DNA of 51,719 nucleotides, taken from contig PBSY01000037.1 of the NCBI GenBank assembly GCA_002726915.1, forward strand, positions 1 through 51,719. Reading direction: 5' to 3'. The DNA comes from Verrucomicrobiales bacterium. GTDB taxonomy: Bacteria > Verrucomicrobiota > Verrucomicrobiia > Verrucomicrobiales > DEV007. The position numbers were made by a program, and so were the translations under genes. Position 1 is the stretch's first letter. Each line of letters begins with the position of its first letter. A model generated the notes under the pieces. That model was given only the letters and a program-made list of their open reading frames with translations. It searched no databases and was not told the DNA's origin. Positions 1-51,719 of the stretch are shown piece after piece.

Positions 1-290
1 AAATAAAATGAAGACTTACTGCTTGTTTTACATTTTCTTTGCAGCTGCTGTTGCTTCCTGGCTCCGTTCGCTGCGTTTCAGTTCTCGCTGTCGCAGAACC
101 GTTCGCGAGTAAGTATGTAGCTGCTGGTGCGCCTATCCGCCTATCCGCCTATTCGCCCATGGTGTTTCTGTCTGAGTGGGATCCCCAATAATTGCGCGCC
201 CAAAAGCAAGAAGGATTAGAGGTAGAAACACTGGTTTTAGACAGTAAGGTTTCTGTGGTATGAAAAGCCGTTCGGGTTTGAAATTACCCT
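1..290. other. Intergenic / left edge, no supported gene
   Basis: No convincing gene is seen here. One short open frame (8-112, 34 codons, plus strand) starts at the extreme edge with a hydrophobic then basic sequence, but its upstream region lies outside the window, so it cannot be judged. The stretch also holds a short tandem repeat (131-158, listed separately). It lies downstream of the redoxin gene, which reads leftward and stops at 291, and no clear terminator hairpin for that gene was found. Confidence 0.5.
131..158. repeat. 8-bp imperfect tandem repeat (GCCTATCC)
   Basis: The unit GCCTATCC occurs twice exactly at 131-146, then as GCCTATTC (147-154), and decays into GCCCATGG. It sits in non-coding DNA beyond the 3' end of the redoxin gene. 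It could be a small slippage-prone microsatellite. No function is implied by its position. Confidence 0.6.
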
Positions 291-797
291 TCAAGGAAGC
301 GGTTCAATGAAGCAACCAATGGGCTTTGTTTGTGTGAATGGTAGAGTCTCTCCTGCTATCATGCTTTTAAGAGTTTTTCTTAGGTAGGATTCCGTAGCGA
401 CTCTTCGCTTGTCTCCATAATTCTTGAAGAGGTTGTCAATCAGCCCGCGATATAAAAGGTGATTTTTCGAATCGAAGATGGCAACCTCGGGAGTGAAGGA
501 GGCACCGGCGGCTTTCACTCGTTCATGATTTCGATCGCGCATTCCCGGGATCTTCAAAAAGTATTCCTTCCGATGTTCTGCGATTTCAGCATCGGTGGTC
601 GTTGGATCTGGGTAGACGAGGTGGAAGTCGAAGCCTTCAGGCGAAAATTCGTCGTAAATTCTCGAAAGCTCGGGGGCATAGGCATTTGCAATCGGGCAGT
701 CGATTGAGAAAAAGATGTCGACGCGCCCGAGGTAGTCTTTAGCATCAGACTCGCTTGTTAAAAGGAATGCTGTGACTGTTAAGAGGAGGCGGATCAT
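291..797 (-). CDS. Secreted redoxin / thioredoxin-like protein paired with copper monooxygenase
   Basis: A 168-residue thioredoxin-fold protein. The first ~19 residues look like a signal peptide, so it should act in the periplasm. The active-site-like stretch is SIDCPIANAY with a single Cys at residue 34. A second Cys (162) lies in a conserved-looking tail, KPIGCFIEPLP. This resembles the AhpC/TSA-redoxin variants found beside cytochrome-monooxygenase genes in Planctomycetes and Verrucomicrobia. The ATG overlaps the TGA of the upstream monooxygenase gene (ATGA at 794-797), so the two are translationally coupled and probably work together. A role in reducing a cysteine or copper site of the partner, or in removing peroxide it makes, is inference. 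The family is clear; the substrate is unknown. Confidence 0.8.
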   Translation of the reverse strand: MIRLLLTVTAFLLTSESDAKDYLGRVDIFFSIDCPIANAYAPELSRIYDEFSPEGFDFHLVYPDPTTTDAEIAEHRKEYFLKIPGMRDRNHERVKAAGASFTPEVAIFDSKNHLLYRGLIDNLFKNYGDKRRVATESYLRKTLKSMIAGETLPFTQTKPIGCFIEPLP

Positions 798-2311
798 GCG
801 TCTCGCGATGCCTTTAAACTTTCCAACCAGTCCTGCAGAACTTGCAATTCGGAGGGGTCGAGTTCCTTGTTTTTATCCTTGTCTAGCCGTGGTAACAGAG
901 CGCCGCGGAGACGCGTGGGTAGTTCATTACTTTGTAAGGTGCCATCAGAATTTTTATCAAGGAATCGAATCATCGATGGGAGTCCTTCTAGCAAACGTGT
1001 GTTGGAAAATTCCCTTCCCAATTGGGCGAGGATCTTTGTCTGGTTTATCTTGGTTTGCCTCGATAGTGCGGCGGTGTCAGAAGCCTTCACTGGGACGGCA
1101 AGCAAGGTGACGCTGCCCATTTCATCAGTAGACTCGAGTCCCCATTTGATTCGACGTGGTGGCGAGAAGGGATTGTCGTAGTTGTCCTCGGAGTTGTCGT
1201 AGGTGATTACAGTCGTTAAAACGGTTCCGGAAGGTAAAATGACCTTCTCTTTGAAGTAGTAAGTGTCCTGCCAATCCAGATCCCAGTCGGGAATTTCGAG
1301 TAAGACACGTTCCTCGCCATCGGGAAATTTTGCGGTCATGGCCATGGTCTCTGCCAAATAGTGAGCGTGACCAGTGATGGCGACCGCTTCGGCATCCACT
1401 GGGAGAGTAAAGTTGTCTGTGATAGTGTAGTTTTTCTCACCGGGCGGGATGTCGATTCCAATGCCGCGGCCGAAACCCGGGGGGATTTGTATTTCCTGAA
1501 TCAGACGCGAAGGAGCTTTATCTGCGAGGTAGATTCCGACCTTGGTTTGTTCGAGTTCGGGTTTGCCGGAAGGGTGAAAATGGGTGGAGAGAACGAAGTC
1601 TGAGCCCTTCGGAAGCGGGCGAGCAAGGTCGCCTGGTAGCAGGCGGGGAGAAACACCTGGGACGTAGCCGCCAAGTGAACCGCTCTTGCGGAATTTCATA
1701 CCTTGAAACCCGGGCTTCCCATCTTTCCCTTCTAGTTTTCGCGCGGTGCCACTATCATCGAGAAAGAAGAGTGAGTGATGAACGACCGCACGGGTTGACG
1801 GACGTAGCTCGATAGCTTTCACCCACTTGTCTTCGTCAAGTTCAAGGGGTAAAACGAAGTTGCGATAGACATCGGGGCCATCAGCTGCAACCGGATATGC
1901 CCGACTCATTGTTAGGATAATATCCGGCTCTCCTAATTGCCAGCCCCGAGGAAACGTAGGAAGCTCTGGCGTGTCTTGTATATTTCCTTCCTGTTTGCCG
2001 GACTCAACCCACTGATTGATGAGTTCAATTTCGCTGTCATCAAGACGTCGTATATCTGAAAAGTGAGATAACTGAGGGCTGGCGTGCCACGGTGGCATGT
2101 AGTGTTCGTTAACGACGCGCCTAATGGTGCGAGCTTTCTTGGATACTTCATCAAAGCTGCTCAGAGGGAAAGGGGCGTTTTCGCCTTCGCGGTGGCAGCT
2201 AGTACAGTTGCCATAGATAATTGGGGCAACGTCGCGGTGGTAGGTCACCTCAGACATGCCTGTCGAAGCAAAGACTGAGCTGATAACAAACAAGAGAGGG
2301 GCATGTTTCAT
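794..2311 (-). CDS. Secreted cytochrome c / PHM-like dicopper monooxygenase / EF-hand fusion
   Basis: A 505-residue secreted protein with a signal peptide (about 1-20). An N-terminal cytochrome c domain has haem site CTSCH (36-40) and a likely Met ligand in YMPPWH (~72). The middle (~125-410) matches the copper type II ascorbate-dependent monooxygenase fold (peptidylglycine alpha-hydroxylating monooxygenase, dopamine beta-hydroxylase). A full set of candidate copper ligands is visible in the right order: HH at 178-179, HFH at 244-246, HAH at 315-317 and Met 398. The C-terminus carries two EF-hand-like loops (DKNSDG ~452 and DKDKNK ~477). The redoxin gene overlaps its stop by four bases. The fused haem domain may supply the electrons that ascorbate supplies in animals; that is inference, as is a hydroxylated organic or peptide substrate. 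Confidence 0.85.
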   Translation of the reverse strand: MKHAPLLFVISSVFASTGMSEVTYHRDVAPIIYGNCTSCHREGENAPFPLSSFDEVSKKARTIRRVVNEHYMPPWHASPQLSHFSDIRRLDDSEIELINQWVESGKQEGNIQDTPELPTFPRGWQLGEPDIILTMSRAYPVAADGPDVYRNFVLPLELDEDKWVKAIELRPSTRAVVHHSLFFLDDSGTARKLEGKDGKPGFQGMKFRKSGSLGGYVPGVSPRLLPGDLARPLPKGSDFVLSTHFHPSGKPELEQTKVGIYLADKAPSRLIQEIQIPPGFGRGIGIDIPPGEKNYTITDNFTLPVDAEAVAITGHAHYLAETMAMTAKFPDGEERVLLEIPDWDLDWQDTYYFKEKVILPSGTVLTTVITYDNSEDNYDNPFSPPRRIKWGLESTDEMGSVTLLAVPVKASDTAALSRQTKINQTKILAQLGREFSNTRLLEGLPSMIRFLDKNSDGTLQSNELPTRLRGALLPRLDKDKNKELDPSELQVLQDWLESLKASRDA

Positions 2312-2476
2312 GAAGTGGACTAAAGGTCGAGACGCACGCGTTAGTAAAAAGGTTACAGCTCGAATTTATTTTGGTGGGGGTGCCAACCTAAATTTCCACT
2401 TCGATTAGACCCCGCCTTACTAGCAGAGAGGACATTGAAGTCGTATCCAATAATCTGCTCATTGATTCATTTAAAA

Positions 2477-3847
2477 TCAGGGGTTTCTCCGCTGCCATGG
2501 GTGTCGACCCGCTTGATTAATGTGTGTCATGAGAGCGTTAAAAAGTTCGTCATAGACCTTTGATGCCCTTTCTCTGGGGACAGGATTCTGCTCTCTTGGA
2601 TCGTTGGCAAGATTGAACAATTGATAAGGTTCGAAGGGATGGTTGCGAAGCAATTTCCAATCACCGGTCCGGACAGCATGGTAGGGGATCCCTCCATACT
2701 TCATGTTACCCTCGAGACGGACCCAAAAGAGGGTTCGGGGTTCTTCTTTAAAAGGCTCTCCTTTGAGCACTGGTAGAAAGCTTCGCCCGTCAATTTCTTG
2801 ATCTACTGGTAGCCCAGCAATCTCTGCAAGAGTCGGGTAGATATCCATTGTCAACGATACATGATCAGCCTGCCGAGACGAAGCATCGATAACGCCAGGC
2901 CATGTCACGGCTGTCCCCACACGAATCCCACCCTCCCACATGTCCTGCTTGGCTCCAGAGAGCGGTAGATTCCGGGCTCCGACGTTACCCTGTCCGCCAT
3001 TATCACTTGTGAAAATAACGACAGTATCTTCCCAAAGACCTTCATCTTTGAGCCCTTGAATGACACGCCCAACGCCTTGGTCGAGGTGTTCGATCAGTGC
3101 CACAAGAGCAGCGCGCTTTTTATCAATTCCCTTCTCACGATCTAGCACCTTGTTGAGCCACTCTTGGGGGGGCTGGATCGGTGTGTGAGGCGCATTGTAG
3201 GCAAGGAAGAGAAAGAAAGGATTATTTTTTTCCGTTCGAGTTTTTAAATATTCTAAAGTCCAGTCAGTGAACAGATCTGTAGCGTGCCCCACCGGTTCGA
3301 TCACTTCTTCCATTCGGCGCATGTAGTTCTGACCGAAACGACGGTGACCATAGTAATCATCCATCATATCGCCTAGGAATCCGTGGAAAAAATCAAAGCC
3401 GACATCTTGCGGCCGGTCAGGCGCTTCCAGTCCAAGATGCCACTTGCCGATCAGAGCGGTGTCGTAGCCAGCCGTTTTCAGGTGTGTAGGCAGAGTGATG
3501 ACGTCGTTACGGAGGTCTCCCCAGTTTGTTGGGCGATTATCAAGCGGTGTTCGGATAACTCCGGGGACTCCGGCATTGTCTGGATAAAGTCCAGTTAGGA
3601 ACGAAGCACGGGTGGGAGAGCAGACGGGACAATTCGCGTAGAAAGAGTCAAAGCGCATCCCGGCGGCGAAAAAATCGTCGATATGCGGTGTTTTGAGATC
3701 GGGAGCGCCGTAGCAGGATAGGTCCCCGTATCCAAGATCATCCACCATGATGACGAGAATATTGGGTTTACCGGTGTCAGCATGGGCTGAAGCGCCGTTA
3801 ATCCCGAAGCTCAATAATAGCGCGATAAACCTAAAAAACGATTTCAT
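2477..3847 (-). CDS. Secreted sulfatase (type I, arylsulfatase A-like)
   Basis: A 456-residue sulfatase. The metal-binding start NILVIMVDDLGYGDL and the activation motif CSPTRASFLTG are both present (from the chosen ATG, Cys is ~76 and the Asp pair ~36-37). Cys would be converted to formylglycine. The IGKWHLG and FTSDNGGQ segments complete the family signature. The chosen ATG at 3847 puts a clean signal peptide (MKSFFRFIALLLSFG) at the start. A TTG 12 codons upstream also opens the frame, but it would nearly touch the divergent SGNH gene. Product: a periplasmic or secreted enzyme hydrolysing a sulfate ester, probably on a polysaccharide. The next gene is read divergently 39 bp away, so the two may share a promoter region. 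Confidence 0.92.
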   Translation of the reverse strand: MKSFFRFIALLLSFGINGASAHADTGKPNILVIMVDDLGYGDLSCYGAPDLKTPHIDDFFAAGMRFDSFYANCPVCSPTRASFLTGLYPDNAGVPGVIRTPLDNRPTNWGDLRNDVITLPTHLKTAGYDTALIGKWHLGLEAPDRPQDVGFDFFHGFLGDMMDDYYGHRRFGQNYMRRMEEVIEPVGHATDLFTDWTLEYLKTRTEKNNPFFLFLAYNAPHTPIQPPQEWLNKVLDREKGIDKKRAALVALIEHLDQGVGRVIQGLKDEGLWEDTVVIFTSDNGGQGNVGARNLPLSGAKQDMWEGGIRVGTAVTWPGVIDASSRQADHVSLTMDIYPTLAEIAGLPVDQEIDGRSFLPVLKGEPFKEEPRTLFWVRLEGNMKYGGIPYHAVRTGDWKLLRNHPFEPYQLFNLANDPREQNPVPRERASKVYDELFNALMTHINQAGRHPWQRRNP

Positions 3848-3886
3848 GATAGAACCATTCTCGCTTCTACTCGTTTCCGACAAGCC

Positions 3887-5083
3887 ATGAAAGCTCTTTT
3901 AGTATACCCGATATCCGCCATCACCTTTCTTCTGATTCAGGTCGCCGTGTTGAACGGTAAAGAGCCGCCTGGAGTCGAAATGGGAAAGGCTGGCGTGCCG
4001 AATTTTATCGCACGTCTGGAAATGGGGCGTAAAGCGCATGTCGCTTTTCTAGGAGGGTCAATCACCCAGAAAACAAGTGGACACTTTACGATGGTTTCTG
4101 AGTGGCTTCGGCGCGAGTGGCCAAACGTTGACTTCACCTTTACCAATGCTGGTCTCTCATCGACCTGTTCGGTCAGTGGGGCATTCCGACTCGAACGCGA
4201 TGTCTTATCGCTGGACCAAGTCGATCTTCTCATCGTCGAGTTCGCCGTAAATGACGATCAGGATGCCGGTCACGATCGCAAGACAGCTATTCGTGGTCTT
4301 GAGGGTATCATCCGGCAATATTTCCGAGCCAATTCCAAAGGAGACGTTATCTCAGTGCAGTTCGTTAATCGGAACATGTTGGACAAAATCGAGGCGGGCG
4401 GGGAAGCCATCAGTTCGGCTTCGCATAAGGAAGTTGCGAGGCACTATGGAGTTCCGATTGCTGATGTTGGGCAAGCCCTTGCCTCTGAGATAAGGAGGGG
4501 TCACATGAACTGGGAGGACGATTACGGTGGTGCCCATCCCACGGATCGCGGTTACGAATTTGCTTCCAGATTAATTACCCACATCATAGAGAACACGATC
4601 TCGGTGGAAATGCCGACACCGGTTGCCCTTCCACAACCTATTGATTCAGGCTCTTTCTCCAATGCTGTGGTTATCGATCCGCAGTCTTTGGAATGGCTTG
4701 GAGGGTGGAAATGGGAACCGGTTTCCCGCTCGCTCCTGCCTCTCGGGGGAATTCGTGACCAGTATGAACCCTATCAAGCGCTGCGCTCAGATGAAAGTGG
4801 ATCCTACCTCTACTGTAGCTTTGAGGGAACAATGTTAGGAGCTTTTGTTCTCGCAGGACCTGACGCTGGGAGCGTAGAGGTGAGTGTTGATCGCGGGGAT
4901 TGGAAAAGAGTCCAACTTTTTCATGACCGCTTCAGTAAGGGCTTGAATTACCCTCGCTATGTTATTTTGGCAGATGATTTAAACCGGGGGGGGCATCAGG
5001 TAGCTATTCGGGTATCAGAAACGAAGCCCGAGAAAAGCGTGGGCCATGCGGCGACGATTCTTTTTTTCGGAGTGAATCGGTAG
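3887..5083 (+). CDS. SGNH/GDSL-family hydrolase with C-terminal extra domain
   Basis: A 398-residue protein with a signal peptide or N-terminal anchor (1-~24). SGNH blocks are visible: GGSIT (56-60, nucleophile Ser 58), Asn in TNAGLS (~87), EFAVNDD (~118-124, Asn 122), and the C-terminal Asp/His block DDYGGAHPTDRGY (~212-224). These are the oxyanion-hole and catalytic residues of SGNH esterases. Residues ~250-398 form a beta-rich-looking extension that resembles a carbohydrate-associated domain, but I do not recognise it. A likely role is removing acetyl or other acyl groups from glycans together with the divergent sulfatase. It ends 23 bp from the convergent deacetylase-like gene. Confidence 0.82.
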   Translation: MKALLVYPISAITFLLIQVAVLNGKEPPGVEMGKAGVPNFIARLEMGRKAHVAFLGGSITQKTSGHFTMVSEWLRREWPNVDFTFTNAGLSSTCSVSGAFRLERDVLSLDQVDLLIVEFAVNDDQDAGHDRKTAIRGLEGIIRQYFRANSKGDVISVQFVNRNMLDKIEAGGEAISSASHKEVARHYGVPIADVGQALASEIRRGHMNWEDDYGGAHPTDRGYEFASRLITHIIENTISVEMPTPVALPQPIDSGSFSNAVVIDPQSLEWLGGWKWEPVSRSLLPLGGIRDQYEPYQALRSDESGSYLYCSFEGTMLGAFVLAGPDAGSVEVSVDRGDWKRVQLFHDRFSKGLNYPRYVILADDLNRGGHQVAIRVSETKPEKSVGHAATILFFGVNR

Positions 5084-5106
5084 TGTAGGTCTTTGAGGGG
5101 ACGAAT

Positions 5107-6015
5107 TCACGCGCCGTCGCGCGCGGCTTGAAGGAACAAGTCGGCGTGTGCCTCAACCGAAGGTGTCAATGGATCGCTATAACCTCCTCCCATGGTAACA
5201 ACCACAGGTATGCCACTTCCACTAGCGAGGGAAAACACCATTTCATTGCGACGACGCAAGCCCTCATGCGAGAGGCTGAGCTGTCCGAGCTTGTCTGTGT
5301 CTAATCCGTCAACCCCCGCTTGAAAAAGAATCAACTCAGGTTCGAATAGAGGAGGATCTCTCTGGAGAAACGACTCCAGAGTGGAAAGGTATTCGTCGTC
5401 GGTGGTTCCTGGCGCGAACTCCACGTCGATGTCGGAAGTCATCTTACGAAAGGGAAAGTTTGTGCCGCAGTGGAAGGAAACCGTCCGAATATCTGGATCG
5501 TTTTCCAAAATTTGGGCCGTCCCATCGCCTTGGTGAACATCAAGATCAAGAATCAGAATACGTGAAATCCCATAGTCGCGACGCGCGACGAGTGCAGAGA
5601 TGGCGAGGTCGTTGAAGATGCAATATCCGGAACCAAAAGCGGCGTAAGCGTGATGAGTCCCTCCGCCCAGATTTCCAGCAAAACCACCGTTTTCGACAGC
5701 ATGTCGCATCGCTGAGATAGTTCCGTTTGTTAGAACGAGTGTTCGTTCAACTATGGCTTCTGTCCACGGGCGAAGCCCAATGCGGCGAACGCTACCCTTA
5801 TCAAGGCTGCCTGACAGAAAGGATTCCACATAAACTGTTTCGTGAGCTAGCAGGAGGTCCTTAACGGGCGTGGCAGCTGGCTCATGGTATACAATGCTGT
5901 TGCCAGCATCTTGCGAGCCTAAGAGTGCTCGCACAGCACGGTAGCGAGTCCTAGGGAAGGTCGCTTCTGGCGAGATTCCATCCGTGTAGATTTTTGAATA
6001 CCAAAGAGGAAACAT
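5107..6015 (-). CDS. Histone-deacetylase-like zinc amidohydrolase (HDAC/AcuC/AphA family)
   Basis: About 302 residues. All the usual arginase-fold deacetylase residues are seen (positions approximate): GGGTHHA (~117-123, the His dyad), DLDVHQGDGT (~157-166, zinc ligands Asp and His), AGVDGLDTDKLG (zinc Asp ~236) and MGGGYS with the catalytic Tyr (~279). It should therefore be an active zinc hydrolase. Bacterial members deacetylate acetyl-lysine in proteins (for example acetyl-CoA synthetase), acetylpolyamines or other amides; the sequence does not separate these. An ATG at 6015 is chosen over a TTG two codons upstream. It is the last gene of a four-gene minus-strand set (8418 to 5107), 55 bp after the ADP-ribosylglycohydrolase gene. 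An acetyl-CoA synthetase, a classic target of such enzymes, lies elsewhere in the window (41997-43943). Confidence 0.88.
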   Translation of the reverse strand: MFPLWYSKIYTDGISPEATFPRTRYRAVRALLGSQDAGNSIVYHEPAATPVKDLLLAHETVYVESFLSGSLDKGSVRRIGLRPWTEAIVERTLVLTNGTISAMRHAVENGGFAGNLGGGTHHAYAAFGSGYCIFNDLAISALVARRDYGISRILILDLDVHQGDGTAQILENDPDIRTVSFHCGTNFPFRKMTSDIDVEFAPGTTDDEYLSTLESFLQRDPPLFEPELILFQAGVDGLDTDKLGQLSLSHEGLRRRNEMVFSLASGSGIPVVVTMGGGYSDPLTPSVEAHADLFLQAARDGA

Positions 6016-6070
6016 GGGCAACGACAGAGCGGCTTTTCAGCGGGCAATGCGGGATAGTGATTTCTCGCGT

Positions 6071-7084
6071 TTAATCGTCAAAGATTGGTTTGAGAGTATC
6101 ACAGCGGAGACGTTCCATTGATTTTAGGTTTTGTAGCCAGTAGGCAGGAATATCTGGTGCGGCAGCGCCCAGCAATGAACCAACCACTGCTCCGCGGTGG
6201 CAACTGTCACCTCCACAGCGAGCGTTCGCTAGAATCCCTTCCGAGAAGTTATCGGAATATTTCCAAACGAGGCAAAGAGAAGCAGTGAAAGATTCCGGTA
6301 AGTAGCAGGCCGGGGAGTAATACTGACCAATGATTTGGCGATCTTCCAAGCTAGCCATTTTTTCGAGACGTTTTTCGCCGATCCAACCGTTAGCATGTTC
6401 AAGAATCACATCACGAAGGGTGTCGCCCCCCGCGACGGAATTGAGGATTCGGGCCATGGCGAGAGCGGCTCGGTCCACTTCGTGATTCTTGTGAGTGAGC
6501 GCGACATGTTGGCGGATGAGCTCCTCATCGATATATGTCGCCTCGTCCCGAAGAGCATCGGACGCCGCAATCAGAGCGGGCACGGCGGAAAGTCCTCCGA
6601 TATGAATGTCATCGATTCCACATCGGAGGGGAGGTGTGCCGGAAGCAAGTTGGTCAAAAAAGGCTCGATGGTATTCTTCAAGATAAGTGTCGAGATGCCA
6701 ACCGGGTGTCTGCATGAGGTCAATGTATTGATGTATCCACGATTCAGGATTGTAGCCGCCCGCACGGATGGTTGAGAGGTAGAGCTCGATTGCGAGAAGA
6801 TAATTGATCGTGTTGTCACCCGCCTCCAAAAACTGGTGGTAGTGCACCTCCCGCCGTCCCCAAAATTCTGCCTGGTCATGAAGAATTTCTCCGGTTTTAT
6901 TCCTCGGCTTATAGTGAGACCGCCAGAGGATACTGTCGGGATGAGAGCTTTTCGGTTTGAGATAACCTTTCAGCGAGCCGTAATCGCGATCGAGTGCTTT
7001 TGTGTTGTAATACCAGTGAACAGGTAGTGCAACGGCATCGGCAGCAAGTGAACCAAGGAACGCATTTTGGAGGCAGGTTTTCAT
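6071..7084 (-). CDS. ADP-ribosylglycohydrolase-family protein with altered metal motif
   Basis: A 337-residue member of the DraG/ARH/J1-crystallin family. It begins with the typical helix LQNAFLGSLAADAVALPVHW and has AGDNTINYLL (~88-97) where canonical enzymes have TDDT. Near the C-terminus it has CGGDSCHRGAVVGSLLGAA where DraG-type enzymes have GGDTDT. Family members remove ADP-ribose from Arg, Ser or other acceptors with two Mg2+ ions. Here the first Asp of the C-terminal motif is kept (293), but the second is replaced in a DSCHR sequence, so metal binding and substrate may differ. No signal peptide; cytoplasmic. It lies nine bases after the alpha/beta hydrolase gene and 55 bp before the deacetylase-like gene. 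Confidence 0.83.
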   Translation of the reverse strand: MKTCLQNAFLGSLAADAVALPVHWYYNTKALDRDYGSLKGYLKPKSSHPDSILWRSHYKPRNKTGEILHDQAEFWGRREVHYHQFLEAGDNTINYLLAIELYLSTIRAGGYNPESWIHQYIDLMQTPGWHLDTYLEEYHRAFFDQLASGTPPLRCGIDDIHIGGLSAVPALIAASDALRDEATYIDEELIRQHVALTHKNHEVDRAALAMARILNSVAGGDTLRDVILEHANGWIGEKRLEKMASLEDRQIIGQYYSPACYLPESFTASLCLVWKYSDNFSEGILANARCGGDSCHRGAVVGSLLGAAAPDIPAYWLQNLKSMERLRCDTLKPIFDD

Positions 7085-7093
7085 CGCATCATA

Positions 7094-7963
7094 TTACGAT
7101 GCAAGGAACTTGCGGGTCGCTTTAATGACGGATTCAGGCTGCTCCTCGGGCGGGCAGTGGCCACATTCAGGAATAAAGACGGTTTCGGCTTGGTTAATCA
7201 TTGTTGCCACTTTTTCGATTTTCTCTTTGGTAACAATTCTGTCCTCTTCCCCCGCTATAATGAGTACGGGCTGGAGAATCATTCCATAGCGGATCATCGT
7301 GGATCGATGCTTTCCAAAGTTCTCGATGTAGCCTAGGCAGGCGTCCCGTAATCCTCCGACCAGCATGGTGCGGCGATAGTGTTCTGAGACCGTTAGGGAA
7401 AGGGTTTCATCGCCGTAGACGGCTTTGGCGGAGAGTTGGTGAAATTTCGCGGGATTAGAGAGAAGAAGCCGAACCATCAGAATGGCGAGCTTAACTCCGA
7501 GTTTTCCGCGGAGATACCAGGGGGACTTATCGGTGAATGTTGCTGGGGGGCTTACCAGCACGACCTGCATGACTTTTTCGGGGTGATGCTCTGCGATGCA
7601 GTTGCTGATGACGGCGCCATACGAGTGCCCCATCAGGTGGAAGCGTTCAATGCCCTTGCTCTTGAGAAGCTCGATAATTAAATCAGATTGCTCTTGGTGG
7701 TGGTAACTCTTGATTTTACGGGGCCTTTGCGTAAGCCCGAACCCGTTTAGATCGATGGCAAGAACGCGAAATGATCTTGAAAGTGGTTGCCGGATAAGCC
7801 GAAACGCAAAACTACTAGAGGCGAAACCGTGCAGCATCACGATGACCGGTCCCTCGCCAGAATCTTCGCAATAGACGAGTTGATCACCTATCTTCACAAA
7901 ATTCTCCTGTGGTTCCTCAGCGATAACTTCGGAATAGGGAACCTCCTTAGCCAGCCCTTCCAT
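7094..7963 (-). CDS. Alpha/beta hydrolase
   Basis: About 289 residues. The oxyanion segment is MLHGFASSSFAF (~44-55), the nucleophile elbow GHSYG (Ser ~114), the acid Asp probably in AGEEDRIV, and the catalytic His in ECGHCPPEEQPE near the C-terminus. This is the standard order for epoxide hydrolase, haloalkane dehalogenase or esterase-like alpha/beta hydrolases. It has Ser as nucleophile, which excludes the Asp-nucleophile epoxide hydrolases and dehalogenases. No signal peptide. ATG at 7963 is preferred; a GTG at 7969 would overlap the TAG of the upstream DUF2214 gene by one base. Either way the two genes are adjacent enough for coupling. The substrate is not predictable. Confidence 0.88.
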   Translation of the reverse strand: MEGLAKEVPYSEVIAEEPQENFVKIGDQLVYCEDSGEGPVIVMLHGFASSSFAFRLIRQPLSRSFRVLAIDLNGFGLTQRPRKIKSYHHQEQSDLIIELLKSKGIERFHLMGHSYGAVISNCIAEHHPEKVMQVVLVSPPATFTDKSPWYLRGKLGVKLAILMVRLLLSNPAKFHQLSAKAVYGDETLSLTVSEHYRRTMLVGGLRDACLGYIENFGKHRSTMIRYGMILQPVLIIAGEEDRIVTKEKIEKVATMINQAETVFIPECGHCPPEEQPESVIKATRKFLAS

Positions 7964-7968
7964 AAGCA

Positions 7969-8418
7969 CTATTGAGACACGGGAATACCGACTCCCTTGG
8001 CCATAAGGGTTGCCAGGAGGGGCATGATAGCCAGTAAAACTAGTTCAGCGCGGATACTCCATGAGATACTCGACGGTATGTCCACTACTTCATCCGGATC
8101 ACCCTTCTTATGTTTCCCGAAAAACACGCTGGGATAAGCCGAGATAACCCCGACGAGTAGGAATAGAGAGACCTTGGCGTGAAAAACAGGGTTGCTGGAA
8201 TAAAATTCAGCTGGCTTTCCAATCCAGAACCACTGAGCAAATCCGGTGGCAAGCACAATCACGACCATGACGGCGTATAGAATGTCTAGAGCCTGGACGC
8301 GGGCGATTTCGCTGCGTTTCATCCGTTTTTTTAAAGAATACTGCTGTCCGATCACAGCAGCCACGAGAAGCATTAGCGAAATGAAGTGGAGATATCGAAT
8401 TAGGATTTCTAAAGCCAT
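7969..8418 (-). CDS. DUF2214-like integral membrane protein
   Basis: A 149-residue protein with about four transmembrane helices (~8-25, ~45-63, ~85-103, ~121-142). His residues sit in RYLHFISL (His 11) and in PVFHAKVSL near the third helix. This layout fits the predicted membrane family DUF2214 (COG3556), whose function is not established. The membrane His residues could in principle bind haem, but that is speculation. It is the first gene of the minus-strand set that continues into the alpha/beta hydrolase, ADP-ribosylglycohydrolase and deacetylase-like genes. Its promoter must lie in the 177-bp divergent gap to the cytochrome gene. Confidence 0.7.
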   Translation of the reverse strand: MALEILIRYLHFISLMLLVAAVIGQQYSLKKRMKRSEIARVQALDILYAVMVVIVLATGFAQWFWIGKPAEFYSSNPVFHAKVSLFLLVGVISAYPSVFFGKHKKGDPDEVVDIPSSISWSIRAELVLLAIMPLLATLMAKGVGIPVSQ

Positions 8419-8481
8419 CAGGTTAGTCTACGCCTGATGCGTGGTTGTTGAGTGTCCATAAGTTCGAGGATAATTGATCCA

Positions 8482-8508
8482 GCGGCCCAAAAAAATGATG
8501 AGGGCCGC
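8482..8508. promoter_or_regulatory. Perfect inverted repeat in divergent promoter region
   Basis: GCGGCCC (8482-8488) and GGGCCGC (8502-8508) form a perfect 7-bp stem with a 13-nt A-rich loop. It lies between the DUF2214 operon start (8418, minus) and the cytochrome c start (8596, plus). It could be an operator for a divergent regulator or an RNA hairpin. A terminator is unlikely because both flanking genes start here. Confidence 0.4.
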
Positions 8509-8595
8509 AAATATGTCCCTAGGCAGGATTTGACGGTAAAATAACCTGTGGCAACTTATTTTGGGCAAGCTAACGCTAACCTCCAAACTTCAGAA

Positions 8596-9081
8596 ATGCA
8601 CAAAATTAAACTCTTACTGGCCATCCTTACCCTCACCGCTCCCAGCGTGATATTGCAGGCGGAGGACATCGATTTTGCAACTCAGATCTATCCATTCGTG
8701 AAATCGGGATGCGTGAGCTGTCACTCTCCTCCCTACGCGGACGAAAGGGGTAGAACACGTCGTCCGAAGGCAGATATCATCCTCGCGACAAAGGAGGGAA
8801 TTCTCAACTCTGTTGATGAGAATGATGAGAAGATCCTAGTCCCTGGAGAACCAGACAAGTCTCGCATGCTGCAGGTGACCAAGCTTCCCATTTATGACGA
8901 CATGCACTTCCCGCCTGAAGGCAAAGCTCCTCAGTGGACTGATGCGGAAAAAGAACTCTTCTCTAAGTGGATTGCCTCTGGAGCCGATTTCGGAGACTGG
9001 ACGGAAGATCCTACCCCACGTGAAGGACTCGAGTGGGACGGTATCGAGAAGAAGGCGGGCACACTCGAAACCTTCGAATAG
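8596..9081 (+). CDS. Secreted c-type cytochrome (planctomycete-type)
   Basis: A 161-residue protein with a signal peptide (about 1-21, MHKIKLLLAILTLTAPS) and a single haem-binding CVSCH (~39-43). A likely Met ligand lies in DDMHFPPEG (~100). The spacing and the LVPGEPDKSRM and KWIASGADFGDW segments match the small cytochrome domains common in Planctomycetes and Verrucomicrobia. ATG 8596 is chosen because it starts the signal peptide; a GTG at 8548 would add 16 polar residues in front. It is a periplasmic electron carrier or a module of a larger redox chain. It is divergent from the DUF2214 gene and convergent with hemF, so it is probably a single-gene transcript. Confidence 0.85.
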   Translation: MHKIKLLLAILTLTAPSVILQAEDIDFATQIYPFVKSGCVSCHSPPYADERGRTRRPKADIILATKEGILNSVDENDEKILVPGEPDKSRMLQVTKLPIYDDMHFPPEGKAPQWTDAEKELFSKWIASGADFGDWTEDPTPREGLEWDGIEKKAGTLETFE

Positions 9082-9101
9082 CCTCAAAACGTCTTTCCAC
9101 C

Positions 9102-10127
9102 TCACGAGTGGTTGTTCACCGTGGGAGGAATCATGAAGCCTTGGGCCTGAGAATTTAGGGCTTCAGGGTGCAGTTCGTAATGTTTCCTCACCGTTGAGGC
9201 CAAGCCCTTTTTTACTTTGTCAGTGACTGGTGACGGAATCTGATTGGGCAGGGCGTCCGATAGTTTTTGGACTAATTGGTCCTGAGGTGACATTACCTCA
9301 GATTGCCAAGATCTAAGGAGCCCACGGTCGACCAAAGCAGGCAGTGAACCCATGATGCCCAAATCGTTCTGATCGTGCACAAGGAGGCCTGACGTAGTGC
9401 CGCGGTCCAAGGTAAGCACTTGGAAAAAGTAAAGGGTGTGATAAGCCAGTTGTGCTTTGATGTCGTCTGGATCGACCTCGGGGTTGTCGGTAAGGGCTTG
9501 GTTTAAGATTTCCACATAGGTGTCGATGACAGATTCCCCGAAATTCCGCGCGAGATTTTGATCTGCAACGCGATCTTTAGTGCGGTAGCTTTCGAGATAA
9601 AAATGAGTAACTCCGCGGTGCCGATTCAAAGCGGGGATGAAGAAATATCTGTCTCCTTGAGCAGAAGCTTCTTCGTATTGCTCTGGCGCAGCTTTTTGCA
9701 TCGCACTTTGAAAAGCGGCTTTGAATTGCGAGTGAGAAATGGATGGATTGAGGTCGCCCATGATCCGCCAATAACCGTTACCGTCCTTCATCTCTGTCCA
9801 GCTGATATGTATGTGGACTGAAGGGGCGTGTGGATTCAGCGGATGAATGATTGTAGATAAGGCTGTGGCGGACCCGAGCTTTTTGTCCGGTTCATCATCA
9901 TAGTGAATCTGCGAGACATTGACCGAGCCCTGATTAAAAATACAACCCGTTGCTGCAGTAAAGCGATTGCCTCCACCGTGCCGCCCCTCATCCCTGAGCC
10001 ACTCAGTCTTTTTAAATGCAGAAGAATCGCCATGGACGCTTGCAACATTCTCGAGCCCGCTAATAAATCGCGCCTGAAGATTGCTGACAAGTTCAAGCGC
10101 CTCTATCGCCTGAGGGGATGATGACAT
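9102..10127 (-). CDS. hemF: Oxygen-dependent coproporphyrinogen III oxidase (divergent)
   Basis: A 341-residue cytoplasmic protein related to HemF, which converts coproporphyrinogen III to protoporphyrinogen IX with O2 in haem synthesis. Recognisable blocks are GRHGGGNRF (~48-56), QGSVNVSQIHYDD (~66-78), PSVHIHISW (~102-110, conserved His region) and HRGVTHFYLES (~169-179). Several blocks differ from the Proteobacterial enzyme: a short GYWRIMGDLNPS replaces the usual WWFGGGxDLTP segment. The ATG at 10127 has AAGG about four bases upstream. It probably follows the DAHP synthase gene on the same transcript after 152 bp. The presence of several haem c proteins in the window fits a need for haem. 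Confidence 0.75.
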   Translation of the reverse strand: MSSSPQAIEALELVSNLQARFISGLENVASVHGDSSAFKKTEWLRDEGRHGGGNRFTAATGCIFNQGSVNVSQIHYDDEPDKKLGSATALSTIIHPLNPHAPSVHIHISWTEMKDGNGYWRIMGDLNPSISHSQFKAAFQSAMQKAAPEQYEEASAQGDRYFFIPALNRHRGVTHFYLESYRTKDRVADQNLARNFGESVIDTYVEILNQALTDNPEVDPDDIKAQLAYHTLYFFQVLTLDRGTTSGLLVHDQNDLGIMGSLPALVDRGLLRSWQSEVMSPQDQLVQKLSDALPNQIPSPVTDKVKKGLASTVRKHYELHPEALNSQAQGFMIPPTVNNHS

Positions 10128-10279
10128 ACCTTAAGTTCGAGCAATTAGCGATGGTGCGCAACGAACAACTAGAAGACCAGACTATTCTTACGGCGACCCG
10201 TAAACTATCCCTGAGAAAATGAATATTCCAGCACGGCCATGAATTTTCTGACCCGGCGGATGAAGTGGATAGAAGCTTT

Positions 10280-11368
10280 TCAAGCGAGAAATGTCGCCCG
10301 ACGTTTTCTAACGTCGAGCGCGAGTTGTTTCAGCATTTTAGCGGTGGTATCCCAGTCTACGCAGGAATCTGTGACACTGACCCCGTATTCGAGCGAATCA
10401 AGATCCGAACTGATCTTCTGAGAACCTTCATGAAGATGGCTCTCGATCATAACGGCGCGAATAGAGGTGTCACCGTTGGAAATCTGCTTTCCGATTTCGG
10501 CACAGACTGTAGGCTGATTTCGATAGTCTTTGCCGCTGTTTGCGTGGCTGCAGTCCAGCATCAGCGAAGGGTCAATGCCCCTGCCTTCAAGGGTATTTCG
10601 TACTTCTCTTACCATTTCAGGCCCATAGTTGGGCCCCGTTTTTCCTCCACGCAAAATAAGATGGCAGGAATCGTTACCCTTTGTGGCAACAATGGCGCTG
10701 TCACCGGACTTGGTGAGTGAGAGAAAATGATGGGGATGACTTGCCGACTGAATCGCATCAATAGCGATCTGATAGTTGCCGCTCGTGCCGTTTTTGAATC
10801 CAACCGGCATACTAAGTCCAGAAGCCAGTTCACGGTGTAGCTGGCATTCCGTCGTGCGAGCTCCAATAGCGCCCCAGCTAATCAAATCAGCATAGAACTG
10901 AGGACTAATTGTATCGAGAAATTCAGTGCCCGCAGCCAAACCTTTTTCGGCGATGTTGAGAAGAAGTTCCCGAGCAATAGCCAAGCCCTCGTTAATATCG
11001 AAGGATTCATCAAGGTGTGGGTCGTTAATGAGCCCCTTCCACCCAACGGTCGTCCTTGGTTTTTCGAAATAGACCCGCATGAGAACGAGGACATCCTGCT
11101 TAAGGTCTTCCTTTATCGAAGCAAGAAGGTCTGCGTATTCCAAAGCTGCTTTCGTGTCGTGGATCGAGCAGGGACCAACAACCGCAACGATTCGGTCATC
11201 CTTTCCGGAGAAGATGCCGTCAATCTCCTGACGAGCATCACTAACGACCTGTGCTGCCTCCGCCGAAACTGGCAATTTTTCCATGAGCACGGTTGGAGCA
11301 ATCAGCTGGCGAAGGCTGTCGATGCGAATGTCGTCTAAGGGAAGGGGCATAGGGCGAGGAATAAGCAT
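10280..11368 (-). CDS. 3-deoxy-7-phosphoheptulonate (DAHP) synthase, class I AroFGH type
   Basis: A 362-residue enzyme condensing phosphoenolpyruvate and erythrose 4-phosphate, the first step of aromatic amino acid synthesis. Family blocks are obvious: VVGPCSIHD (~64-72), MRVYFEKPRTTVGWKGL (~98-114), SWGAIGARTTE, LRGGKTGPNYG and LDCSHANSGKD. Length and motifs match E. coli AroG/AroF/AroH closely. It has an N-terminal stretch of the kind used for feedback binding of aromatic amino acids, but the effector cannot be read from the sequence. The start codon has TTAGG just upstream. A perfect palindrome sits in its leader. Which of the three isozymes it equals cannot be said, so no symbol is given. 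Confidence 0.95.
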   Translation of the reverse strand: MLIPRPMPLPLDDIRIDSLRQLIAPTVLMEKLPVSAEAAQVVSDARQEIDGIFSGKDDRIVAVVGPCSIHDTKAALEYADLLASIKEDLKQDVLVLMRVYFEKPRTTVGWKGLINDPHLDESFDINEGLAIARELLLNIAEKGLAAGTEFLDTISPQFYADLISWGAIGARTTECQLHRELASGLSMPVGFKNGTSGNYQIAIDAIQSASHPHHFLSLTKSGDSAIVATKGNDSCHLILRGGKTGPNYGPEMVREVRNTLEGRGIDPSLMLDCSHANSGKDYRNQPTVCAEIGKQISNGDTSIRAVMIESHLHEGSQKISSDLDSLEYGVSVTDSCVDWDTTAKMLKQLALDVRKRRATFLA

Positions 11369-11373
11369 CCTAA

Positions 11374-11388
11374 TTTCCCTACGGGAAA
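11374..11388. promoter_or_regulatory. 15-bp palindrome at the start of the DAHP synthase gene
   Basis: TTTCCC-TAC-GGGAAA is a perfect 6-bp inverted repeat with a 3-nt centre. It begins 6 bp upstream of the DAHP synthase ATG and 80 bp from the divergent LOG gene. It is placed so that a bound protein or an RNA hairpin could block translation or transcription of the DAHP synthase gene. No TrpR or TyrR box consensus was recognised. Confidence 0.4.
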
Positions 11389-11468
11389 GTAAAAAAACCG
11401 CTTTTTGTGGGTGATTAAGAGCATTCCTGATTGAGCCCTTTCGATGCTTCTATTAGTTTTTATGAGAG

Positions 11469-12563
11469 ATGAGTGGAAGAAGATATCTGCGAAAAAATCC
11501 CCGTGACTTTACAGGGGGGGGCATTTTCGGTTTGCCGAAAAAACATCGCTCTACCGGCGATTCGGAATTTGATGAGCGCATTAAGCTACTTGTCGATGAC
11601 TGGTCCTGCGGAGCGAGCAACGAACTGGTCCAAGAAATGATCGTGACCGCACTGAAATTAGGAAAAGACTGCCCTCCAGAAGGGGATATGAAACTTTTCA
11701 ATCGTGCCCTCAAAGAAATGCGTAAGGCGAGTCAGGTTTTTTCTCCTTATGTCGAGGAGCGAAAGATCTCTATTTTTGGTAGCGCCCGAACGGAGCCTGA
11801 TGAACCGGAATATGAGGTAGCCGTGGAATTTGGTAAGCGCATGCGTGAGGCAGGCTTCATGGGTATTACTGGTGCCGGTCATGGGATCATGGGAGCGGCC
11901 CAAAAGGGATCTGGTCGTGACAACAGCTTTGGGTTGAACATTAACCTACCTTTTGAACAGAGTGCCAACGCAACGATCGATGGTGATGAGAAGCTTATAA
12001 ACTTCAACTATTTCTTCACCAGAAAACTTGCCTTCGTTAAAGAAAGTGACGCCTTGGCAGCATTACCCGGAGGCTTTGGCACAATGGACGAGTTGTTTGA
12101 GGCCCTCACTCTCATTCAAACCGGTAAGGCTCAGATTGTTCCAATCGTATTATTAGATAAAGAAGGCGGGACCTACTGGAAGACTTGGTTCCAGTTTGTT
12201 CAGGACCACCTTTTTCGTCTAGGGCTCATTTCAGAAGATGATTTCAGCTTGTTTAAAATGACAACGGACGTGGATGAGGCGGTCGACGAAATCTCACGAT
12301 TCTATCGCAATTATCACAGCTACCGCTATGTAGGAGAGCGTCTCGTGATGCGAGTTCATCATCCCGTGACCTCTGAAATGCTGATCCGGCTGAACGAAGA
12401 GTTTAGCGATTTGCTTGAGGAAGGTGAATTTGGGTCCTGTGAAGCACTCTCAGAGGAGTCTGATGAAGTCCACCTCAAGGATATGCCGCGCCTCATTTGC
12501 CATAAGAAGCAAGGAATCGCTGGTCGCTTCCGCCAATTAATCAATGCGGTCAACGAATACTGA
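11469..12563 (+). CDS. LOG-family Rossmann-fold protein (TIGR00730-like nucleotide hydrolase)
   Basis: A 364-residue protein whose core (~95-290) has the LOG/lysine-decarboxylase-like signature PGGFGTMDELFE (~200-211), preceded by FGSAR (~103-107), TGAGHGIMGAA (~134-144) and FFTRKLAF (~182-189). Characterised members hydrolyse the N-glycosidic bond of purine nucleoside monophosphates (PpnN, cytokinin-activating LOG). The ~95-residue N-terminal and ~75-residue C-terminal extensions make it larger than plant-type LOG (~200 residues), closer to the longer bacterial forms. Its TGA overlaps the ATG of rnhB by one base (TGATG), giving a coupled LOG-rnhB-yraN transcript. Confidence 0.85.
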   Translation: MSGRRYLRKNPRDFTGGGIFGLPKKHRSTGDSEFDERIKLLVDDWSCGASNELVQEMIVTALKLGKDCPPEGDMKLFNRALKEMRKASQVFSPYVEERKISIFGSARTEPDEPEYEVAVEFGKRMREAGFMGITGAGHGIMGAAQKGSGRDNSFGLNINLPFEQSANATIDGDEKLINFNYFFTRKLAFVKESDALAALPGGFGTMDELFEALTLIQTGKAQIVPIVLLDKEGGTYWKTWFQFVQDHLFRLGLISEDDFSLFKMTTDVDEAVDEISRFYRNYHSYRYVGERLVMRVHHPVTSEMLIRLNEEFSDLLEEGEFGSCEALSEESDEVHLKDMPRLICHKKQGIAGRFRQLINAVNEY

Positions 12564-13177
12564 TGCCAGACCTTTCTCATGAAGCGGCCCTTAGGAAAGA
12601 GGGCTTCCAAAGAATCGCAGGCATTGATGAAGCGGGCCGCGGCCCGCTAGCCGGGCCGGTTTCAGTAGCTGTAGCGGTGCTTCCTGAGAGTTATAAAAAT
12701 AGCGTATTAAACGACTCTAAGGTATTGAGCGAGAACATTCGCCAGAAATTGTATAATGAGATAATTGAGGATGATCGAATTGTTTGGGCTTTAGAAATGG
12801 TTGACGCTAGCGAGATTGATCGAATCAACATCCTTCAGGCTACTTGGGTCGGGATGCGAAGGGCTTTTCTGAAGCTTGAGCCCCCCGCTGAGATCGCTTT
12901 GATAGATGGAAAGCCGATACAGGGGTTTCCTGCGGAGCATCGGGCTCTCGTCAAGGGTGACTCACTAAGCCTTTCTATAGCTGCTGCCAGCGTTATTGCC
13001 AAAGTTGAGCGAGATCGCCTCATGCGGGAATATGCTGAGATGTATCCGGAATATGGCTTCGAAAGACACAAGGGCTATGGCACCAAAGCTCATCTTGAAG
13101 CTCTCCAGAAATATGGTCCATGTCCCATACATCGCCGGAGTTTTGGCCCAGTGGCGAAGGAGCTTGATTTGTCGTGA
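12563..13177 (+). CDS. rnhB: Ribonuclease HII
   Basis: A 204-residue enzyme that cuts the RNA strand of RNA/DNA hybrids and removes misincorporated ribonucleotides. Motif I is GIDEAGRGPLAGPV (~20-33, acidic Asp 22 and Glu 23). LNDSKVLSE, LIDGKPI and AAASVIAKVERDRLM follow with the other acidic and lysine residues, and the C-terminal part holds the YGFERHKGYGT segment. Length and order are typical. It starts inside the stop of the LOG-family gene and its TGA overlaps the start of yraN. Confidence 0.96.
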   Translation: MPDLSHEAALRKEGFQRIAGIDEAGRGPLAGPVSVAVAVLPESYKNSVLNDSKVLSENIRQKLYNEIIEDDRIVWALEMVDASEIDRINILQATWVGMRRAFLKLEPPAEIALIDGKPIQGFPAEHRALVKGDSLSLSIAAASVIAKVERDRLMREYAEMYPEYGFERHKGYGTKAHLEALQKYGPCPIHRRSFGPVAKELDLS

Positions 13178-13650
13178 TGTGGCTCCTTAGGCTTTGGTAT
13201 CGCTATGTTGACCGCGAGTGTGCGCGAGCGGTCAACCTTTTGGATCGAAGCGCTGTCAGCGATAGCGATTGGAATCGGTGGGTCGGTGAAACGGGTGAGC
13301 GACTTGCTCTCAAAGCGGTCTCTTCCCGCGGGGGTAAACCACTCTATCAAAATTTTAAGCCCAGACGCGGTGGTGAAGTAGATTTGGTCTATCGCGATGG
13401 AGAAATTCTCGCTTTCGCCGAAGTGAAGACGAGGACCAGTGAACAATTTGGTCAGCCCGCTCAGGCTGTCGACCAAGAAAAAAAAGCCCTCATCATTCGA
13501 GGAGCCAACGCCTGGTTGAAAGCCCTAGGACGGCCCGAAGTGATTTTCAGGTTTGATATTATCGAGGTGATCCTACAAGACGGCAAACCGCCTGCAATCC
13601 GGGTTATTGAAGCTGCTTTCACCGCGCCGCATTCAGGGCTCGGAATGTGA
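13177..13650 (+). CDS. UPF0102/YraN-family nuclease-like protein
   Basis: About 157 residues. The restriction-endonuclease-fold core is seen as NFKPRRGGEVDLVYRDGE and LAFAEVKTR (E..D..ExK arrangement, ~62-87). That is the UPF0102/YraN family, commonly found beside rnhB. It carries a ~40-residue N-terminal stretch (MWLLRLWYRYVDRE...) longer than usual. Start: ATG at 13177, sharing one base with the rnhB stop, or GTG at 13174 with a four-base overlap; both keep the genes coupled. Function of the family is not settled; a role in DNA processing is inferred from the fold and the rnhB linkage. Confidence 0.85.
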   Translation: MWLLRLWYRYVDRECARAVNLLDRSAVSDSDWNRWVGETGERLALKAVSSRGGKPLYQNFKPRRGGEVDLVYRDGEILAFAEVKTRTSEQFGQPAQAVDQEKKALIIRGANAWLKALGRPEVIFRFDIIEVILQDGKPPAIRVIEAAFTAPHSGLGM

Positions 13651-13674
13651 AAGTCCGGTTGGGACGAGGAATTT

Positions 13675-15435
13675 TCAGATGGTGCGCCGTGAAGCTTCTT
13701 CGCGAGCGCTATTTTGGTCGAAGAAGGATTCCATTCGATTACCGAGATCGGCGTAGAAGACTTCCGCAAGCTTCTCAAGCCGCTCACCCCTAACTTTGGA
13801 GCGCTTGTTCTTTTCCTCGGCAAAGCGTGCCTTTTCAGATTCGATACGCTCTTCAAAAGCAGTTTCAAGCTCGATCAGGTTCTCTATGAACTCCTTGGCA
13901 GCACGAGAGCTGTCTATCCCTTCGATGACAGCTTTCTCGAGGGGCTTATTCTGTGTCAGGTGCAGTAGCCTTCCAGAGGACAGGCTATCCATGTATGAAT
14001 TATAGCTCTTGACCCAGGCTTCGCGTTCCCGGGAATAGCGAACTTCGTCACAATCGACGAGCGCGTCGTAGGGGCCGGGGCGGGAGAAGAATTTAACGAC
14101 GAGGGGGATAGTGTCGACGAGAAGGAAAAGAGCGCACAGAACCCCATAGGTGATCAGCGCCATCTGGCCGCCTTCGTTGTTGTCTCTGAAGAGATGATGG
14201 AGGGCAAGCGACTGGGTGAGTATGTCCTTGCGGGGCTCGTCGTTGATGGTGTCAATTCGCTGCTGCTCTTGAACTCCGATTGAAACCAACTCACCCTGAA
14301 GCCGGGAGAGCTCTTCTAGACGGGTATCGATCTGGATCGAAATTGTATCTCGGATCGAATTCTGCTGCACGACAAACTGCTCAGCCTGCGACTGCTGGAC
14401 TTGTCGCTTAAGTGACGCAATTCGTTCGCGTTCATCCTTGAGGCGCACAGCTTTAGCAGCGGCGATACCGACGAATTCGCCTTTGATCATGTCCTCAACC
14501 GTTTTGATCTGGGTAAGAAGCTCATTGCGCTGCTCAGTTAGATATTTTAGGAGTTCGCCAATGCGCGCCGCTTCATCGCGACGCCAAGCAAGTTGGTCGT
14601 TCTGGATGCTGCGAGCACGCGGCCCGAGACCAACAATGCCACTGCGCTGACCATTGACTTCGTTTTCGAATTCGCGTTGCCAGTGGTCTAGTTCAACCTG
14701 TAGAACTTCGTATTTGCTCTGCATCTCGGAGAACTCGGCATCGATGCTTTCGACTTTCAGAGTGAACGCTTCCGTTTCCTCTGCAATACGGTCGTCCATC
14801 TGTGCCCTGAGTTCATTGTCAAGGGCTGCAACCGGGTCGGCCACGCCGACAGAGGAATCAGCGACGAGAAACTGCGCCGAAAATGTTGAGTTGAACTCTT
14901 CGCGGCGGGCTGCGATTTGGCTTTCCATTTCGCCGATTTTTGTTTCGACGGCCTTCTTTTCTTTGTTCGCGGCTACGCGAACTTGTTCCATTTCCTTCTG
15001 CCGATCTCCCTCAACGGCACTGGCGATTGTGTCTTTAAAGAGAAGAAGGGTGAGGGGGTGGGAAATCGTAATTCCCATGAGTGCTGCTACGATGATCCGA
15101 AGAGCGAACTGACTGAGCTTACGGAAAAATCCCTGATAAGATCGGTAAATCGACAGTAACGCCCGGTCAATTGTCATGATTATGAGTCCCCATGCTAACG
15201 ACACCGGAACGATGATGTTCCAGTTGTCTGTTAAGGTTGATAAGGCATAAGAACATGCGATAAACGCGAAGACGCTTGGAACGAGAACAGTTGCTCCAAA
15301 AGCAACATACTTTCGCTGCTCCCAGCCAGGGCACTGTTCAAGCGTGTCGGTCCCGGCTCCCGAAAGCCAGAAGAAGAGATGCTTAATCGGACCCGCTGGG
15401 CGATGGGTGGACTGATGAGGGGGCGGCGTATTCAT
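13675..15435 (-). CDS. DUF4407 membrane protein with long coiled coil
   Basis: A 586-residue protein. Three hydrophobic helices lie in the first ~150 residues (around 44-66, 73-96 and 108-132). A long charged coiled coil follows (~145-400, rich in Glu, Arg, Gln and Leu), then a fourth membrane helix (ALITYGVLCALFLLVDTIPLVV, split here for length) and a second charged tail. The motif WGLIIMTIDRALL after the second helix and the overall plan match DUF4407. Its function is unknown; the coiled coil could span the periplasm or bind a partner. ATG 15435 is preferred because the extra 19 residues from an upstream start are not membrane- or signal-like. It is convergent with yraN. Confidence 0.8.
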   Translation of the reverse strand: MNTPPPHQSTHRPAGPIKHLFFWLSGAGTDTLEQCPGWEQRKYVAFGATVLVPSVFAFIACSYALSTLTDNWNIIVPVSLAWGLIIMTIDRALLSIYRSYQGFFRKLSQFALRIIVAALMGITISHPLTLLLFKDTIASAVEGDRQKEMEQVRVAANKEKKAVETKIGEMESQIAARREEFNSTFSAQFLVADSSVGVADPVAALDNELRAQMDDRIAEETEAFTLKVESIDAEFSEMQSKYEVLQVELDHWQREFENEVNGQRSGIVGLGPRARSIQNDQLAWRRDEAARIGELLKYLTEQRNELLTQIKTVEDMIKGEFVGIAAAKAVRLKDERERIASLKRQVQQSQAEQFVVQQNSIRDTISIQIDTRLEELSRLQGELVSIGVQEQQRIDTINDEPRKDILTQSLALHHLFRDNNEGGQMALITYGVLCALFLLVDTIPLVVKFFSRPGPYDALVDCDEVRYSREREAWVKSYNSYMDSLSSGRLLHLTQNKPLEKAVIEGIDSSRAAKEFIENLIELETAFEERIESEKARFAEEKNKRSKVRGERLEKLAEVFYADLGNRMESFFDQNSAREEASRRTI

Positions 15436-15784
15436 GGCGCATTTTGGATGAAGTGACGGGCAAAAGTGGTGACAGTGAAACGAATCTCCCACGAATCCTA
15501 AGAAATCTTAACAAAATGTAAAACCTAAATAACCGTAAATCGTCGAACTGGATCTCTTAAAAGAACGTTATTCGCTACGGATGCACTCTTCGCAACGACC
15601 GCAAGAGCTGCGTGAGTCGAGAAGAAGTTCAGAGGATAGATGCTAGTGCTGGTAGCTGGGTTCTCTAGAAGCGATTTTCAGGATAAAATCTTTTAAAAAT
15701 AGATAAAAATTAAAAAACAAGTCAGCTCTTGATATAAATTTTACTTGGCGCCTCTCTCCCTACCGGAAAAACCGATTCTTTCGG
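15436..15784. other. Intergenic, AT-rich
   Basis: About 350 bp between the hrpB stop and the DUF4407 start, both on the minus strand. It contains an A/T-rich stretch near 15690-15745 that could hold the DUF4407 promoter. No clear -35/-10 pair, RNA gene or ORF was found. Confidence 0.4.
15768..15784 (-). terminator. Weak possible terminator after hrpB
   Basis: On the minus strand directly after the hrpB TAG, CCGA-AAGAA-TCGG is followed by TTTTTCC. The stem is only four to five base pairs, so the call is tentative. Confidence 0.3.
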
Positions 15785-18346
15785 CTAGAACTCGGGCCAC
15801 TCGTGCTTCGGATAACGCCCGCGTAGCTGCGAGCGAACGGACGGATAGCTACCGGTCCAAAAGCTGGCGAGGTCCTCAGTGACCTGAACGGGACGATGAT
15901 TCGGCGCCAATATTTCGATCACTACCGGCTGCTTTCCTTCGCACACCGTGGGGGAATCTTTGAGACCGAAAATGTGTTGAATGAGCACTGAAATTTTTGG
16001 CTTTTCATCTCGCGTGTAATTAATTCGACTTTGCTTTCCGTTTGAAAGCGCAAGGCTTTCGGGCGCGAGGTGTTGGACCGCCGCGTCTTGGTGAGGCGAT
16101 AACCAAGTTTTGATTACTTGGTTCACGGGTCGATCTTTGATCTGCTTGTAGCTAGTTGCACCCTTGCAAATTTCCTCAAGCATTAGAAGGCGGGCTTCGT
16201 GATCGATCGGAGGGATATTGTATTCAGGAAAGTGCGAGGCAACTAGGTTCACGCGAGTGAAGTAGCCTTCGACTTTTGGATCCCATGCTTTGAGATTTAA
16301 TTCACCGGAAAGGACGCGTTGAGAAATGAGTTTGGTAGCCTCATCCTGAGGGACCTCCTCACTAGGGCGAGACTCCAAAACAAGGTCTCGGAATCGCCGT
16401 TCCCTCCGGGCTTCCACTTTTCGGGATCGCTCATTCCAGACGGCTCCGGCATGATCAACGAAGTCGCTCGAAAAAGCCTCTCTAAGCCACCCTTCTTCAA
16501 TACGCGTGCATAGCCCGAGTTTCACGCTAAGATCGCGTCCCTCAACCTCGATCATTTCTCCGGCAATGAAAAGATGTGTCTCCTTGTCAAAAGCAATACT
16601 CTGATTCTCTATTTGCCCTCGACGTCCCGTGATCACAGCACAGGATAGGGTGTTGGCGTTATGGCGGAGCGCGAGTCGGTCTGAGAATCCCGTAAGAAGA
16701 ATGCGCCCGAACATCTCGGCGTCCGGTTCTTGTTCGTTATGCTCAGTTGATTCTTTCCACCGTGAGGCGATGCGGACCAGTTGTTCTGCGATCCTTCCGA
16801 CGTCTCGCGAAGCGCCTGCATGAATACCCAGACGCTCTCCTAAATCTTTGCGATATCCATTCTGCTGCATTTGGCGCCAGGCGCGCACGAGAGGCTGGAA
16901 GTCTGAAAAATCGCCTTCTTGACTGAAATCTTCAGGCATTAAATGATCGGGGTTGCGCTTTCGCTTTGGAAAGAGTGAGCGGGCTTGCGTTATCGCGGTA
17001 ATTAAGGCGACATAATGCAGACACCCTTTTGAGGAGGCTTCGGCGAGAACGCGACCAAACCGGGGAGGAACCGGAAGCTGGCTTACTTGCTGACCGAGGT
17101 GAGTTAGATGCTCTTTATCATCGAGTGTCCCAAGTGCCTTGAGACGACGATAAGCTTCATCAAGGGCCGACGGGTCAGGGGTGGCGAACCAGCGAAACGA
17201 TCGAGTGTCTTCGATTCCGCTTGAACTCAGAATCAAAAGCGCTTCTGAAAGATCCATGCGGTGAATCTCTGCGGGAGTGGTGAGGGGACGGGATTGGTGA
17301 TCGCGCTCACTCCACAGTCGAATAGCTGTTCCTGGGGAGGTTCGGCCAGCTCGGCCTGCGCGTTGATCGGCTGAAGCTTGGGAAATTTTCTGTATATGCA
17401 GTGTGGTGATTCCCCTTCGATGGTCGAAGGAGGAGCGGCGTTCCAGTCCGGAATCAATCACTAGAGTAACACCGTCGATTGTAATCGACGTCTCGGCTAC
17501 GTTGGTAGCGACCACGATCTTTTGACGGGGAGAGGCTGATACAGCCTCGTCCTGTTTGCTGGGCGCAAGCTCTCCATATAGCTCGAGAATTTCGAAGGGA
17601 GATGCCCAACTTGAGCGCCTCAAGGCCTGAACTGTCTTCTGAATCTCAAACCGGCCGGGCATGAATACAAGAATATGCCCACTTATAGGGTGGCCTTTCA
17701 GATGGTCTTTGATTGCGCGTGCCGCCTGGTCCCATAACTCTCCTTTGTGCCTCTGGCGGGGTGGGGCATAGGTCAAATTTACCGGGAAGGTGCGTCCCTC
17801 GGAGATAAGATGTCTCACTCCGTCACCGAGGTAGTCGACGAGTTCTCCAGCATTCAAGGTTGCCGACATGACAATGATCTTAAGATCAGGGCGTTTTGTC
17901 CGCTGTAACTCGAGACAGCGGGCAAGAGTGATGTCAGCGAAGAAATGTCTTTCGTGGAATTCGTCGAGCACAACCGCAGCAACACCGTTGAGATCAGGTT
18001 GCTGGATAAACTTCCGGATCAGGATTCCTTCAGTAACGAAACGAACTCTCGTGTTTGGTGAAACAGCGTTTTCGAACCGAACCTGAAAACCTATCTCGTC
18101 ACCTAAGTTGCTGCCGCGTTCGAAAGCGACCCGTCTTGCCAGCATGCGGGCAGCGATTCGACGCGGTTGCAATACGAAGATTTCTCCGTCTTCGCAGATT
18201 TCGGAATCGACGAGAAGCTGCGGTACTTGTGTGGATTTGCCTGAACCCGTAGGCGCCTCGATCACAATGCGGGCATGCGGCCGAGCAAGGGCAGTGACAA
18301 GATCGGTCTCAAGATCAAAGATAGGGAGGCTTCGGTCGCGAGGCAT
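15785..18346 (-). CDS. hrpB: ATP-dependent RNA helicase-like protein HrpB
   Basis: An 853-residue DEAH/RHA helicase. The motifs are in order: Walker A APTGSGKST (~31-39), QPRRIAARMLA (Ia), LDEFHERHF (motif II, the DEFH variant typical of HrpB), VMSATLNAG (III), ATNVAETSITIDG (V) and QRAGRAGRTSPG (VI). The C-terminal ~150 residues hold the HrpB-specific end domain, which finishes with PSVRSQLRGRYPKHEWPEF. The length is usual for the family. Its biological role in bacteria is poorly defined; RNA unwinding is inferred from the family. It lies 16 bp after a lipoprotein gene and is probably co-transcribed with it. Confidence 0.94.
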   Translation of the reverse strand: MPRDRSLPIFDLETDLVTALARPHARIVIEAPTGSGKSTQVPQLLVDSEICEDGEIFVLQPRRIAARMLARRVAFERGSNLGDEIGFQVRFENAVSPNTRVRFVTEGILIRKFIQQPDLNGVAAVVLDEFHERHFFADITLARCLELQRTKRPDLKIIVMSATLNAGELVDYLGDGVRHLISEGRTFPVNLTYAPPRQRHKGELWDQAARAIKDHLKGHPISGHILVFMPGRFEIQKTVQALRRSSWASPFEILELYGELAPSKQDEAVSASPRQKIVVATNVAETSITIDGVTLVIDSGLERRSSFDHRRGITTLHIQKISQASADQRAGRAGRTSPGTAIRLWSERDHQSRPLTTPAEIHRMDLSEALLILSSSGIEDTRSFRWFATPDPSALDEAYRRLKALGTLDDKEHLTHLGQQVSQLPVPPRFGRVLAEASSKGCLHYVALITAITQARSLFPKRKRNPDHLMPEDFSQEGDFSDFQPLVRAWRQMQQNGYRKDLGERLGIHAGASRDVGRIAEQLVRIASRWKESTEHNEQEPDAEMFGRILLTGFSDRLALRHNANTLSCAVITGRRGQIENQSIAFDKETHLFIAGEMIEVEGRDLSVKLGLCTRIEEGWLREAFSSDFVDHAGAVWNERSRKVEARRERRFRDLVLESRPSEEVPQDEATKLISQRVLSGELNLKAWDPKVEGYFTRVNLVASHFPEYNIPPIDHEARLLMLEEICKGATSYKQIKDRPVNQVIKTWLSPHQDAAVQHLAPESLALSNGKQSRINYTRDEKPKISVLIQHIFGLKDSPTVCEGKQPVVIEILAPNHRPVQVTEDLASFWTGSYPSVRSQLRGRYPKHEWPEF

Positions 18347-18362
18347 TCCGCAAAAAGTAAGG

Positions 18363-18803
18363 TCAAGGACGCCTTAGTGAGAATGAACCTAGGTCTCCAT
18401 TATCGTTGGAATACTTAGCCATAAAGGAGGAATTGGTAACGGTTGCTTTGTGACCGAACTTGCCAAAGAGTCCGAGGCTTTTGTCTCCTTCGATAACATA
18501 ATATCCGCCTTGCTTCTTACCCGGGAAATCAACGGAGTAACTTCCCTGAAAAAGAACGCCCCAGGTTGCATGGTAGCGGAATGCGTAGTGGTCCTTTTTA
18601 GGGGAAGGTTTTACAATGGCTCGCAAGCCCCCCGTATGATTATTTGTGATGGTCGACCAGTTGCCTTGCCACGGACCGAAGGGTGCGGTAACTCTGCCTG
18701 ACTGGTAATCGGCTACCGATTGGGCCCACTCGTTTTCAAAGCTGGAGCATTGACAGAGAATAAGAGCCGACACCACGGCAAAGAGAATGCGAAGGGAACT
18801 CAT
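18363..18803 (-). CDS. Small putative lipoprotein, unknown function
   Basis: A 146-residue secreted protein. The N-terminus is a hydrophobic signal (MSSLRILFAVVSALILCQC) with Cys 17 and 19. The lipobox is not classical (L-C-Q-C), so lipidation is likely rather than certain. The mature part is rich in Gly, aromatic residues and short repeats of polar and aromatic residues (PFGPWQGNWSTITNNHTGG, GSYSVDFPGKKQGGYYVIEGD), which suggests a small beta-barrel or beta-sandwich. I do not recognise a family. hrpB starts 16 bp downstream on the same strand. Confidence 0.75.
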   Translation of the reverse strand: MSSLRILFAVVSALILCQCSSFENEWAQSVADYQSGRVTAPFGPWQGNWSTITNNHTGGLRAIVKPSPKKDHYAFRYHATWGVLFQGSYSVDFPGKKQGGYYVIEGDKSLGLFGKFGHKATVTNSSFMAKYSNDNGDLGSFSLRRP

Positions 18804-18884
18804 CTTAGTCTAAATGGTAGGCGATGCTGGCAATTGGTCAATCCCGCGACGCAGCAAAGCGAGGAGTCGGTTTCAAAGCGAAAA

Positions 18885-18926
18885 ACACCTCTAACCCGAA
18901 AAAAATGCCAACGGGCGACGAGGTGT
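18885..18926 (-). terminator. Likely terminator of the sulfatase-DUF6807-DUF58-DUF4381 transcript
   Basis: On the minus strand ACACCTC (18926-18920) pairs with GAGGTGT (18891-18885). An inner CCCG/CGGG pair (18915-18912 with 18898-18895) and a central T-rich loop lie between. The outer stem is followed by TTTTTCG. It lies ~110 bp after the DUF4381 stop at 19035. Confidence 0.55.
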
Positions 18927-19034
18927 CGATTTTATTCTCAATCCGTCCCTAATTTAGGGGCAAGGAGTCTCGCTAGAAACTTTTCAGGCGGCGCTTCAAG
19001 GAGCTGCCGTCGGGAATGTCCAATGTTTAAAATG

Positions 19035-19607
19035 TCACTCCCTCTGTGTTATGAGTCTCCTGTTAGAGTTGCGTTGGTGATCGCTTGTTTCGCATAGGTT
19101 CACGATATCCTTCGCCACTTTGATCATGGGTAGGCACTTTTGGTGAGAATCAGGAGTTCTTCCAAACTTCACTTCGTCAGCTGCTACAATAAAACCCCGA
19201 AGTTCCTCTTGAGCAGCGATCGGTAACTGAGTTTTCTCTTTCAGAATACGGGTGAGAAATTCCTGAGTCGTCTCATATCGAAGTGAGTCGTTATATTTTT
19301 CCGCCAAGTAATCCTTAAGACTATCTGAAACCTCCAACATAATCTCATTGGTATTTAACTCGTTGGAGTGTCGCTGAACTAATCGTAACCGCGCCACTGC
19401 CTTTTCTTTTGGACTAAGTGAGGAGGCGACTGGTTTCCTAGATCGAATCACAGAGATGGCGAGGGTTAGGGCGCCAATGAGTAGAACAAGGGATAATAGC
19501 GACCAAAGAATGATAGGCCATATCGAATCTTTGGGTGTGAGGATAGCTATATCATAAAGCTCATCAGCTCCAGGTTGTTGTGCTAGAAAACAATTGGAGG
19601 TTTTCAT
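19035..19607 (-). CDS. DUF4381-like membrane protein of the DUF58/vWA (Bat-type) group
   Basis: 190 residues: a short N-terminal segment, one transmembrane helix (~29-54, IWPIILWSLLSLVLLIGALT), and a basic, helical cytoplasmic part that includes KEKAVARLRLVQ. This layout is that of DUF4381 proteins, which accompany DUF58 and von Willebrand factor A proteins in MoxR/Bat-type operons. The ATG overlaps the TGA of the DUF58 gene by four bases. MoxR and the vWA membrane proteins that usually flank this pair are not present nearby. Function is not established for the family. Confidence 0.65.
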   Translation of the reverse strand: MKTSNCFLAQQPGADELYDIAILTPKDSIWPIILWSLLSLVLLIGALTLAISVIRSRKPVASSLSPKEKAVARLRLVQRHSNELNTNEIMLEVSDSLKDYLAEKYNDSLRYETTQEFLTRILKEKTQLPIAAQEELRGFIVAADEVKFGRTPDSHQKCLPMIKVAKDIVNLCETSDHQRNSNRRLITQRE

Positions 19608-20539
19608 GAGGCCGTAACCTTCTTTCGCTGCTTAAAGAAGCCGTGGAGGGCGGGCAAATATTCCTCGTCGGTTCGAAGAGAGATCTTATCAATCGAAAGA
19701 CGCTTGAACTCTCGGTCGATTGTCTGCTGCCACTGGGCGACGCCTTTTAAATAAGCGCGGCGAACACGGGGATTTGATGTATTTACCTCGACTTGCTGAC
19801 CAGTTTCGGGGTCTTCGAGTCGGACATGTCCTGCCGACGGCAATGACACCTCTGCTGGATCGCTGACCTGAATAGCAACGAGGTCGTGCTTTCGATTGAC
19901 GATGCGCAGCTCACTTCCCAGTTCCTCCTCGACAAGAAAGTCCGAAAGCATGAAGACAAGGGAACGCTTACGAATCGCGTTCTGAAGCAGATCTGCGGGT
20001 GCTCGAAGTGATGTCCTGCGTCCCTTGGGCTGGAAAAGAAGAATCTCGCGAATTAAGCGAAGTGCAGGGGCGGTCCCTTTTTTTGGGGGTAGATAGAGTT
20101 CAACCTCGTCGGTGAAAAGAATTAAGCCCACTTTGTCCTTGTTTTGCAGGGCACTAAAGGTGAGGAGCGCTGCGACTTCTGCCATCAACTCTCGCTTGCT
20201 GGGGCCGTGACTCCCGTAATTTCCTGAACCGCTGATATCGACGCACAGAAATACGGTGAGCTCACGTTCTTCGGTAAATTTCTTAACGTATGGGTGACCA
20301 AAGCGAGCTGTCACATTCCAGTCAATCGCCCGAACCTCATCGCCTGGCTGGTATTCTCGAAAGTCCTCAAAGTCGATCCCTTCGCCTTTAAAACAGCTGT
20401 GGTATTCGCCTCCAAAACTCTCGCGTACAAGCCCTCGAGTTCGTAGCTCAATCTTACGCACCTTCTTCAGTATAGCGGAGACTTCCGAGCGGCAATGTCC
20501 GTTGAGAGCAGGGGTTTTCGGGGAGTTAGAGTCCGGCAT
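19604..20539 (-). CDS. DUF58 domain protein (Bat/MoxR-associated, vWA-like)
   Basis: A 311-residue soluble protein. The DUF58 signature GIDFEDFREYQPGDEVRAID (~54-73) is exact. It is followed by a vWA-like segment with a MIDAS-type DISGS (101-105). These proteins accompany MoxR AAA+ ATPases that act as metal or cofactor insertion chaperones for periplasmic or membrane enzymes. Here the usual moxR gene is missing; upstream, 24 bp away, is the DUF6807 gene. The stop overlaps the start of the DUF4381 gene by four bases. Confidence 0.88.
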   Translation of the reverse strand: MPDSNSPKTPALNGHCRSEVSAILKKVRKIELRTRGLVRESFGGEYHSCFKGEGIDFEDFREYQPGDEVRAIDWNVTARFGHPYVKKFTEERELTVFLCVDISGSGNYGSHGPSKRELMAEVAALLTFSALQNKDKVGLILFTDEVELYLPPKKGTAPALRLIREILLFQPKGRRTSLRAPADLLQNAIRKRSLVFMLSDFLVEEELGSELRIVNRKHDLVAIQVSDPAEVSLPSAGHVRLEDPETGQQVEVNTSNPRVRRAYLKGVAQWQQTIDREFKRLSIDKISLRTDEEYLPALHGFFKQRKKVTAS

Positions 20540-20563
20540 GCGACGTAAGTGCTCTTGCTAGGA

Positions 20564-21529
20564 TTACTGATCACTCCAGAATATTTCACTGTGTTTTGCA
20601 ACTTCTTCCGCCTTCATTTCTCCTTGTCGAATAACGAGTCGATAGCGAACTGTAAGCGGTTCTTCTGGAACAAGATCTGCAGCAAAATAGCTACCGAATC
20701 GACCGTAATCTCGTTCGCTGTAGCGTGCCGGCTTCGGGTTCTTCGAGTGGTCTAGGTAGCAAACGGTGTAGCGCTTGTCATGAACGATATAGCTCATGGC
20801 TTTCCAGGGGAGGTTGCGAGTTGTTTTATCGTCGAGCTTGGCTGACCAATTGATGGTTTTACCCATATCCGCAGCACCGGTTTCAGGACGAATGTAGTAT
20901 GTGGCGTTCTTGTGCTTATCGTTGACATCATTGTGAGCTCGAAACTGAAAGCCCGCATGCTGAGGGTCGCCATCTACATGCATTTCAGGAACTGTCGGAG
21001 AGAGAATTGATTCAAAATCAACTATGATATCGGCTCCGCTGATGGTGAAGGTCATCGAACGTTTCTCTTCGGCAAAAGACTTTCCATCATCCCCAATCCA
21101 GTCAATCAAGGAAGTAAATGACGCAGATTCGCTATCAGCACTTTGCTCAAGGAATTCACGATGAACGAGATGCCCCCTGCGACAATGCCAAGTATCGATT
21201 TTCTCATGCTTTTCACCATTGCGATCGGTATAGCTGATTTGTGAAAATCCATAAAAAATGCCACGATGGTGGGTGAACTTTCCACCCGGGCCCTTGGTAA
21301 TAAATTGATCCTTCAGGTAGCGGTCATATATATGGCAGAAAGGCTTGTAGGTTGCTTCGCGTCGCTCTGATGAGCTCTCGTCAATCGGCTCGTAGATGTA
21401 ACGGGCAATCGGGCGATACTCGTGCTTAAGATCGAGATACTTTCCTTCAGTATCAGTCCACTCGAAAGCGTAACCGATTGAGAGAGGTATTCCCAAAATT
21501 ACAGCGAAAAAAGGCAGTGATTTCATCAT
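20564..21529 (-). CDS. Secreted DUF6807 (PmoA-like) protein
   Basis: A 321-residue protein with a signal peptide (about 1-21). The segments KYLDLKHEYRPIARYIYEP and FTHHRGIFYGFSQISY and the C-terminal VPEEPLTVRYRLVIRQG match the DUF6807/PmoA family, common in Planctomycetes and Verrucomicrobia near sulfatases and carbohydrate enzymes. Despite the family name it is not evidence for methane oxidation. The HHRG segment and other conserved His residues suggest a metal or catalytic site, but the reaction is unknown. Two adjacent ATGs (21529 and 21526) could serve as start. It lies 8 bp after a sulfatase gene, so it probably works on the same substrate. Confidence 0.8.
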   Translation of the reverse strand: MMKSLPFFAVILGIPLSIGYAFEWTDTEGKYLDLKHEYRPIARYIYEPIDESSSERREATYKPFCHIYDRYLKDQFITKGPGGKFTHHRGIFYGFSQISYTDRNGEKHEKIDTWHCRRGHLVHREFLEQSADSESASFTSLIDWIGDDGKSFAEEKRSMTFTISGADIIVDFESILSPTVPEMHVDGDPQHAGFQFRAHNDVNDKHKNATYYIRPETGAADMGKTINWSAKLDDKTTRNLPWKAMSYIVHDKRYTVCYLDHSKNPKPARYSERDYGRFGSYFAADLVPEEPLTVRYRLVIRQGEMKAEEVAKHSEIFWSDQ

Positions 21530-21537
21530 GTTAGATA

Positions 21538-23070
21538 CTAAGGAGCGACAAGACCTTTCCCGACCATTTCCTCTTTGGATAAACGAGGGCGAACCCGGGC
21601 AGGGGTGGGAAGACCAGATATTCGGTCAAACTCGTCAGCTGTCCGAAGTTCGGGAACGTTGTCCTTGGTTCGGGTCTCCCAATCCTCAAGAGCGTCGCGC
21701 ATGGCCTGAAGAAGCTTCACATAACGTTCATCGCCGGCTAGGTTTTTCAGCTCATATGGATCCAGTTTGGTGTCATAGAGTTCTTCCTCGGGGCGAGGGG
21801 TGGTGAAGCAGCCCATCTGGTTTTCTTCTAGTTCCTCTCTATCGCGAAGGCGAAGAAGTTCTATGTAGGTTGGGCTTCGCAGGCCATCTGCGGAGGGGGT
21901 TTGAGGAAGATCGGTATAGTAGTTACGAATGTATTTATATCGCTCATTTCGAACCGCTCTTACATGATCCTCGAAATCGTGCCAGTTCTTCTCAGCAAAC
22001 GCAAAGTCCCGAATTGGTTTTTTCGGCGTGGTAAGAAGTGACGAGAAATCAACTCCTTCGAAGGTAGATCCGACGTTTTTAACTCCGCCAAGTTTCATAA
22101 AAGTTTTCGCGATATCGACCGAACTGACAAGGCGGTTACATTCGCTACTTGGTTTCACCACGTCTGGCCACCTCACAATCCAAGGAGTCTTGATTCCGCT
22201 GTCGTAGAGTGTGGTTTTATCCCTGGGAAAAGGACGGCCATTGTCACTGATGAAAAGAATCAGGGTATGATCAGCCACACCTTGAGCTTCAATTTCATCC
22301 ATTACTAGGCCGACATACCTATCAAGTCGGGTAATTTCATCGTAGTAGAGCTGATAATCTGCCCTAACCGCCGGAGTGTCGGGATGATAAGGGGCTACCT
22401 TGATTTCCTCGGGGCGGGAGCCTTCCTTGAGGATGTTCGAATGGTAGGGGCGATGGGGATCAAGAGCCGCGAGCCATAGGAAAAACGGCTTATCTTTGGG
22501 GCGATCCTTTAAGAGCGGCACCCACTCGGCGCACCCGCTTTGGGCTTCGCCTTCGAGCGTTTCGACAAACTTACCGGCCTTACCTGCTTCACCGCTAGGC
22601 AATTGGAATCCGGATGTATCAACTTCTCGGATCTCGTCGAAACGATCGCGGAGTCCATCGCCAAGGTGCCATTTCCCAGAAGCAGCCGTCCAATAGCCGC
22701 GATCGCGAAGTTTTTCGACGAATGTGATCTGTTCGGGTGGAACCGGCCAGTGCAACTCTTCTGCGTCTGTCTGGTGAGGGTAGCGGCCTGTGATTATGCT
22801 GGCGCGACTAGGGCTACAGGAACTGATAGTGAGGATGGCATTATCAAATCGCATTCCTTCGTTCGCAAGTCGGGTCAAATTGGGAGTCATGATTGAATCG
22901 TGGCCATACGGGGCCGAATCATCCCAAGCCATGTCATCGGCGATGATGAGAACCATATTAGGAAGCCCAAGAGTAGCGGAAACATCGCTCGTGGGAATTT
23001 CCTGTTCTTGAGCAAAAGAAAACGAAACGATTGAACCAAAGAGGGTAGACACCCATATCAGATTGCGCAT
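21538..23070 (-). CDS. Secreted sulfatase (type I)
   Basis: 510 residues with a signal peptide (about 1-20). The metal site NMVLIIADDMAWD (~38-50, Asp pair 45-46) and activation motif CSPSRASIITG (Cys 85, to become formylglycine) are present, followed by SGKWHLGDG and FISDNGRPFPRDKTTLYDSG. The insert and the C-terminal RNERYKYIRNYYTDLP segment are family-typical. Substrate class cannot be read. It is read in the same direction as the glycosyltransferase upstream (94 bp) and is followed after 8 bp by the DUF6807 gene. Confidence 0.93.
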   Translation of the reverse strand: MRNLIWVSTLFGSIVSFSFAQEQEIPTSDVSATLGLPNMVLIIADDMAWDDSAPYGHDSIMTPNLTRLANEGMRFDNAILTISSCSPSRASIITGRYPHQTDAEELHWPVPPEQITFVEKLRDRGYWTAASGKWHLGDGLRDRFDEIREVDTSGFQLPSGEAGKAGKFVETLEGEAQSGCAEWVPLLKDRPKDKPFFLWLAALDPHRPYHSNILKEGSRPEEIKVAPYHPDTPAVRADYQLYYDEITRLDRYVGLVMDEIEAQGVADHTLILFISDNGRPFPRDKTTLYDSGIKTPWIVRWPDVVKPSSECNRLVSSVDIAKTFMKLGGVKNVGSTFEGVDFSSLLTTPKKPIRDFAFAEKNWHDFEDHVRAVRNERYKYIRNYYTDLPQTPSADGLRSPTYIELLRLRDREELEENQMGCFTTPRPEEELYDTKLDPYELKNLAGDERYVKLLQAMRDALEDWETRTKDNVPELRTADEFDRISGLPTPARVRPRLSKEEMVGKGLVAP

Positions 23071-23164
23071 TTGGTGAATGAAGCAGATTCCGTCGATCGT
23101 GCCAAGGCGCGAAAAAGGACAAAATATGTTTCCGAGTGCTATCGGGGCGTGAAAGGCACAAAAA

Positions 23165-24541
23165 TTATGAAGTGACTGCTTGAGATCGAGTGATCAAGTT
23201 ATTGAGAATGGCAGCACGATCAAAATTGAGAGCAAACTTTTTAGCTCGCTTGGAAAGTTCGCGACGCTCCTCGATTGTCATAAAGTAGGCGCGGTTAAGG
23301 CACTCACTAAGCTCACCAACATTCCCCGCTTCATGTTCGAGGCAGTGTCCGCCGGTTGCTTCTGGAATGCCGCCTGTTTGTGTGGTAATGACAGGCCCAT
23401 TCCCGCCCGCAAGCATTTTCTCAGCGACAGCGATCCCAAAAGTCTCGATAAACTCCGGACGAGGCTTGCTTGGAAGACAGTAAGCAAAGGCTCCGTGCAT
23501 GAGCGCGCCTTTCTCTTCATCAGAAACATCATCAAGCACTATAATACTTCGGTCGGTCGCTGCGAGTTCTTGTATCTCCTCTTTCATTGGGCCGTTGCCG
23601 CAGATTATGAGTTTCTTTATACCATAGACCTCGCTTGATTTGTAGGCGTGGATGAGATCGTCTACTCCCTTGGCGGGAGCGATTCTCGAGAGAAACATGA
23701 CATAGCCGTCTCTTTCCAATCCCCGACTGCTCAGCAGTTGGTCGACTCGAGTGGGATCATCTGTAATGCGGGTATAGGCGCCGGTATCGATGGCGGGGAA
23801 ACTAATTTCAACCCGTTCGTTCAACTGGTGGGCAAAGTCTGTTCCTAAACAGGCGTCGACCTTGCCACCCGACTCAACAATCATGTCCTTGGTGAATTGA
23901 CTGACGGCCACAGGGAGATCATGTTGGAGGTAATTTGCGAGAACCATTTGAGCTGCACCAACCTGTCCGGCATTCAGTGCGTTGGACACAACGTTTGTGA
24001 TGTCGGACCCGACAGCCTCTCCGATCGTGATGACGTTAGTCCGCTTGGCAATGCTCTTGAAACTGTCGACTGCGTTGATCACCATCTGGCCATGAGGGAC
24101 CAAATAAAGATCCATGATCACCGTCCTTCCAGAGAGTTGATGCAGGAGATCAACGAGCTGCCCGCTGACGGCGTAGCTTAGCCGTCCATCGAGCACTTTG
24201 TAGTCACCAATCGGCTCGGGGCGATTGACGTTGATGCCATTTGAGTAGGGAGTAATCGTTTCGAGAGGCTTGAGAGGGAGTTTGCTAGCCTTAAGTGTCT
24301 CGATAGGGTAAGTGACGATGTTGACGTTCTGAAAACCTCGCGCGACAGCTGCTTCGGCGAGGTTTCTTGCCTCGGTTGAGTGGCCGCAAATAATAGGATC
24401 AGCACGAACCACGAGGATCAGGTTTTGAGGATCGGATGAGGAAGGGCTGTCCCCTGTGAATGTTTCTACTGTGGAATGGGGGGTATTGTACATTTCTGAA
24501 AAGGGTTGAGGGTGCAACGTAATCAGTGGCAGAAGACGCAT
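23165..24541 (-). CDS. Glycosyltransferase, GT4-like (group 1)
   Basis: About 458 residues. The C-terminal half has the GT-B group-1 pattern: VMFLSRIAPAKGVDDLIHAY, IICGNGPMKEEIQ, and the nucleotide-sugar motif SKPRPEFIETFGIAVAEKMLAGG with Glu residues in E-x7-E spacing. The N-terminal half has the Rossmann-type start ILVVRADPIICGHSTEARNL. The sugar donor and acceptor are not predictable. The start is uncertain: ATG 24541 or ATG 24493 (or TTG 24553); neither has a good ribosome-binding site. It lies between the GH92 gene and a sulfatase, so it could make or recycle a storage or surface glycan whose degradation the neighbours handle. Confidence 0.85.
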   Translation of the reverse strand: MRLLPLITLHPQPFSEMYNTPHSTVETFTGDSPSSSDPQNLILVVRADPIICGHSTEARNLAEAAVARGFQNVNIVTYPIETLKASKLPLKPLETITPYSNGINVNRPEPIGDYKVLDGRLSYAVSGQLVDLLHQLSGRTVIMDLYLVPHGQMVINAVDSFKSIAKRTNVITIGEAVGSDITNVVSNALNAGQVGAAQMVLANYLQHDLPVAVSQFTKDMIVESGGKVDACLGTDFAHQLNERVEISFPAIDTGAYTRITDDPTRVDQLLSSRGLERDGYVMFLSRIAPAKGVDDLIHAYKSSEVYGIKKLIICGNGPMKEEIQELAATDRSIIVLDDVSDEEKGALMHGAFAYCLPSKPRPEFIETFGIAVAEKMLAGGNGPVITTQTGGIPEATGGHCLEHEAGNVGELSECLNRAYFMTIEERRELSKRAKKFALNFDRAAILNNLITRSQAVTS

Positions 24542-24648
24542 GTTACGTGCCAAGGTGTGTTCATTTAGGAGATACGAAACGTTTTTGCGGTAGCAAAAAT
24601 GTCACGGCGGCCTCGAACAAGGCGGATGATCCTTTGAAAATTATCGAC

Positions 24649-26811
24649 CTACGAAATGAATGAAGGCGGGCGCGACGTTTTCGCCCATCCTGAAGGTTCT
24701 GGCCCCATTTCCAATGTAAGCGTCGCTTCAGCGGAGAATTCAGACAGTTTCAAATAGGCTCTATCGAGCCGGTTTCCGTTTAGCCAAGCCTGTTGTACAT
24801 AGAAGTTATCCGCGCTTTGATTTTGCGCAATGACACGGAATTCCCCGCCATATAGCTTCAAACTAGCGGAATCAAAGATGGGACTTCCGATCAGCATAAT
24901 GGGTAGGCCTGTCACCGGAAAGAGCCCGATGGCACTCCAAACATACCAGGAAGAGAGGCCGCCTGAATCGTCATTTCCGGGCAGACCACCTTTCCCTGTG
25001 GTGAACTGGTAACGCATCACGTTTCGAACCACTTCTGCCGTCCGATCATGTCTGCCTGCCCAGATGTAGGCATAGGGAGCCTCCATATCGGGTTCGTTGT
25101 TTAGGCCCTCAAAGGAATGAACCGTTTGTCCATGGGCTGGCTCTTTAAAGCCAAAGAATTGATCAAGCAATTCGACAAACCGCTCTTCGCCTCCTGCAAG
25201 CTTAATTCGACCGACCATGTCGTGGATGAAACGGAAGGAGTAATTCCAGTTTTCTCCCTCGTAGTAGTCAGAATCTTCTCGTAACAGCCCCGTATTTTTA
25301 TCGAAGGCGTTAGTCCAGTGGTAAGCTAAGGGAATGCTACCATCGTATATGATCTGGTCACCGAGCCTTTTGGCCATTTGTGAGATACACCAGTTAGCAT
25401 AGGCCAAATCGAGAGTGTGTGTGAGTGGTTGAACGACGTGATTCCGAGAAAATTCAGAGAACTTACCGCCGCGACCGCGGCCACTAAGGCTTGTCTTCCA
25501 GAGCAGATCTAAAACCGTATCCCAGTCTCCTTGGATGCCGCGCATGTGAGCATCGTTAAGAATCATATGACAAAGACCGGTGGCCTGCTTAGAAAATCGC
25601 TCCGGAGCATTGTCCATGAGGTAGCTGATAGGGAACGCCCCTTCACGTTTGGCGACCTCAACGAGAAAAGCGACAAAGTCAGCGCCTAATTCAGGCCATA
25701 AGCTCATGAGCAGCGGTAACTGTGTTTTATAAAGATCCCACAACGTTGAGAGATCAAAGAAAAAGGGGCCCGGATCTCCTGAAAAAGGGTTTTCGTCTGT
25801 GAAGTCCGCGGGCTTGATTGTTGAATGATAAAACGCGGAATAGAAGATTTCGCGCATCTCGTCGGTCCCGCCTTCGACATGAATTTTTGCGAGGATTCTG
25901 TCCCATTTTGCCTCGGCTTCTGATGCAATCGACTCAAAGGGCACACCTCGTATAAGCTCAACCGCTTCACTGGGGCGTTTCTTAGAGTGAAGTGAAAATC
26001 CGATTCGGACCTCAATGGGGTCTCCCGGTGAAACCGCTTCGAACCAGGCCCCGAAGGGTAATTTTTGTCTCCTCGCCTCCTTCTTTGCCTTGTATGCGTT
26101 GATCCCCTCAAGAATTTCTCCGTTTTCCCAAAAACCAGATGATCTAATCGGAGTGATGCACTCAATGTGAAAAAAGTAGGGGATCCCCTCGATAATTACG
26201 CGCCCCTCGCAAGTTGTCGGGCTGAGAAACCTTGCTCTCCCTTTCTCAGGATAAGCCTTCATCCCCTCGATTAGCAATCCACCGGCGCTGAAATTAATGG
26301 CCACCTTTCCGGTCACTGTAGAGGGGAACTCATAGTGATGTATTGCCGATCGCCTTGCGCAGGTCGCACTGAAAGAGACGTTCAATTCTTCGAATTCACC
26401 CGCATAAAATCCGGGCCTAGCCCTCTCCTTGACAAGACTATAGCGCTTGCCTAACCCATCTAGACCTTCGCCAGTTATTGGGGTGGTTAAGAAGTAGTTG
26501 TAATACTGACGAATCCTGCCGGTTCCTGATTGCTGGAAGTGGGCAAGTCCCAATATTTCATGGCGAGCGAAGAGTTTTTCAGGATCGTCACCCGTGAGGG
26601 AAATGTTGTTCTGACCATATCCTGTCACGTAGGCGCCGGAATATGCGCAAATCGAAACCATCCCAAATGGTAGCGTAGCGCCCGGATGGGTATTGCCGAC
26701 AGGGGGTTTTGCGCACCACCAATGGCTCGCAATTCCTTCGGGAGACGGCAGGCGCGTGGTATCATTACCTAGGAAGGGGTCGACATAGTTTGCGTTTCCA
26801 GAATTGGGCAT
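24649..26811 (-). CDS. GH92 family alpha-1,2-mannosidase-like hydrolase
   Basis: 720 residues, close to the usual GH92 length. The start YVDPFLGNDTTRLPSPEG and VGNTHPGATLPFGMVS (~37-52), the central FYHSTIKPADF, and the C-terminal GNDDSGGLSSWYVWSAIGLFPV (split here: the GNDD pair and WYVWSA; ~624-644) are the GH92 hallmarks. GH92 enzymes are Ca2+-dependent exo-mannosidases, mostly on alpha-1,2/1,3 linkages. No signal peptide is evident from the ATG at 26811 (MPNSGNANYVDPFL), whereas most family members are secreted, so it may work inside the cell or be exported otherwise. A glycosyltransferase gene follows after about 107 bp. Confidence 0.92.
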   Translation of the reverse strand: MPNSGNANYVDPFLGNDTTRLPSPEGIASHWWCAKPPVGNTHPGATLPFGMVSICAYSGAYVTGYGQNNISLTGDDPEKLFARHEILGLAHFQQSGTGRIRQYYNYFLTTPITGEGLDGLGKRYSLVKERARPGFYAGEFEELNVSFSATCARRSAIHHYEFPSTVTGKVAINFSAGGLLIEGMKAYPEKGRARFLSPTTCEGRVIIEGIPYFFHIECITPIRSSGFWENGEILEGINAYKAKKEARRQKLPFGAWFEAVSPGDPIEVRIGFSLHSKKRPSEAVELIRGVPFESIASEAEAKWDRILAKIHVEGGTDEMREIFYSAFYHSTIKPADFTDENPFSGDPGPFFFDLSTLWDLYKTQLPLLMSLWPELGADFVAFLVEVAKREGAFPISYLMDNAPERFSKQATGLCHMILNDAHMRGIQGDWDTVLDLLWKTSLSGRGRGGKFSEFSRNHVVQPLTHTLDLAYANWCISQMAKRLGDQIIYDGSIPLAYHWTNAFDKNTGLLREDSDYYEGENWNYSFRFIHDMVGRIKLAGGEERFVELLDQFFGFKEPAHGQTVHSFEGLNNEPDMEAPYAYIWAGRHDRTAEVVRNVMRYQFTTGKGGLPGNDDSGGLSSWYVWSAIGLFPVTGLPIMLIGSPIFDSASLKLYGGEFRVIAQNQSADNFYVQQAWLNGNRLDRAYLKLSEFSAEATLTLEMGPEPSGWAKTSRPPSFIS

Positions 26812-26924
26812 ATCCGGGGTTTTGGCTCAGAACTTCGGTGTTTCTCCAAAGCAATATAGGGGCCAACTGACAAAAAAACGCTACGAGTTTCTCAGAATCA
26901 GCCAGATGGAGCGAAAAAGCCGAA

Positions 26925-26947
26925 TCCCGTAATAAAAAAACACGGGA
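26925..26947. promoter_or_regulatory. Inverted repeat in GH92/sulfatase divergent region
   Basis: TCCCGT (26925-26930) and ACGGGA (26942-26947) form a 6-bp stem with an A-rich 11-nt loop. It lies 113 bp upstream of the GH92 start and 108 bp upstream of the divergent sulfatase start. It could be an operator controlling both; this is inference. Confidence 0.35.
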
Positions 26948-27019
26948 ATAGCACAGGATATTTTGCCGCTGGGAAGCCAATGCCCCCGTTCGCACTCCTC
27001 AATATAGGTTCTCCCCGGG

Positions 27020-27048
27020 TTGACCTCAGAAGGGGGGGTGCATATTAT
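27020..27048 (+). promoter_or_regulatory. Sigma70-type promoter of the plus-strand sulfatase gene
   Basis: TTGACC (27020-27025), a 17-bp spacer and TATTAT (27043-27048) form a near-consensus promoter. A start point about 7 bp downstream falls on the ATG at 27055, so the mRNA would have no leader. This also argues against the earlier in-frame start at 26980. Confidence 0.65.
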
Positions 27049-27054
27049 CGACGC

Positions 27055-28593
27055 ATGCGTTTACAACACCTGCTCGCCGCGAGTTTACAACTAACTCTTT
27101 CCAGCTTTCTCTTCGCTGAAGAAAAGCCCAATCTGCTGGTGATCCTCACGGATGACCAACGCTACGACGCGATGGGTTTTATGGGGCATCCATTTCTTAA
27201 GACGCCGACATTAGACCGGATTGCCAAAGAGGGTGTGCATTTTAAAAATGCGGTGGTTACAACCTCACTTTGCTCGCCTAGTCGAGCTTCCATACTCACC
27301 GGGCTCTACGCGCACAACCACGGGGTTGTCGACAATTATAATCCGTTTTCGGACGAACTCATATTTTTCCCAAAATATCTTCAGGATGCAGGCTATGAAA
27401 CAGCTTTCGTGGGCAAATGGCACATGGGTGGAGAGATTGACTACCCGCAGCCCGGATTCGATCACTGGGTCGCTTTCAAGGGACAGGGTGTCTACTTCGC
27501 CGATCCGGCGGAGGCCAAAGTCAAGGGGCGCTACGTGCCTCAAGTAAGCCGTGACGGTCTGAACGTGAACGGTGAGCGAGTGCCTCAAGAGGGCTACATC
27601 ACTGATGTTCTTACCGATTACGCAACCGATTGGCTGGTAGATCGAGACGGCGAGAAGCCTTGGATGCTCTACCTTTCACATAAAGCCGTTCATGCTGACT
27701 TCCTTCCTGCCAACCGTCATGCTTACTCTTACGAGGACGAGAGCTATGAAAAGCCGGTCACATGGTTTGAGCAACCTGAGATGTTTCGCGATGTCCCTTT
27801 ATGGGTCCAAAATCAGCGCAATAGCCGGCACGGCGAAGAGTTCGCGTATTACACGAATCTCGACATCACGACCTACTACAAGCGCTACTGCGAGACCATT
27901 CGAGCGATCGACGATAGTACTGGAGCTGTTCTCAAAGTGCTTGAGGACGAGGGAGAACTTGATAATACCGTGATTCTATTTATGGCCGACAACGGTTTTC
28001 TTTTTGGAGAGCGAGGGCTGATAGACAAGCGTAATGCTTACGATGCATCGGTTAGGATCCCTATGCTGCTCCGTTATCCTAACTGTGTCCAAGGTGGGCA
28101 GGTTTTGACAGAAGTTGTGGCTAACATCGATGTGGCTCCTACCATGCTTGATTTTGCAGGAGTTGAGATTCCGAGCTATATGGACGGAAAAAGTATGAAA
28201 CCACTCGTCACTGGCGAGGCAACTGGGTGGCGTGACTATCTGCTTTATGAGTATTATTGGGAAAGAAACTACCCTCATACGCCCACCACGCATGCCGTCC
28301 TCGGAGAACGCTTTAAGTATATTCGGTATCACGGAGTTTGGGACATTGATGAACTCTTCGATCTAGACAAAGATCCCGAAGAACGGATCAATCTAATTAA
28401 CGACCCCCAGTATGCTGGGACGGTTAAGGAGTTAAACCAACGGCTCTTTGATTTATTGGAAGAGACCAAGGGCACGGAAATGCGGATTATGCGCGACCGA
28501 GGAACCAAATTCCTCCATCGCAAGTCGGGGGGCGAAAGAGAGGCGCCATTTCCTGATTGGTTCTATCGTGAACCCGACACACCTGTTAATTGA
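27055..28593 (+). CDS. Secreted sulfatase (type I, GlcNAc-6-sulfatase/iduronate-sulfatase-like)
   Basis: About 512 residues from ATG 27055, which starts a signal peptide (MRLQHLLAASLQLTLSS). NLLVILTDDQRYDAM (~26-40) is the metal site; CSPSRASILTG (Cys ~73) is the formylglycine motif. VGKWHMGG and FMADNGFLFGERG follow. The overall plan resembles the sulfatase group with N-acetylglucosamine-6-sulfatases and mucin or glycosaminoglycan desulfatases, and the fourth sulfatase of this window. It is divergent from the GH92 gene, so one mannose- and sulfate-containing glycan may be the shared target. A further in-frame start at 26980 adds 25 residues that do not look like a signal peptide. Confidence 0.93.
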   Translation: MRLQHLLAASLQLTLSSFLFAEEKPNLLVILTDDQRYDAMGFMGHPFLKTPTLDRIAKEGVHFKNAVVTTSLCSPSRASILTGLYAHNHGVVDNYNPFSDELIFFPKYLQDAGYETAFVGKWHMGGEIDYPQPGFDHWVAFKGQGVYFADPAEAKVKGRYVPQVSRDGLNVNGERVPQEGYITDVLTDYATDWLVDRDGEKPWMLYLSHKAVHADFLPANRHAYSYEDESYEKPVTWFEQPEMFRDVPLWVQNQRNSRHGEEFAYYTNLDITTYYKRYCETIRAIDDSTGAVLKVLEDEGELDNTVILFMADNGFLFGERGLIDKRNAYDASVRIPMLLRYPNCVQGGQVLTEVVANIDVAPTMLDFAGVEIPSYMDGKSMKPLVTGEATGWRDYLLYEYYWERNYPHTPTTHAVLGERFKYIRYHGVWDIDELFDLDKDPEERINLINDPQYAGTVKELNQRLFDLLEETKGTEMRIMRDRGTKFLHRKSGGEREAPFPDWFYREPDTPVN

Positions 28594-28863
28594 TCTACAG
28601 TTTCGTCACGAACGAGGCCTCTTTCTCGCTTTCATCCGACTCTCAGCCGTCGTTACTTTGTGACCACCGGATCCAGTAGTAAGAATTTCAGAGGGAGCAG
28701 CAGCTAACGGCAACCCGAACTAGGTCCGGTTTTGCCAGAGGGCCCCGTCGATAGGAGCGAGGCGAAGCGCTTATGCCAATCTTCTGGTTTAGGCAGCTAA
28801 GCTTCTATCTGGAAATACTAGACAGTTAGGATCGGTTAAGCGATGATCTGACGCGTTTCGCTC

Positions 28864-30021
28864 ATGTCGCCAGAATCCATTCTTGCTATTCTTCTTCCAA
28901 TTTTTGCTTTTGGAATAGGGGCAGCCATAGGGTCGTTTCTCAACGTGGTAATCTATAGGGTCCCTAATGGCCTGAGCGTGAACAGGCCGAAACGCTCCTT
29001 CTGCCCCAATTGCCAGAAACAGATTCCGATAGCATTGAATATTCCTTTGCTCTCCTGGCTGATGCTTAGAGGAAAATGTAAATGGTGTGACGTCGCGATT
29101 TCACCCCGCTACTTTGTTGTCGAACTGCTTACCGGTGTGGTCTTCCTAGCTATCTGGATGCTTAAAGTGCCGGAGGCTGATGCTCTGCGAGATTATGGAA
29201 TACTGGGCGAGGTCTTCGCACTATGGCTGCTCTCTTCTTTACTGATCTCAGCCACGTTCATTGATTTCGATCATTTCATCATTCCTGACTCAATCACAAT
29301 CGGAGGGTCGATTGTTGGGCTCGTGCTGAGTTTTACAATTCCAAGTCTGCATAACGAAGTAGTTTGGTGGAAGAGTGGTTTACAAGGGGCTCTAGGTATT
29401 GTCGTCGGATTCACCGTGCTTTGGCTAGTTGTTCTCTTAGGCAAGGTAGCCTTTGGTAAGATTCGTCACGCGTTTGACGAACCTACCGAATTTTCAATTT
29501 CCCAACCGGGCGGTGATGAAACTCCAATCATGATTAAGTTGGGAGACCGCGAATACGAGTGGGGTGATGTTTTTTTTCGAAAATGGGATCGCCTCGAGAT
29601 GGAGACCCAAGAACTCTTCTTCAACGATGAACCGATAGAGTTTAGCGAATCGTTTCGAGTCTTTGGCGACAGATTTGAAGTCGACGGCAAACGCGTTGAA
29701 GTGGAGGAAGTTAAGAGAGTGTCGGGAAAAATCACGTCAGCTGTCGTGCCTCGGGAAGCGATGGGGTATGGGGACGTTAAGTTTGTTGCCATGATAGGGG
29801 CCTTTCAGGGCTGGCAATGCGCCGTCTATGTTTTGTTCGCGGCCTCCGTCATTGGTGCCATCGTCGGACTCATACAGAAATTTGTGGTAAAGGAGGAGTG
29901 GTCGCGCCCACTCCCATTTGGTCCTTACTTGGCTCTGGCAGCTTTCCTCTGGATTTTCACTGGGCCTGCTATTTGGATCTGGTATCTATCAGTCCTGCGG
30001 GTCCGTGCCGGCCTTCTTTAG
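28864..30021 (+). CDS. Type IV prepilin peptidase (A24) with inserted domain
   Basis: A 385-residue membrane aspartyl protease that cleaves and N-methylates type IV pilin-like leaders. GSFLNVVIYRVP (~23-34), the two CxxC pairs FCPNC and CKWC (Cys 47, 50, 72, 75), FIDFDHFIIPD (catalytic Asp ~134-136) and GYGDVKF (Asp 304) are all present. Between the two catalytic segments, residues ~203-298 form a soluble, acidic, beta-rich insertion (GDREYEWGDVFF, FFNDEPIEFSESFRVFGDRF) that standard PilD/PulO lack. mtnA starts 9 bp downstream. No pilin or secretion genes are in the window. Confidence 0.92.
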   Translation: MSPESILAILLPIFAFGIGAAIGSFLNVVIYRVPNGLSVNRPKRSFCPNCQKQIPIALNIPLLSWLMLRGKCKWCDVAISPRYFVVELLTGVVFLAIWMLKVPEADALRDYGILGEVFALWLLSSLLISATFIDFDHFIIPDSITIGGSIVGLVLSFTIPSLHNEVVWWKSGLQGALGIVVGFTVLWLVVLLGKVAFGKIRHAFDEPTEFSISQPGGDETPIMIKLGDREYEWGDVFFRKWDRLEMETQELFFNDEPIEFSESFRVFGDRFEVDGKRVEVEEVKRVSGKITSAVVPREAMGYGDVKFVAMIGAFQGWQCAVYVLFAASVIGAIVGLIQKFVVKEEWSRPLPFGPYLALAAFLWIFTGPAIWIWYLSVLRVRAGLL

Positions 30022-30030
30022 AATAGAGAT

Positions 30031-31158
30031 ATGCTCATCGACGGAACGGCTTATCGTAGTATATGGCTCGGTGAAGACGGCGTCTCCATCGACATCATTG
30101 ATCAGAGGAAATTGCCTTGGTCATTTCAAATTGTTTCCCTCAAAACTAGCGACGATGCGGGTCGTGCAATCTGCGAAATGATGGTTCGGGGCGCCGGCCT
30201 GATTGGAGCGACTGCTGGCTATGGTATGTTCCTTGCTGCACTGGAATGCTCAGAAGCAAAAAACGACAACTCTTTTGATGACGCGTTTGCTTCTCATGGT
30301 GAAAAGCTCAAGTCAGCTCGCCCAACTGCGGTAAATCTAGCCTGGGCGGTGAATCGTCAACTTAGCGAGGTATCAATGATCTCAGGAGCTGAAGCGAAAG
30401 TTGCTAAAGCCAAGGAGGTGGCAATACTGATAGCGGATGAAGATGCGGAGTGGTGCCGAAAAATTGGTCAGCATGGGTTGCCCTTGATTCGTGAGATCTT
30501 CGAAGCCAAGGGTGGCGAAGAACCCGTAAATATTCTGACTCATTGTAATGCTGGCTGGTTGGCGTTTGTGGATTATGGGTCGGCAACTTCGCCAATCTAT
30601 GCGGCCCATGATGCTGGTATCCCCGTTCACGTATGGGTTGATGAAACGCGTCCAAGAAATCAAGGGTCAAGATTGACTGCTTGGGAGTTGGGAAAGCACG
30701 GAGTTCCACATCACGTGATTGTAGACAACGCGGGCGGTCACCTCATGCAGCATGGGATGGTTGATCTGCTGATCACCGGCACGGATCGAACTACCTGCAC
30801 CGGAGACGTAGCGAATAAGATTGGCACTTATCTCAAAGCGCTCGCCGCCAAAGACAACTCAGTTCCCTTTTACGTCGCGCTACCTTCCTCTACTTTCGAC
30901 TGGAACGCCAGCGACGGGTTGAACGATATCCCTATAGAGGAGCGGTCAGGAGAGGAGATTAATCGGATAGGGGGTGCTCCAGATCCAGCGTTTTCCTCCG
31001 AGCCCGAGGTTGAGGTAACCGTTGTGGCTGAAGGCAGTCCAGTGGCAAACTATGCCTTTGACGTCACGCCAGGGCATCTCGTGACCGGGCTAATCACTGA
31101 ACGGGGGGTTTGCAGCGCTACGGAGGCAGGCATAAAGGAACTTTTTCCAGAGAAATAA
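30031..31158 (+). CDS. mtnA: Methylthioribose-1-phosphate isomerase
   Basis: A 375-residue member of the MtnA/eIF2B-alpha family that isomerises methylthioribose-1-P to methylthioribulose-1-P in methionine salvage. ILTHCNAGWLA (catalytic Cys ~168), ETRPRNQGSRLTAWEL (~207-222) and GDVANKIGTYLKAL are clear. The usual GADRIAxNGD segment reads GTDRTTCTGD here, with the catalytic Asp kept. RGAGLIGATAGYGM replaces the common RGAPAIG stretch. It is 9 bp after the prepilin peptidase gene and 48 bp before lipA. It could instead be a near relative such as a ribose-1,5-bisphosphate isomerase-like protein, given those changes. Confidence 0.85.
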   Translation: MLIDGTAYRSIWLGEDGVSIDIIDQRKLPWSFQIVSLKTSDDAGRAICEMMVRGAGLIGATAGYGMFLAALECSEAKNDNSFDDAFASHGEKLKSARPTAVNLAWAVNRQLSEVSMISGAEAKVAKAKEVAILIADEDAEWCRKIGQHGLPLIREIFEAKGGEEPVNILTHCNAGWLAFVDYGSATSPIYAAHDAGIPVHVWVDETRPRNQGSRLTAWELGKHGVPHHVIVDNAGGHLMQHGMVDLLITGTDRTTCTGDVANKIGTYLKALAAKDNSVPFYVALPSSTFDWNASDGLNDIPIEERSGEEINRIGGAPDPAFSSEPEVEVTVVAEGSPVANYAFDVTPGHLVTGLITERGVCSATEAGIKELFPEK

Positions 31159-31206
31159 TGTGATTTCTAGCGTAGTAGTCTTGTTACCTAGCCTGCCCAT
31201 CTTTTC

Positions 31207-32112
31207 ATGCCTGTAAAGATCGATCCCAATCTTCACCAAGATAAGAAGCCCCCGTGGATTCGCGTGAGGCTTCCCAACAATCCTGTATTCTGGGACACCA
31301 AGGGCATGATCGAGGATTTAAACCTCGTGACAGTTTGCGAAGAAGCCCAGTGCCCCAACCGATGGGAGTGTTGGGGCCATGGGACCGCAACCATGATGAT
31401 TGCTGGGGAGCGGTGCACACGTGCCTGCGGTTTCTGCGCCGTCGATACGCGTCGTCCTCTTCCTCTAGAGGCAGACGAACCCGACCGCGTGGCTGAGGCT
31501 GTACGACGGATGGGGCTGAATCACGTTGTGATTACGGCAGTAGCCCGAGATGACCTGCCCGACGGCGGCGCCAGCCATTTTGCCAATACAATTTACAAGG
31601 TTAGGGAAGTAAATCCTGATACGGTCGTAGAAGTTTTAGTTCCCGATTTCATTGGTAAAGATGATTGCTTGTGGGTGGTGATGGAAGCGGCTCCTGAGAT
31701 CTTTAACCACAACTTGGAAACTATAGAGCGACTCACTCCTGTCGTTCGTTCTCGGGCCAAGTATTGGCGTTCCCTCAAAGTTTTGAAAACCGCACGGGAG
31801 ATGGCGAACCAAATGGATAATCGCTGCGCGACCAAGAGCGGGATTATGCTGGGATTAGGCGAGAAGGAAGATGAGATCCTTAAAGCGATGGATGATCTCC
31901 GCGAGCATCGGGTAACGGTTCTTACGCTTGGGCAATATTTGCGGCCGTCCCCGAAGCACCTCCCTGTAGTGGAATATGTTGAGCCGGCTACATTTGATCG
32001 CTTCAAGGAAATCGCGCAGGATAAAGGGTTCCGCCACGTTGCTTCGGGCCCACTAGTCCGCAGTTCCTATCACGCGGCGGACTTTAAGCCTGAGCTTGAT
32101 CCTGAGGCCTAG
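31207..32112 (+). CDS. lipA: Lipoyl synthase
   Basis: A 301-residue radical SAM enzyme that inserts two sulfurs into octanoyl groups on lipoyl-dependent enzymes. The auxiliary cluster motif is CEEAQCPNRWEC (Cys 44, 49, 55), the radical SAM motif CTRACGFC (Cys 70, 74, 77), and the C-terminal VRSSYHA keeps the Ser that ligates the auxiliary cluster. All residues are present, so it should be active. lipB or lplA is not in the window. A short terminator-like hairpin lies just after it (32136-32157). Confidence 0.96.
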   Translation: MPVKIDPNLHQDKKPPWIRVRLPNNPVFWDTKGMIEDLNLVTVCEEAQCPNRWECWGHGTATMMIAGERCTRACGFCAVDTRRPLPLEADEPDRVAEAVRRMGLNHVVITAVARDDLPDGGASHFANTIYKVREVNPDTVVEVLVPDFIGKDDCLWVVMEAAPEIFNHNLETIERLTPVVRSRAKYWRSLKVLKTAREMANQMDNRCATKSGIMLGLGEKEDEILKAMDDLREHRVTVLTLGQYLRPSPKHLPVVEYVEPATFDRFKEIAQDKGFRHVASGPLVRSSYHAADFKPELDPEA

Positions 32113-32135
32113 CTGTTTCGGAGAGACACCCAGAT

Positions 32136-32157
32136 TTCTCAATTTAGAGAATATTTT
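32136..32157 (+). terminator. Weak Rho-independent terminator after lipA
   Basis: TTCTC (32136-32140), a 6-nt loop and GAGAA (32147-32151) are followed by TATTTTT. The stem is short and AT-rich, so partial read-through is likely. Confidence 0.4.
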
Positions 32158-32298
32158 TGATCCGGTTCGGATTCGTTCTTGTTTCCGTGCCTGCCCGTCC
32201 ACAAATGTGTTATCTTCCTTCTGCGAAAACTCGCGTGAAAAGACCCTCAACTAAGCTCCGAAACATCGATTAATTATAGGTTGTTTCAAAGTGTGAAA

Positions 32299-34617
32299 AT
32301 GAACCTTCCCGGATTCCTCATTCGTACACTGCTCCTCGCGCTGTTTACGCTCTCGTTGCTTGCTGGTGCCATTATCTCCGATTATTACCTTCGCCACGAA
32401 GTGGCAGGAAAGGCTGCTCGCCACCTCACGTCGAGAGGCATCGAGATTTCGACTATTGCCGCGATCAAAGCAGCTAGGCAAGGCGAGATTCAAGTCTTGA
32501 CGAATCTTGAGAGCGCTGGACTCGACCTTGGGCTTCCAGATAATTATGGTTTCACGCCGCTTCTTGCGGCAATCTACGCAGGAGACCGTTTGGCCATACA
32601 GTTTCTCATGGATCGAAACGGAGTCATTGAAAATATCAATGTCTGCACGACTCAGGATCGCGATACTCCTCTCAGCGTCACGCTGCGGGACCGCAACTAT
32701 CAACTCGCTGCCGAGCTTGTCGAGGCTGGCGCAAAAATCGATGTCGACGTGCAAGCAGGCTACCCAATCCTGTTGGATGCAGTTGAAAAGAAGGACCTTA
32801 GATTGCTCAATTTTCTGCTGAGCCACGGTGCCGATGTAGAATACCGTGGTGTCCAGCCCGTCAACGCCTTGGCGCTCGCGGCGTCGAGCGGCGATTATTC
32901 GTTAATGAAGCGATTCATCAGAAAGGGGGCTGATGTCAATACCCGCGGCGAGAGCGGCAACCCATTGCTGGTTGAAGCCGTCTTGGAGGGTGATCTCAAG
33001 AAAGCCCGGCTGCTTCTCGAAAACGGGGCTGAGGTAAACGTTCACTGTTCGGAGAACGAATCCATGAGACTGACTTCACTCAGTTATGCCATTAGCCAAG
33101 ACGCATCTAATATAGTTAATATTCTCTTCGAATACGGTGCCGATTTGGATATCAACGGAGTCGATGGCGATCCGCTCATCTACCAAGCAATAGCTGAAGC
33201 TGACCTTGGTGCTGCTCAGCATTTTCTTGATCTGGGAGCCAACCCGAACATCATGAGCAGGGAGGGCAAAACACCGCTCGAAGCTGCAGTTTCGAGTGAA
33301 AACATTGATGCCGTCGAGCTTCTTCTCGCAGGAAAGGCGGATCCATCTCTCGCTGGTAGAGGCCTTAAGAGCCCGTTGCTGCTAGCGAGCGAAAATGGGA
33401 ACATCGCCATCGCCAACTTGTTGATAGCATATGGAGCGAAGTTTGATAAACAGAAACTACTCGCGAAGGCCTACGGCGAATTCAATACGCCGCTGGTGAG
33501 CCTTCTCCTAGAGGCTGGTGCTGATCCTGAGTCGGCCATTCCAAAGTCGGATGAGCGGCTCTTTGATGTAGCAGTTCGAGAAGGTGCAAACGGCGCGGTC
33601 AGGACTCTCTTGGATTCCGGGGCTGGGATCGGAAGTAGTCTTTGGTCAGCACTTCTCTCAGAGCAGGACGAAATGATTCGCCTGATTGTAAACGGGGGAG
33701 CGAGCCCTCGACAAGTTGGCCCCAGTGGCGAAGATCCGCTTGATTACGTTCTTCGACGAAAACGTTATAAAGCCGCAAGGTCTCTGCTCGCTGGCGGCGC
33801 AGAGCCAAATGCTAGATACGACAGCTCCGAACTTTGGTTATTCAAAGCGGTGAGGGAAGGTAACTCTGAGCTTGCTCTTATCCTGATCGAAGCAGGCGCC
33901 GAGGTCAAAAATATGAAGACGAAGGATGGGCACACCCTTTTAGGCTGGTCTATTGCCCACCAAATGGCCGATGTTGTTGAGGCTTTGCTCAGAGCCGGCG
34001 TTGATCCCGATGAGGACGAGCGTTCTCCGGCGACGTCTCAATTTTGCGGTTTTTTTGAAAGTAATACCTTTAAATACCATCTTCAGGAAGACCGGCGGAT
34101 CAGCCCGATCATGATGGCAGCAGCCCAACAGAATCGCGAAATTACTCAGCTCTTAATGGATGCCGGAGCAAATGGGCGGGCGTCAACGGCCAAGTATTTA
34201 ACAGCGGCGATTATCGGATCATGGCATAAGGACGCCGATATACAGCAGACTGTACTTCTTGGAAAAGTTCCGAAACTTCAGCCTCGTAAAGTAGTGGTCG
34301 ATCTTTCGAGCCAACGAATGACTCTTTATGAGAATGGAATTGCTACTTATTCGTCACGCTGTTCTACGGGTAAGTCCGGTCACCGGACACCGACAGGAAG
34401 CTATGTAATTAGCGATCAGCACCGCTATCACACCTCTTCTATCTACGGTTCCAGCATGCCTTACTTTCAGCGCTTCAGCTTCACAGCTTTTGGTCTCCAT
34501 CAAGGCTACGTGCCCAATTACCCCGCCTCCGCGGGGTGTATCCGATTACCTTACGAGGCAGCGCGCCACATGTTCGGCAAGTTGCAAGTAGGAGACTACG
34601 CTGTGGTTCAGCAATAG
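32299..34617 (+). CDS. Ankyrin-repeat L,D-transpeptidase (YkuD) fusion, membrane-anchored
   Basis: About 772 residues. An N-terminal hydrophobic helix (~6-28, LIRTLLLALFTLSLLAGAI) is a signal anchor. From ~45 to ~660 there are many ankyrin-like repeats, recognised by recurring GADV/GANP-type turns and LL..GA helices (for example LLENGAEVN, FLDLGANPN, LLLEAGADPE, LLRAGVDPD). The last ~110 residues are a YkuD L,D-transpeptidase: KVVVDLSSQRMTLYENG, GKSGHRTPTGSYVI and GLHQGYVPNYPASAGCIRLP with the catalytic His and Cys. YkuD enzymes form 3-3 peptidoglycan cross-links or attach proteins to peptidoglycan. The repeats would then sit in the periplasm as a protein-binding arm. ATG 32299 is preferred to the TTG six codons earlier. 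Confidence 0.92.
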   Translation: MNLPGFLIRTLLLALFTLSLLAGAIISDYYLRHEVAGKAARHLTSRGIEISTIAAIKAARQGEIQVLTNLESAGLDLGLPDNYGFTPLLAAIYAGDRLAIQFLMDRNGVIENINVCTTQDRDTPLSVTLRDRNYQLAAELVEAGAKIDVDVQAGYPILLDAVEKKDLRLLNFLLSHGADVEYRGVQPVNALALAASSGDYSLMKRFIRKGADVNTRGESGNPLLVEAVLEGDLKKARLLLENGAEVNVHCSENESMRLTSLSYAISQDASNIVNILFEYGADLDINGVDGDPLIYQAIAEADLGAAQHFLDLGANPNIMSREGKTPLEAAVSSENIDAVELLLAGKADPSLAGRGLKSPLLLASENGNIAIANLLIAYGAKFDKQKLLAKAYGEFNTPLVSLLLEAGADPESAIPKSDERLFDVAVREGANGAVRTLLDSGAGIGSSLWSALLSEQDEMIRLIVNGGASPRQVGPSGEDPLDYVLRRKRYKAARSLLAGGAEPNARYDSSELWLFKAVREGNSELALILIEAGAEVKNMKTKDGHTLLGWSIAHQMADVVEALLRAGVDPDEDERSPATSQFCGFFESNTFKYHLQEDRRISPIMMAAAQQNREITQLLMDAGANGRASTAKYLTAAIIGSWHKDADIQQTVLLGKVPKLQPRKVVVDLSSQRMTLYENGIATYSSRCSTGKSGHRTPTGSYVISDQHRYHTSSIYGSSMPYFQRFSFTAFGLHQGYVPNYPASAGCIRLPYEAARHMFGKLQVGDYAVVQQ

Positions 34618-34947
34618 CCAGCGAACGGCACTGGGCCGGGACCACGGGTTCGCGACCAATGATTGAGCTAACGATTTGACAAATGCCCTCTGCATTCTCT
34701 CCCTGAATTGTTCCCCGTGATTTTTTTCCGTTTTTAGTCGGAGGGATTTTTTCGGGTCTTGGGGTTTGGGTGGCCGCAGTGGTTAGATCAACTTTTTCGT
34801 ATTTGGCGCCCGTTGCTTAATTGAATCACTCCTCGTTTAGCGATCGGATGGGCGATTATGGAATACAGAAATTAGCGAACACCATAGGCTCCAGCACTCT
34901 GGCTAGTTCAAGGACCGTTTCCAGCTCAATTAGGGTCTTTCCCGCGG
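34618..34947. other. Convergent intergenic region, no gene
   Basis: 330 bp between the stops of the ankyrin-transpeptidase gene and gatA. It contains T-rich stretches with a weak terminator-like hairpin (34727-34750). No ORF or RNA gene could be supported. A TTGACA at 34676-34681 lacks a matching -10 at normal spacing. Confidence 0.4.
34727..34750 (+). terminator. Weak possible terminator after the ankyrin-transpeptidase gene
   Basis: TCCG (34727-34730) and CGGA (34739-34742) flank a T-rich loop and are followed by GGGATTTTTT. CCCG (34714-34717) and CGGG (34753-34756) lie symmetrically outside. The inner stem is only four base pairs. Confidence 0.3.
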
Positions 34948-36360
34948 TTATACAGCAAAAGCGGCCTTTAGAATGGTTGCCTCATCGAGTGGTTTGCCCA
35001 GTAGTTGCAAACCGACGGGCAGTTCCTTACCATCGCTGAGGACGCTACCACATGGAACCGAAACTCCACAGATCCCAGCAAGATTTGCGGAAATAGTGTA
35101 GATGTCAGCAAGATACATAGAAAGTGGATTACTGAGTTTTTCGCCGATCTTGAAGGCGGGAGTTGGTGAAACCGGGGAGGCAATCACGTCGACCTTTTCG
35201 AAAGCTTTGTTGAAGTCATTGCGAATGAGTGTACGCACTTTCTGAGCCCTGAGATAATAGGCATCGTAGTAGCCAGAACTCAGCACATAGGTGCCCAGAA
35301 TAATTCGGCGCTTCACTTCGGATCCGAGACCTTCATTCCGAGACTTTTCATAGATGCTGAGAAGATCGTCAGCACTTTCAGAACGGTGTCCGTAGCGAAC
35401 GCCGTCAAAGCGAGCAAGATTGGCGGAAGCCTCCGCCGTCGCAATCACGTAGTAGGTCGCTACCGCATGTTCAGTATTGGGGAGCGAGATTTCGACAACC
35501 TCCGCTCCCTGATCAGTCAGTCTCCTGATCCCTGCCTCTACCCGCGTTTTAACCTCTGGATCGAGGCCTTCAGCAAAATATTCTTTAGGAAGGCCTATTC
35601 TTAGGCCGGAAACCCCCTCCTTAAGGCGTGAGGTGTAGTCGGGCACTGGCTGGTCCAAGCAAGTGGAATCATGGTCACACGAGCCTGCGATAGTTTGAAG
35701 CAGTAGGGCAGCATCTTCCACCGTCTTGGTCATCGGGCCTGCTTGATCGAGTGATGAAGCAAAAGCAACCAGTCCATAGCGGGAGACGCGGCCGTATGTC
35801 GGTTTTAAACCGATAACTCCGCAGTGACTCGCGGGTTGCCGAATCGATCCTCCAGTGTCTGTTCCGAGTGCCGCAACCGCAGTATTGGATGCCACAACAG
35901 CAGCAGAACCGCCGGACGAACCTCCGGGGATTCGCTCGGTGTCGTGTGGGTTTCTGCATATCTTGATCCCTGAGTTCTCGTTTGAAGATCCCATCGCGAA
36001 CTCATCCATGTTGGTGCGGCCGAATGGAATAGCGCCAGCTTCGCGAAGCTTTCGCACAACGGTCGCGTCATAGGGGGCGCGGTATTTGCCTGTAAGCATC
36101 TTGGAAGCACAACCACAGGACTGACCTTCGACGTTGATCAAATCCTTGATCGCAATCGGCACTCCACCCAGCGGAAGAGCGAGGTCTGCTTTCTCGGCAT
36201 CCGCCAACGCGAGATCAAGGTCGTGAGAAAGATAACCTCCGATATCACCATCCTTTTGATCAATAGCTTCGGCGATCGATTTAAGAGCATCAGACGGGGT
36301 CAGTTCACCACTTTTGTAGGCCTGTTTGAGTTGACTGATGGTGAAATCGGCGGCGTTCAA
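34948..36360 (-). CDS. gatA: Aspartyl/glutamyl-tRNA amidotransferase subunit A
   Basis: A 470-residue amidase-signature protein that supplies ammonia from glutamine to misacylated Asp-tRNA(Asn) or Glu-tRNA(Gln). The catalytic Lys (~72, PIAIKDLINV), cis-Ser in IPGGSSGGSAA (~148) and nucleophile Ser in GTDTGGSIRQPA (~172) are present. The start codon is a TTG at 36360: the in-frame codons upstream contain a TAA eight codons earlier and no ATG or GTG between, so TTG is the only credible start. gatC lies 48 bp upstream on the same strand; gatB is absent from the window. Confidence 0.96.
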   Translation of the reverse strand: MNAADFTISQLKQAYKSGELTPSDALKSIAEAIDQKDGDIGGYLSHDLDLALADAEKADLALPLGGVPIAIKDLINVEGQSCGCASKMLTGKYRAPYDATVVRKLREAGAIPFGRTNMDEFAMGSSNENSGIKICRNPHDTERIPGGSSGGSAAVVASNTAVAALGTDTGGSIRQPASHCGVIGLKPTYGRVSRYGLVAFASSLDQAGPMTKTVEDAALLLQTIAGSCDHDSTCLDQPVPDYTSRLKEGVSGLRIGLPKEYFAEGLDPEVKTRVEAGIRRLTDQGAEVVEISLPNTEHAVATYYVIATAEASANLARFDGVRYGHRSESADDLLSIYEKSRNEGLGSEVKRRIILGTYVLSSGYYDAYYLRAQKVRTLIRNDFNKAFEKVDVIASPVSPTPAFKIGEKLSNPLSMYLADIYTISANLAGICGVSVPCGSVLSDGKELPVGLQLLGKPLDEATILKAAFAV

Positions 36361-36408
36361 AGAATGAAAAAAGTTTGGAGTTTAATCGGGAGAATCGAGC
36401 GGGCAGAC

Positions 36409-36684
36409 TTACTCTACAACTTTGGGCATCTTGATTTGATCATGTGCCGTGGCAGGAGCATTCGAGAGAACAGCGTCCTGACTTAGTCCTGGGCCGTGGC
36501 TTTTGTCCTCACGAACGACATCAAAAACGGGAACGGCATGAGCTGTAGGTTCAATGCCCTCAACGTTAATGGTGTTGAGCTGCTCGACATACTGGAGAAT
36601 CTGATTCATCTGCCCTTGATACTCTTCGATTTCTCTGTCGGCTAACTCGATTCGGGCAAGGTGGGCTACTTTGCGGACGTCCAT
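36409..36684 (-). CDS. gatC: Aspartyl/glutamyl-tRNA amidotransferase subunit C
   Basis: A 91-residue protein that stabilises the GatA-GatB complex. VAHLARIELADREIEEYQ (~6-23), QMNQILQYVEQLNTINVEGI and the C-terminal LRE-like VREDK plus VLSNAPATAHDQIKMPKVVE match GatC well. It has the usual length. It is directly upstream of gatA on the minus strand and divergent from the MBL hydrolase gene. Confidence 0.93.
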   Translation of the reverse strand: MDVRKVAHLARIELADREIEEYQGQMNQILQYVEQLNTINVEGIEPTAHAVPVFDVVREDKSHGPGLSQDAVLSNAPATAHDQIKMPKVVE

Positions 36685-36806
36685 AATTATTCAATGAGAG
36701 ATGATGCGGGATGAGCCCACCTAAGGCGGAGCAGTCTACGCATGCCGCGGCGATCCGGCAAGTTTGAGTTGGCGTGTGCGGCAGGTTTGGTCCAACTTGG
36801 ACGTTT

Positions 36807-37706
36807 ATGCTGATTCATACCATAGACCTTGATTTCGAGGGATTGCATGAGGCGATCGCTGCTTTTCTGGTCGAGAGCGGGGAGACACGAATCCTTATTG
36901 AGACCGGCCCCGAATCGACGAGAGAAACGCTGGTTGGTAAGCTTGCAGCTTTAGGATGTAATCCGGCGGAGCTTGATGCGGTATTTGTGACCCATATTCA
37001 CCTCGATCACGCTGGCGCGGCGGGATGGTTTGCGGACTTGGGAATCCCTCTTTACGCTCACCCGAAGGCAGTACGTCACCTTGTGGAGCCTTCACGTTTG
37101 ATAGGGAGTGCCCGAACGGTTTACGGTGATCAATTTGATGATCTCTGGGGTGAAATGATCCCTGCACCACAAGAGTCGACACATGCGATTCAGCCGGGTG
37201 CAATACAAACCGTTGGAGAGCTTTCGATTGAGGCGATTGAGACACCGGGACATGCTTTTCATCACTATGCCTATGCCCTGGGAAACAATTGTTTTGCTGG
37301 AGACGCAGCAGGAGCTAGGATTGGGGGCAGTGACTTTATTTCCGTCACTTCAGCACCACCTCAATTTCACCTGGCCCATACGCTGAACTCGATTGATCTG
37401 CTTAGGAGCCGTGGGTTCGATGCAGTGTATTTGACGCACTTTGGGGCGGTGACGTCGCCCAAACAACACCTCAGCGATTATCGTGAGGCCGTTGAATTGA
37501 ACGCAGAATTTATTCGCCAACGCCTCGAAGAGCAAATGGATCCAGAATCGCTTAAGATCGCTTATCAGGCCTTTTGCATGGAGCAGGCCTTTCGTGTTGA
37601 AACGGCTCGGGAAATTTGGGAAATACTGCAAAGGGTCAACAGTACGGACATGTGTGCCGACGGAATTCGCCTTTTCTGGGAAAAACTACGGACGGAAGAA
37701 ACTTGA
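36807..37706 (+). CDS. Metallo-beta-lactamase-fold hydrolase
   Basis: About 299 residues from ATG 36807. The metal motif THIHLDHAG (~78-86) is exact. It is followed by the further MBL ligands: a His in ETPGHAFHHYAY (~142-153), an Asp in FAGDAAG and a His near the end of the fold in YLTHFGAV. No signal peptide, so it is cytoplasmic. The family includes glyoxalases, hydrolases and lactonases; the sequence does not discriminate. A GTG 11 codons upstream (36774) is an alternative start, but the extra sequence is not conserved-looking. Confidence 0.85.
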   Translation: MLIHTIDLDFEGLHEAIAAFLVESGETRILIETGPESTRETLVGKLAALGCNPAELDAVFVTHIHLDHAGAAGWFADLGIPLYAHPKAVRHLVEPSRLIGSARTVYGDQFDDLWGEMIPAPQESTHAIQPGAIQTVGELSIEAIETPGHAFHHYAYALGNNCFAGDAAGARIGGSDFISVTSAPPQFHLAHTLNSIDLLRSRGFDAVYLTHFGAVTSPKQHLSDYREAVELNAEFIRQRLEEQMDPESLKIAYQAFCMEQAFRVETAREIWEILQRVNSTDMCADGIRLFWEKLRTEET

Positions 37707-37741
37707 ATAGCCTCAGCGAGCAGTGTTGACTTGTTTCGCGT

Positions 37742-38491
37742 ATGAGAGGTTTGACCACGCTGATCGCCATCCTGACTCTTGTTGCAGTGTTAGCCAATTC
37801 AGGCTTCGCACAGGATAAGGAAAGTCTTGGAACCCTCTCAGGGCGACCGCTTTCCTACTCGAGTTTGGCGAGGCTCCCATACCGACACCTGATTAAGATC
37901 GCGCAGAGTGACTCCCGCTCAGAGGTGGATGCCGAGACCTACCGTCTTAAAATAGAGAGTAGCAATTCACTCGTTTCTTCCCGGGATATTGAACTCTATC
38001 TCGACGTGAAAGGTGCTCCAGTCATTCTTGTGGTAGACAACGACGGTTTTGTTGAAGTCCCACTCAATAAAAAGTTGATGGAACTCAACCCTGACCTCGT
38101 AGCTAATCAGCCAAAGGGAACTCTTAATATTTTTGTTGATCTTGAAATCCCGAAGGTTGACCCACCGAAAATCAAGGATGGGGAGGTCGACTATCGCGAA
38201 CTCTTCCGACCACTCCTTGTCATTCAGAAAGAGATGAGAAAAGTCGATCCTATTTTTGGTCTAGCGGGGCAGCAACAATTCGTTCTCGAAGTGGATACAG
38301 AGGGCACTTCACTTAAAATTATTCGAGAGTTAGGCGCTCGCACTTTCAGGCCCAACAAGGACGGTAAAATTTACATGATCCTCGAATCGTATTTATTCGA
38401 GGAGAACCCTACTGTCACTATTCCTGATGATGCGAAGATTCAGGTCCTGCCTAAAACACCCGAGGAAATCGAAGAGATTCGCTCCCACTAG
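37742..38491 (+). CDS. Secreted protein of unknown function
   Basis: 249 residues with a signal peptide (about 1-23, MRGLTTLIAILTLVAVLANSG). The mature part begins DKESLGTLSGRPLSYSSLARLPYRHLIKIAQSDS and continues with alternating hydrophobic and charged beta-strand-like segments (IELYLDVKGAPVILVVDNDG, KIYMILESYLFEENPTVTIP). No Cys and no catalytic motif that I recognise. It may be a periplasmic beta-sandwich protein. It is 35 bp after the MBL gene and ends 8 bp from the convergent der stop. Confidence 0.8.
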   Translation: MRGLTTLIAILTLVAVLANSGFAQDKESLGTLSGRPLSYSSLARLPYRHLIKIAQSDSRSEVDAETYRLKIESSNSLVSSRDIELYLDVKGAPVILVVDNDGFVEVPLNKKLMELNPDLVANQPKGTLNIFVDLEIPKVDPPKIKDGEVDYRELFRPLLVIQKEMRKVDPIFGLAGQQQFVLEVDTEGTSLKIIRELGARTFRPNKDGKIYMILESYLFEENPTVTIPDDAKIQVLPKTPEEIEEIRSH

Positions 38492-38499
38492 GGGTTTGA

Positions 38500-39912
38500 T
38501 CAGGGCTTTCTTCTGACCTTGCGTCTGTTGTCTTGTTTTCCAGAACTGCTGCGAGATCGTACTCGGAATACAAAGGGCAAACCTTCCATGGGATGATCTT
38601 TCCGAATCTGATTCTCGAGGAAGCGCTGATAGGTTCGGGTCAGCAGTTTAGAGTGGTTTACGAAGAGCAGATACTCCGGAACTGGCACGGGTTGGGGTCG
38701 GTCGCTGCGCTTCTGAGTTGCGTAGAGCAGTTTAAGACGTTTTCCATGTCGAACGGGCGGAGGATTTCGCTCAATAGAATTTTGGAGCAGGCGATTCAAT
38801 ACGCCAGTCGAGACAGGATCTTGAGCCGTTTTTACGACCTTCTGGATGTGATTAAAGATTTTTCCAAGATACTGTTTCTCCTTGGCTGATATTGCGATCT
38901 TTGGTGCGTAGGGGAGAAAGAAAAGATCATCACCAAGTTCCTCACGGAATTGCTCGATACGATCCTCGAACTTGGCACCCGGATGGTAAAGGTCGAACTT
39001 GTTCAACAAGACGATACATGGCTTATGAGCATCGATCACCATCCCGGCTATTCTGCGGTCCTGAGTCGTCACTCCTGATGAAGCATCGATTAACAGTAAA
39101 CAAAGATCAGCACGTCGAATCGATTTCTCAGATCGCATCACTGAAAAGACCTCGACGGAAGTATCCCGTTTATTTCGTTTCCGGATGCCCGCAGTATCAA
39201 TGAGGGTGTATTCTTTTGCGTCACGGGAGTAGGGGACATCCACCGCGTCACGTGTCGTGCCAGCTACATCAGAGACGATACTGCGTTCATCGTTCATCAG
39301 CGCATTGATCAGGGACGACTTGCCAACATTAGGGCGCCCAACGATGGCGATTTTCACGGGAGGAGGACCGGCGCTCGCTTCTTCATAGGTTTCTACACCA
39401 AGTTCGTGAAGTTCGGTTTGAATAAGATTCTCCAACTTGTCAAAGTTTCGGCCGTGCGCCGCAGAAGTGTTGATCTGGTTTGGAAAACCGAGGGCAGCGA
39501 ACTCAGCGGCGTCGGGCTCTGACTTTGGAGTGTCAACTTTGTTAGCAAGAAGCACGACCGTTGCCTTTGAATTACGAAGCAATGTAGAAAGTTCACGGTC
39601 TATGGGATGAATTCCCGTTTGAACATCAACCACGAATAAAATTAGGTCTGCTGATTCGATGGCTATATCAGCCTCCATTCGAACCTGCTCACCGAATCCA
39701 TCATCAAGTGTAGCTCCGATACCGCCGGTATCGGTCAATTCAAAAGAGATGCCTCGAGGCCGCTTACATTCTGTGGCAATCCGATCACGGGTCACTCCTG
39801 GCTCATCATGCACGATAGCGATTCGACGCTTGGCGATACAATTAAAAATGGCGGACTTCCCGACATTGGGGCGACCAACAATGGCAACTTGAGCTAAACG
39901 ATTACGAGACAT
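38500..39912 (-). CDS. der: GTPase Der (EngA), ribosome assembly
   Basis: 470 residues with two tandem GTPase domains and a C-terminal KH-like domain, as expected. G1 is GRPNVGKS in both (~13-20 and ~190-197). DTGG and DTAG (G3), and NKVD and NKFD (G4) follow. Der is essential for 50S ribosomal subunit assembly. The start overlaps the 3' end of pgsA by 11 bases on the same strand. Confidence 0.97.
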   Translation of the reverse strand: MSRNRLAQVAIVGRPNVGKSAIFNCIAKRRIAIVHDEPGVTRDRIATECKRPRGISFELTDTGGIGATLDDGFGEQVRMEADIAIESADLILFVVDVQTGIHPIDRELSTLLRNSKATVVLLANKVDTPKSEPDAAEFAALGFPNQINTSAAHGRNFDKLENLIQTELHELGVETYEEASAGPPPVKIAIVGRPNVGKSSLINALMNDERSIVSDVAGTTRDAVDVPYSRDAKEYTLIDTAGIRKRNKRDTSVEVFSVMRSEKSIRRADLCLLLIDASSGVTTQDRRIAGMVIDAHKPCIVLLNKFDLYHPGAKFEDRIEQFREELGDDLFFLPYAPKIAISAKEKQYLGKIFNHIQKVVKTAQDPVSTGVLNRLLQNSIERNPPPVRHGKRLKLLYATQKRSDRPQPVPVPEYLLFVNHSKLLTRTYQRFLENQIRKDHPMEGLPFVFRVRSRSSSGKQDNRRKVRRKP

Positions 39913-40510
39913 CAGAATCTGGCGTGGTATACCCGTGTAACCGCATCTGATGAATGCCTTCTACGACATACTGGTAGCCGGAAATGAGCGTCATTACGGC
40001 TGCCAGATAGATCAAGATATCCAGCGGAAGCGGTCGGGCTTCGAGGCTCCAAAAGTCCACCAAAACCCAGCAGACGCAACTTAACTGTAAGAAAGTGCAT
40101 ATTTTACTGGTGATGATGCGCTTCATCTTAACCTCGCCGGTCGTGTAATGAATGATAATCACTCCAGCCACGATCGTGACATCCCGAGTAATCACCAGCA
40201 CAGCAAACCATATTGGGAGCCCCGCATGCCACTGTGTCACACTCAGAGTGACAACGCCGGCAAGCAGTAAAAGTTTGTCCGCGACCGGATCGAGTGCCCG
40301 CCCAAGTTTAGTGCTTTGGTTGAAGTTGCGAGCAATGTAGCCATCAAGAGCATCACTAAGTGACGCTATCGCAAAGATAATTAGAGCGGAAACTCGATAC
40401 CACAACACCCCATCACCGTCGATAATGCTCTGGCTGTAGTAGGCTGCAAATATGACAAACACCGGAATCAGAAGAAGCCGGGTGATTGTGATTTTGTTGG
40501 CCAGTGTCAT
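39902..40510 (-). CDS. pgsA: CDP-diacylglycerol--glycerol-3-phosphate 3-phosphatidyltransferase
   Basis: About 202 residues from ATG 40510; a TTG at 40564 would add 18 residues. The CDP-alcohol phosphatidyltransferase signature is present as SDALDGYIAR followed by GRALDPVADK (Asp ~53, 56, 74, 78). Several membrane helices follow (VVTLSVTQWHAGLPIWFAVL and later ones). It makes phosphatidylglycerol phosphate, the first committed step to phosphatidylglycerol. The gene is divergent from the roadblock-like pair and overlaps der. Confidence 0.92.
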   Translation of the reverse strand: MTLANKITITRLLLIPVFVIFAAYYSQSIIDGDGVLWYRVSALIIFAIASLSDALDGYIARNFNQSTKLGRALDPVADKLLLLAGVVTLSVTQWHAGLPIWFAVLVITRDVTIVAGVIIIHYTTGEVKMKRIITSKICTFLQLSCVCWVLVDFWSLEARPLPLDILIYLAAVMTLISGYQYVVEGIHQMRLHGYTTPDSDVS

Positions 40511-40557
40511 GGGGAGCAAGCGTAGTTCGCGATCAATTCCACGGATAGTAGAATGAT

Positions 40558-40586
40558 TCGACAATAGCCACGGCCTCGGCTATAAT
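40558..40586 (+). promoter_or_regulatory. Sigma70-type promoter of the roadblock-like gene pair
   Basis: TCGACA (40558-40563), exactly 17 bp, then a perfect TATAAT (40581-40586). The predicted start point is ~40593, giving a ~40-nt leader before the ATG at 40634, with TTAGG just upstream of the ATG. Confidence 0.75.
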
Positions 40587-40633
40587 CTAGCTCGGCCCAT
40601 ACCGTTTTCCGCGTTAACAAAAACACGTTAGGC

Positions 40634-40999
40634 ATGGCAAAAGCTGCTGAGACATCCCAAGAATTACTTGAGCAGGCGCTCGCTTCAAAAGAGCTTCGTT
40701 ACTTCACTGCCAGCGGTGGAGCTGCCAAGGGCAAAACTGGTCCAGAGGACACCAGTGAGTTTGCGGAACTGCTCATGGCACTTCAGGAGTGCGCACAACT
40801 ACTTGGGGAAACGCTTGAATTGGGTGCTGTTTCCAGCGCGATCAGTGTTCAGGGGGATGAGACAGCCGGATTCTGCTTCGACCCGAATGTAGACTCTGGG
40901 GATCCTGTCATTGCCGGTGCTATTGTGAACCGGAAAATGCCGGTTAGCGCGTTTGTAAGTTCTCTCCAAAACTACATCAACAGCGGAGACTACGCATGA
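40634..40999 (+). CDS. Roadblock/LC7-like protein, first of a tandem pair
   Basis: A 121-residue soluble protein without motifs that I can place firmly. It has an N-terminal helical region (ELLEQALASKELRYFT), a long helix (FAELLMALQECAQLLGETLE) and a strand-helix C-terminus (AGAIVNRKMPVSAFVSSLQNYI). It overlaps the next gene by ATGA, and that partner looks like a roadblock/LC7 fold, so the pair probably forms a heterodimer. Roadblock proteins such as MglB act with small Ras-like GTPases (MglA); none is in the window. The assignment of this first member is tentative. Confidence 0.6.
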   Translation: MAKAAETSQELLEQALASKELRYFTASGGAAKGKTGPEDTSEFAELLMALQECAQLLGETLELGAVSSAISVQGDETAGFCFDPNVDSGDPVIAGAIVNRKMPVSAFVSSLQNYINSGDYA

Positions 41000-41352
41000 C
41001 ACCGGAAGCTCTCACCGCAACTCTGGATGCCCTTAAGAAAGCAGGGTCGGTTTACGGCGTGATGCTTCAGCGAGGCCACGACGTCATCTTCAGTGATCTC
41101 CCGTTTGAGAACGATAAGGTGAAAGAACTATCTGACGTAATCGATGACATCGTCTACTTCTACGCACAGGAGAGCCGTTGCCCAGACCAGCTTGCTTTCC
41201 GTTATGATGGCGGGAACCTTGTGATTCTCTTTAAAGAGGGCCACCGGATGGTGGTGCTTCACCGCAGTGCGGATGAAGCTGACAGTATTTCGAAGTCGGC
41301 GACATCCTTTTTCTGTGATTATCTCACTGGGGAGGCGGTCAACTCATTTTGA
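40996..41352 (+). CDS. Roadblock/LC7-like protein, second of a tandem pair
   Basis: 118 residues. LDALKKAGSVYGVMLQRGHDVIFSDLP (helix then strand-turn-strand), a central helix and the GGNLVILFKEGHRMVVLHRS strand pair are the plan of roadblock/LC7 domains, which regulate small GTPases or serve as dimeric scaffolds. It starts within the stop of its partner (ATGA, 40996-40999). The transcript ends at the bidirectional terminator 41481-41510. Confidence 0.65.
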   Translation: MTPEALTATLDALKKAGSVYGVMLQRGHDVIFSDLPFENDKVKELSDVIDDIVYFYAQESRCPDQLAFRYDGGNLVILFKEGHRMVVLHRSADEADSISKSATSFFCDYLTGEAVNSF

Positions 41353-41480
41353 GGGCTTATACAATAAGCCGCAACTCTGTGGCTTCAGCTCTTATGATTT
41401 GGGGGGGTACGGAACGACCCCTTTATCACAGCGTTGATACACTTGCTCTCGAGTGATTGATCGGAATCGGTAGCAAACAC

Positions 41481-41510
41481 AAAAAAAGCTGCCCGTTCAG
41501 GCAGCTTTTT
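41481..41510. terminator. Bidirectional Rho-independent terminator
   Basis: AGCTGCC (41487-41493), loop CGTTCA and GGCAGCT (41500-41506) form a perfect 7-bp stem. A run of seven A precedes it and five T follow, so it can stop both the roadblock pair (plus) and rpsU (minus). It lies between two convergent genes, as expected. Confidence 0.9.
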
Positions 41511-41538
41511 GTCTATCGAAACCTAAGAAGAGATCTAA

Positions 41539-41766
41539 TCAGGAACGCTCCTCTTTGGGCTTATCTTCGCGAAGAGTGAAACGGAATCGGTTTCCGCGAT
41601 TTCGTTTGGCGGCGGCTCGGGCTTTTCGTTTGGTGCGCTGGGCAGGAGTTTCGAAGGAGCGAAGCCGGCGCATTTCTTCGATAATACCCTCAGATTCCAT
41701 CTTGCCCTTAAGACGCTTAAGAGCACGATCGATTGGCTCTCCTTTTTTAATATCAACTTCTGGCAT
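41539..41766 (-). CDS. rpsU: 30S ribosomal protein S21 (bS21)
   Basis: 75 residues, basic, with the family plan: PIDRALKRLKGKMESEGI (~11-28), EEMRRLRSFETPAQRTKRK (~30-48) and an Arg/Lys-rich tail that is longer than in E. coli. S21 binds late to the 30S platform near the anti-Shine-Dalgarno region and aids translation initiation. It is a single-gene transcript with its own promoter (41830-41858) and shared terminator. Several genes in this window lack a good Shine-Dalgarno, which makes the S21 role worth noting. Confidence 0.95.
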   Translation of the reverse strand: MPEVDIKKGEPIDRALKRLKGKMESEGIIEEMRRLRSFETPAQRTKRKARAAAKRNRGNRFRFTLREDKPKEERS

Positions 41767-41813
41767 GGTGAGTGATCGGGATTGGTTGTAGGTTCTAGAG
41801 TATTTGTCTCAGC

Positions 41814-41831
41814 TTCCCGTGAGGGCGGGAA
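41814..41831. promoter_or_regulatory. Inverted repeat at rpsU promoter/leader
   Basis: TTCCCG (41814-41819) and CGGGAA (41826-41831) form a perfect 6-bp stem with a 6-nt loop, right at the predicted rpsU start point and touching the -10. It may be an operator or a leader hairpin for control of S21. Confidence 0.4.
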
Positions 41832-41858
41832 TCTAACGGGGGAAAAGCGCTCCGTCAA
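41830..41858 (-). promoter_or_regulatory. Sigma70-type promoter of rpsU
   Basis: On the minus strand TTGACG (41858-41853), a 17-bp spacer and TAGATT (41835-41830) form a good promoter. The start point is ~41823, which gives a leader of roughly 57 nt before the rpsU ATG at 41766. Confidence 0.75.
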
Positions 41859-41996
41859 GTCCGGGCAACGATAAGAAGGGTGAAATGATTCGGTAATGGA
41901 GCACTGAACGCTGAATTTATGGTCATTGCATCTCGCTCTTTTCTTTCTTTGAGGTAAAGAGATGTTCAAAAGTTAAACCACTAATAGGAAAAATAT

Positions 41997-43943
41997 TTAA
42001 TCTTCCTTCTGCAAGCTGGCAACGACATTGAAGTCTTCTAGCGTGGTCGTATCGCCCTTTACCTCGCCTCCAGAAACAATTTCCTTGAGAAGACGGCGCA
42101 TAATTTTTCCGCTTCGAGTTTTCGGAAGAGTTTGAGTAAAGCGAATGTCGTCTGGCTTTGCGATGGCTCCGATTTCTGCTCCGACGTGCTGGCGAAGTTC
42201 TAATGCTAGCTCATCACCATGATCGATACCTTCTTTGAGAGTTACAAAAGCCACGACAGCTTGGCCCTTGATATCATGAGGGCGCCCAACTGCGGCAGCC
42301 TCTGCGACTGCTTCGTGCGAGACAAGCGCGCTTTCGACCTCGGCCGTTCCTAGTCGGTGGCCTGAAACGTTAAGCACGTCGTCGAGGCGTCCAACGATCC
42401 AGAAATAGCTGTCATCATCAGTTCGAGCGCCGTCACCAGCGAGGTAGATGCCCTCATATTCGTTCCAGTAAGTCTCTTTAAAACGCTCCGGATCCTTGTA
42501 AATCGTGCGCAGCATGCTGGGCCACGGCTTCCGAATCACGAGTTTACCTCCCTCATTTGGGCCGCATTCTTCGCCGGTTTCATCAAGTATCGCTGCATCA
42601 ATGCCAAGAAAAGGACGGGTCGCGGTTCCAGGCTTTAGCGGTGTCGCGCCGGGAAGCGGGGTGATCATGATCGCTCCCGTCTCTGTCTGCCACCATGTAT
42701 CGACGATAGGGCAGCGTCCGGCACCAATCTTCTCATGATACCACATCCAAGCTTCGGGGTTGATCGGTTCACCAACCGTGCCAAGAAGACGGAGAGAGCT
42801 CAAGTCGTGCTTATCAACATGATGGTCGCCTGCTTTAATGAACGCGCGAATCGCTGTCGGTGCGGTGTAGAAAATGGTGACCTTATATTCGGCTACTATC
42901 TGCCAGAAGCGATCCCAGTCGGGCTGATTGGGCGCTCCTTCATACATCACTTGCGCAGCGCCATTCGCCATAGGGCCGTAGACAATGTAGCTGTGACCGG
43001 TGATCCAACCGACGTCAGCAGTGCACCAATAGATATCATCTTTCTGATGGTCAAAAACATATTTGAAAGTCGTCGCAGTACCGGTGAGATAGCCTCCAGT
43101 CGTGTGGAGAATTCCCTTAGGCTTGCCGGTTGAACCTGAGGTGTAGAGAATAAAAAGGGGATGCTCGGCGTCAAATCCTTCGGCAGGACAGAAATCAGAC
43201 ATATCAGCGGTGGCATCGTGCCACCAAGCGTCTCGGCCTTCCGTCATCTTGATCTCGTTCTCGCAGCGTTTGAGAACAAACACATTTTCAACCGCATCGT
43301 AATTTTCGAGGGCCTCGTCAACGTTGGCCTTCAGCGGAACGACATTGCCACGGCGCCATCCGCCATCGGCGGTGATAATGGTAGTCGCTTCTGAGTCTTC
43401 GAGGCGATCCTTGATAGAAGTTGCGGAGAATCCGCCGAAAACAACCGAGTGAACAGCCCCAATACGAGCGCAGGCTAGCATAGCAATGGCAGCTTCTGGA
43501 ACCATAGGCATATAGATGAGAACCCTATCTCCTGACTTAACGCCACGGGCAATCATCGCATTGGCAAAGCGGCAAGTTTCACTGAGGAGTTCCGAAAACG
43601 TGATGTTTCGCGTGTCCCCGGGTTCGCCCACCCAGTAGATCGCAACCTCATCGCCTCGCCCATCAGCAACATGGCGATCGAGGCAGTTTTCGGCTGCGTT
43701 GATCTTGCCGCCATCGAACCACTTTGCAAAAGGAGCGTCGTTCCAATCGAGCACGGAATGCCATGACTTTTGCCAGCTCAACTCGGCAGCCTGCTCCGCC
43801 CAGAACGCCTCAGGGTCCGCGATTGACTTAGCATGAAGTTCCTCGTAGTCATCCATCGATTTGATGTGCGCTCTGGATGAGAAATCTGGTGAAGGAGAGA
43901 AGACTCGATCTTCTTTTTGAAGCGATTCGATATTGTTACTCAT
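41997..43943 (-). CDS. acs: Acetyl-CoA synthetase (AMP-forming)
   Basis: 648 residues, typical of Acs. The adenylate motif [11 protein letters not shown] (267-277), [10 protein letters not shown] (acetate pocket Trp), [12 protein letters not shown] and the C-terminal [11 protein letters not shown] with the acetylatable Lys (~613) are all present. It activates acetate to acetyl-CoA via acetyl-AMP. In many bacteria this Lys is switched off by acetylation and on by deacetylases; a deacetylase-like gene lies at 5107-6015. A palindrome lies ~70 bp upstream of the ATG. The ATG is preceded by no clear Shine-Dalgarno. Confidence 0.97.
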
Positions 43944-44011
43944 GGGAGTTAAAACTGAGGCATGAAAGCTACCAAGAGACCTTTGAAATGAAAACGGTAA
44001 AATTCGCGTTA

Positions 44012-44035
44012 TTCAGGTCGTGGGTCTTACCTGAA
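44012..44035. promoter_or_regulatory. Palindrome upstream of acs
   Basis: TTCAGGT (44012-44018) and ACCTGAA (44029-44035), perfect 7-bp repeat with a 10-nt centre, 69 bp upstream of the acs ATG. The size fits an operator for a dimeric regulator or a leader hairpin. No CRP or known acs regulator box was recognised. Confidence 0.45.
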
Positions 44036-44235
44036 AAATGAAACATCTCCATGACGATGGGATCAAGAAAGATTACGTGACCATTAGCTTTGCACAGGTG
44101 ACGGTTGAGCCCATATCTGCAAGAACCACGGGGTTAGAGGTCCTCTTCCATAACGCGTTCCAAACTTTCGCGTGGTTTCTGGTATGCTGAGAGAGTGGAC
44201 TAGGCGCGGTCATTCACAGCCATCATGACGACAAA

Positions 44236-44267
44236 ATAAAAAACGGCTGCTCAGTTCAGAGCAGCCG
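44236..44267 (-). terminator. Rho-independent terminator of the TIM-barrel gene
   Basis: CGGCTGCTC (44244-44252) and GAGCAGCCG (44259-44267) form a perfect 9-bp stem with loop AGTTCA. On the minus strand it is followed by TTTTTTATTTT. It lies 25 bp after the TIM-barrel gene stop. Confidence 0.9.
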
Positions 44268-44291
44268 CTTCAAAAAACCTGACAGTGCGTT

Positions 44292-45308
44292 TCAAACAGC
44301 GTCGCGCGCGTCAATCATCGACTTGAGAATGGTGTTCCAAGTATCTCCATTCTCGAGCATTTCGTTGGGAAACATACAGCCATCCCAGCAAATGTGCTCG
44401 ATTCCGCGGTCCGCGTAGTCCTTCAGCCAGTAGGTAGTGCAGCGAGTGATGTCGAGCTTACCGTTAGTATCGTCAGCCGGGCAGTGTTTGCCGGTCTTGT
44501 CGTGACTGCCGGCTCCGTGAACCGAGCCGTCGTTCTGGGCGACGTGGAAATCAATTGTCCAGGGCCGCAGCTTGTCAGTCATTTCCTCGTAGGCCGCATA
44601 GAATTCTTCGTCGTTGTAGCCGTCCTTAAGAAGGGCATGCTCAGGAGCGTTGTAGCCAAGAAGGTAAAGGTAAGTGTGAGCAAGATCAGCCTGAAAGCCG
44701 AGCGTCTCAGGCATCCCGACTTCCTCGAGGAGATCCAGCATGTCTTTCCAACTGTGCATACCAGCCCAGCATATCTCACCTTCAGCAGCGAGGCGTTCAC
44801 CGTGGTCGGCAGCGATCTTGGCTGCCTCGCGGAAAGTAGCGGCGATTCGCTTGGTATTGGCGGAAGGATCCTCCCGCCACTGCTCGAGACCAAACTCGGC
44901 AGAATCGATACGGATGACACCACGCTTGCGAACGCCATGATCGTTAAAAACACCGGCGATTCGGCAACCAACCTTTACGGCTTCGAGAAATTTCTTCTGC
45001 GACTCGTCGTCGCCCATGGCGGAGTCACCCACGGTGCCACCCCACACTGGTGCCACCAGAGAACCGACGTCAAAGCCATATCCAGCAATTGTGTCGGCGA
45101 TTCCCCGCAGCTCCTCGTCAGTGGCATAAGGGTCGGTGTGAGGGTGAAAGAGAAAGTAGTCAATACCCTCGTACTTTTGGCCGTCCACCTCGGCGGCGGC
45201 CGTGAGTTCCAGCATCCGCTCGAGAGAGATTGGTGGTTCTTGGCCTTCGTCGTCGCCTTTTCCGACGAGACCGGGCCACATGGCATTATGCAGTTTCAGT
45301 GAAGACAT
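44292..45308 (-). CDS. Xylose-isomerase-like TIM barrel protein (sugar phosphate isomerase/epimerase)
   Basis: 338 residues. The AP-endonuclease-2/xylose-isomerase-like fold is recognised by [40 protein letters not shown] (~175-189, metal Glu), [15 protein letters not shown] (metal Asp/His), [12 protein letters not shown] (metal His) and [10 protein letters not shown]. The carboxylate/His metal-binding plan is kept. Members act on sugars, inositols or hydroxypyruvate; which one applies is not clear. No signal peptide. It is divergent from the periplasmic cyclophilin gene and ends at a strong terminator. Confidence 0.85.
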
Positions 45309-45351
45309 TTATTTCTTAGGTAGTGGATATTTGGGTGAGCCCCGTAGAATA

Positions 45352-45390
45352 CATGAACGCCCTACCAGAGCAAGGTAGAAGCCCTTCATG
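45352..45390. promoter_or_regulatory. Imperfect inverted repeat in divergent region
   Basis: CATGAA (45352-45357) pairs with TTCATG (45385-45390), and inside it CTACC (45362-45366) pairs with GGTAG (45374-45378). It lies 44 bp upstream of the TIM-barrel gene start. Candidate operator or leader hairpin. Confidence 0.4.
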
Positions 45391-45403
45391 ATGTATCAAG
45401 TTT

Positions 45404-45422
45404 GGCTAAAAATATATTAGCC
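45404..45422. promoter_or_regulatory. Perfect AT-centred palindrome in divergent region
   Basis: GGCTAA (45404-45409), loop AAATATA and TTAGCC (45417-45422). It follows the imperfect repeat at 45352-45390 by 13 bp. Such a pair of sites between divergent genes often marks regulator binding; nothing here identifies the regulator. Confidence 0.4.
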
Positions 45423-45547
45423 TGAGAGTTCTTTGCGGAATAGTTCGAGGCTGAAAGACAGGGCTTCAGTGGTTGACTTCAATTCAGCTATCGCGGAACC
45501 TCTCGATGTCACTCTGGGAGTGAGCATTTCTATTTTTCTACCTGACA

Positions 45548-46162
45548 ATGAATTTGACCAAGTTGACCCTTTTAGCGGGCGCTGTAGCGCTCGGTTTTTC
45601 CTTTTCCGCAACTGCGGGGCCAAAAGTGGTGCTGCACACGAGCTTAGGTGATATAACGCTCGAGCTCAATGAAGAGAAGGCACCAAAAACCGTAGCTAAC
45701 TTCCTAAGCTACGTGAATGAAGGTTTTTACACCAATACTGTTTTCCACCGTGTTATCGAAGGGTTCATGATACAAGGAGGAGGATTCGAGCTCCAGTCGA
45801 CCGGCAAAATTGAGCAGAAAAAGGTGAAAGACTCAGTCGAAAATGAGGCCAAAAATGGACTCAAGAATAGGCGGGGGTCCATTGCTATGGCTCGAACCAG
45901 CGATCCGCACAGCGCTACCGCCCAGTTTTTCATCAATGACGGAGACAACGGCAATCTCGATTATCCTTCCTTTGACGGGTGGGGTTACGCTGTCTTTGGT
46001 GAGGTCATTGAGGGGTTTGATGTTGTCGACAAAATTGCCGATGTGGCGACAGGAACAAAAGGTTTGCATGCTCGCATGGGCGACCAGACTATGGAGCGTC
46101 CAATGAAGGACGTGCCAAACGAAAATGTGATCATTAAATCGATTGAGAACGTTAAACAGTAA
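45548..46162 (+). CDS. Periplasmic peptidyl-prolyl cis-trans isomerase (cyclophilin)
   Basis: 204 residues with a signal peptide (about 1-23, ending SATAG). Cyclophilin core: [35 protein letters not shown] (~62-77, catalytic Arg) and [20 protein letters not shown]. It should fold secreted proteins in the periplasm. The gene is followed after 27 bp by a second cyclophilin of a different subtype, so the two are probably co-transcribed. Confidence 0.93.
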
Positions 46163-46189
46163 CTAGTTAAAGCATTTTTTTACACCTTT

Positions 46190-46702
46190 ATGAGCGAAGA
46201 AACTATTGACCTCCCGCGCGTGTTTTTTGACATGGAAGCGGACGGCGAGCCGGTTGGCCGTATTGTCATGGAGCTGCGTAGCGACGTGGTCCCCAAAACT
46301 GCTGAAAATTTCCGTGCTTTGTGCACGGGAGAGAAGATGGGATTGAGCTACAAGGGGAGCCCGTTCCACCGAGTGATACCCGATTTCATGTGTCAGGGTG
46401 GTGACATCACCAATGGCGACGGAACGGGCGGGCAGTCCATTTATGGTCGTCGCTTTGACGACGAGAACTTCGAATTGAAGCATACGGGTCCCGGCATTCT
46501 CTCCATGGCGAATGCCGGTCCAAACACAAACGGGTCCCAATTTTTTATCTGCACGGTAAAAACCGAGTGGCTCGACGGTAATCACACTGTTTTCGGCAGC
46601 GTTGTCGAAGGCATGGATGTCGTCCAGAAACTGGAAGAAATTGGTAGCCGCAGTGGTCGCACTTCTAAGGAGGTCATTGTGGCGGATAGCGGCCAACTCT
46701 AA
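46190..46702 (+). CDS. Cytoplasmic cyclophilin, eukaryote-like (CypA type)
   Basis: 170 residues, no signal peptide. It is unusually close to eukaryotic cyclophilin [41 protein letters not shown] and [20 protein letters not shown] are near-verbatim vertebrate/fungal patterns, followed by [19 protein letters not shown] with the active-site Arg, Gln and Trp. It is a peptidyl-prolyl isomerase. Its neighbour is the bacterial secreted type. Similarity to eukaryotes may be old shared ancestry or transfer; the sequence alone does not decide. Confidence 0.95.
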
Positions 46703-46798
46703 TCGCTTCCTAACGTAAGTTTAAGGCCGTCCCTGGAGCTCACTCGTTTCAGCGGCGGCTTTTGCTTTTATTCTAAAGGCTGCTAGCCCTATCTAAAT

Positions 46799-48220
46799 AT
46801 GGCAAACGAATACGATGCTGTAGTGATTGGGTCCGGCCCGAACGGGTTAGCGGCAGCTGTCAGGCTTGCTCAGGAGGGTCAATCCGTCGTCGTCCTAGAG
46901 AGGCATGATGAACCGGGCGGAGGTACAAGGACTGCGGAGCTTACGCTGCCGGGCTACCACCATGACGTATGTTCTGCAATTCACCCGATGGGGCTTGCCT
47001 CACCGTTTCTTAGTTCGCTGCCTCTTGAAAAATATGGGCTCGAGTGGATTCATCCAGAAATCCCGATGGCTCACCCGCTGGATCACGGAGAAGCTGTTAT
47101 GCTGCACCGTTCGATCGAGGAAACTGCCGCTCAATTCGACCCCGTGACCCGGGGCACATATCGCAAGCTGTTTACGCCATTTGTGGAACAGGCCCAAGAA
47201 CTTCTGCAGGATCTTCTCGCTGCACCTCGAATGCCAAAGAACCCCGTTCTCGCCGGGCGTTTTGGACTTAAATCGCTTCCAGCGGCACTCGACGCCTCTA
47301 GGGCATGGTTTCCGGATGAAAAGGCGCGGGCTTTACTGGCAGGGAATGCTGCTCATTCCATCCTGCCTCTTGATCGCCCGATAGCGACCAATGCGATTGG
47401 ATTGATTCTGATGCTGGTCGGGCACGCTCACGGATGGCCAGTCGCAAGAGCGGGTTCTCAGCGCATCACAAAGGCACTGATTGGATATCTCGAGTCAATC
47501 GGTGGAAAGGTAGAAACGGGTCGTCAAGTTTCAACCATCAAGGAACTCCCCAAGGCGAACGCCTATGTATTCGATACTTCACCATCCGCCATGGCAGAGA
47601 TCGCTGGGGACCGTCTGCCTGCAGGCTTTTCAAAACGACTCCGAAAATACCGCCATGGTGCAGGTATTTTTAAAATTGATTATGCCCTGAGCGAAGCCGT
47701 TCCATGGGTTAACTCCGGTTGCCGCAAGGCTGGAACCGTCCATGTCGGTGGCACCATAGACGAGATTGCCCAATCAGAACGTGAGATGTGGGAGGGAATC
47801 CACAGCGGGCGTCCTTTCGTCCTCGCCGCTCAGCAAAGCGTGTGCGATGACAGTCGGGCTCCCAAAGGCAAACACACTTTCTGGGCCTACTGTCATGTTC
47901 CAAAGGAATCGACCGTCGACATGACTGAAGCGATTGAGGGACAACTTGAGCGGTTCGCTCCCGGCTTCAAAGACTGCGTTCTCGAGCGGCACACTATGAA
48001 TTGCTCCGACTATCAATCCTATAATCCAAACTTCATCGGAGGGGATATTATCGGAGGAGTTTCAGATTGGAGACAAGTCGTGAGCCGTCCTGTGGCGAGG
48101 ATACGACCTCACACCACTCCGGCGAAGGATATCTTCATCTGTTCCGCATCAACCCCGCCTGGGGCAGGAGTTCACGGCATGGGCGGGTATTGGGCAGCGG
48201 AAGAGGTGCTTCGCCATTAA
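46799..48220 (+). CDS. FAD-dependent oxidoreductase of the CrtI/phytoene-desaturase-like family
   Basis: 473 residues. N-terminal FAD site VVIGSGPNGLAAAVRLAQEG (~8-27) with the Glu-ended strand VVVLERHDEPGG. C-terminal GVHGMGGYWAAEEVL is the second FAD contact. The family holds carotenoid desaturases and isomerases, but also many proteins of unknown substrate; no other carotenoid genes are in the window, so the product is not assigned further. It ends 3 bp before the convergent sulfatase stop. Confidence 0.88.
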   Translation: MANEYDAVVIGSGPNGLAAAVRLAQEGQSVVVLERHDEPGGGTRTAELTLPGYHHDVCSAIHPMGLASPFLSSLPLEKYGLEWIHPEIPMAHPLDHGEAVMLHRSIEETAAQFDPVTRGTYRKLFTPFVEQAQELLQDLLAAPRMPKNPVLAGRFGLKSLPAALDASRAWFPDEKARALLAGNAAHSILPLDRPIATNAIGLILMLVGHAHGWPVARAGSQRITKALIGYLESIGGKVETGRQVSTIKELPKANAYVFDTSPSAMAEIAGDRLPAGFSKRLRKYRHGAGIFKIDYALSEAVPWVNSGCRKAGTVHVGGTIDEIAQSEREMWEGIHSGRPFVLAAQQSVCDDSRAPKGKHTFWAYCHVPKESTVDMTEAIEGQLERFAPGFKDCVLERHTMNCSDYQSYNPNFIGGDIIGGVSDWRQVVSRPVARIRPHTTPAKDIFICSASTPPGAGVHGMGGYWAAEEVLRH

Positions 48221-48223
48221 CGG

Positions 48224-49819
48224 TTAGCGATCGCCTGGCCAAAATTCCTTTTGCTTCTCCATGGGAAGCTGAGACACATCACTATCGTCTTCGTAGTACT
48301 CACGAATGTCTTCCAGCTTCTGCTTCATGTTAGAGACTAGCTCCGGACTGGCGGTTTCGTAGATGTTGGTGAGTTCGTCGGGGTCTTTCTGGAGATCAAA
48401 CATTTCCCACTCATCGAACTGATAGTAGCAGATCAGCTTGTAGCGATCGGTTCGAATACCATACTGACGGGGCACCATATGAACGCTAGGGTATTCGTAG
48501 TAGTGGTAGTAAATCGCTTCGCGAAACTTTTCGTCTCCCTCGCCCTTGAGGAGCGGGACGAGTGACTGACCCTGGAGGTCATCCGGGATTGTCGCGCCTG
48601 CCATGTCTAGGAACGTTGAAGCGTAGTCGAGGTTCTGGACGAGGTCGGTGTTCCGTGAGCCGGCCTGGGTAATGCCTGGCCACTTCACGATGAGAGGCAT
48701 CTTGAGAGCCTCTTCATACATCCAGCGCTTGTCATCCCAGCCGTGATCTCCAATATAGAAGCCTTGGTCACTAGAATAGATAACAACAGTATTGTCATCG
48801 AGTCCCAGTTCTTCAAGTGTTGCCATGAGAGTGCCGACGCTCTCATCGACGCCTTTGACGCTGCGGAGATAATTCTTAGCGTAGCGCTGATACTTCCAGC
48901 GAATGAGTTCCTTGCCACTAAGATTGGCCTTGTGAAAAGCTTCGTCCTTTGGCTTGTATGCTGCAAACCATGCGTCGAGTTGAGCTTTACTCATGCGCGC
49001 CATGTTTCTCCACGCTGACTTGTCTTGTCGCTTTTGTGATGCTTCTTGAGTGAAGTCAGGAGTCAGGTCCAGGAAAAGATCGTAATTAATGTCCATGTGT
49101 CGATCGATTTCCAGTTCCTGATGACGCGCACCGGGAGCGCGGGTTGCGTAGTCGTCGAAGAGCGTCTCAGGTTCCGGCATATCCATGTCATCGTAGAGGG
49201 TAAGATGACGCTCAGCAGGCATCCAATTCCGGTGCGGAGCTTTGTGCTGGACCATCAGCATGAAAGGCTTGTCGTCGGTGCGCTTTTCTTTGAGCCACTC
49301 GACTGCGAGGTCGGTGACCACATCGGTGCAATGACCTTCGATTCGAATGTTGCCTTCAGGGACAATGAGATCGGGATTGTAGTATAGCCCCTGCCCAGGC
49401 AGTACTTTCCAGTCGTCGTAGCCCTGAGGATGACCCTTGAGGTGCGATTTGCCATAAATCGCGGTCTGGTAGCCCGCTTTTTGGAGCAGCTTGGGGAAGG
49501 TTTGCTGGTTCCAGTCAAAGGTGTTGCCGTTATTCATGAAGCCATTCTTATGGCTGTGCTTCCCAGTCTGAATCACGGCACGGCTTGGACCACATATCGA
49601 GTTAGTACAGAAGCTGTTTTCAAATACCATACCCTGGTCGGCAAGCTTATCGATTTCAGGAGTGGGATTAACCGGCTTCAGCCAACCATTGTAGGCGCCG
49701 ATAGCGTGGGGTGCATGGTCATCAGAAAAAATGAAGAGTACGTTTGGTTTCTCGTCAGCGAGGGAGGACAATGAGAGTCCGACGAGCAAGGCGGCAGAGA
49801 GAAAAATGAACTTCGGCAT
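48224..49819 (-). CDS. Secreted sulfatase (type I)
   Basis: 531 residues with a signal peptide (about 1-21). Metal site NVLFIFSDDHAPHAIG (~26-41), activation motif CGPSRAVIQTG (Cys 76), YGKSHLKGHP and YSSDQGFYIGDHGWDDKRW follow. It resembles the sulfatase at 27055-28593 and its relatives rather than the arylsulfatase-A-like one. The long insert (LYDDMDMPEPETLFDDYATR) is typical of this group. Substrate not predictable. It is convergent with the CrtI-like gene. Confidence 0.93.
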   Translation of the reverse strand: MPKFIFLSAALLVGLSLSSLADEKPNVLFIFSDDHAPHAIGAYNGWLKPVNPTPEIDKLADQGMVFENSFCTNSICGPSRAVIQTGKHSHKNGFMNNGNTFDWNQQTFPKLLQKAGYQTAIYGKSHLKGHPQGYDDWKVLPGQGLYYNPDLIVPEGNIRIEGHCTDVVTDLAVEWLKEKRTDDKPFMLMVQHKAPHRNWMPAERHLTLYDDMDMPEPETLFDDYATRAPGARHQELEIDRHMDINYDLFLDLTPDFTQEASQKRQDKSAWRNMARMSKAQLDAWFAAYKPKDEAFHKANLSGKELIRWKYQRYAKNYLRSVKGVDESVGTLMATLEELGLDDNTVVIYSSDQGFYIGDHGWDDKRWMYEEALKMPLIVKWPGITQAGSRNTDLVQNLDYASTFLDMAGATIPDDLQGQSLVPLLKGEGDEKFREAIYYHYYEYPSVHMVPRQYGIRTDRYKLICYYQFDEWEMFDLQKDPDELTNIYETASPELVSNMKQKLEDIREYYEDDSDVSQLPMEKQKEFWPGDR

Positions 49820-50201
49820 GCGAACTCTATGCCTTTAGTTCGCGCGATCGGCAAGGATATTCCGGCGTGCGGTAATAGCGGAAACACGGAAATGAGCACC
49901 TGTGATGCCTTTCTAACGGCCGAATTGGTAAAAACCAAGAGGGACCTCAGTCTCTGCGCGTCTCAAATCCCTATAAATCGGGCCATGAACGAACAGAACT
50001 GACTTCGTGGTTCGATCGCCGAATAGCTAGTGAATTTCGCCAAGTTGGGGCGCGCGTGATTGCGTGCAACATTCAGAATCCAAACCTTTAAATTTCGCAG
50101 CCCGAGTCAAACGCCATAGGAAACGATGGTATGCGGAGGTCTGTGGCTGGAAGGCGATAAGCATCGCCGTCTGGAAAATTTGATATTTGAAATCCGGTAG
50201 T
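49820..50201. other. Intergenic, no supported gene
   Basis: About 380 bp between the photolyase stop and the sulfatase start, both on the minus strand. A 103-codon minus-strand frame (50027-50338) starts inside the photolyase gene and runs into this gap; it has no recognisable features and was rejected. The sulfatase promoter should lie near 49830-49930. Confidence 0.4.
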
Positions 50202-51719
50202 TCACCGCCACGAACGAGCTCCTCGTCTTCGAGAACCATGCTTCGCTTGAATACGATTTGCCTCCTCGCGGGATTTCGATGTCCCGCGTAATCCATACAT
50301 TCGCTTTTTAGCCGTTTCGTAGGCCGCGCGGTGGTCAACTAAAGGGGCAGGATAATCGGTCCCGATGCGACACCCATAAAGTGACTGCTCCATCGTTGTT
50401 AGTAGTTCCGGTCTCAAAATCAGCGGTGAGGGAAGACCCTCCAATTCTGGAACCCAGCGACGGATGAAATCTCCATTTGGATCTTGATCTTCCGCTTGCT
50501 TGATCGGTGAATAAATCCTCACCGTGTTGATGCCAGTTACGCCGCTTTGCATTTGCACTTGGCTGTAGTGAATTCCGGGCTCGTAATCGGTAAAGAGGCG
50601 AGCCAGATGATGAGCTGGCTCTCTCCAGTGATTCCAGAGATGGTAAGATGAAAAAGAGACTAACATAGCCCTCATCCGAAAGTTGATCCATCCAGTATGA
50701 TTAAGGTAGCGCATAGCTGCGTCGATCATGGGATAGCCGGTCTGTCCGGCGCACCATGCCTCGTGCCATTCTTGATTCCAATGATCCTCACGAAGGCCAT
50801 CGCAAGTTCTGGAAAAGTTGCGGAATTCAATTGAGGGTTCATCTTCCAGCTTCTGCATAAAGTGGCAGTGCCACCGGAGCCGCCCAAGGTAAGATTTCAA
50901 ACTACCAAGCCAACCCGGCGGGATGGTTCCACCATCCCTTTTAATCTCGTAAAGGCCCGCACGATGCTCTCTCGCCGTTTGATAGGTCTCTCGCATTGAA
51001 AGACAACCGTAGCTTAGATAGGGGCTTATCCGACTGCAGGCGGACTCGGCCGAGATCGGACTGGACATCTCTTTCTGGTAGTGTTGTCCGCGAGACTGAA
51101 GAAACGAGCTCTGTAACTTGAGCGCATGCGATCGTCCACCGCGCTGAAGTGTCATTCGGTCGGTGAGTTCAGAATGGGCGAGTAGCCCACCGTTTTGTCG
51201 GAGCTTGCCAGGATTTTTAAGAGCAAGGAACCCGATTTCTTCAGGAGCCGGGCAAGGAGTCAACGGCTCGCTCATTCTTGAGTTCCAGCGAGCCGACCAG
51301 CCGTCCCGATCGACAAGACGGCGTACAACTCCCGTTTGGGGGATTTCAGTCCAAAGAATCCCGTGTGTTTTGCACCAATCGCCCACTTGAACGTCTCTCT
51401 GGTAGCTAAGGCCGTTGCCAGTTTCCTCGTGACTCCACAGATGGAAACTACCCACCTCACGCAAGATGGCTTGGAGCGAAATCAGGACATCACCACGGTG
51501 CACGAGAAGTTCGCCGCCGAGGGCCTCAAAGCTGGATTGAAGTTCACCTAGACACTCCTTGATAAAGTTGAGGTGCCGTCCTGAAAAATCTTCTGCGGCG
51601 AGCATATGATCCTCAAAGACGTAAAGGGGAAGAACCGGGCCGGCTTTGGCCGCCTCAACGAGCGGACGGTGATCGGAGACCCGTAAATCCTTCTTGAACC
51701 AAATAACCTGTGGCGTCAT
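50202..51719 (-). CDS. Photolyase/cryptochrome family protein
   Basis: 505 residues; the ATG is the last three bases of the window, so the gene is complete. The N-terminal antenna domain starts PQVIWFKKDLRVSDHRPL. The C-terminal FAD domain has YLSYGCLSMRETYQTAREH, AWCAGQTGYPMIDAAMRYL (~325-343), GWINFRMRAMLVSF, and the FAD-contacting YEPGIHYSQVQMQSG and TGINTVRIYSPIKQAEDQDP. It repairs UV-induced dimers using blue light or acts as a photoreceptor; subtype (CPD, 6-4, class III) cannot be decided here. The tail ends in a basic RRRGARSWR. Confidence 0.94.
   Translation of the reverse strand: MTPQVIWFKKDLRVSDHRPLVEAAKAGPVLPLYVFEDHMLAAEDFSGRHLNFIKECLGELQSSFEALGGELLVHRGDVLISLQAILREVGSFHLWSHEETGNGLSYQRDVQVGDWCKTHGILWTEIPQTGVVRRLVDRDGWSARWNSRMSEPLTPCPAPEEIGFLALKNPGKLRQNGGLLAHSELTDRMTLQRGGRSHALKLQSSFLQSRGQHYQKEMSSPISAESACSRISPYLSYGCLSMRETYQTAREHRAGLYEIKRDGGTIPPGWLGSLKSYLGRLRWHCHFMQKLEDEPSIEFRNFSRTCDGLREDHWNQEWHEAWCAGQTGYPMIDAAMRYLNHTGWINFRMRAMLVSFSSYHLWNHWREPAHHLARLFTDYEPGIHYSQVQMQSGVTGINTVRIYSPIKQAEDQDPNGDFIRRWVPELEGLPSPLILRPELLTTMEQSLYGCRIGTDYPAPLVDHRAAYETAKKRMYGLRGTSKSREEANRIQAKHGSRRRGARSWR

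Follow-up and report, generated by a model that had tools for sequence, protein, structure and literature searches.

PHM and dopamine beta-hydroxylase (DBH) are textbook copper enzymes that draw their electrons from ascorbate; in animals they make noradrenaline and amidated hormones. Animal PHM contains several disulphides, and DBH carries a DOMON domain ahead of its core. PMC6123673 gives the copper ligands of PHM as H107, H108 and H172 for CuH and H242, H244 and M314 for CuM, and describes the question of which special features of PHM are mechanistic requirements as unsettled.

The window analyzed here, a stretch of 51,719 nucleotides from a Verrucomicrobiales bacterium, carries two co-directional genes on its reverse strand, and all features of the pair given below lie on that strand (−). 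The ORF at 794..2311 encodes a putatively secreted protein of 505 aa with cytochrome c, PHM/DBH-like, and EF-hand parts, and the ORF at 291..797 encodes a thioredoxin-like redoxin of 168 aa that passes PF08534 (30.7 bits, cut-off 26.6). Start and stop of the two genes overlap by the four bases ATGA at 794..797, as the initial annotation had described; the residues it named in the monooxygenase (C36, C39, and H40; H178-H179; H244 and H246; H315 and H317; M398) were likewise found at their claimed positions. Both proteins begin with a hydrophobic stretch resembling a signal peptide and probably serving as one, which in the monooxygenase would comprise residues 1-20 (2252..2311), where model confidence is low.

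Relatives were collected by a contig scan with six sequence patterns, which gave 69 loci from Verrucomicrobia, Planctomycetes, and Gammaproteobacteria, and by a pattern-free kin search, which gave a match in 41 of 56 genomes, the window's own genome included. The copper ligands are absent from all six patterns, and M72 is contained in one of them (NEHYMPPW). The resulting 99 loci contain 103 frames, of which 89, counting the window protein, are distinct; many of the 89 are close relatives, several almost identical, and common descent links them all, so that they are not independent. Conservation of the key sites nevertheless goes beyond chance. Among the distinct frames covering each site, the haem c attachment motif CxxCH (CTSCH in the window protein, residues 36-40, 2192..2206) is found in 87 of 87, and M72 of the MPPW motif (2096..2098), the candidate distal haem ligand, is also present in 87 of 87. 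The putative CuH ligands H178-H179 (1775..1780; PHM H107 and H108) are kept in 88 of 88 and H244 (1580..1582; PHM H172) in 89 of 89, and the putative CuM ligands H315 and H317 (1361..1369; PHM H242 and H244) in 89 of 89 and M398 (1118..1120; PHM M314, EEM motif of DBH) in 88 of 88. The full copper ligand set proposed in the initial annotation therefore stands for HH, H244, H315/H317, and M398, but H246 of the HFH motif drops out: 69 of the 89 aligned sequences have His at this position and 20 have Thr, leaving H244 as the candidate ligand of the pair.

A divergent set of 35 further rows, two of them repeats of genes already in the set and another two the halves of a single broken gene, was examined in the same way. 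This count excludes the rows of L100, L103, and L114-L117; all repeat genes already used except L117, which has all motifs in one full frame, its other frame being cut by the locus end. Counting the rows that reach each site, the haem motif is present in 33/33, HH, H244, and M398 in 34/34 each, and the CuM HxH in 32/34. Homologues without these residues, which the initial annotation had regarded as fatal to its proposal if widespread, are thus confined here to a loss of the CuM HxH in 2 of 34 divergent rows. In these two paralogues (L129 5918-7603 and L120 7682-9418), both from one gammaproteobacterial genome, the HxH is replaced by RARMN with CuH and the Met kept, and they are, to judge from their sequences, natural CuM-less variants.

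Membership in the PHM/DBH family rests on the predicted fold and the ligands and not on the Pfam score. The model of the monooxygenase has a two-subdomain PHM core fold (residues 127-409, 1085..1933) with 17-18% identity to PHM (1sdw, 1phm) over the core, and the gaps between successive ligands are 65, 71, and 81 residues versus 64, 70, and 70 in PHM. Structure prediction, which the initial annotation had suggested as a check, thereby supports a PHM/DBH-type dicopper fold together with its ligand set, at the level of a model. A phmmer search with the window protein returned two weak EF-hand matches and no PHM, a profile of 51 family members including the window protein (A1) reached PHM at E 0.04 only, and a core-only profile of 47 of these 51 (A4) found no PHM in the PDB. 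A profile of 23 sister-clade cores (A6), assembled after A4 failed and from loci chosen for that clade's better Pfam scores, matches DBH at E 2.4e-6 and PHM at about 2e-5. A4 and A6 align with each other at E 7.9e-101, and the ligand motifs of the two coincide. In the alignment of A6 with DBH, HH falls on HH, HY on HY, HxH on HTH, and EM on EEM, and the alignments with PHM span the His sites and stop short of M314; via A6, the CuH residues H178, H179, and H244 are in register with both DBH and PHM, and the CuM residues H315, H317, and M398 with DBH. The window protein itself scores 13.4 bits for Cu2_monoox_C, below the Pfam cut-off of 23, and Cu2_monooxygen or Cu2_monoox_C is found in 13 of the 51 A1 members (E ≤ 0.01) and in 18 of the 23 A6 members (E ≤ 0.001). 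We read this shortfall as a limit of model sensitivity, because fold and ligands are both in place. PF03712 gave no match at E ≤ 0.001 in the window's own genome, nor in any of 14 controls, which makes that search uninformative.

The cytochrome domain claimed by the initial annotation is borne out by a c-type haem motif in every frame covering the site, and CxxCH and the distal Met, each in all 87, are class I cytochrome c features. Cytochrome_CBB3 scores 16.3 bits in the window protein, below its cut-off of 27, and is matched by 36 of the 51 A1 members at E ≤ 0.01. Given this architecture, the haem domain is most likely the point of electron entry, in place of ascorbate.

Two EF-hand loops follow the core, residues 452-463 (DKNSDGTLQSNE, 923..958) and 478-489 (DKDKNKELDPSE, 845..880). 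The earlier claim of two EF hands holds in that both loops are canonical by eye and EF-hand_1 is matched in 20 of the 51 A1 members at E ≤ 0.01, the window protein included, but not at the level of Pfam gathering scores, with 17.5 bits for EF-hand_1 (cut-off 25.4) and 15.3 for EF-hand_6 (25). A strict EF-hand pattern occurs after the core in 40 of 69 main-clade frames. Both loops also match lanmodulin, at E 0.29 with the window protein in phmmer and at 3.6e-5 with profile A1, and the sole NCBIfam match of the monooxygenase is lanmodulin at 16.1 bits, far below the cut-off of 135. Because of this weak resemblance, it is a possibility that the EF hands of the family bind a lanthanide rather than Ca2+. 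At L095:310-1200, four EF-hand-like loops can be seen by eye ahead of a redoxin.

The co-occurrence survey of the pair that the initial annotation had called for was seeded with the monooxygenase alone, and the position of the redoxin was then scored in the 89 frames. A redoxin domain starts no more than 400 bases downstream, on the same strand and as the next gene, in 58 and is fused to the monooxygenase in 22 (N-terminal in 21, C-terminal in 1). It lies downstream within about 1.8 kb in three frames and upstream in two, one frame meets a contig end, and in the remaining three no redoxin was found within about 1.3-1.45 kb of downstream DNA. In the 3.5 Mb of the window's own genome the redoxin profile has just 3 matches, and the adjacency is therefore not a matter of chance. 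The modules appear in several orders: cytochrome-PHM-EF followed by a separate redoxin in the window; cytochrome-PHM-EF-redoxin in one chain in Rhodopirellula baltica (L051); redoxin-cytochrome-PHM with an EF-like loop after it in L092; EF-redoxin-cytochrome-PHM in L095-L099; and redoxin-cytochrome-PHM without EF hands in 15 gammaproteobacterial frames. Since the redoxin is adjacent or fused in such varied domain orders, the two proteins very probably work together. Tree distances of redoxin and core are correlated (Mantel r 0.755 over 100 pairs, 98 of them distinct; exceeded in 0 of 999 permutations, maximum 0.134), and the correlation is 0.54 within 60 operon pairs; the shared ancestry of the hosts contributes to it, and the permutation counts overstate significance because related sequences are not independent. 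For folding, an alignment with the L051 fusion first (A2) misplaced the redoxin rows and was left unused, and one with L092 first (A3), which has all 28 redoxin and 17 monooxygenase rows in register, was chosen after that test. A fusion of another upstream protein to the monooxygenase, suggested by frames of 951 and 953 aa (L009, L083), was discarded on the strength of L009, whose N-terminal part reads as frame read-through preceding a normal start.

We consider it about two-thirds probable that the pair forms a secreted, self-contained copper hydroxylation unit in which the cytochrome feeds CuH, the EF hands bind Ca2+, and the redoxin is a thiol partner. Single electrons from periplasmic donors would enter through the class I cytochrome c domain (CTSCH, distal M72), which would feed CuH in the place of ascorbate. 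By analogy with PHM/DBH chemistry, CuH (H178, H179, H244) would pass electrons on one at a time, and CuM (H315, H317, M398) would bind O2 and hydroxylate a C-H bond. Ca2+ may be bound by the C-terminal EF hands, in a structural or an assembly role. The redoxin would have the monooxygenase as its target and most likely be a thiol factor, maintaining the Cys, haem, or copper sites in the proper redox state during assembly or turnover.

For a closer view of the redoxin, the window sequence was aligned with 28 of 48 non-redundant relatives (A5, 29 rows); N-terminal fusions and gammaproteobacterial rows are among those left out, and columns invariant in A5 thus characterize the operon clade. Invariant there are C34 (696..698), at the position of the first Cys of the ResA CxxC, H75 (573..575), and C162 of the C-terminal GC motif (312..314). 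The motif at C34 reads C34-P-I-A37, a CxxA in which the second Cys of the ResA/TlpA CxxC is Ala. The closest solved structures to A5 are 2ywi, 3u5r, and 2cvb (E 5.4e-25 to 2.8e-18), which share with the window redoxin both the Cys at the CxxC position and the C-terminal GC; unlike them, it is tied to a copper monooxygenase and has His 75 in its operon clade. In the wider alignment, H75 is present in 53/53 ungapped downstream-operon rows, 3/4 upstream-operon rows, and the single C-terminal fusion, and in 1/18 N-terminal fusions outside the Gammaproteobacteria; the two standalone redoxins lack it. Of the 19 gammaproteobacterial fusions, 7 have Cys at position 34, 10 have a different residue, and 2 are gapped; the two redoxin Cys occur together in 3. 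Along with a class of 440-520 aa that lacks a redoxin match, these Cys-poor fusions suggest that part of the family can do without the redoxin thiols. The initial annotation's proposal that the redoxin protects or reduces the enzyme is weakened by the CxxA site, by this scarcity of C34, and by the absence of the active-site signature of peroxiredoxins, PxxxTxxC, with Ser or Thr at position 31 in 34 of the 71 ungapped rows and Asp as residue 27 of the window redoxin.

The same residues bear on other tasks that the redoxin could have within an unchanged hydroxylase. With a thioredoxin fold, a tie to a copper protein in most loci, three invariant candidate ligands (C34, H75, C162), and an H75 found almost exclusively in the operon clade and the C-terminal fusion, it could be a copper chaperone or assembly factor in a SCO-like role, loading CuH and CuM or holding Cu(I). 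We think this unlikely: SCO carries a CxxxC, which the redoxin does not have, C34 and C162 also occur in the standalone 2ywi, 3u5r, and 2cvb and so are not specific to copper partners, and H75 is mostly absent from N-terminal fusions. Matches of 23 of the 29 A5 members to NCBIfam ResA (E ≤ 0.001), the ranking of ResA structures directly after the closest three, and the presence of C36 and C39 as the sole Cys of the 505-residue monooxygenase would instead fit a dedicated ResA-like apocytochrome thioreductase that holds the CTSCH Cys in reduced form for haem attachment and takes no part in catalysis. The window redoxin itself matches no NCBIfam model at that level, however, its CxxC has lost the second Cys, and the gammaproteobacterial fusions retain CxxCH even where C34 has been replaced (10 of 19); as such thioreductases are usually general and not one per cytochrome, we give this role as little credence as the chaperone.

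A peroxidase clearing H2O2 from uncoupled turnover would fit the PF08534 score and an AhpC-TSA match just under its cut-off (24.1 bits against 26), and is at odds with the missing peroxiredoxin signature and with the cis-Pro kept in the operon clade, a thioredoxin-like feature. In a variant of this reading the enzyme itself would be a peroxygenase at CuM, as H2O2 can substitute for O2 plus electrons in PHM according to PMC6123673; in either form, we regard it as quite improbable. The two paralogues that lost CuM could also suggest a copper and haem protein that is no hydroxylase at all, serving electron transfer, copper storage, or sensing. This we hold to be very improbable, because both CuM (HxH and M) and CuH are invariant in the 89 frames and a pure electron carrier has no need of an O2 site.

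Matches to A4 occur in 10 genomes among 194 sampled from the window's own phylum, in 57 of 149 from the Planctomycetota (the phylum of the Rhodopirellula baltica locus), and in 2 of 143 from the class of genome G241, each count including its centre genome. G241 (Pseudomonadales, 2.8 Mb, home of L061; loci L120-L133) has 23 match rows that merge to 20 places, one of them broken. Its second class, of about 440-520 aa, has no redoxin match within or beside the gene. PQQ dehydrogenase genes are present in L127, L130, L131, and L132, four of the 14 G241 stretches, in which only some ORFs were scanned. We tentatively raise the possibility of a large uncharacterized bacterial class of copper monooxygenases whose haem c, dicopper, thioredoxin-like, and EF-hand modules are permuted yet stay together as one machine for extracytoplasmic C-H hydroxylation with respiratory-chain electrons instead of ascorbate, and which may have expanded, as in G241, to many substrates, partly near PQQ dehydrogenases that could oxidize the resulting alcohol. 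An enzyme with all copper ligands and its own haem would uncouple this chemistry from ascorbate and allow electron entry to be followed optically; were it active, the secreted repertoire of Planctomycetota and of part of the window's own phylum would gain O2-dependent C-H hydroxylation.

A peptide substrate, which the initial annotation had considered, finds no support beyond family membership: an NHL-propeller neighbour of gammaproteobacterial loci that looked PAL-like, and so suggested PHM-PAL amidation, matched Thin, TRIM71, TRIM2, and similar TRIM/NHL chains in phmmer with no PAL at E ≤ 1, and scores 75.6 bits for NCBIfam ScyF, far under the cut-off of 350. Eleven gammaproteobacterial loci within L056-L067 have in common this NHL propeller, a HupE/UreJ-like membrane protein, a DNA/RNA non-specific endonuclease, and an unannotated protein of 190-230 aa. 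In two places, L136:2532-7063 and L138:3920-8385, the gene directly next to that of a redoxin-cytochrome-PHM protein encodes an MMPL/RND exporter that matches sterol-sensing domains, a hint that this subclass may have hydrophobic substrates. Upstream of the pair in the window lie a sulphatase in the same direction (2477-3883) and then a GDSL-type protein on the opposite strand. We claim no functional link to the sulphatase, as its cluster occurs close to 16 of the 85 loci, genomes of this kind are rich in sulphatases, and synteny within the genus suffices as an explanation. Further along the window (5107-7084), histone-deacetylase-like and ADP-ribosylglycohydrolase genes stand side by side, and the same pair, by first residues, is together in L001. 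Planctomycete loci recurrently contain an ECF sigma factor cluster (in 15 of the 85 loci) and a protein that is conserved but unannotated (22 of 85); they lie upstream in the same direction at L051:4275-5808, divergently at L050:3025-4475, and in similar planctomycete loci, and we infer that the unannotated protein is an anti-sigma factor.

A search of the open-access literature, with most subscription journals and all preprints outside its scope, returned no paper on this architecture. The cytochrome of cellobiose dehydrogenase feeds LPMO, a haem domain serving as the electron source of a copper oxygenase much as proposed here, but haem type, fold, and copper site all differ and the system is not a relative of the window protein. 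Set against its actual relatives, the window protein differs from animal PHM in having a CTSCH haem motif in the same chain, in having Cys only in that motif instead of several disulphides, and in that no link to an amidating lyase is seen at the gammaproteobacterial NHL neighbour. Where a DOMON domain precedes the core of DBH (4zel), a c-type cytochrome precedes it here. The bacterial family is a new architectural variant of the PHM/DBH family, real and well conserved.
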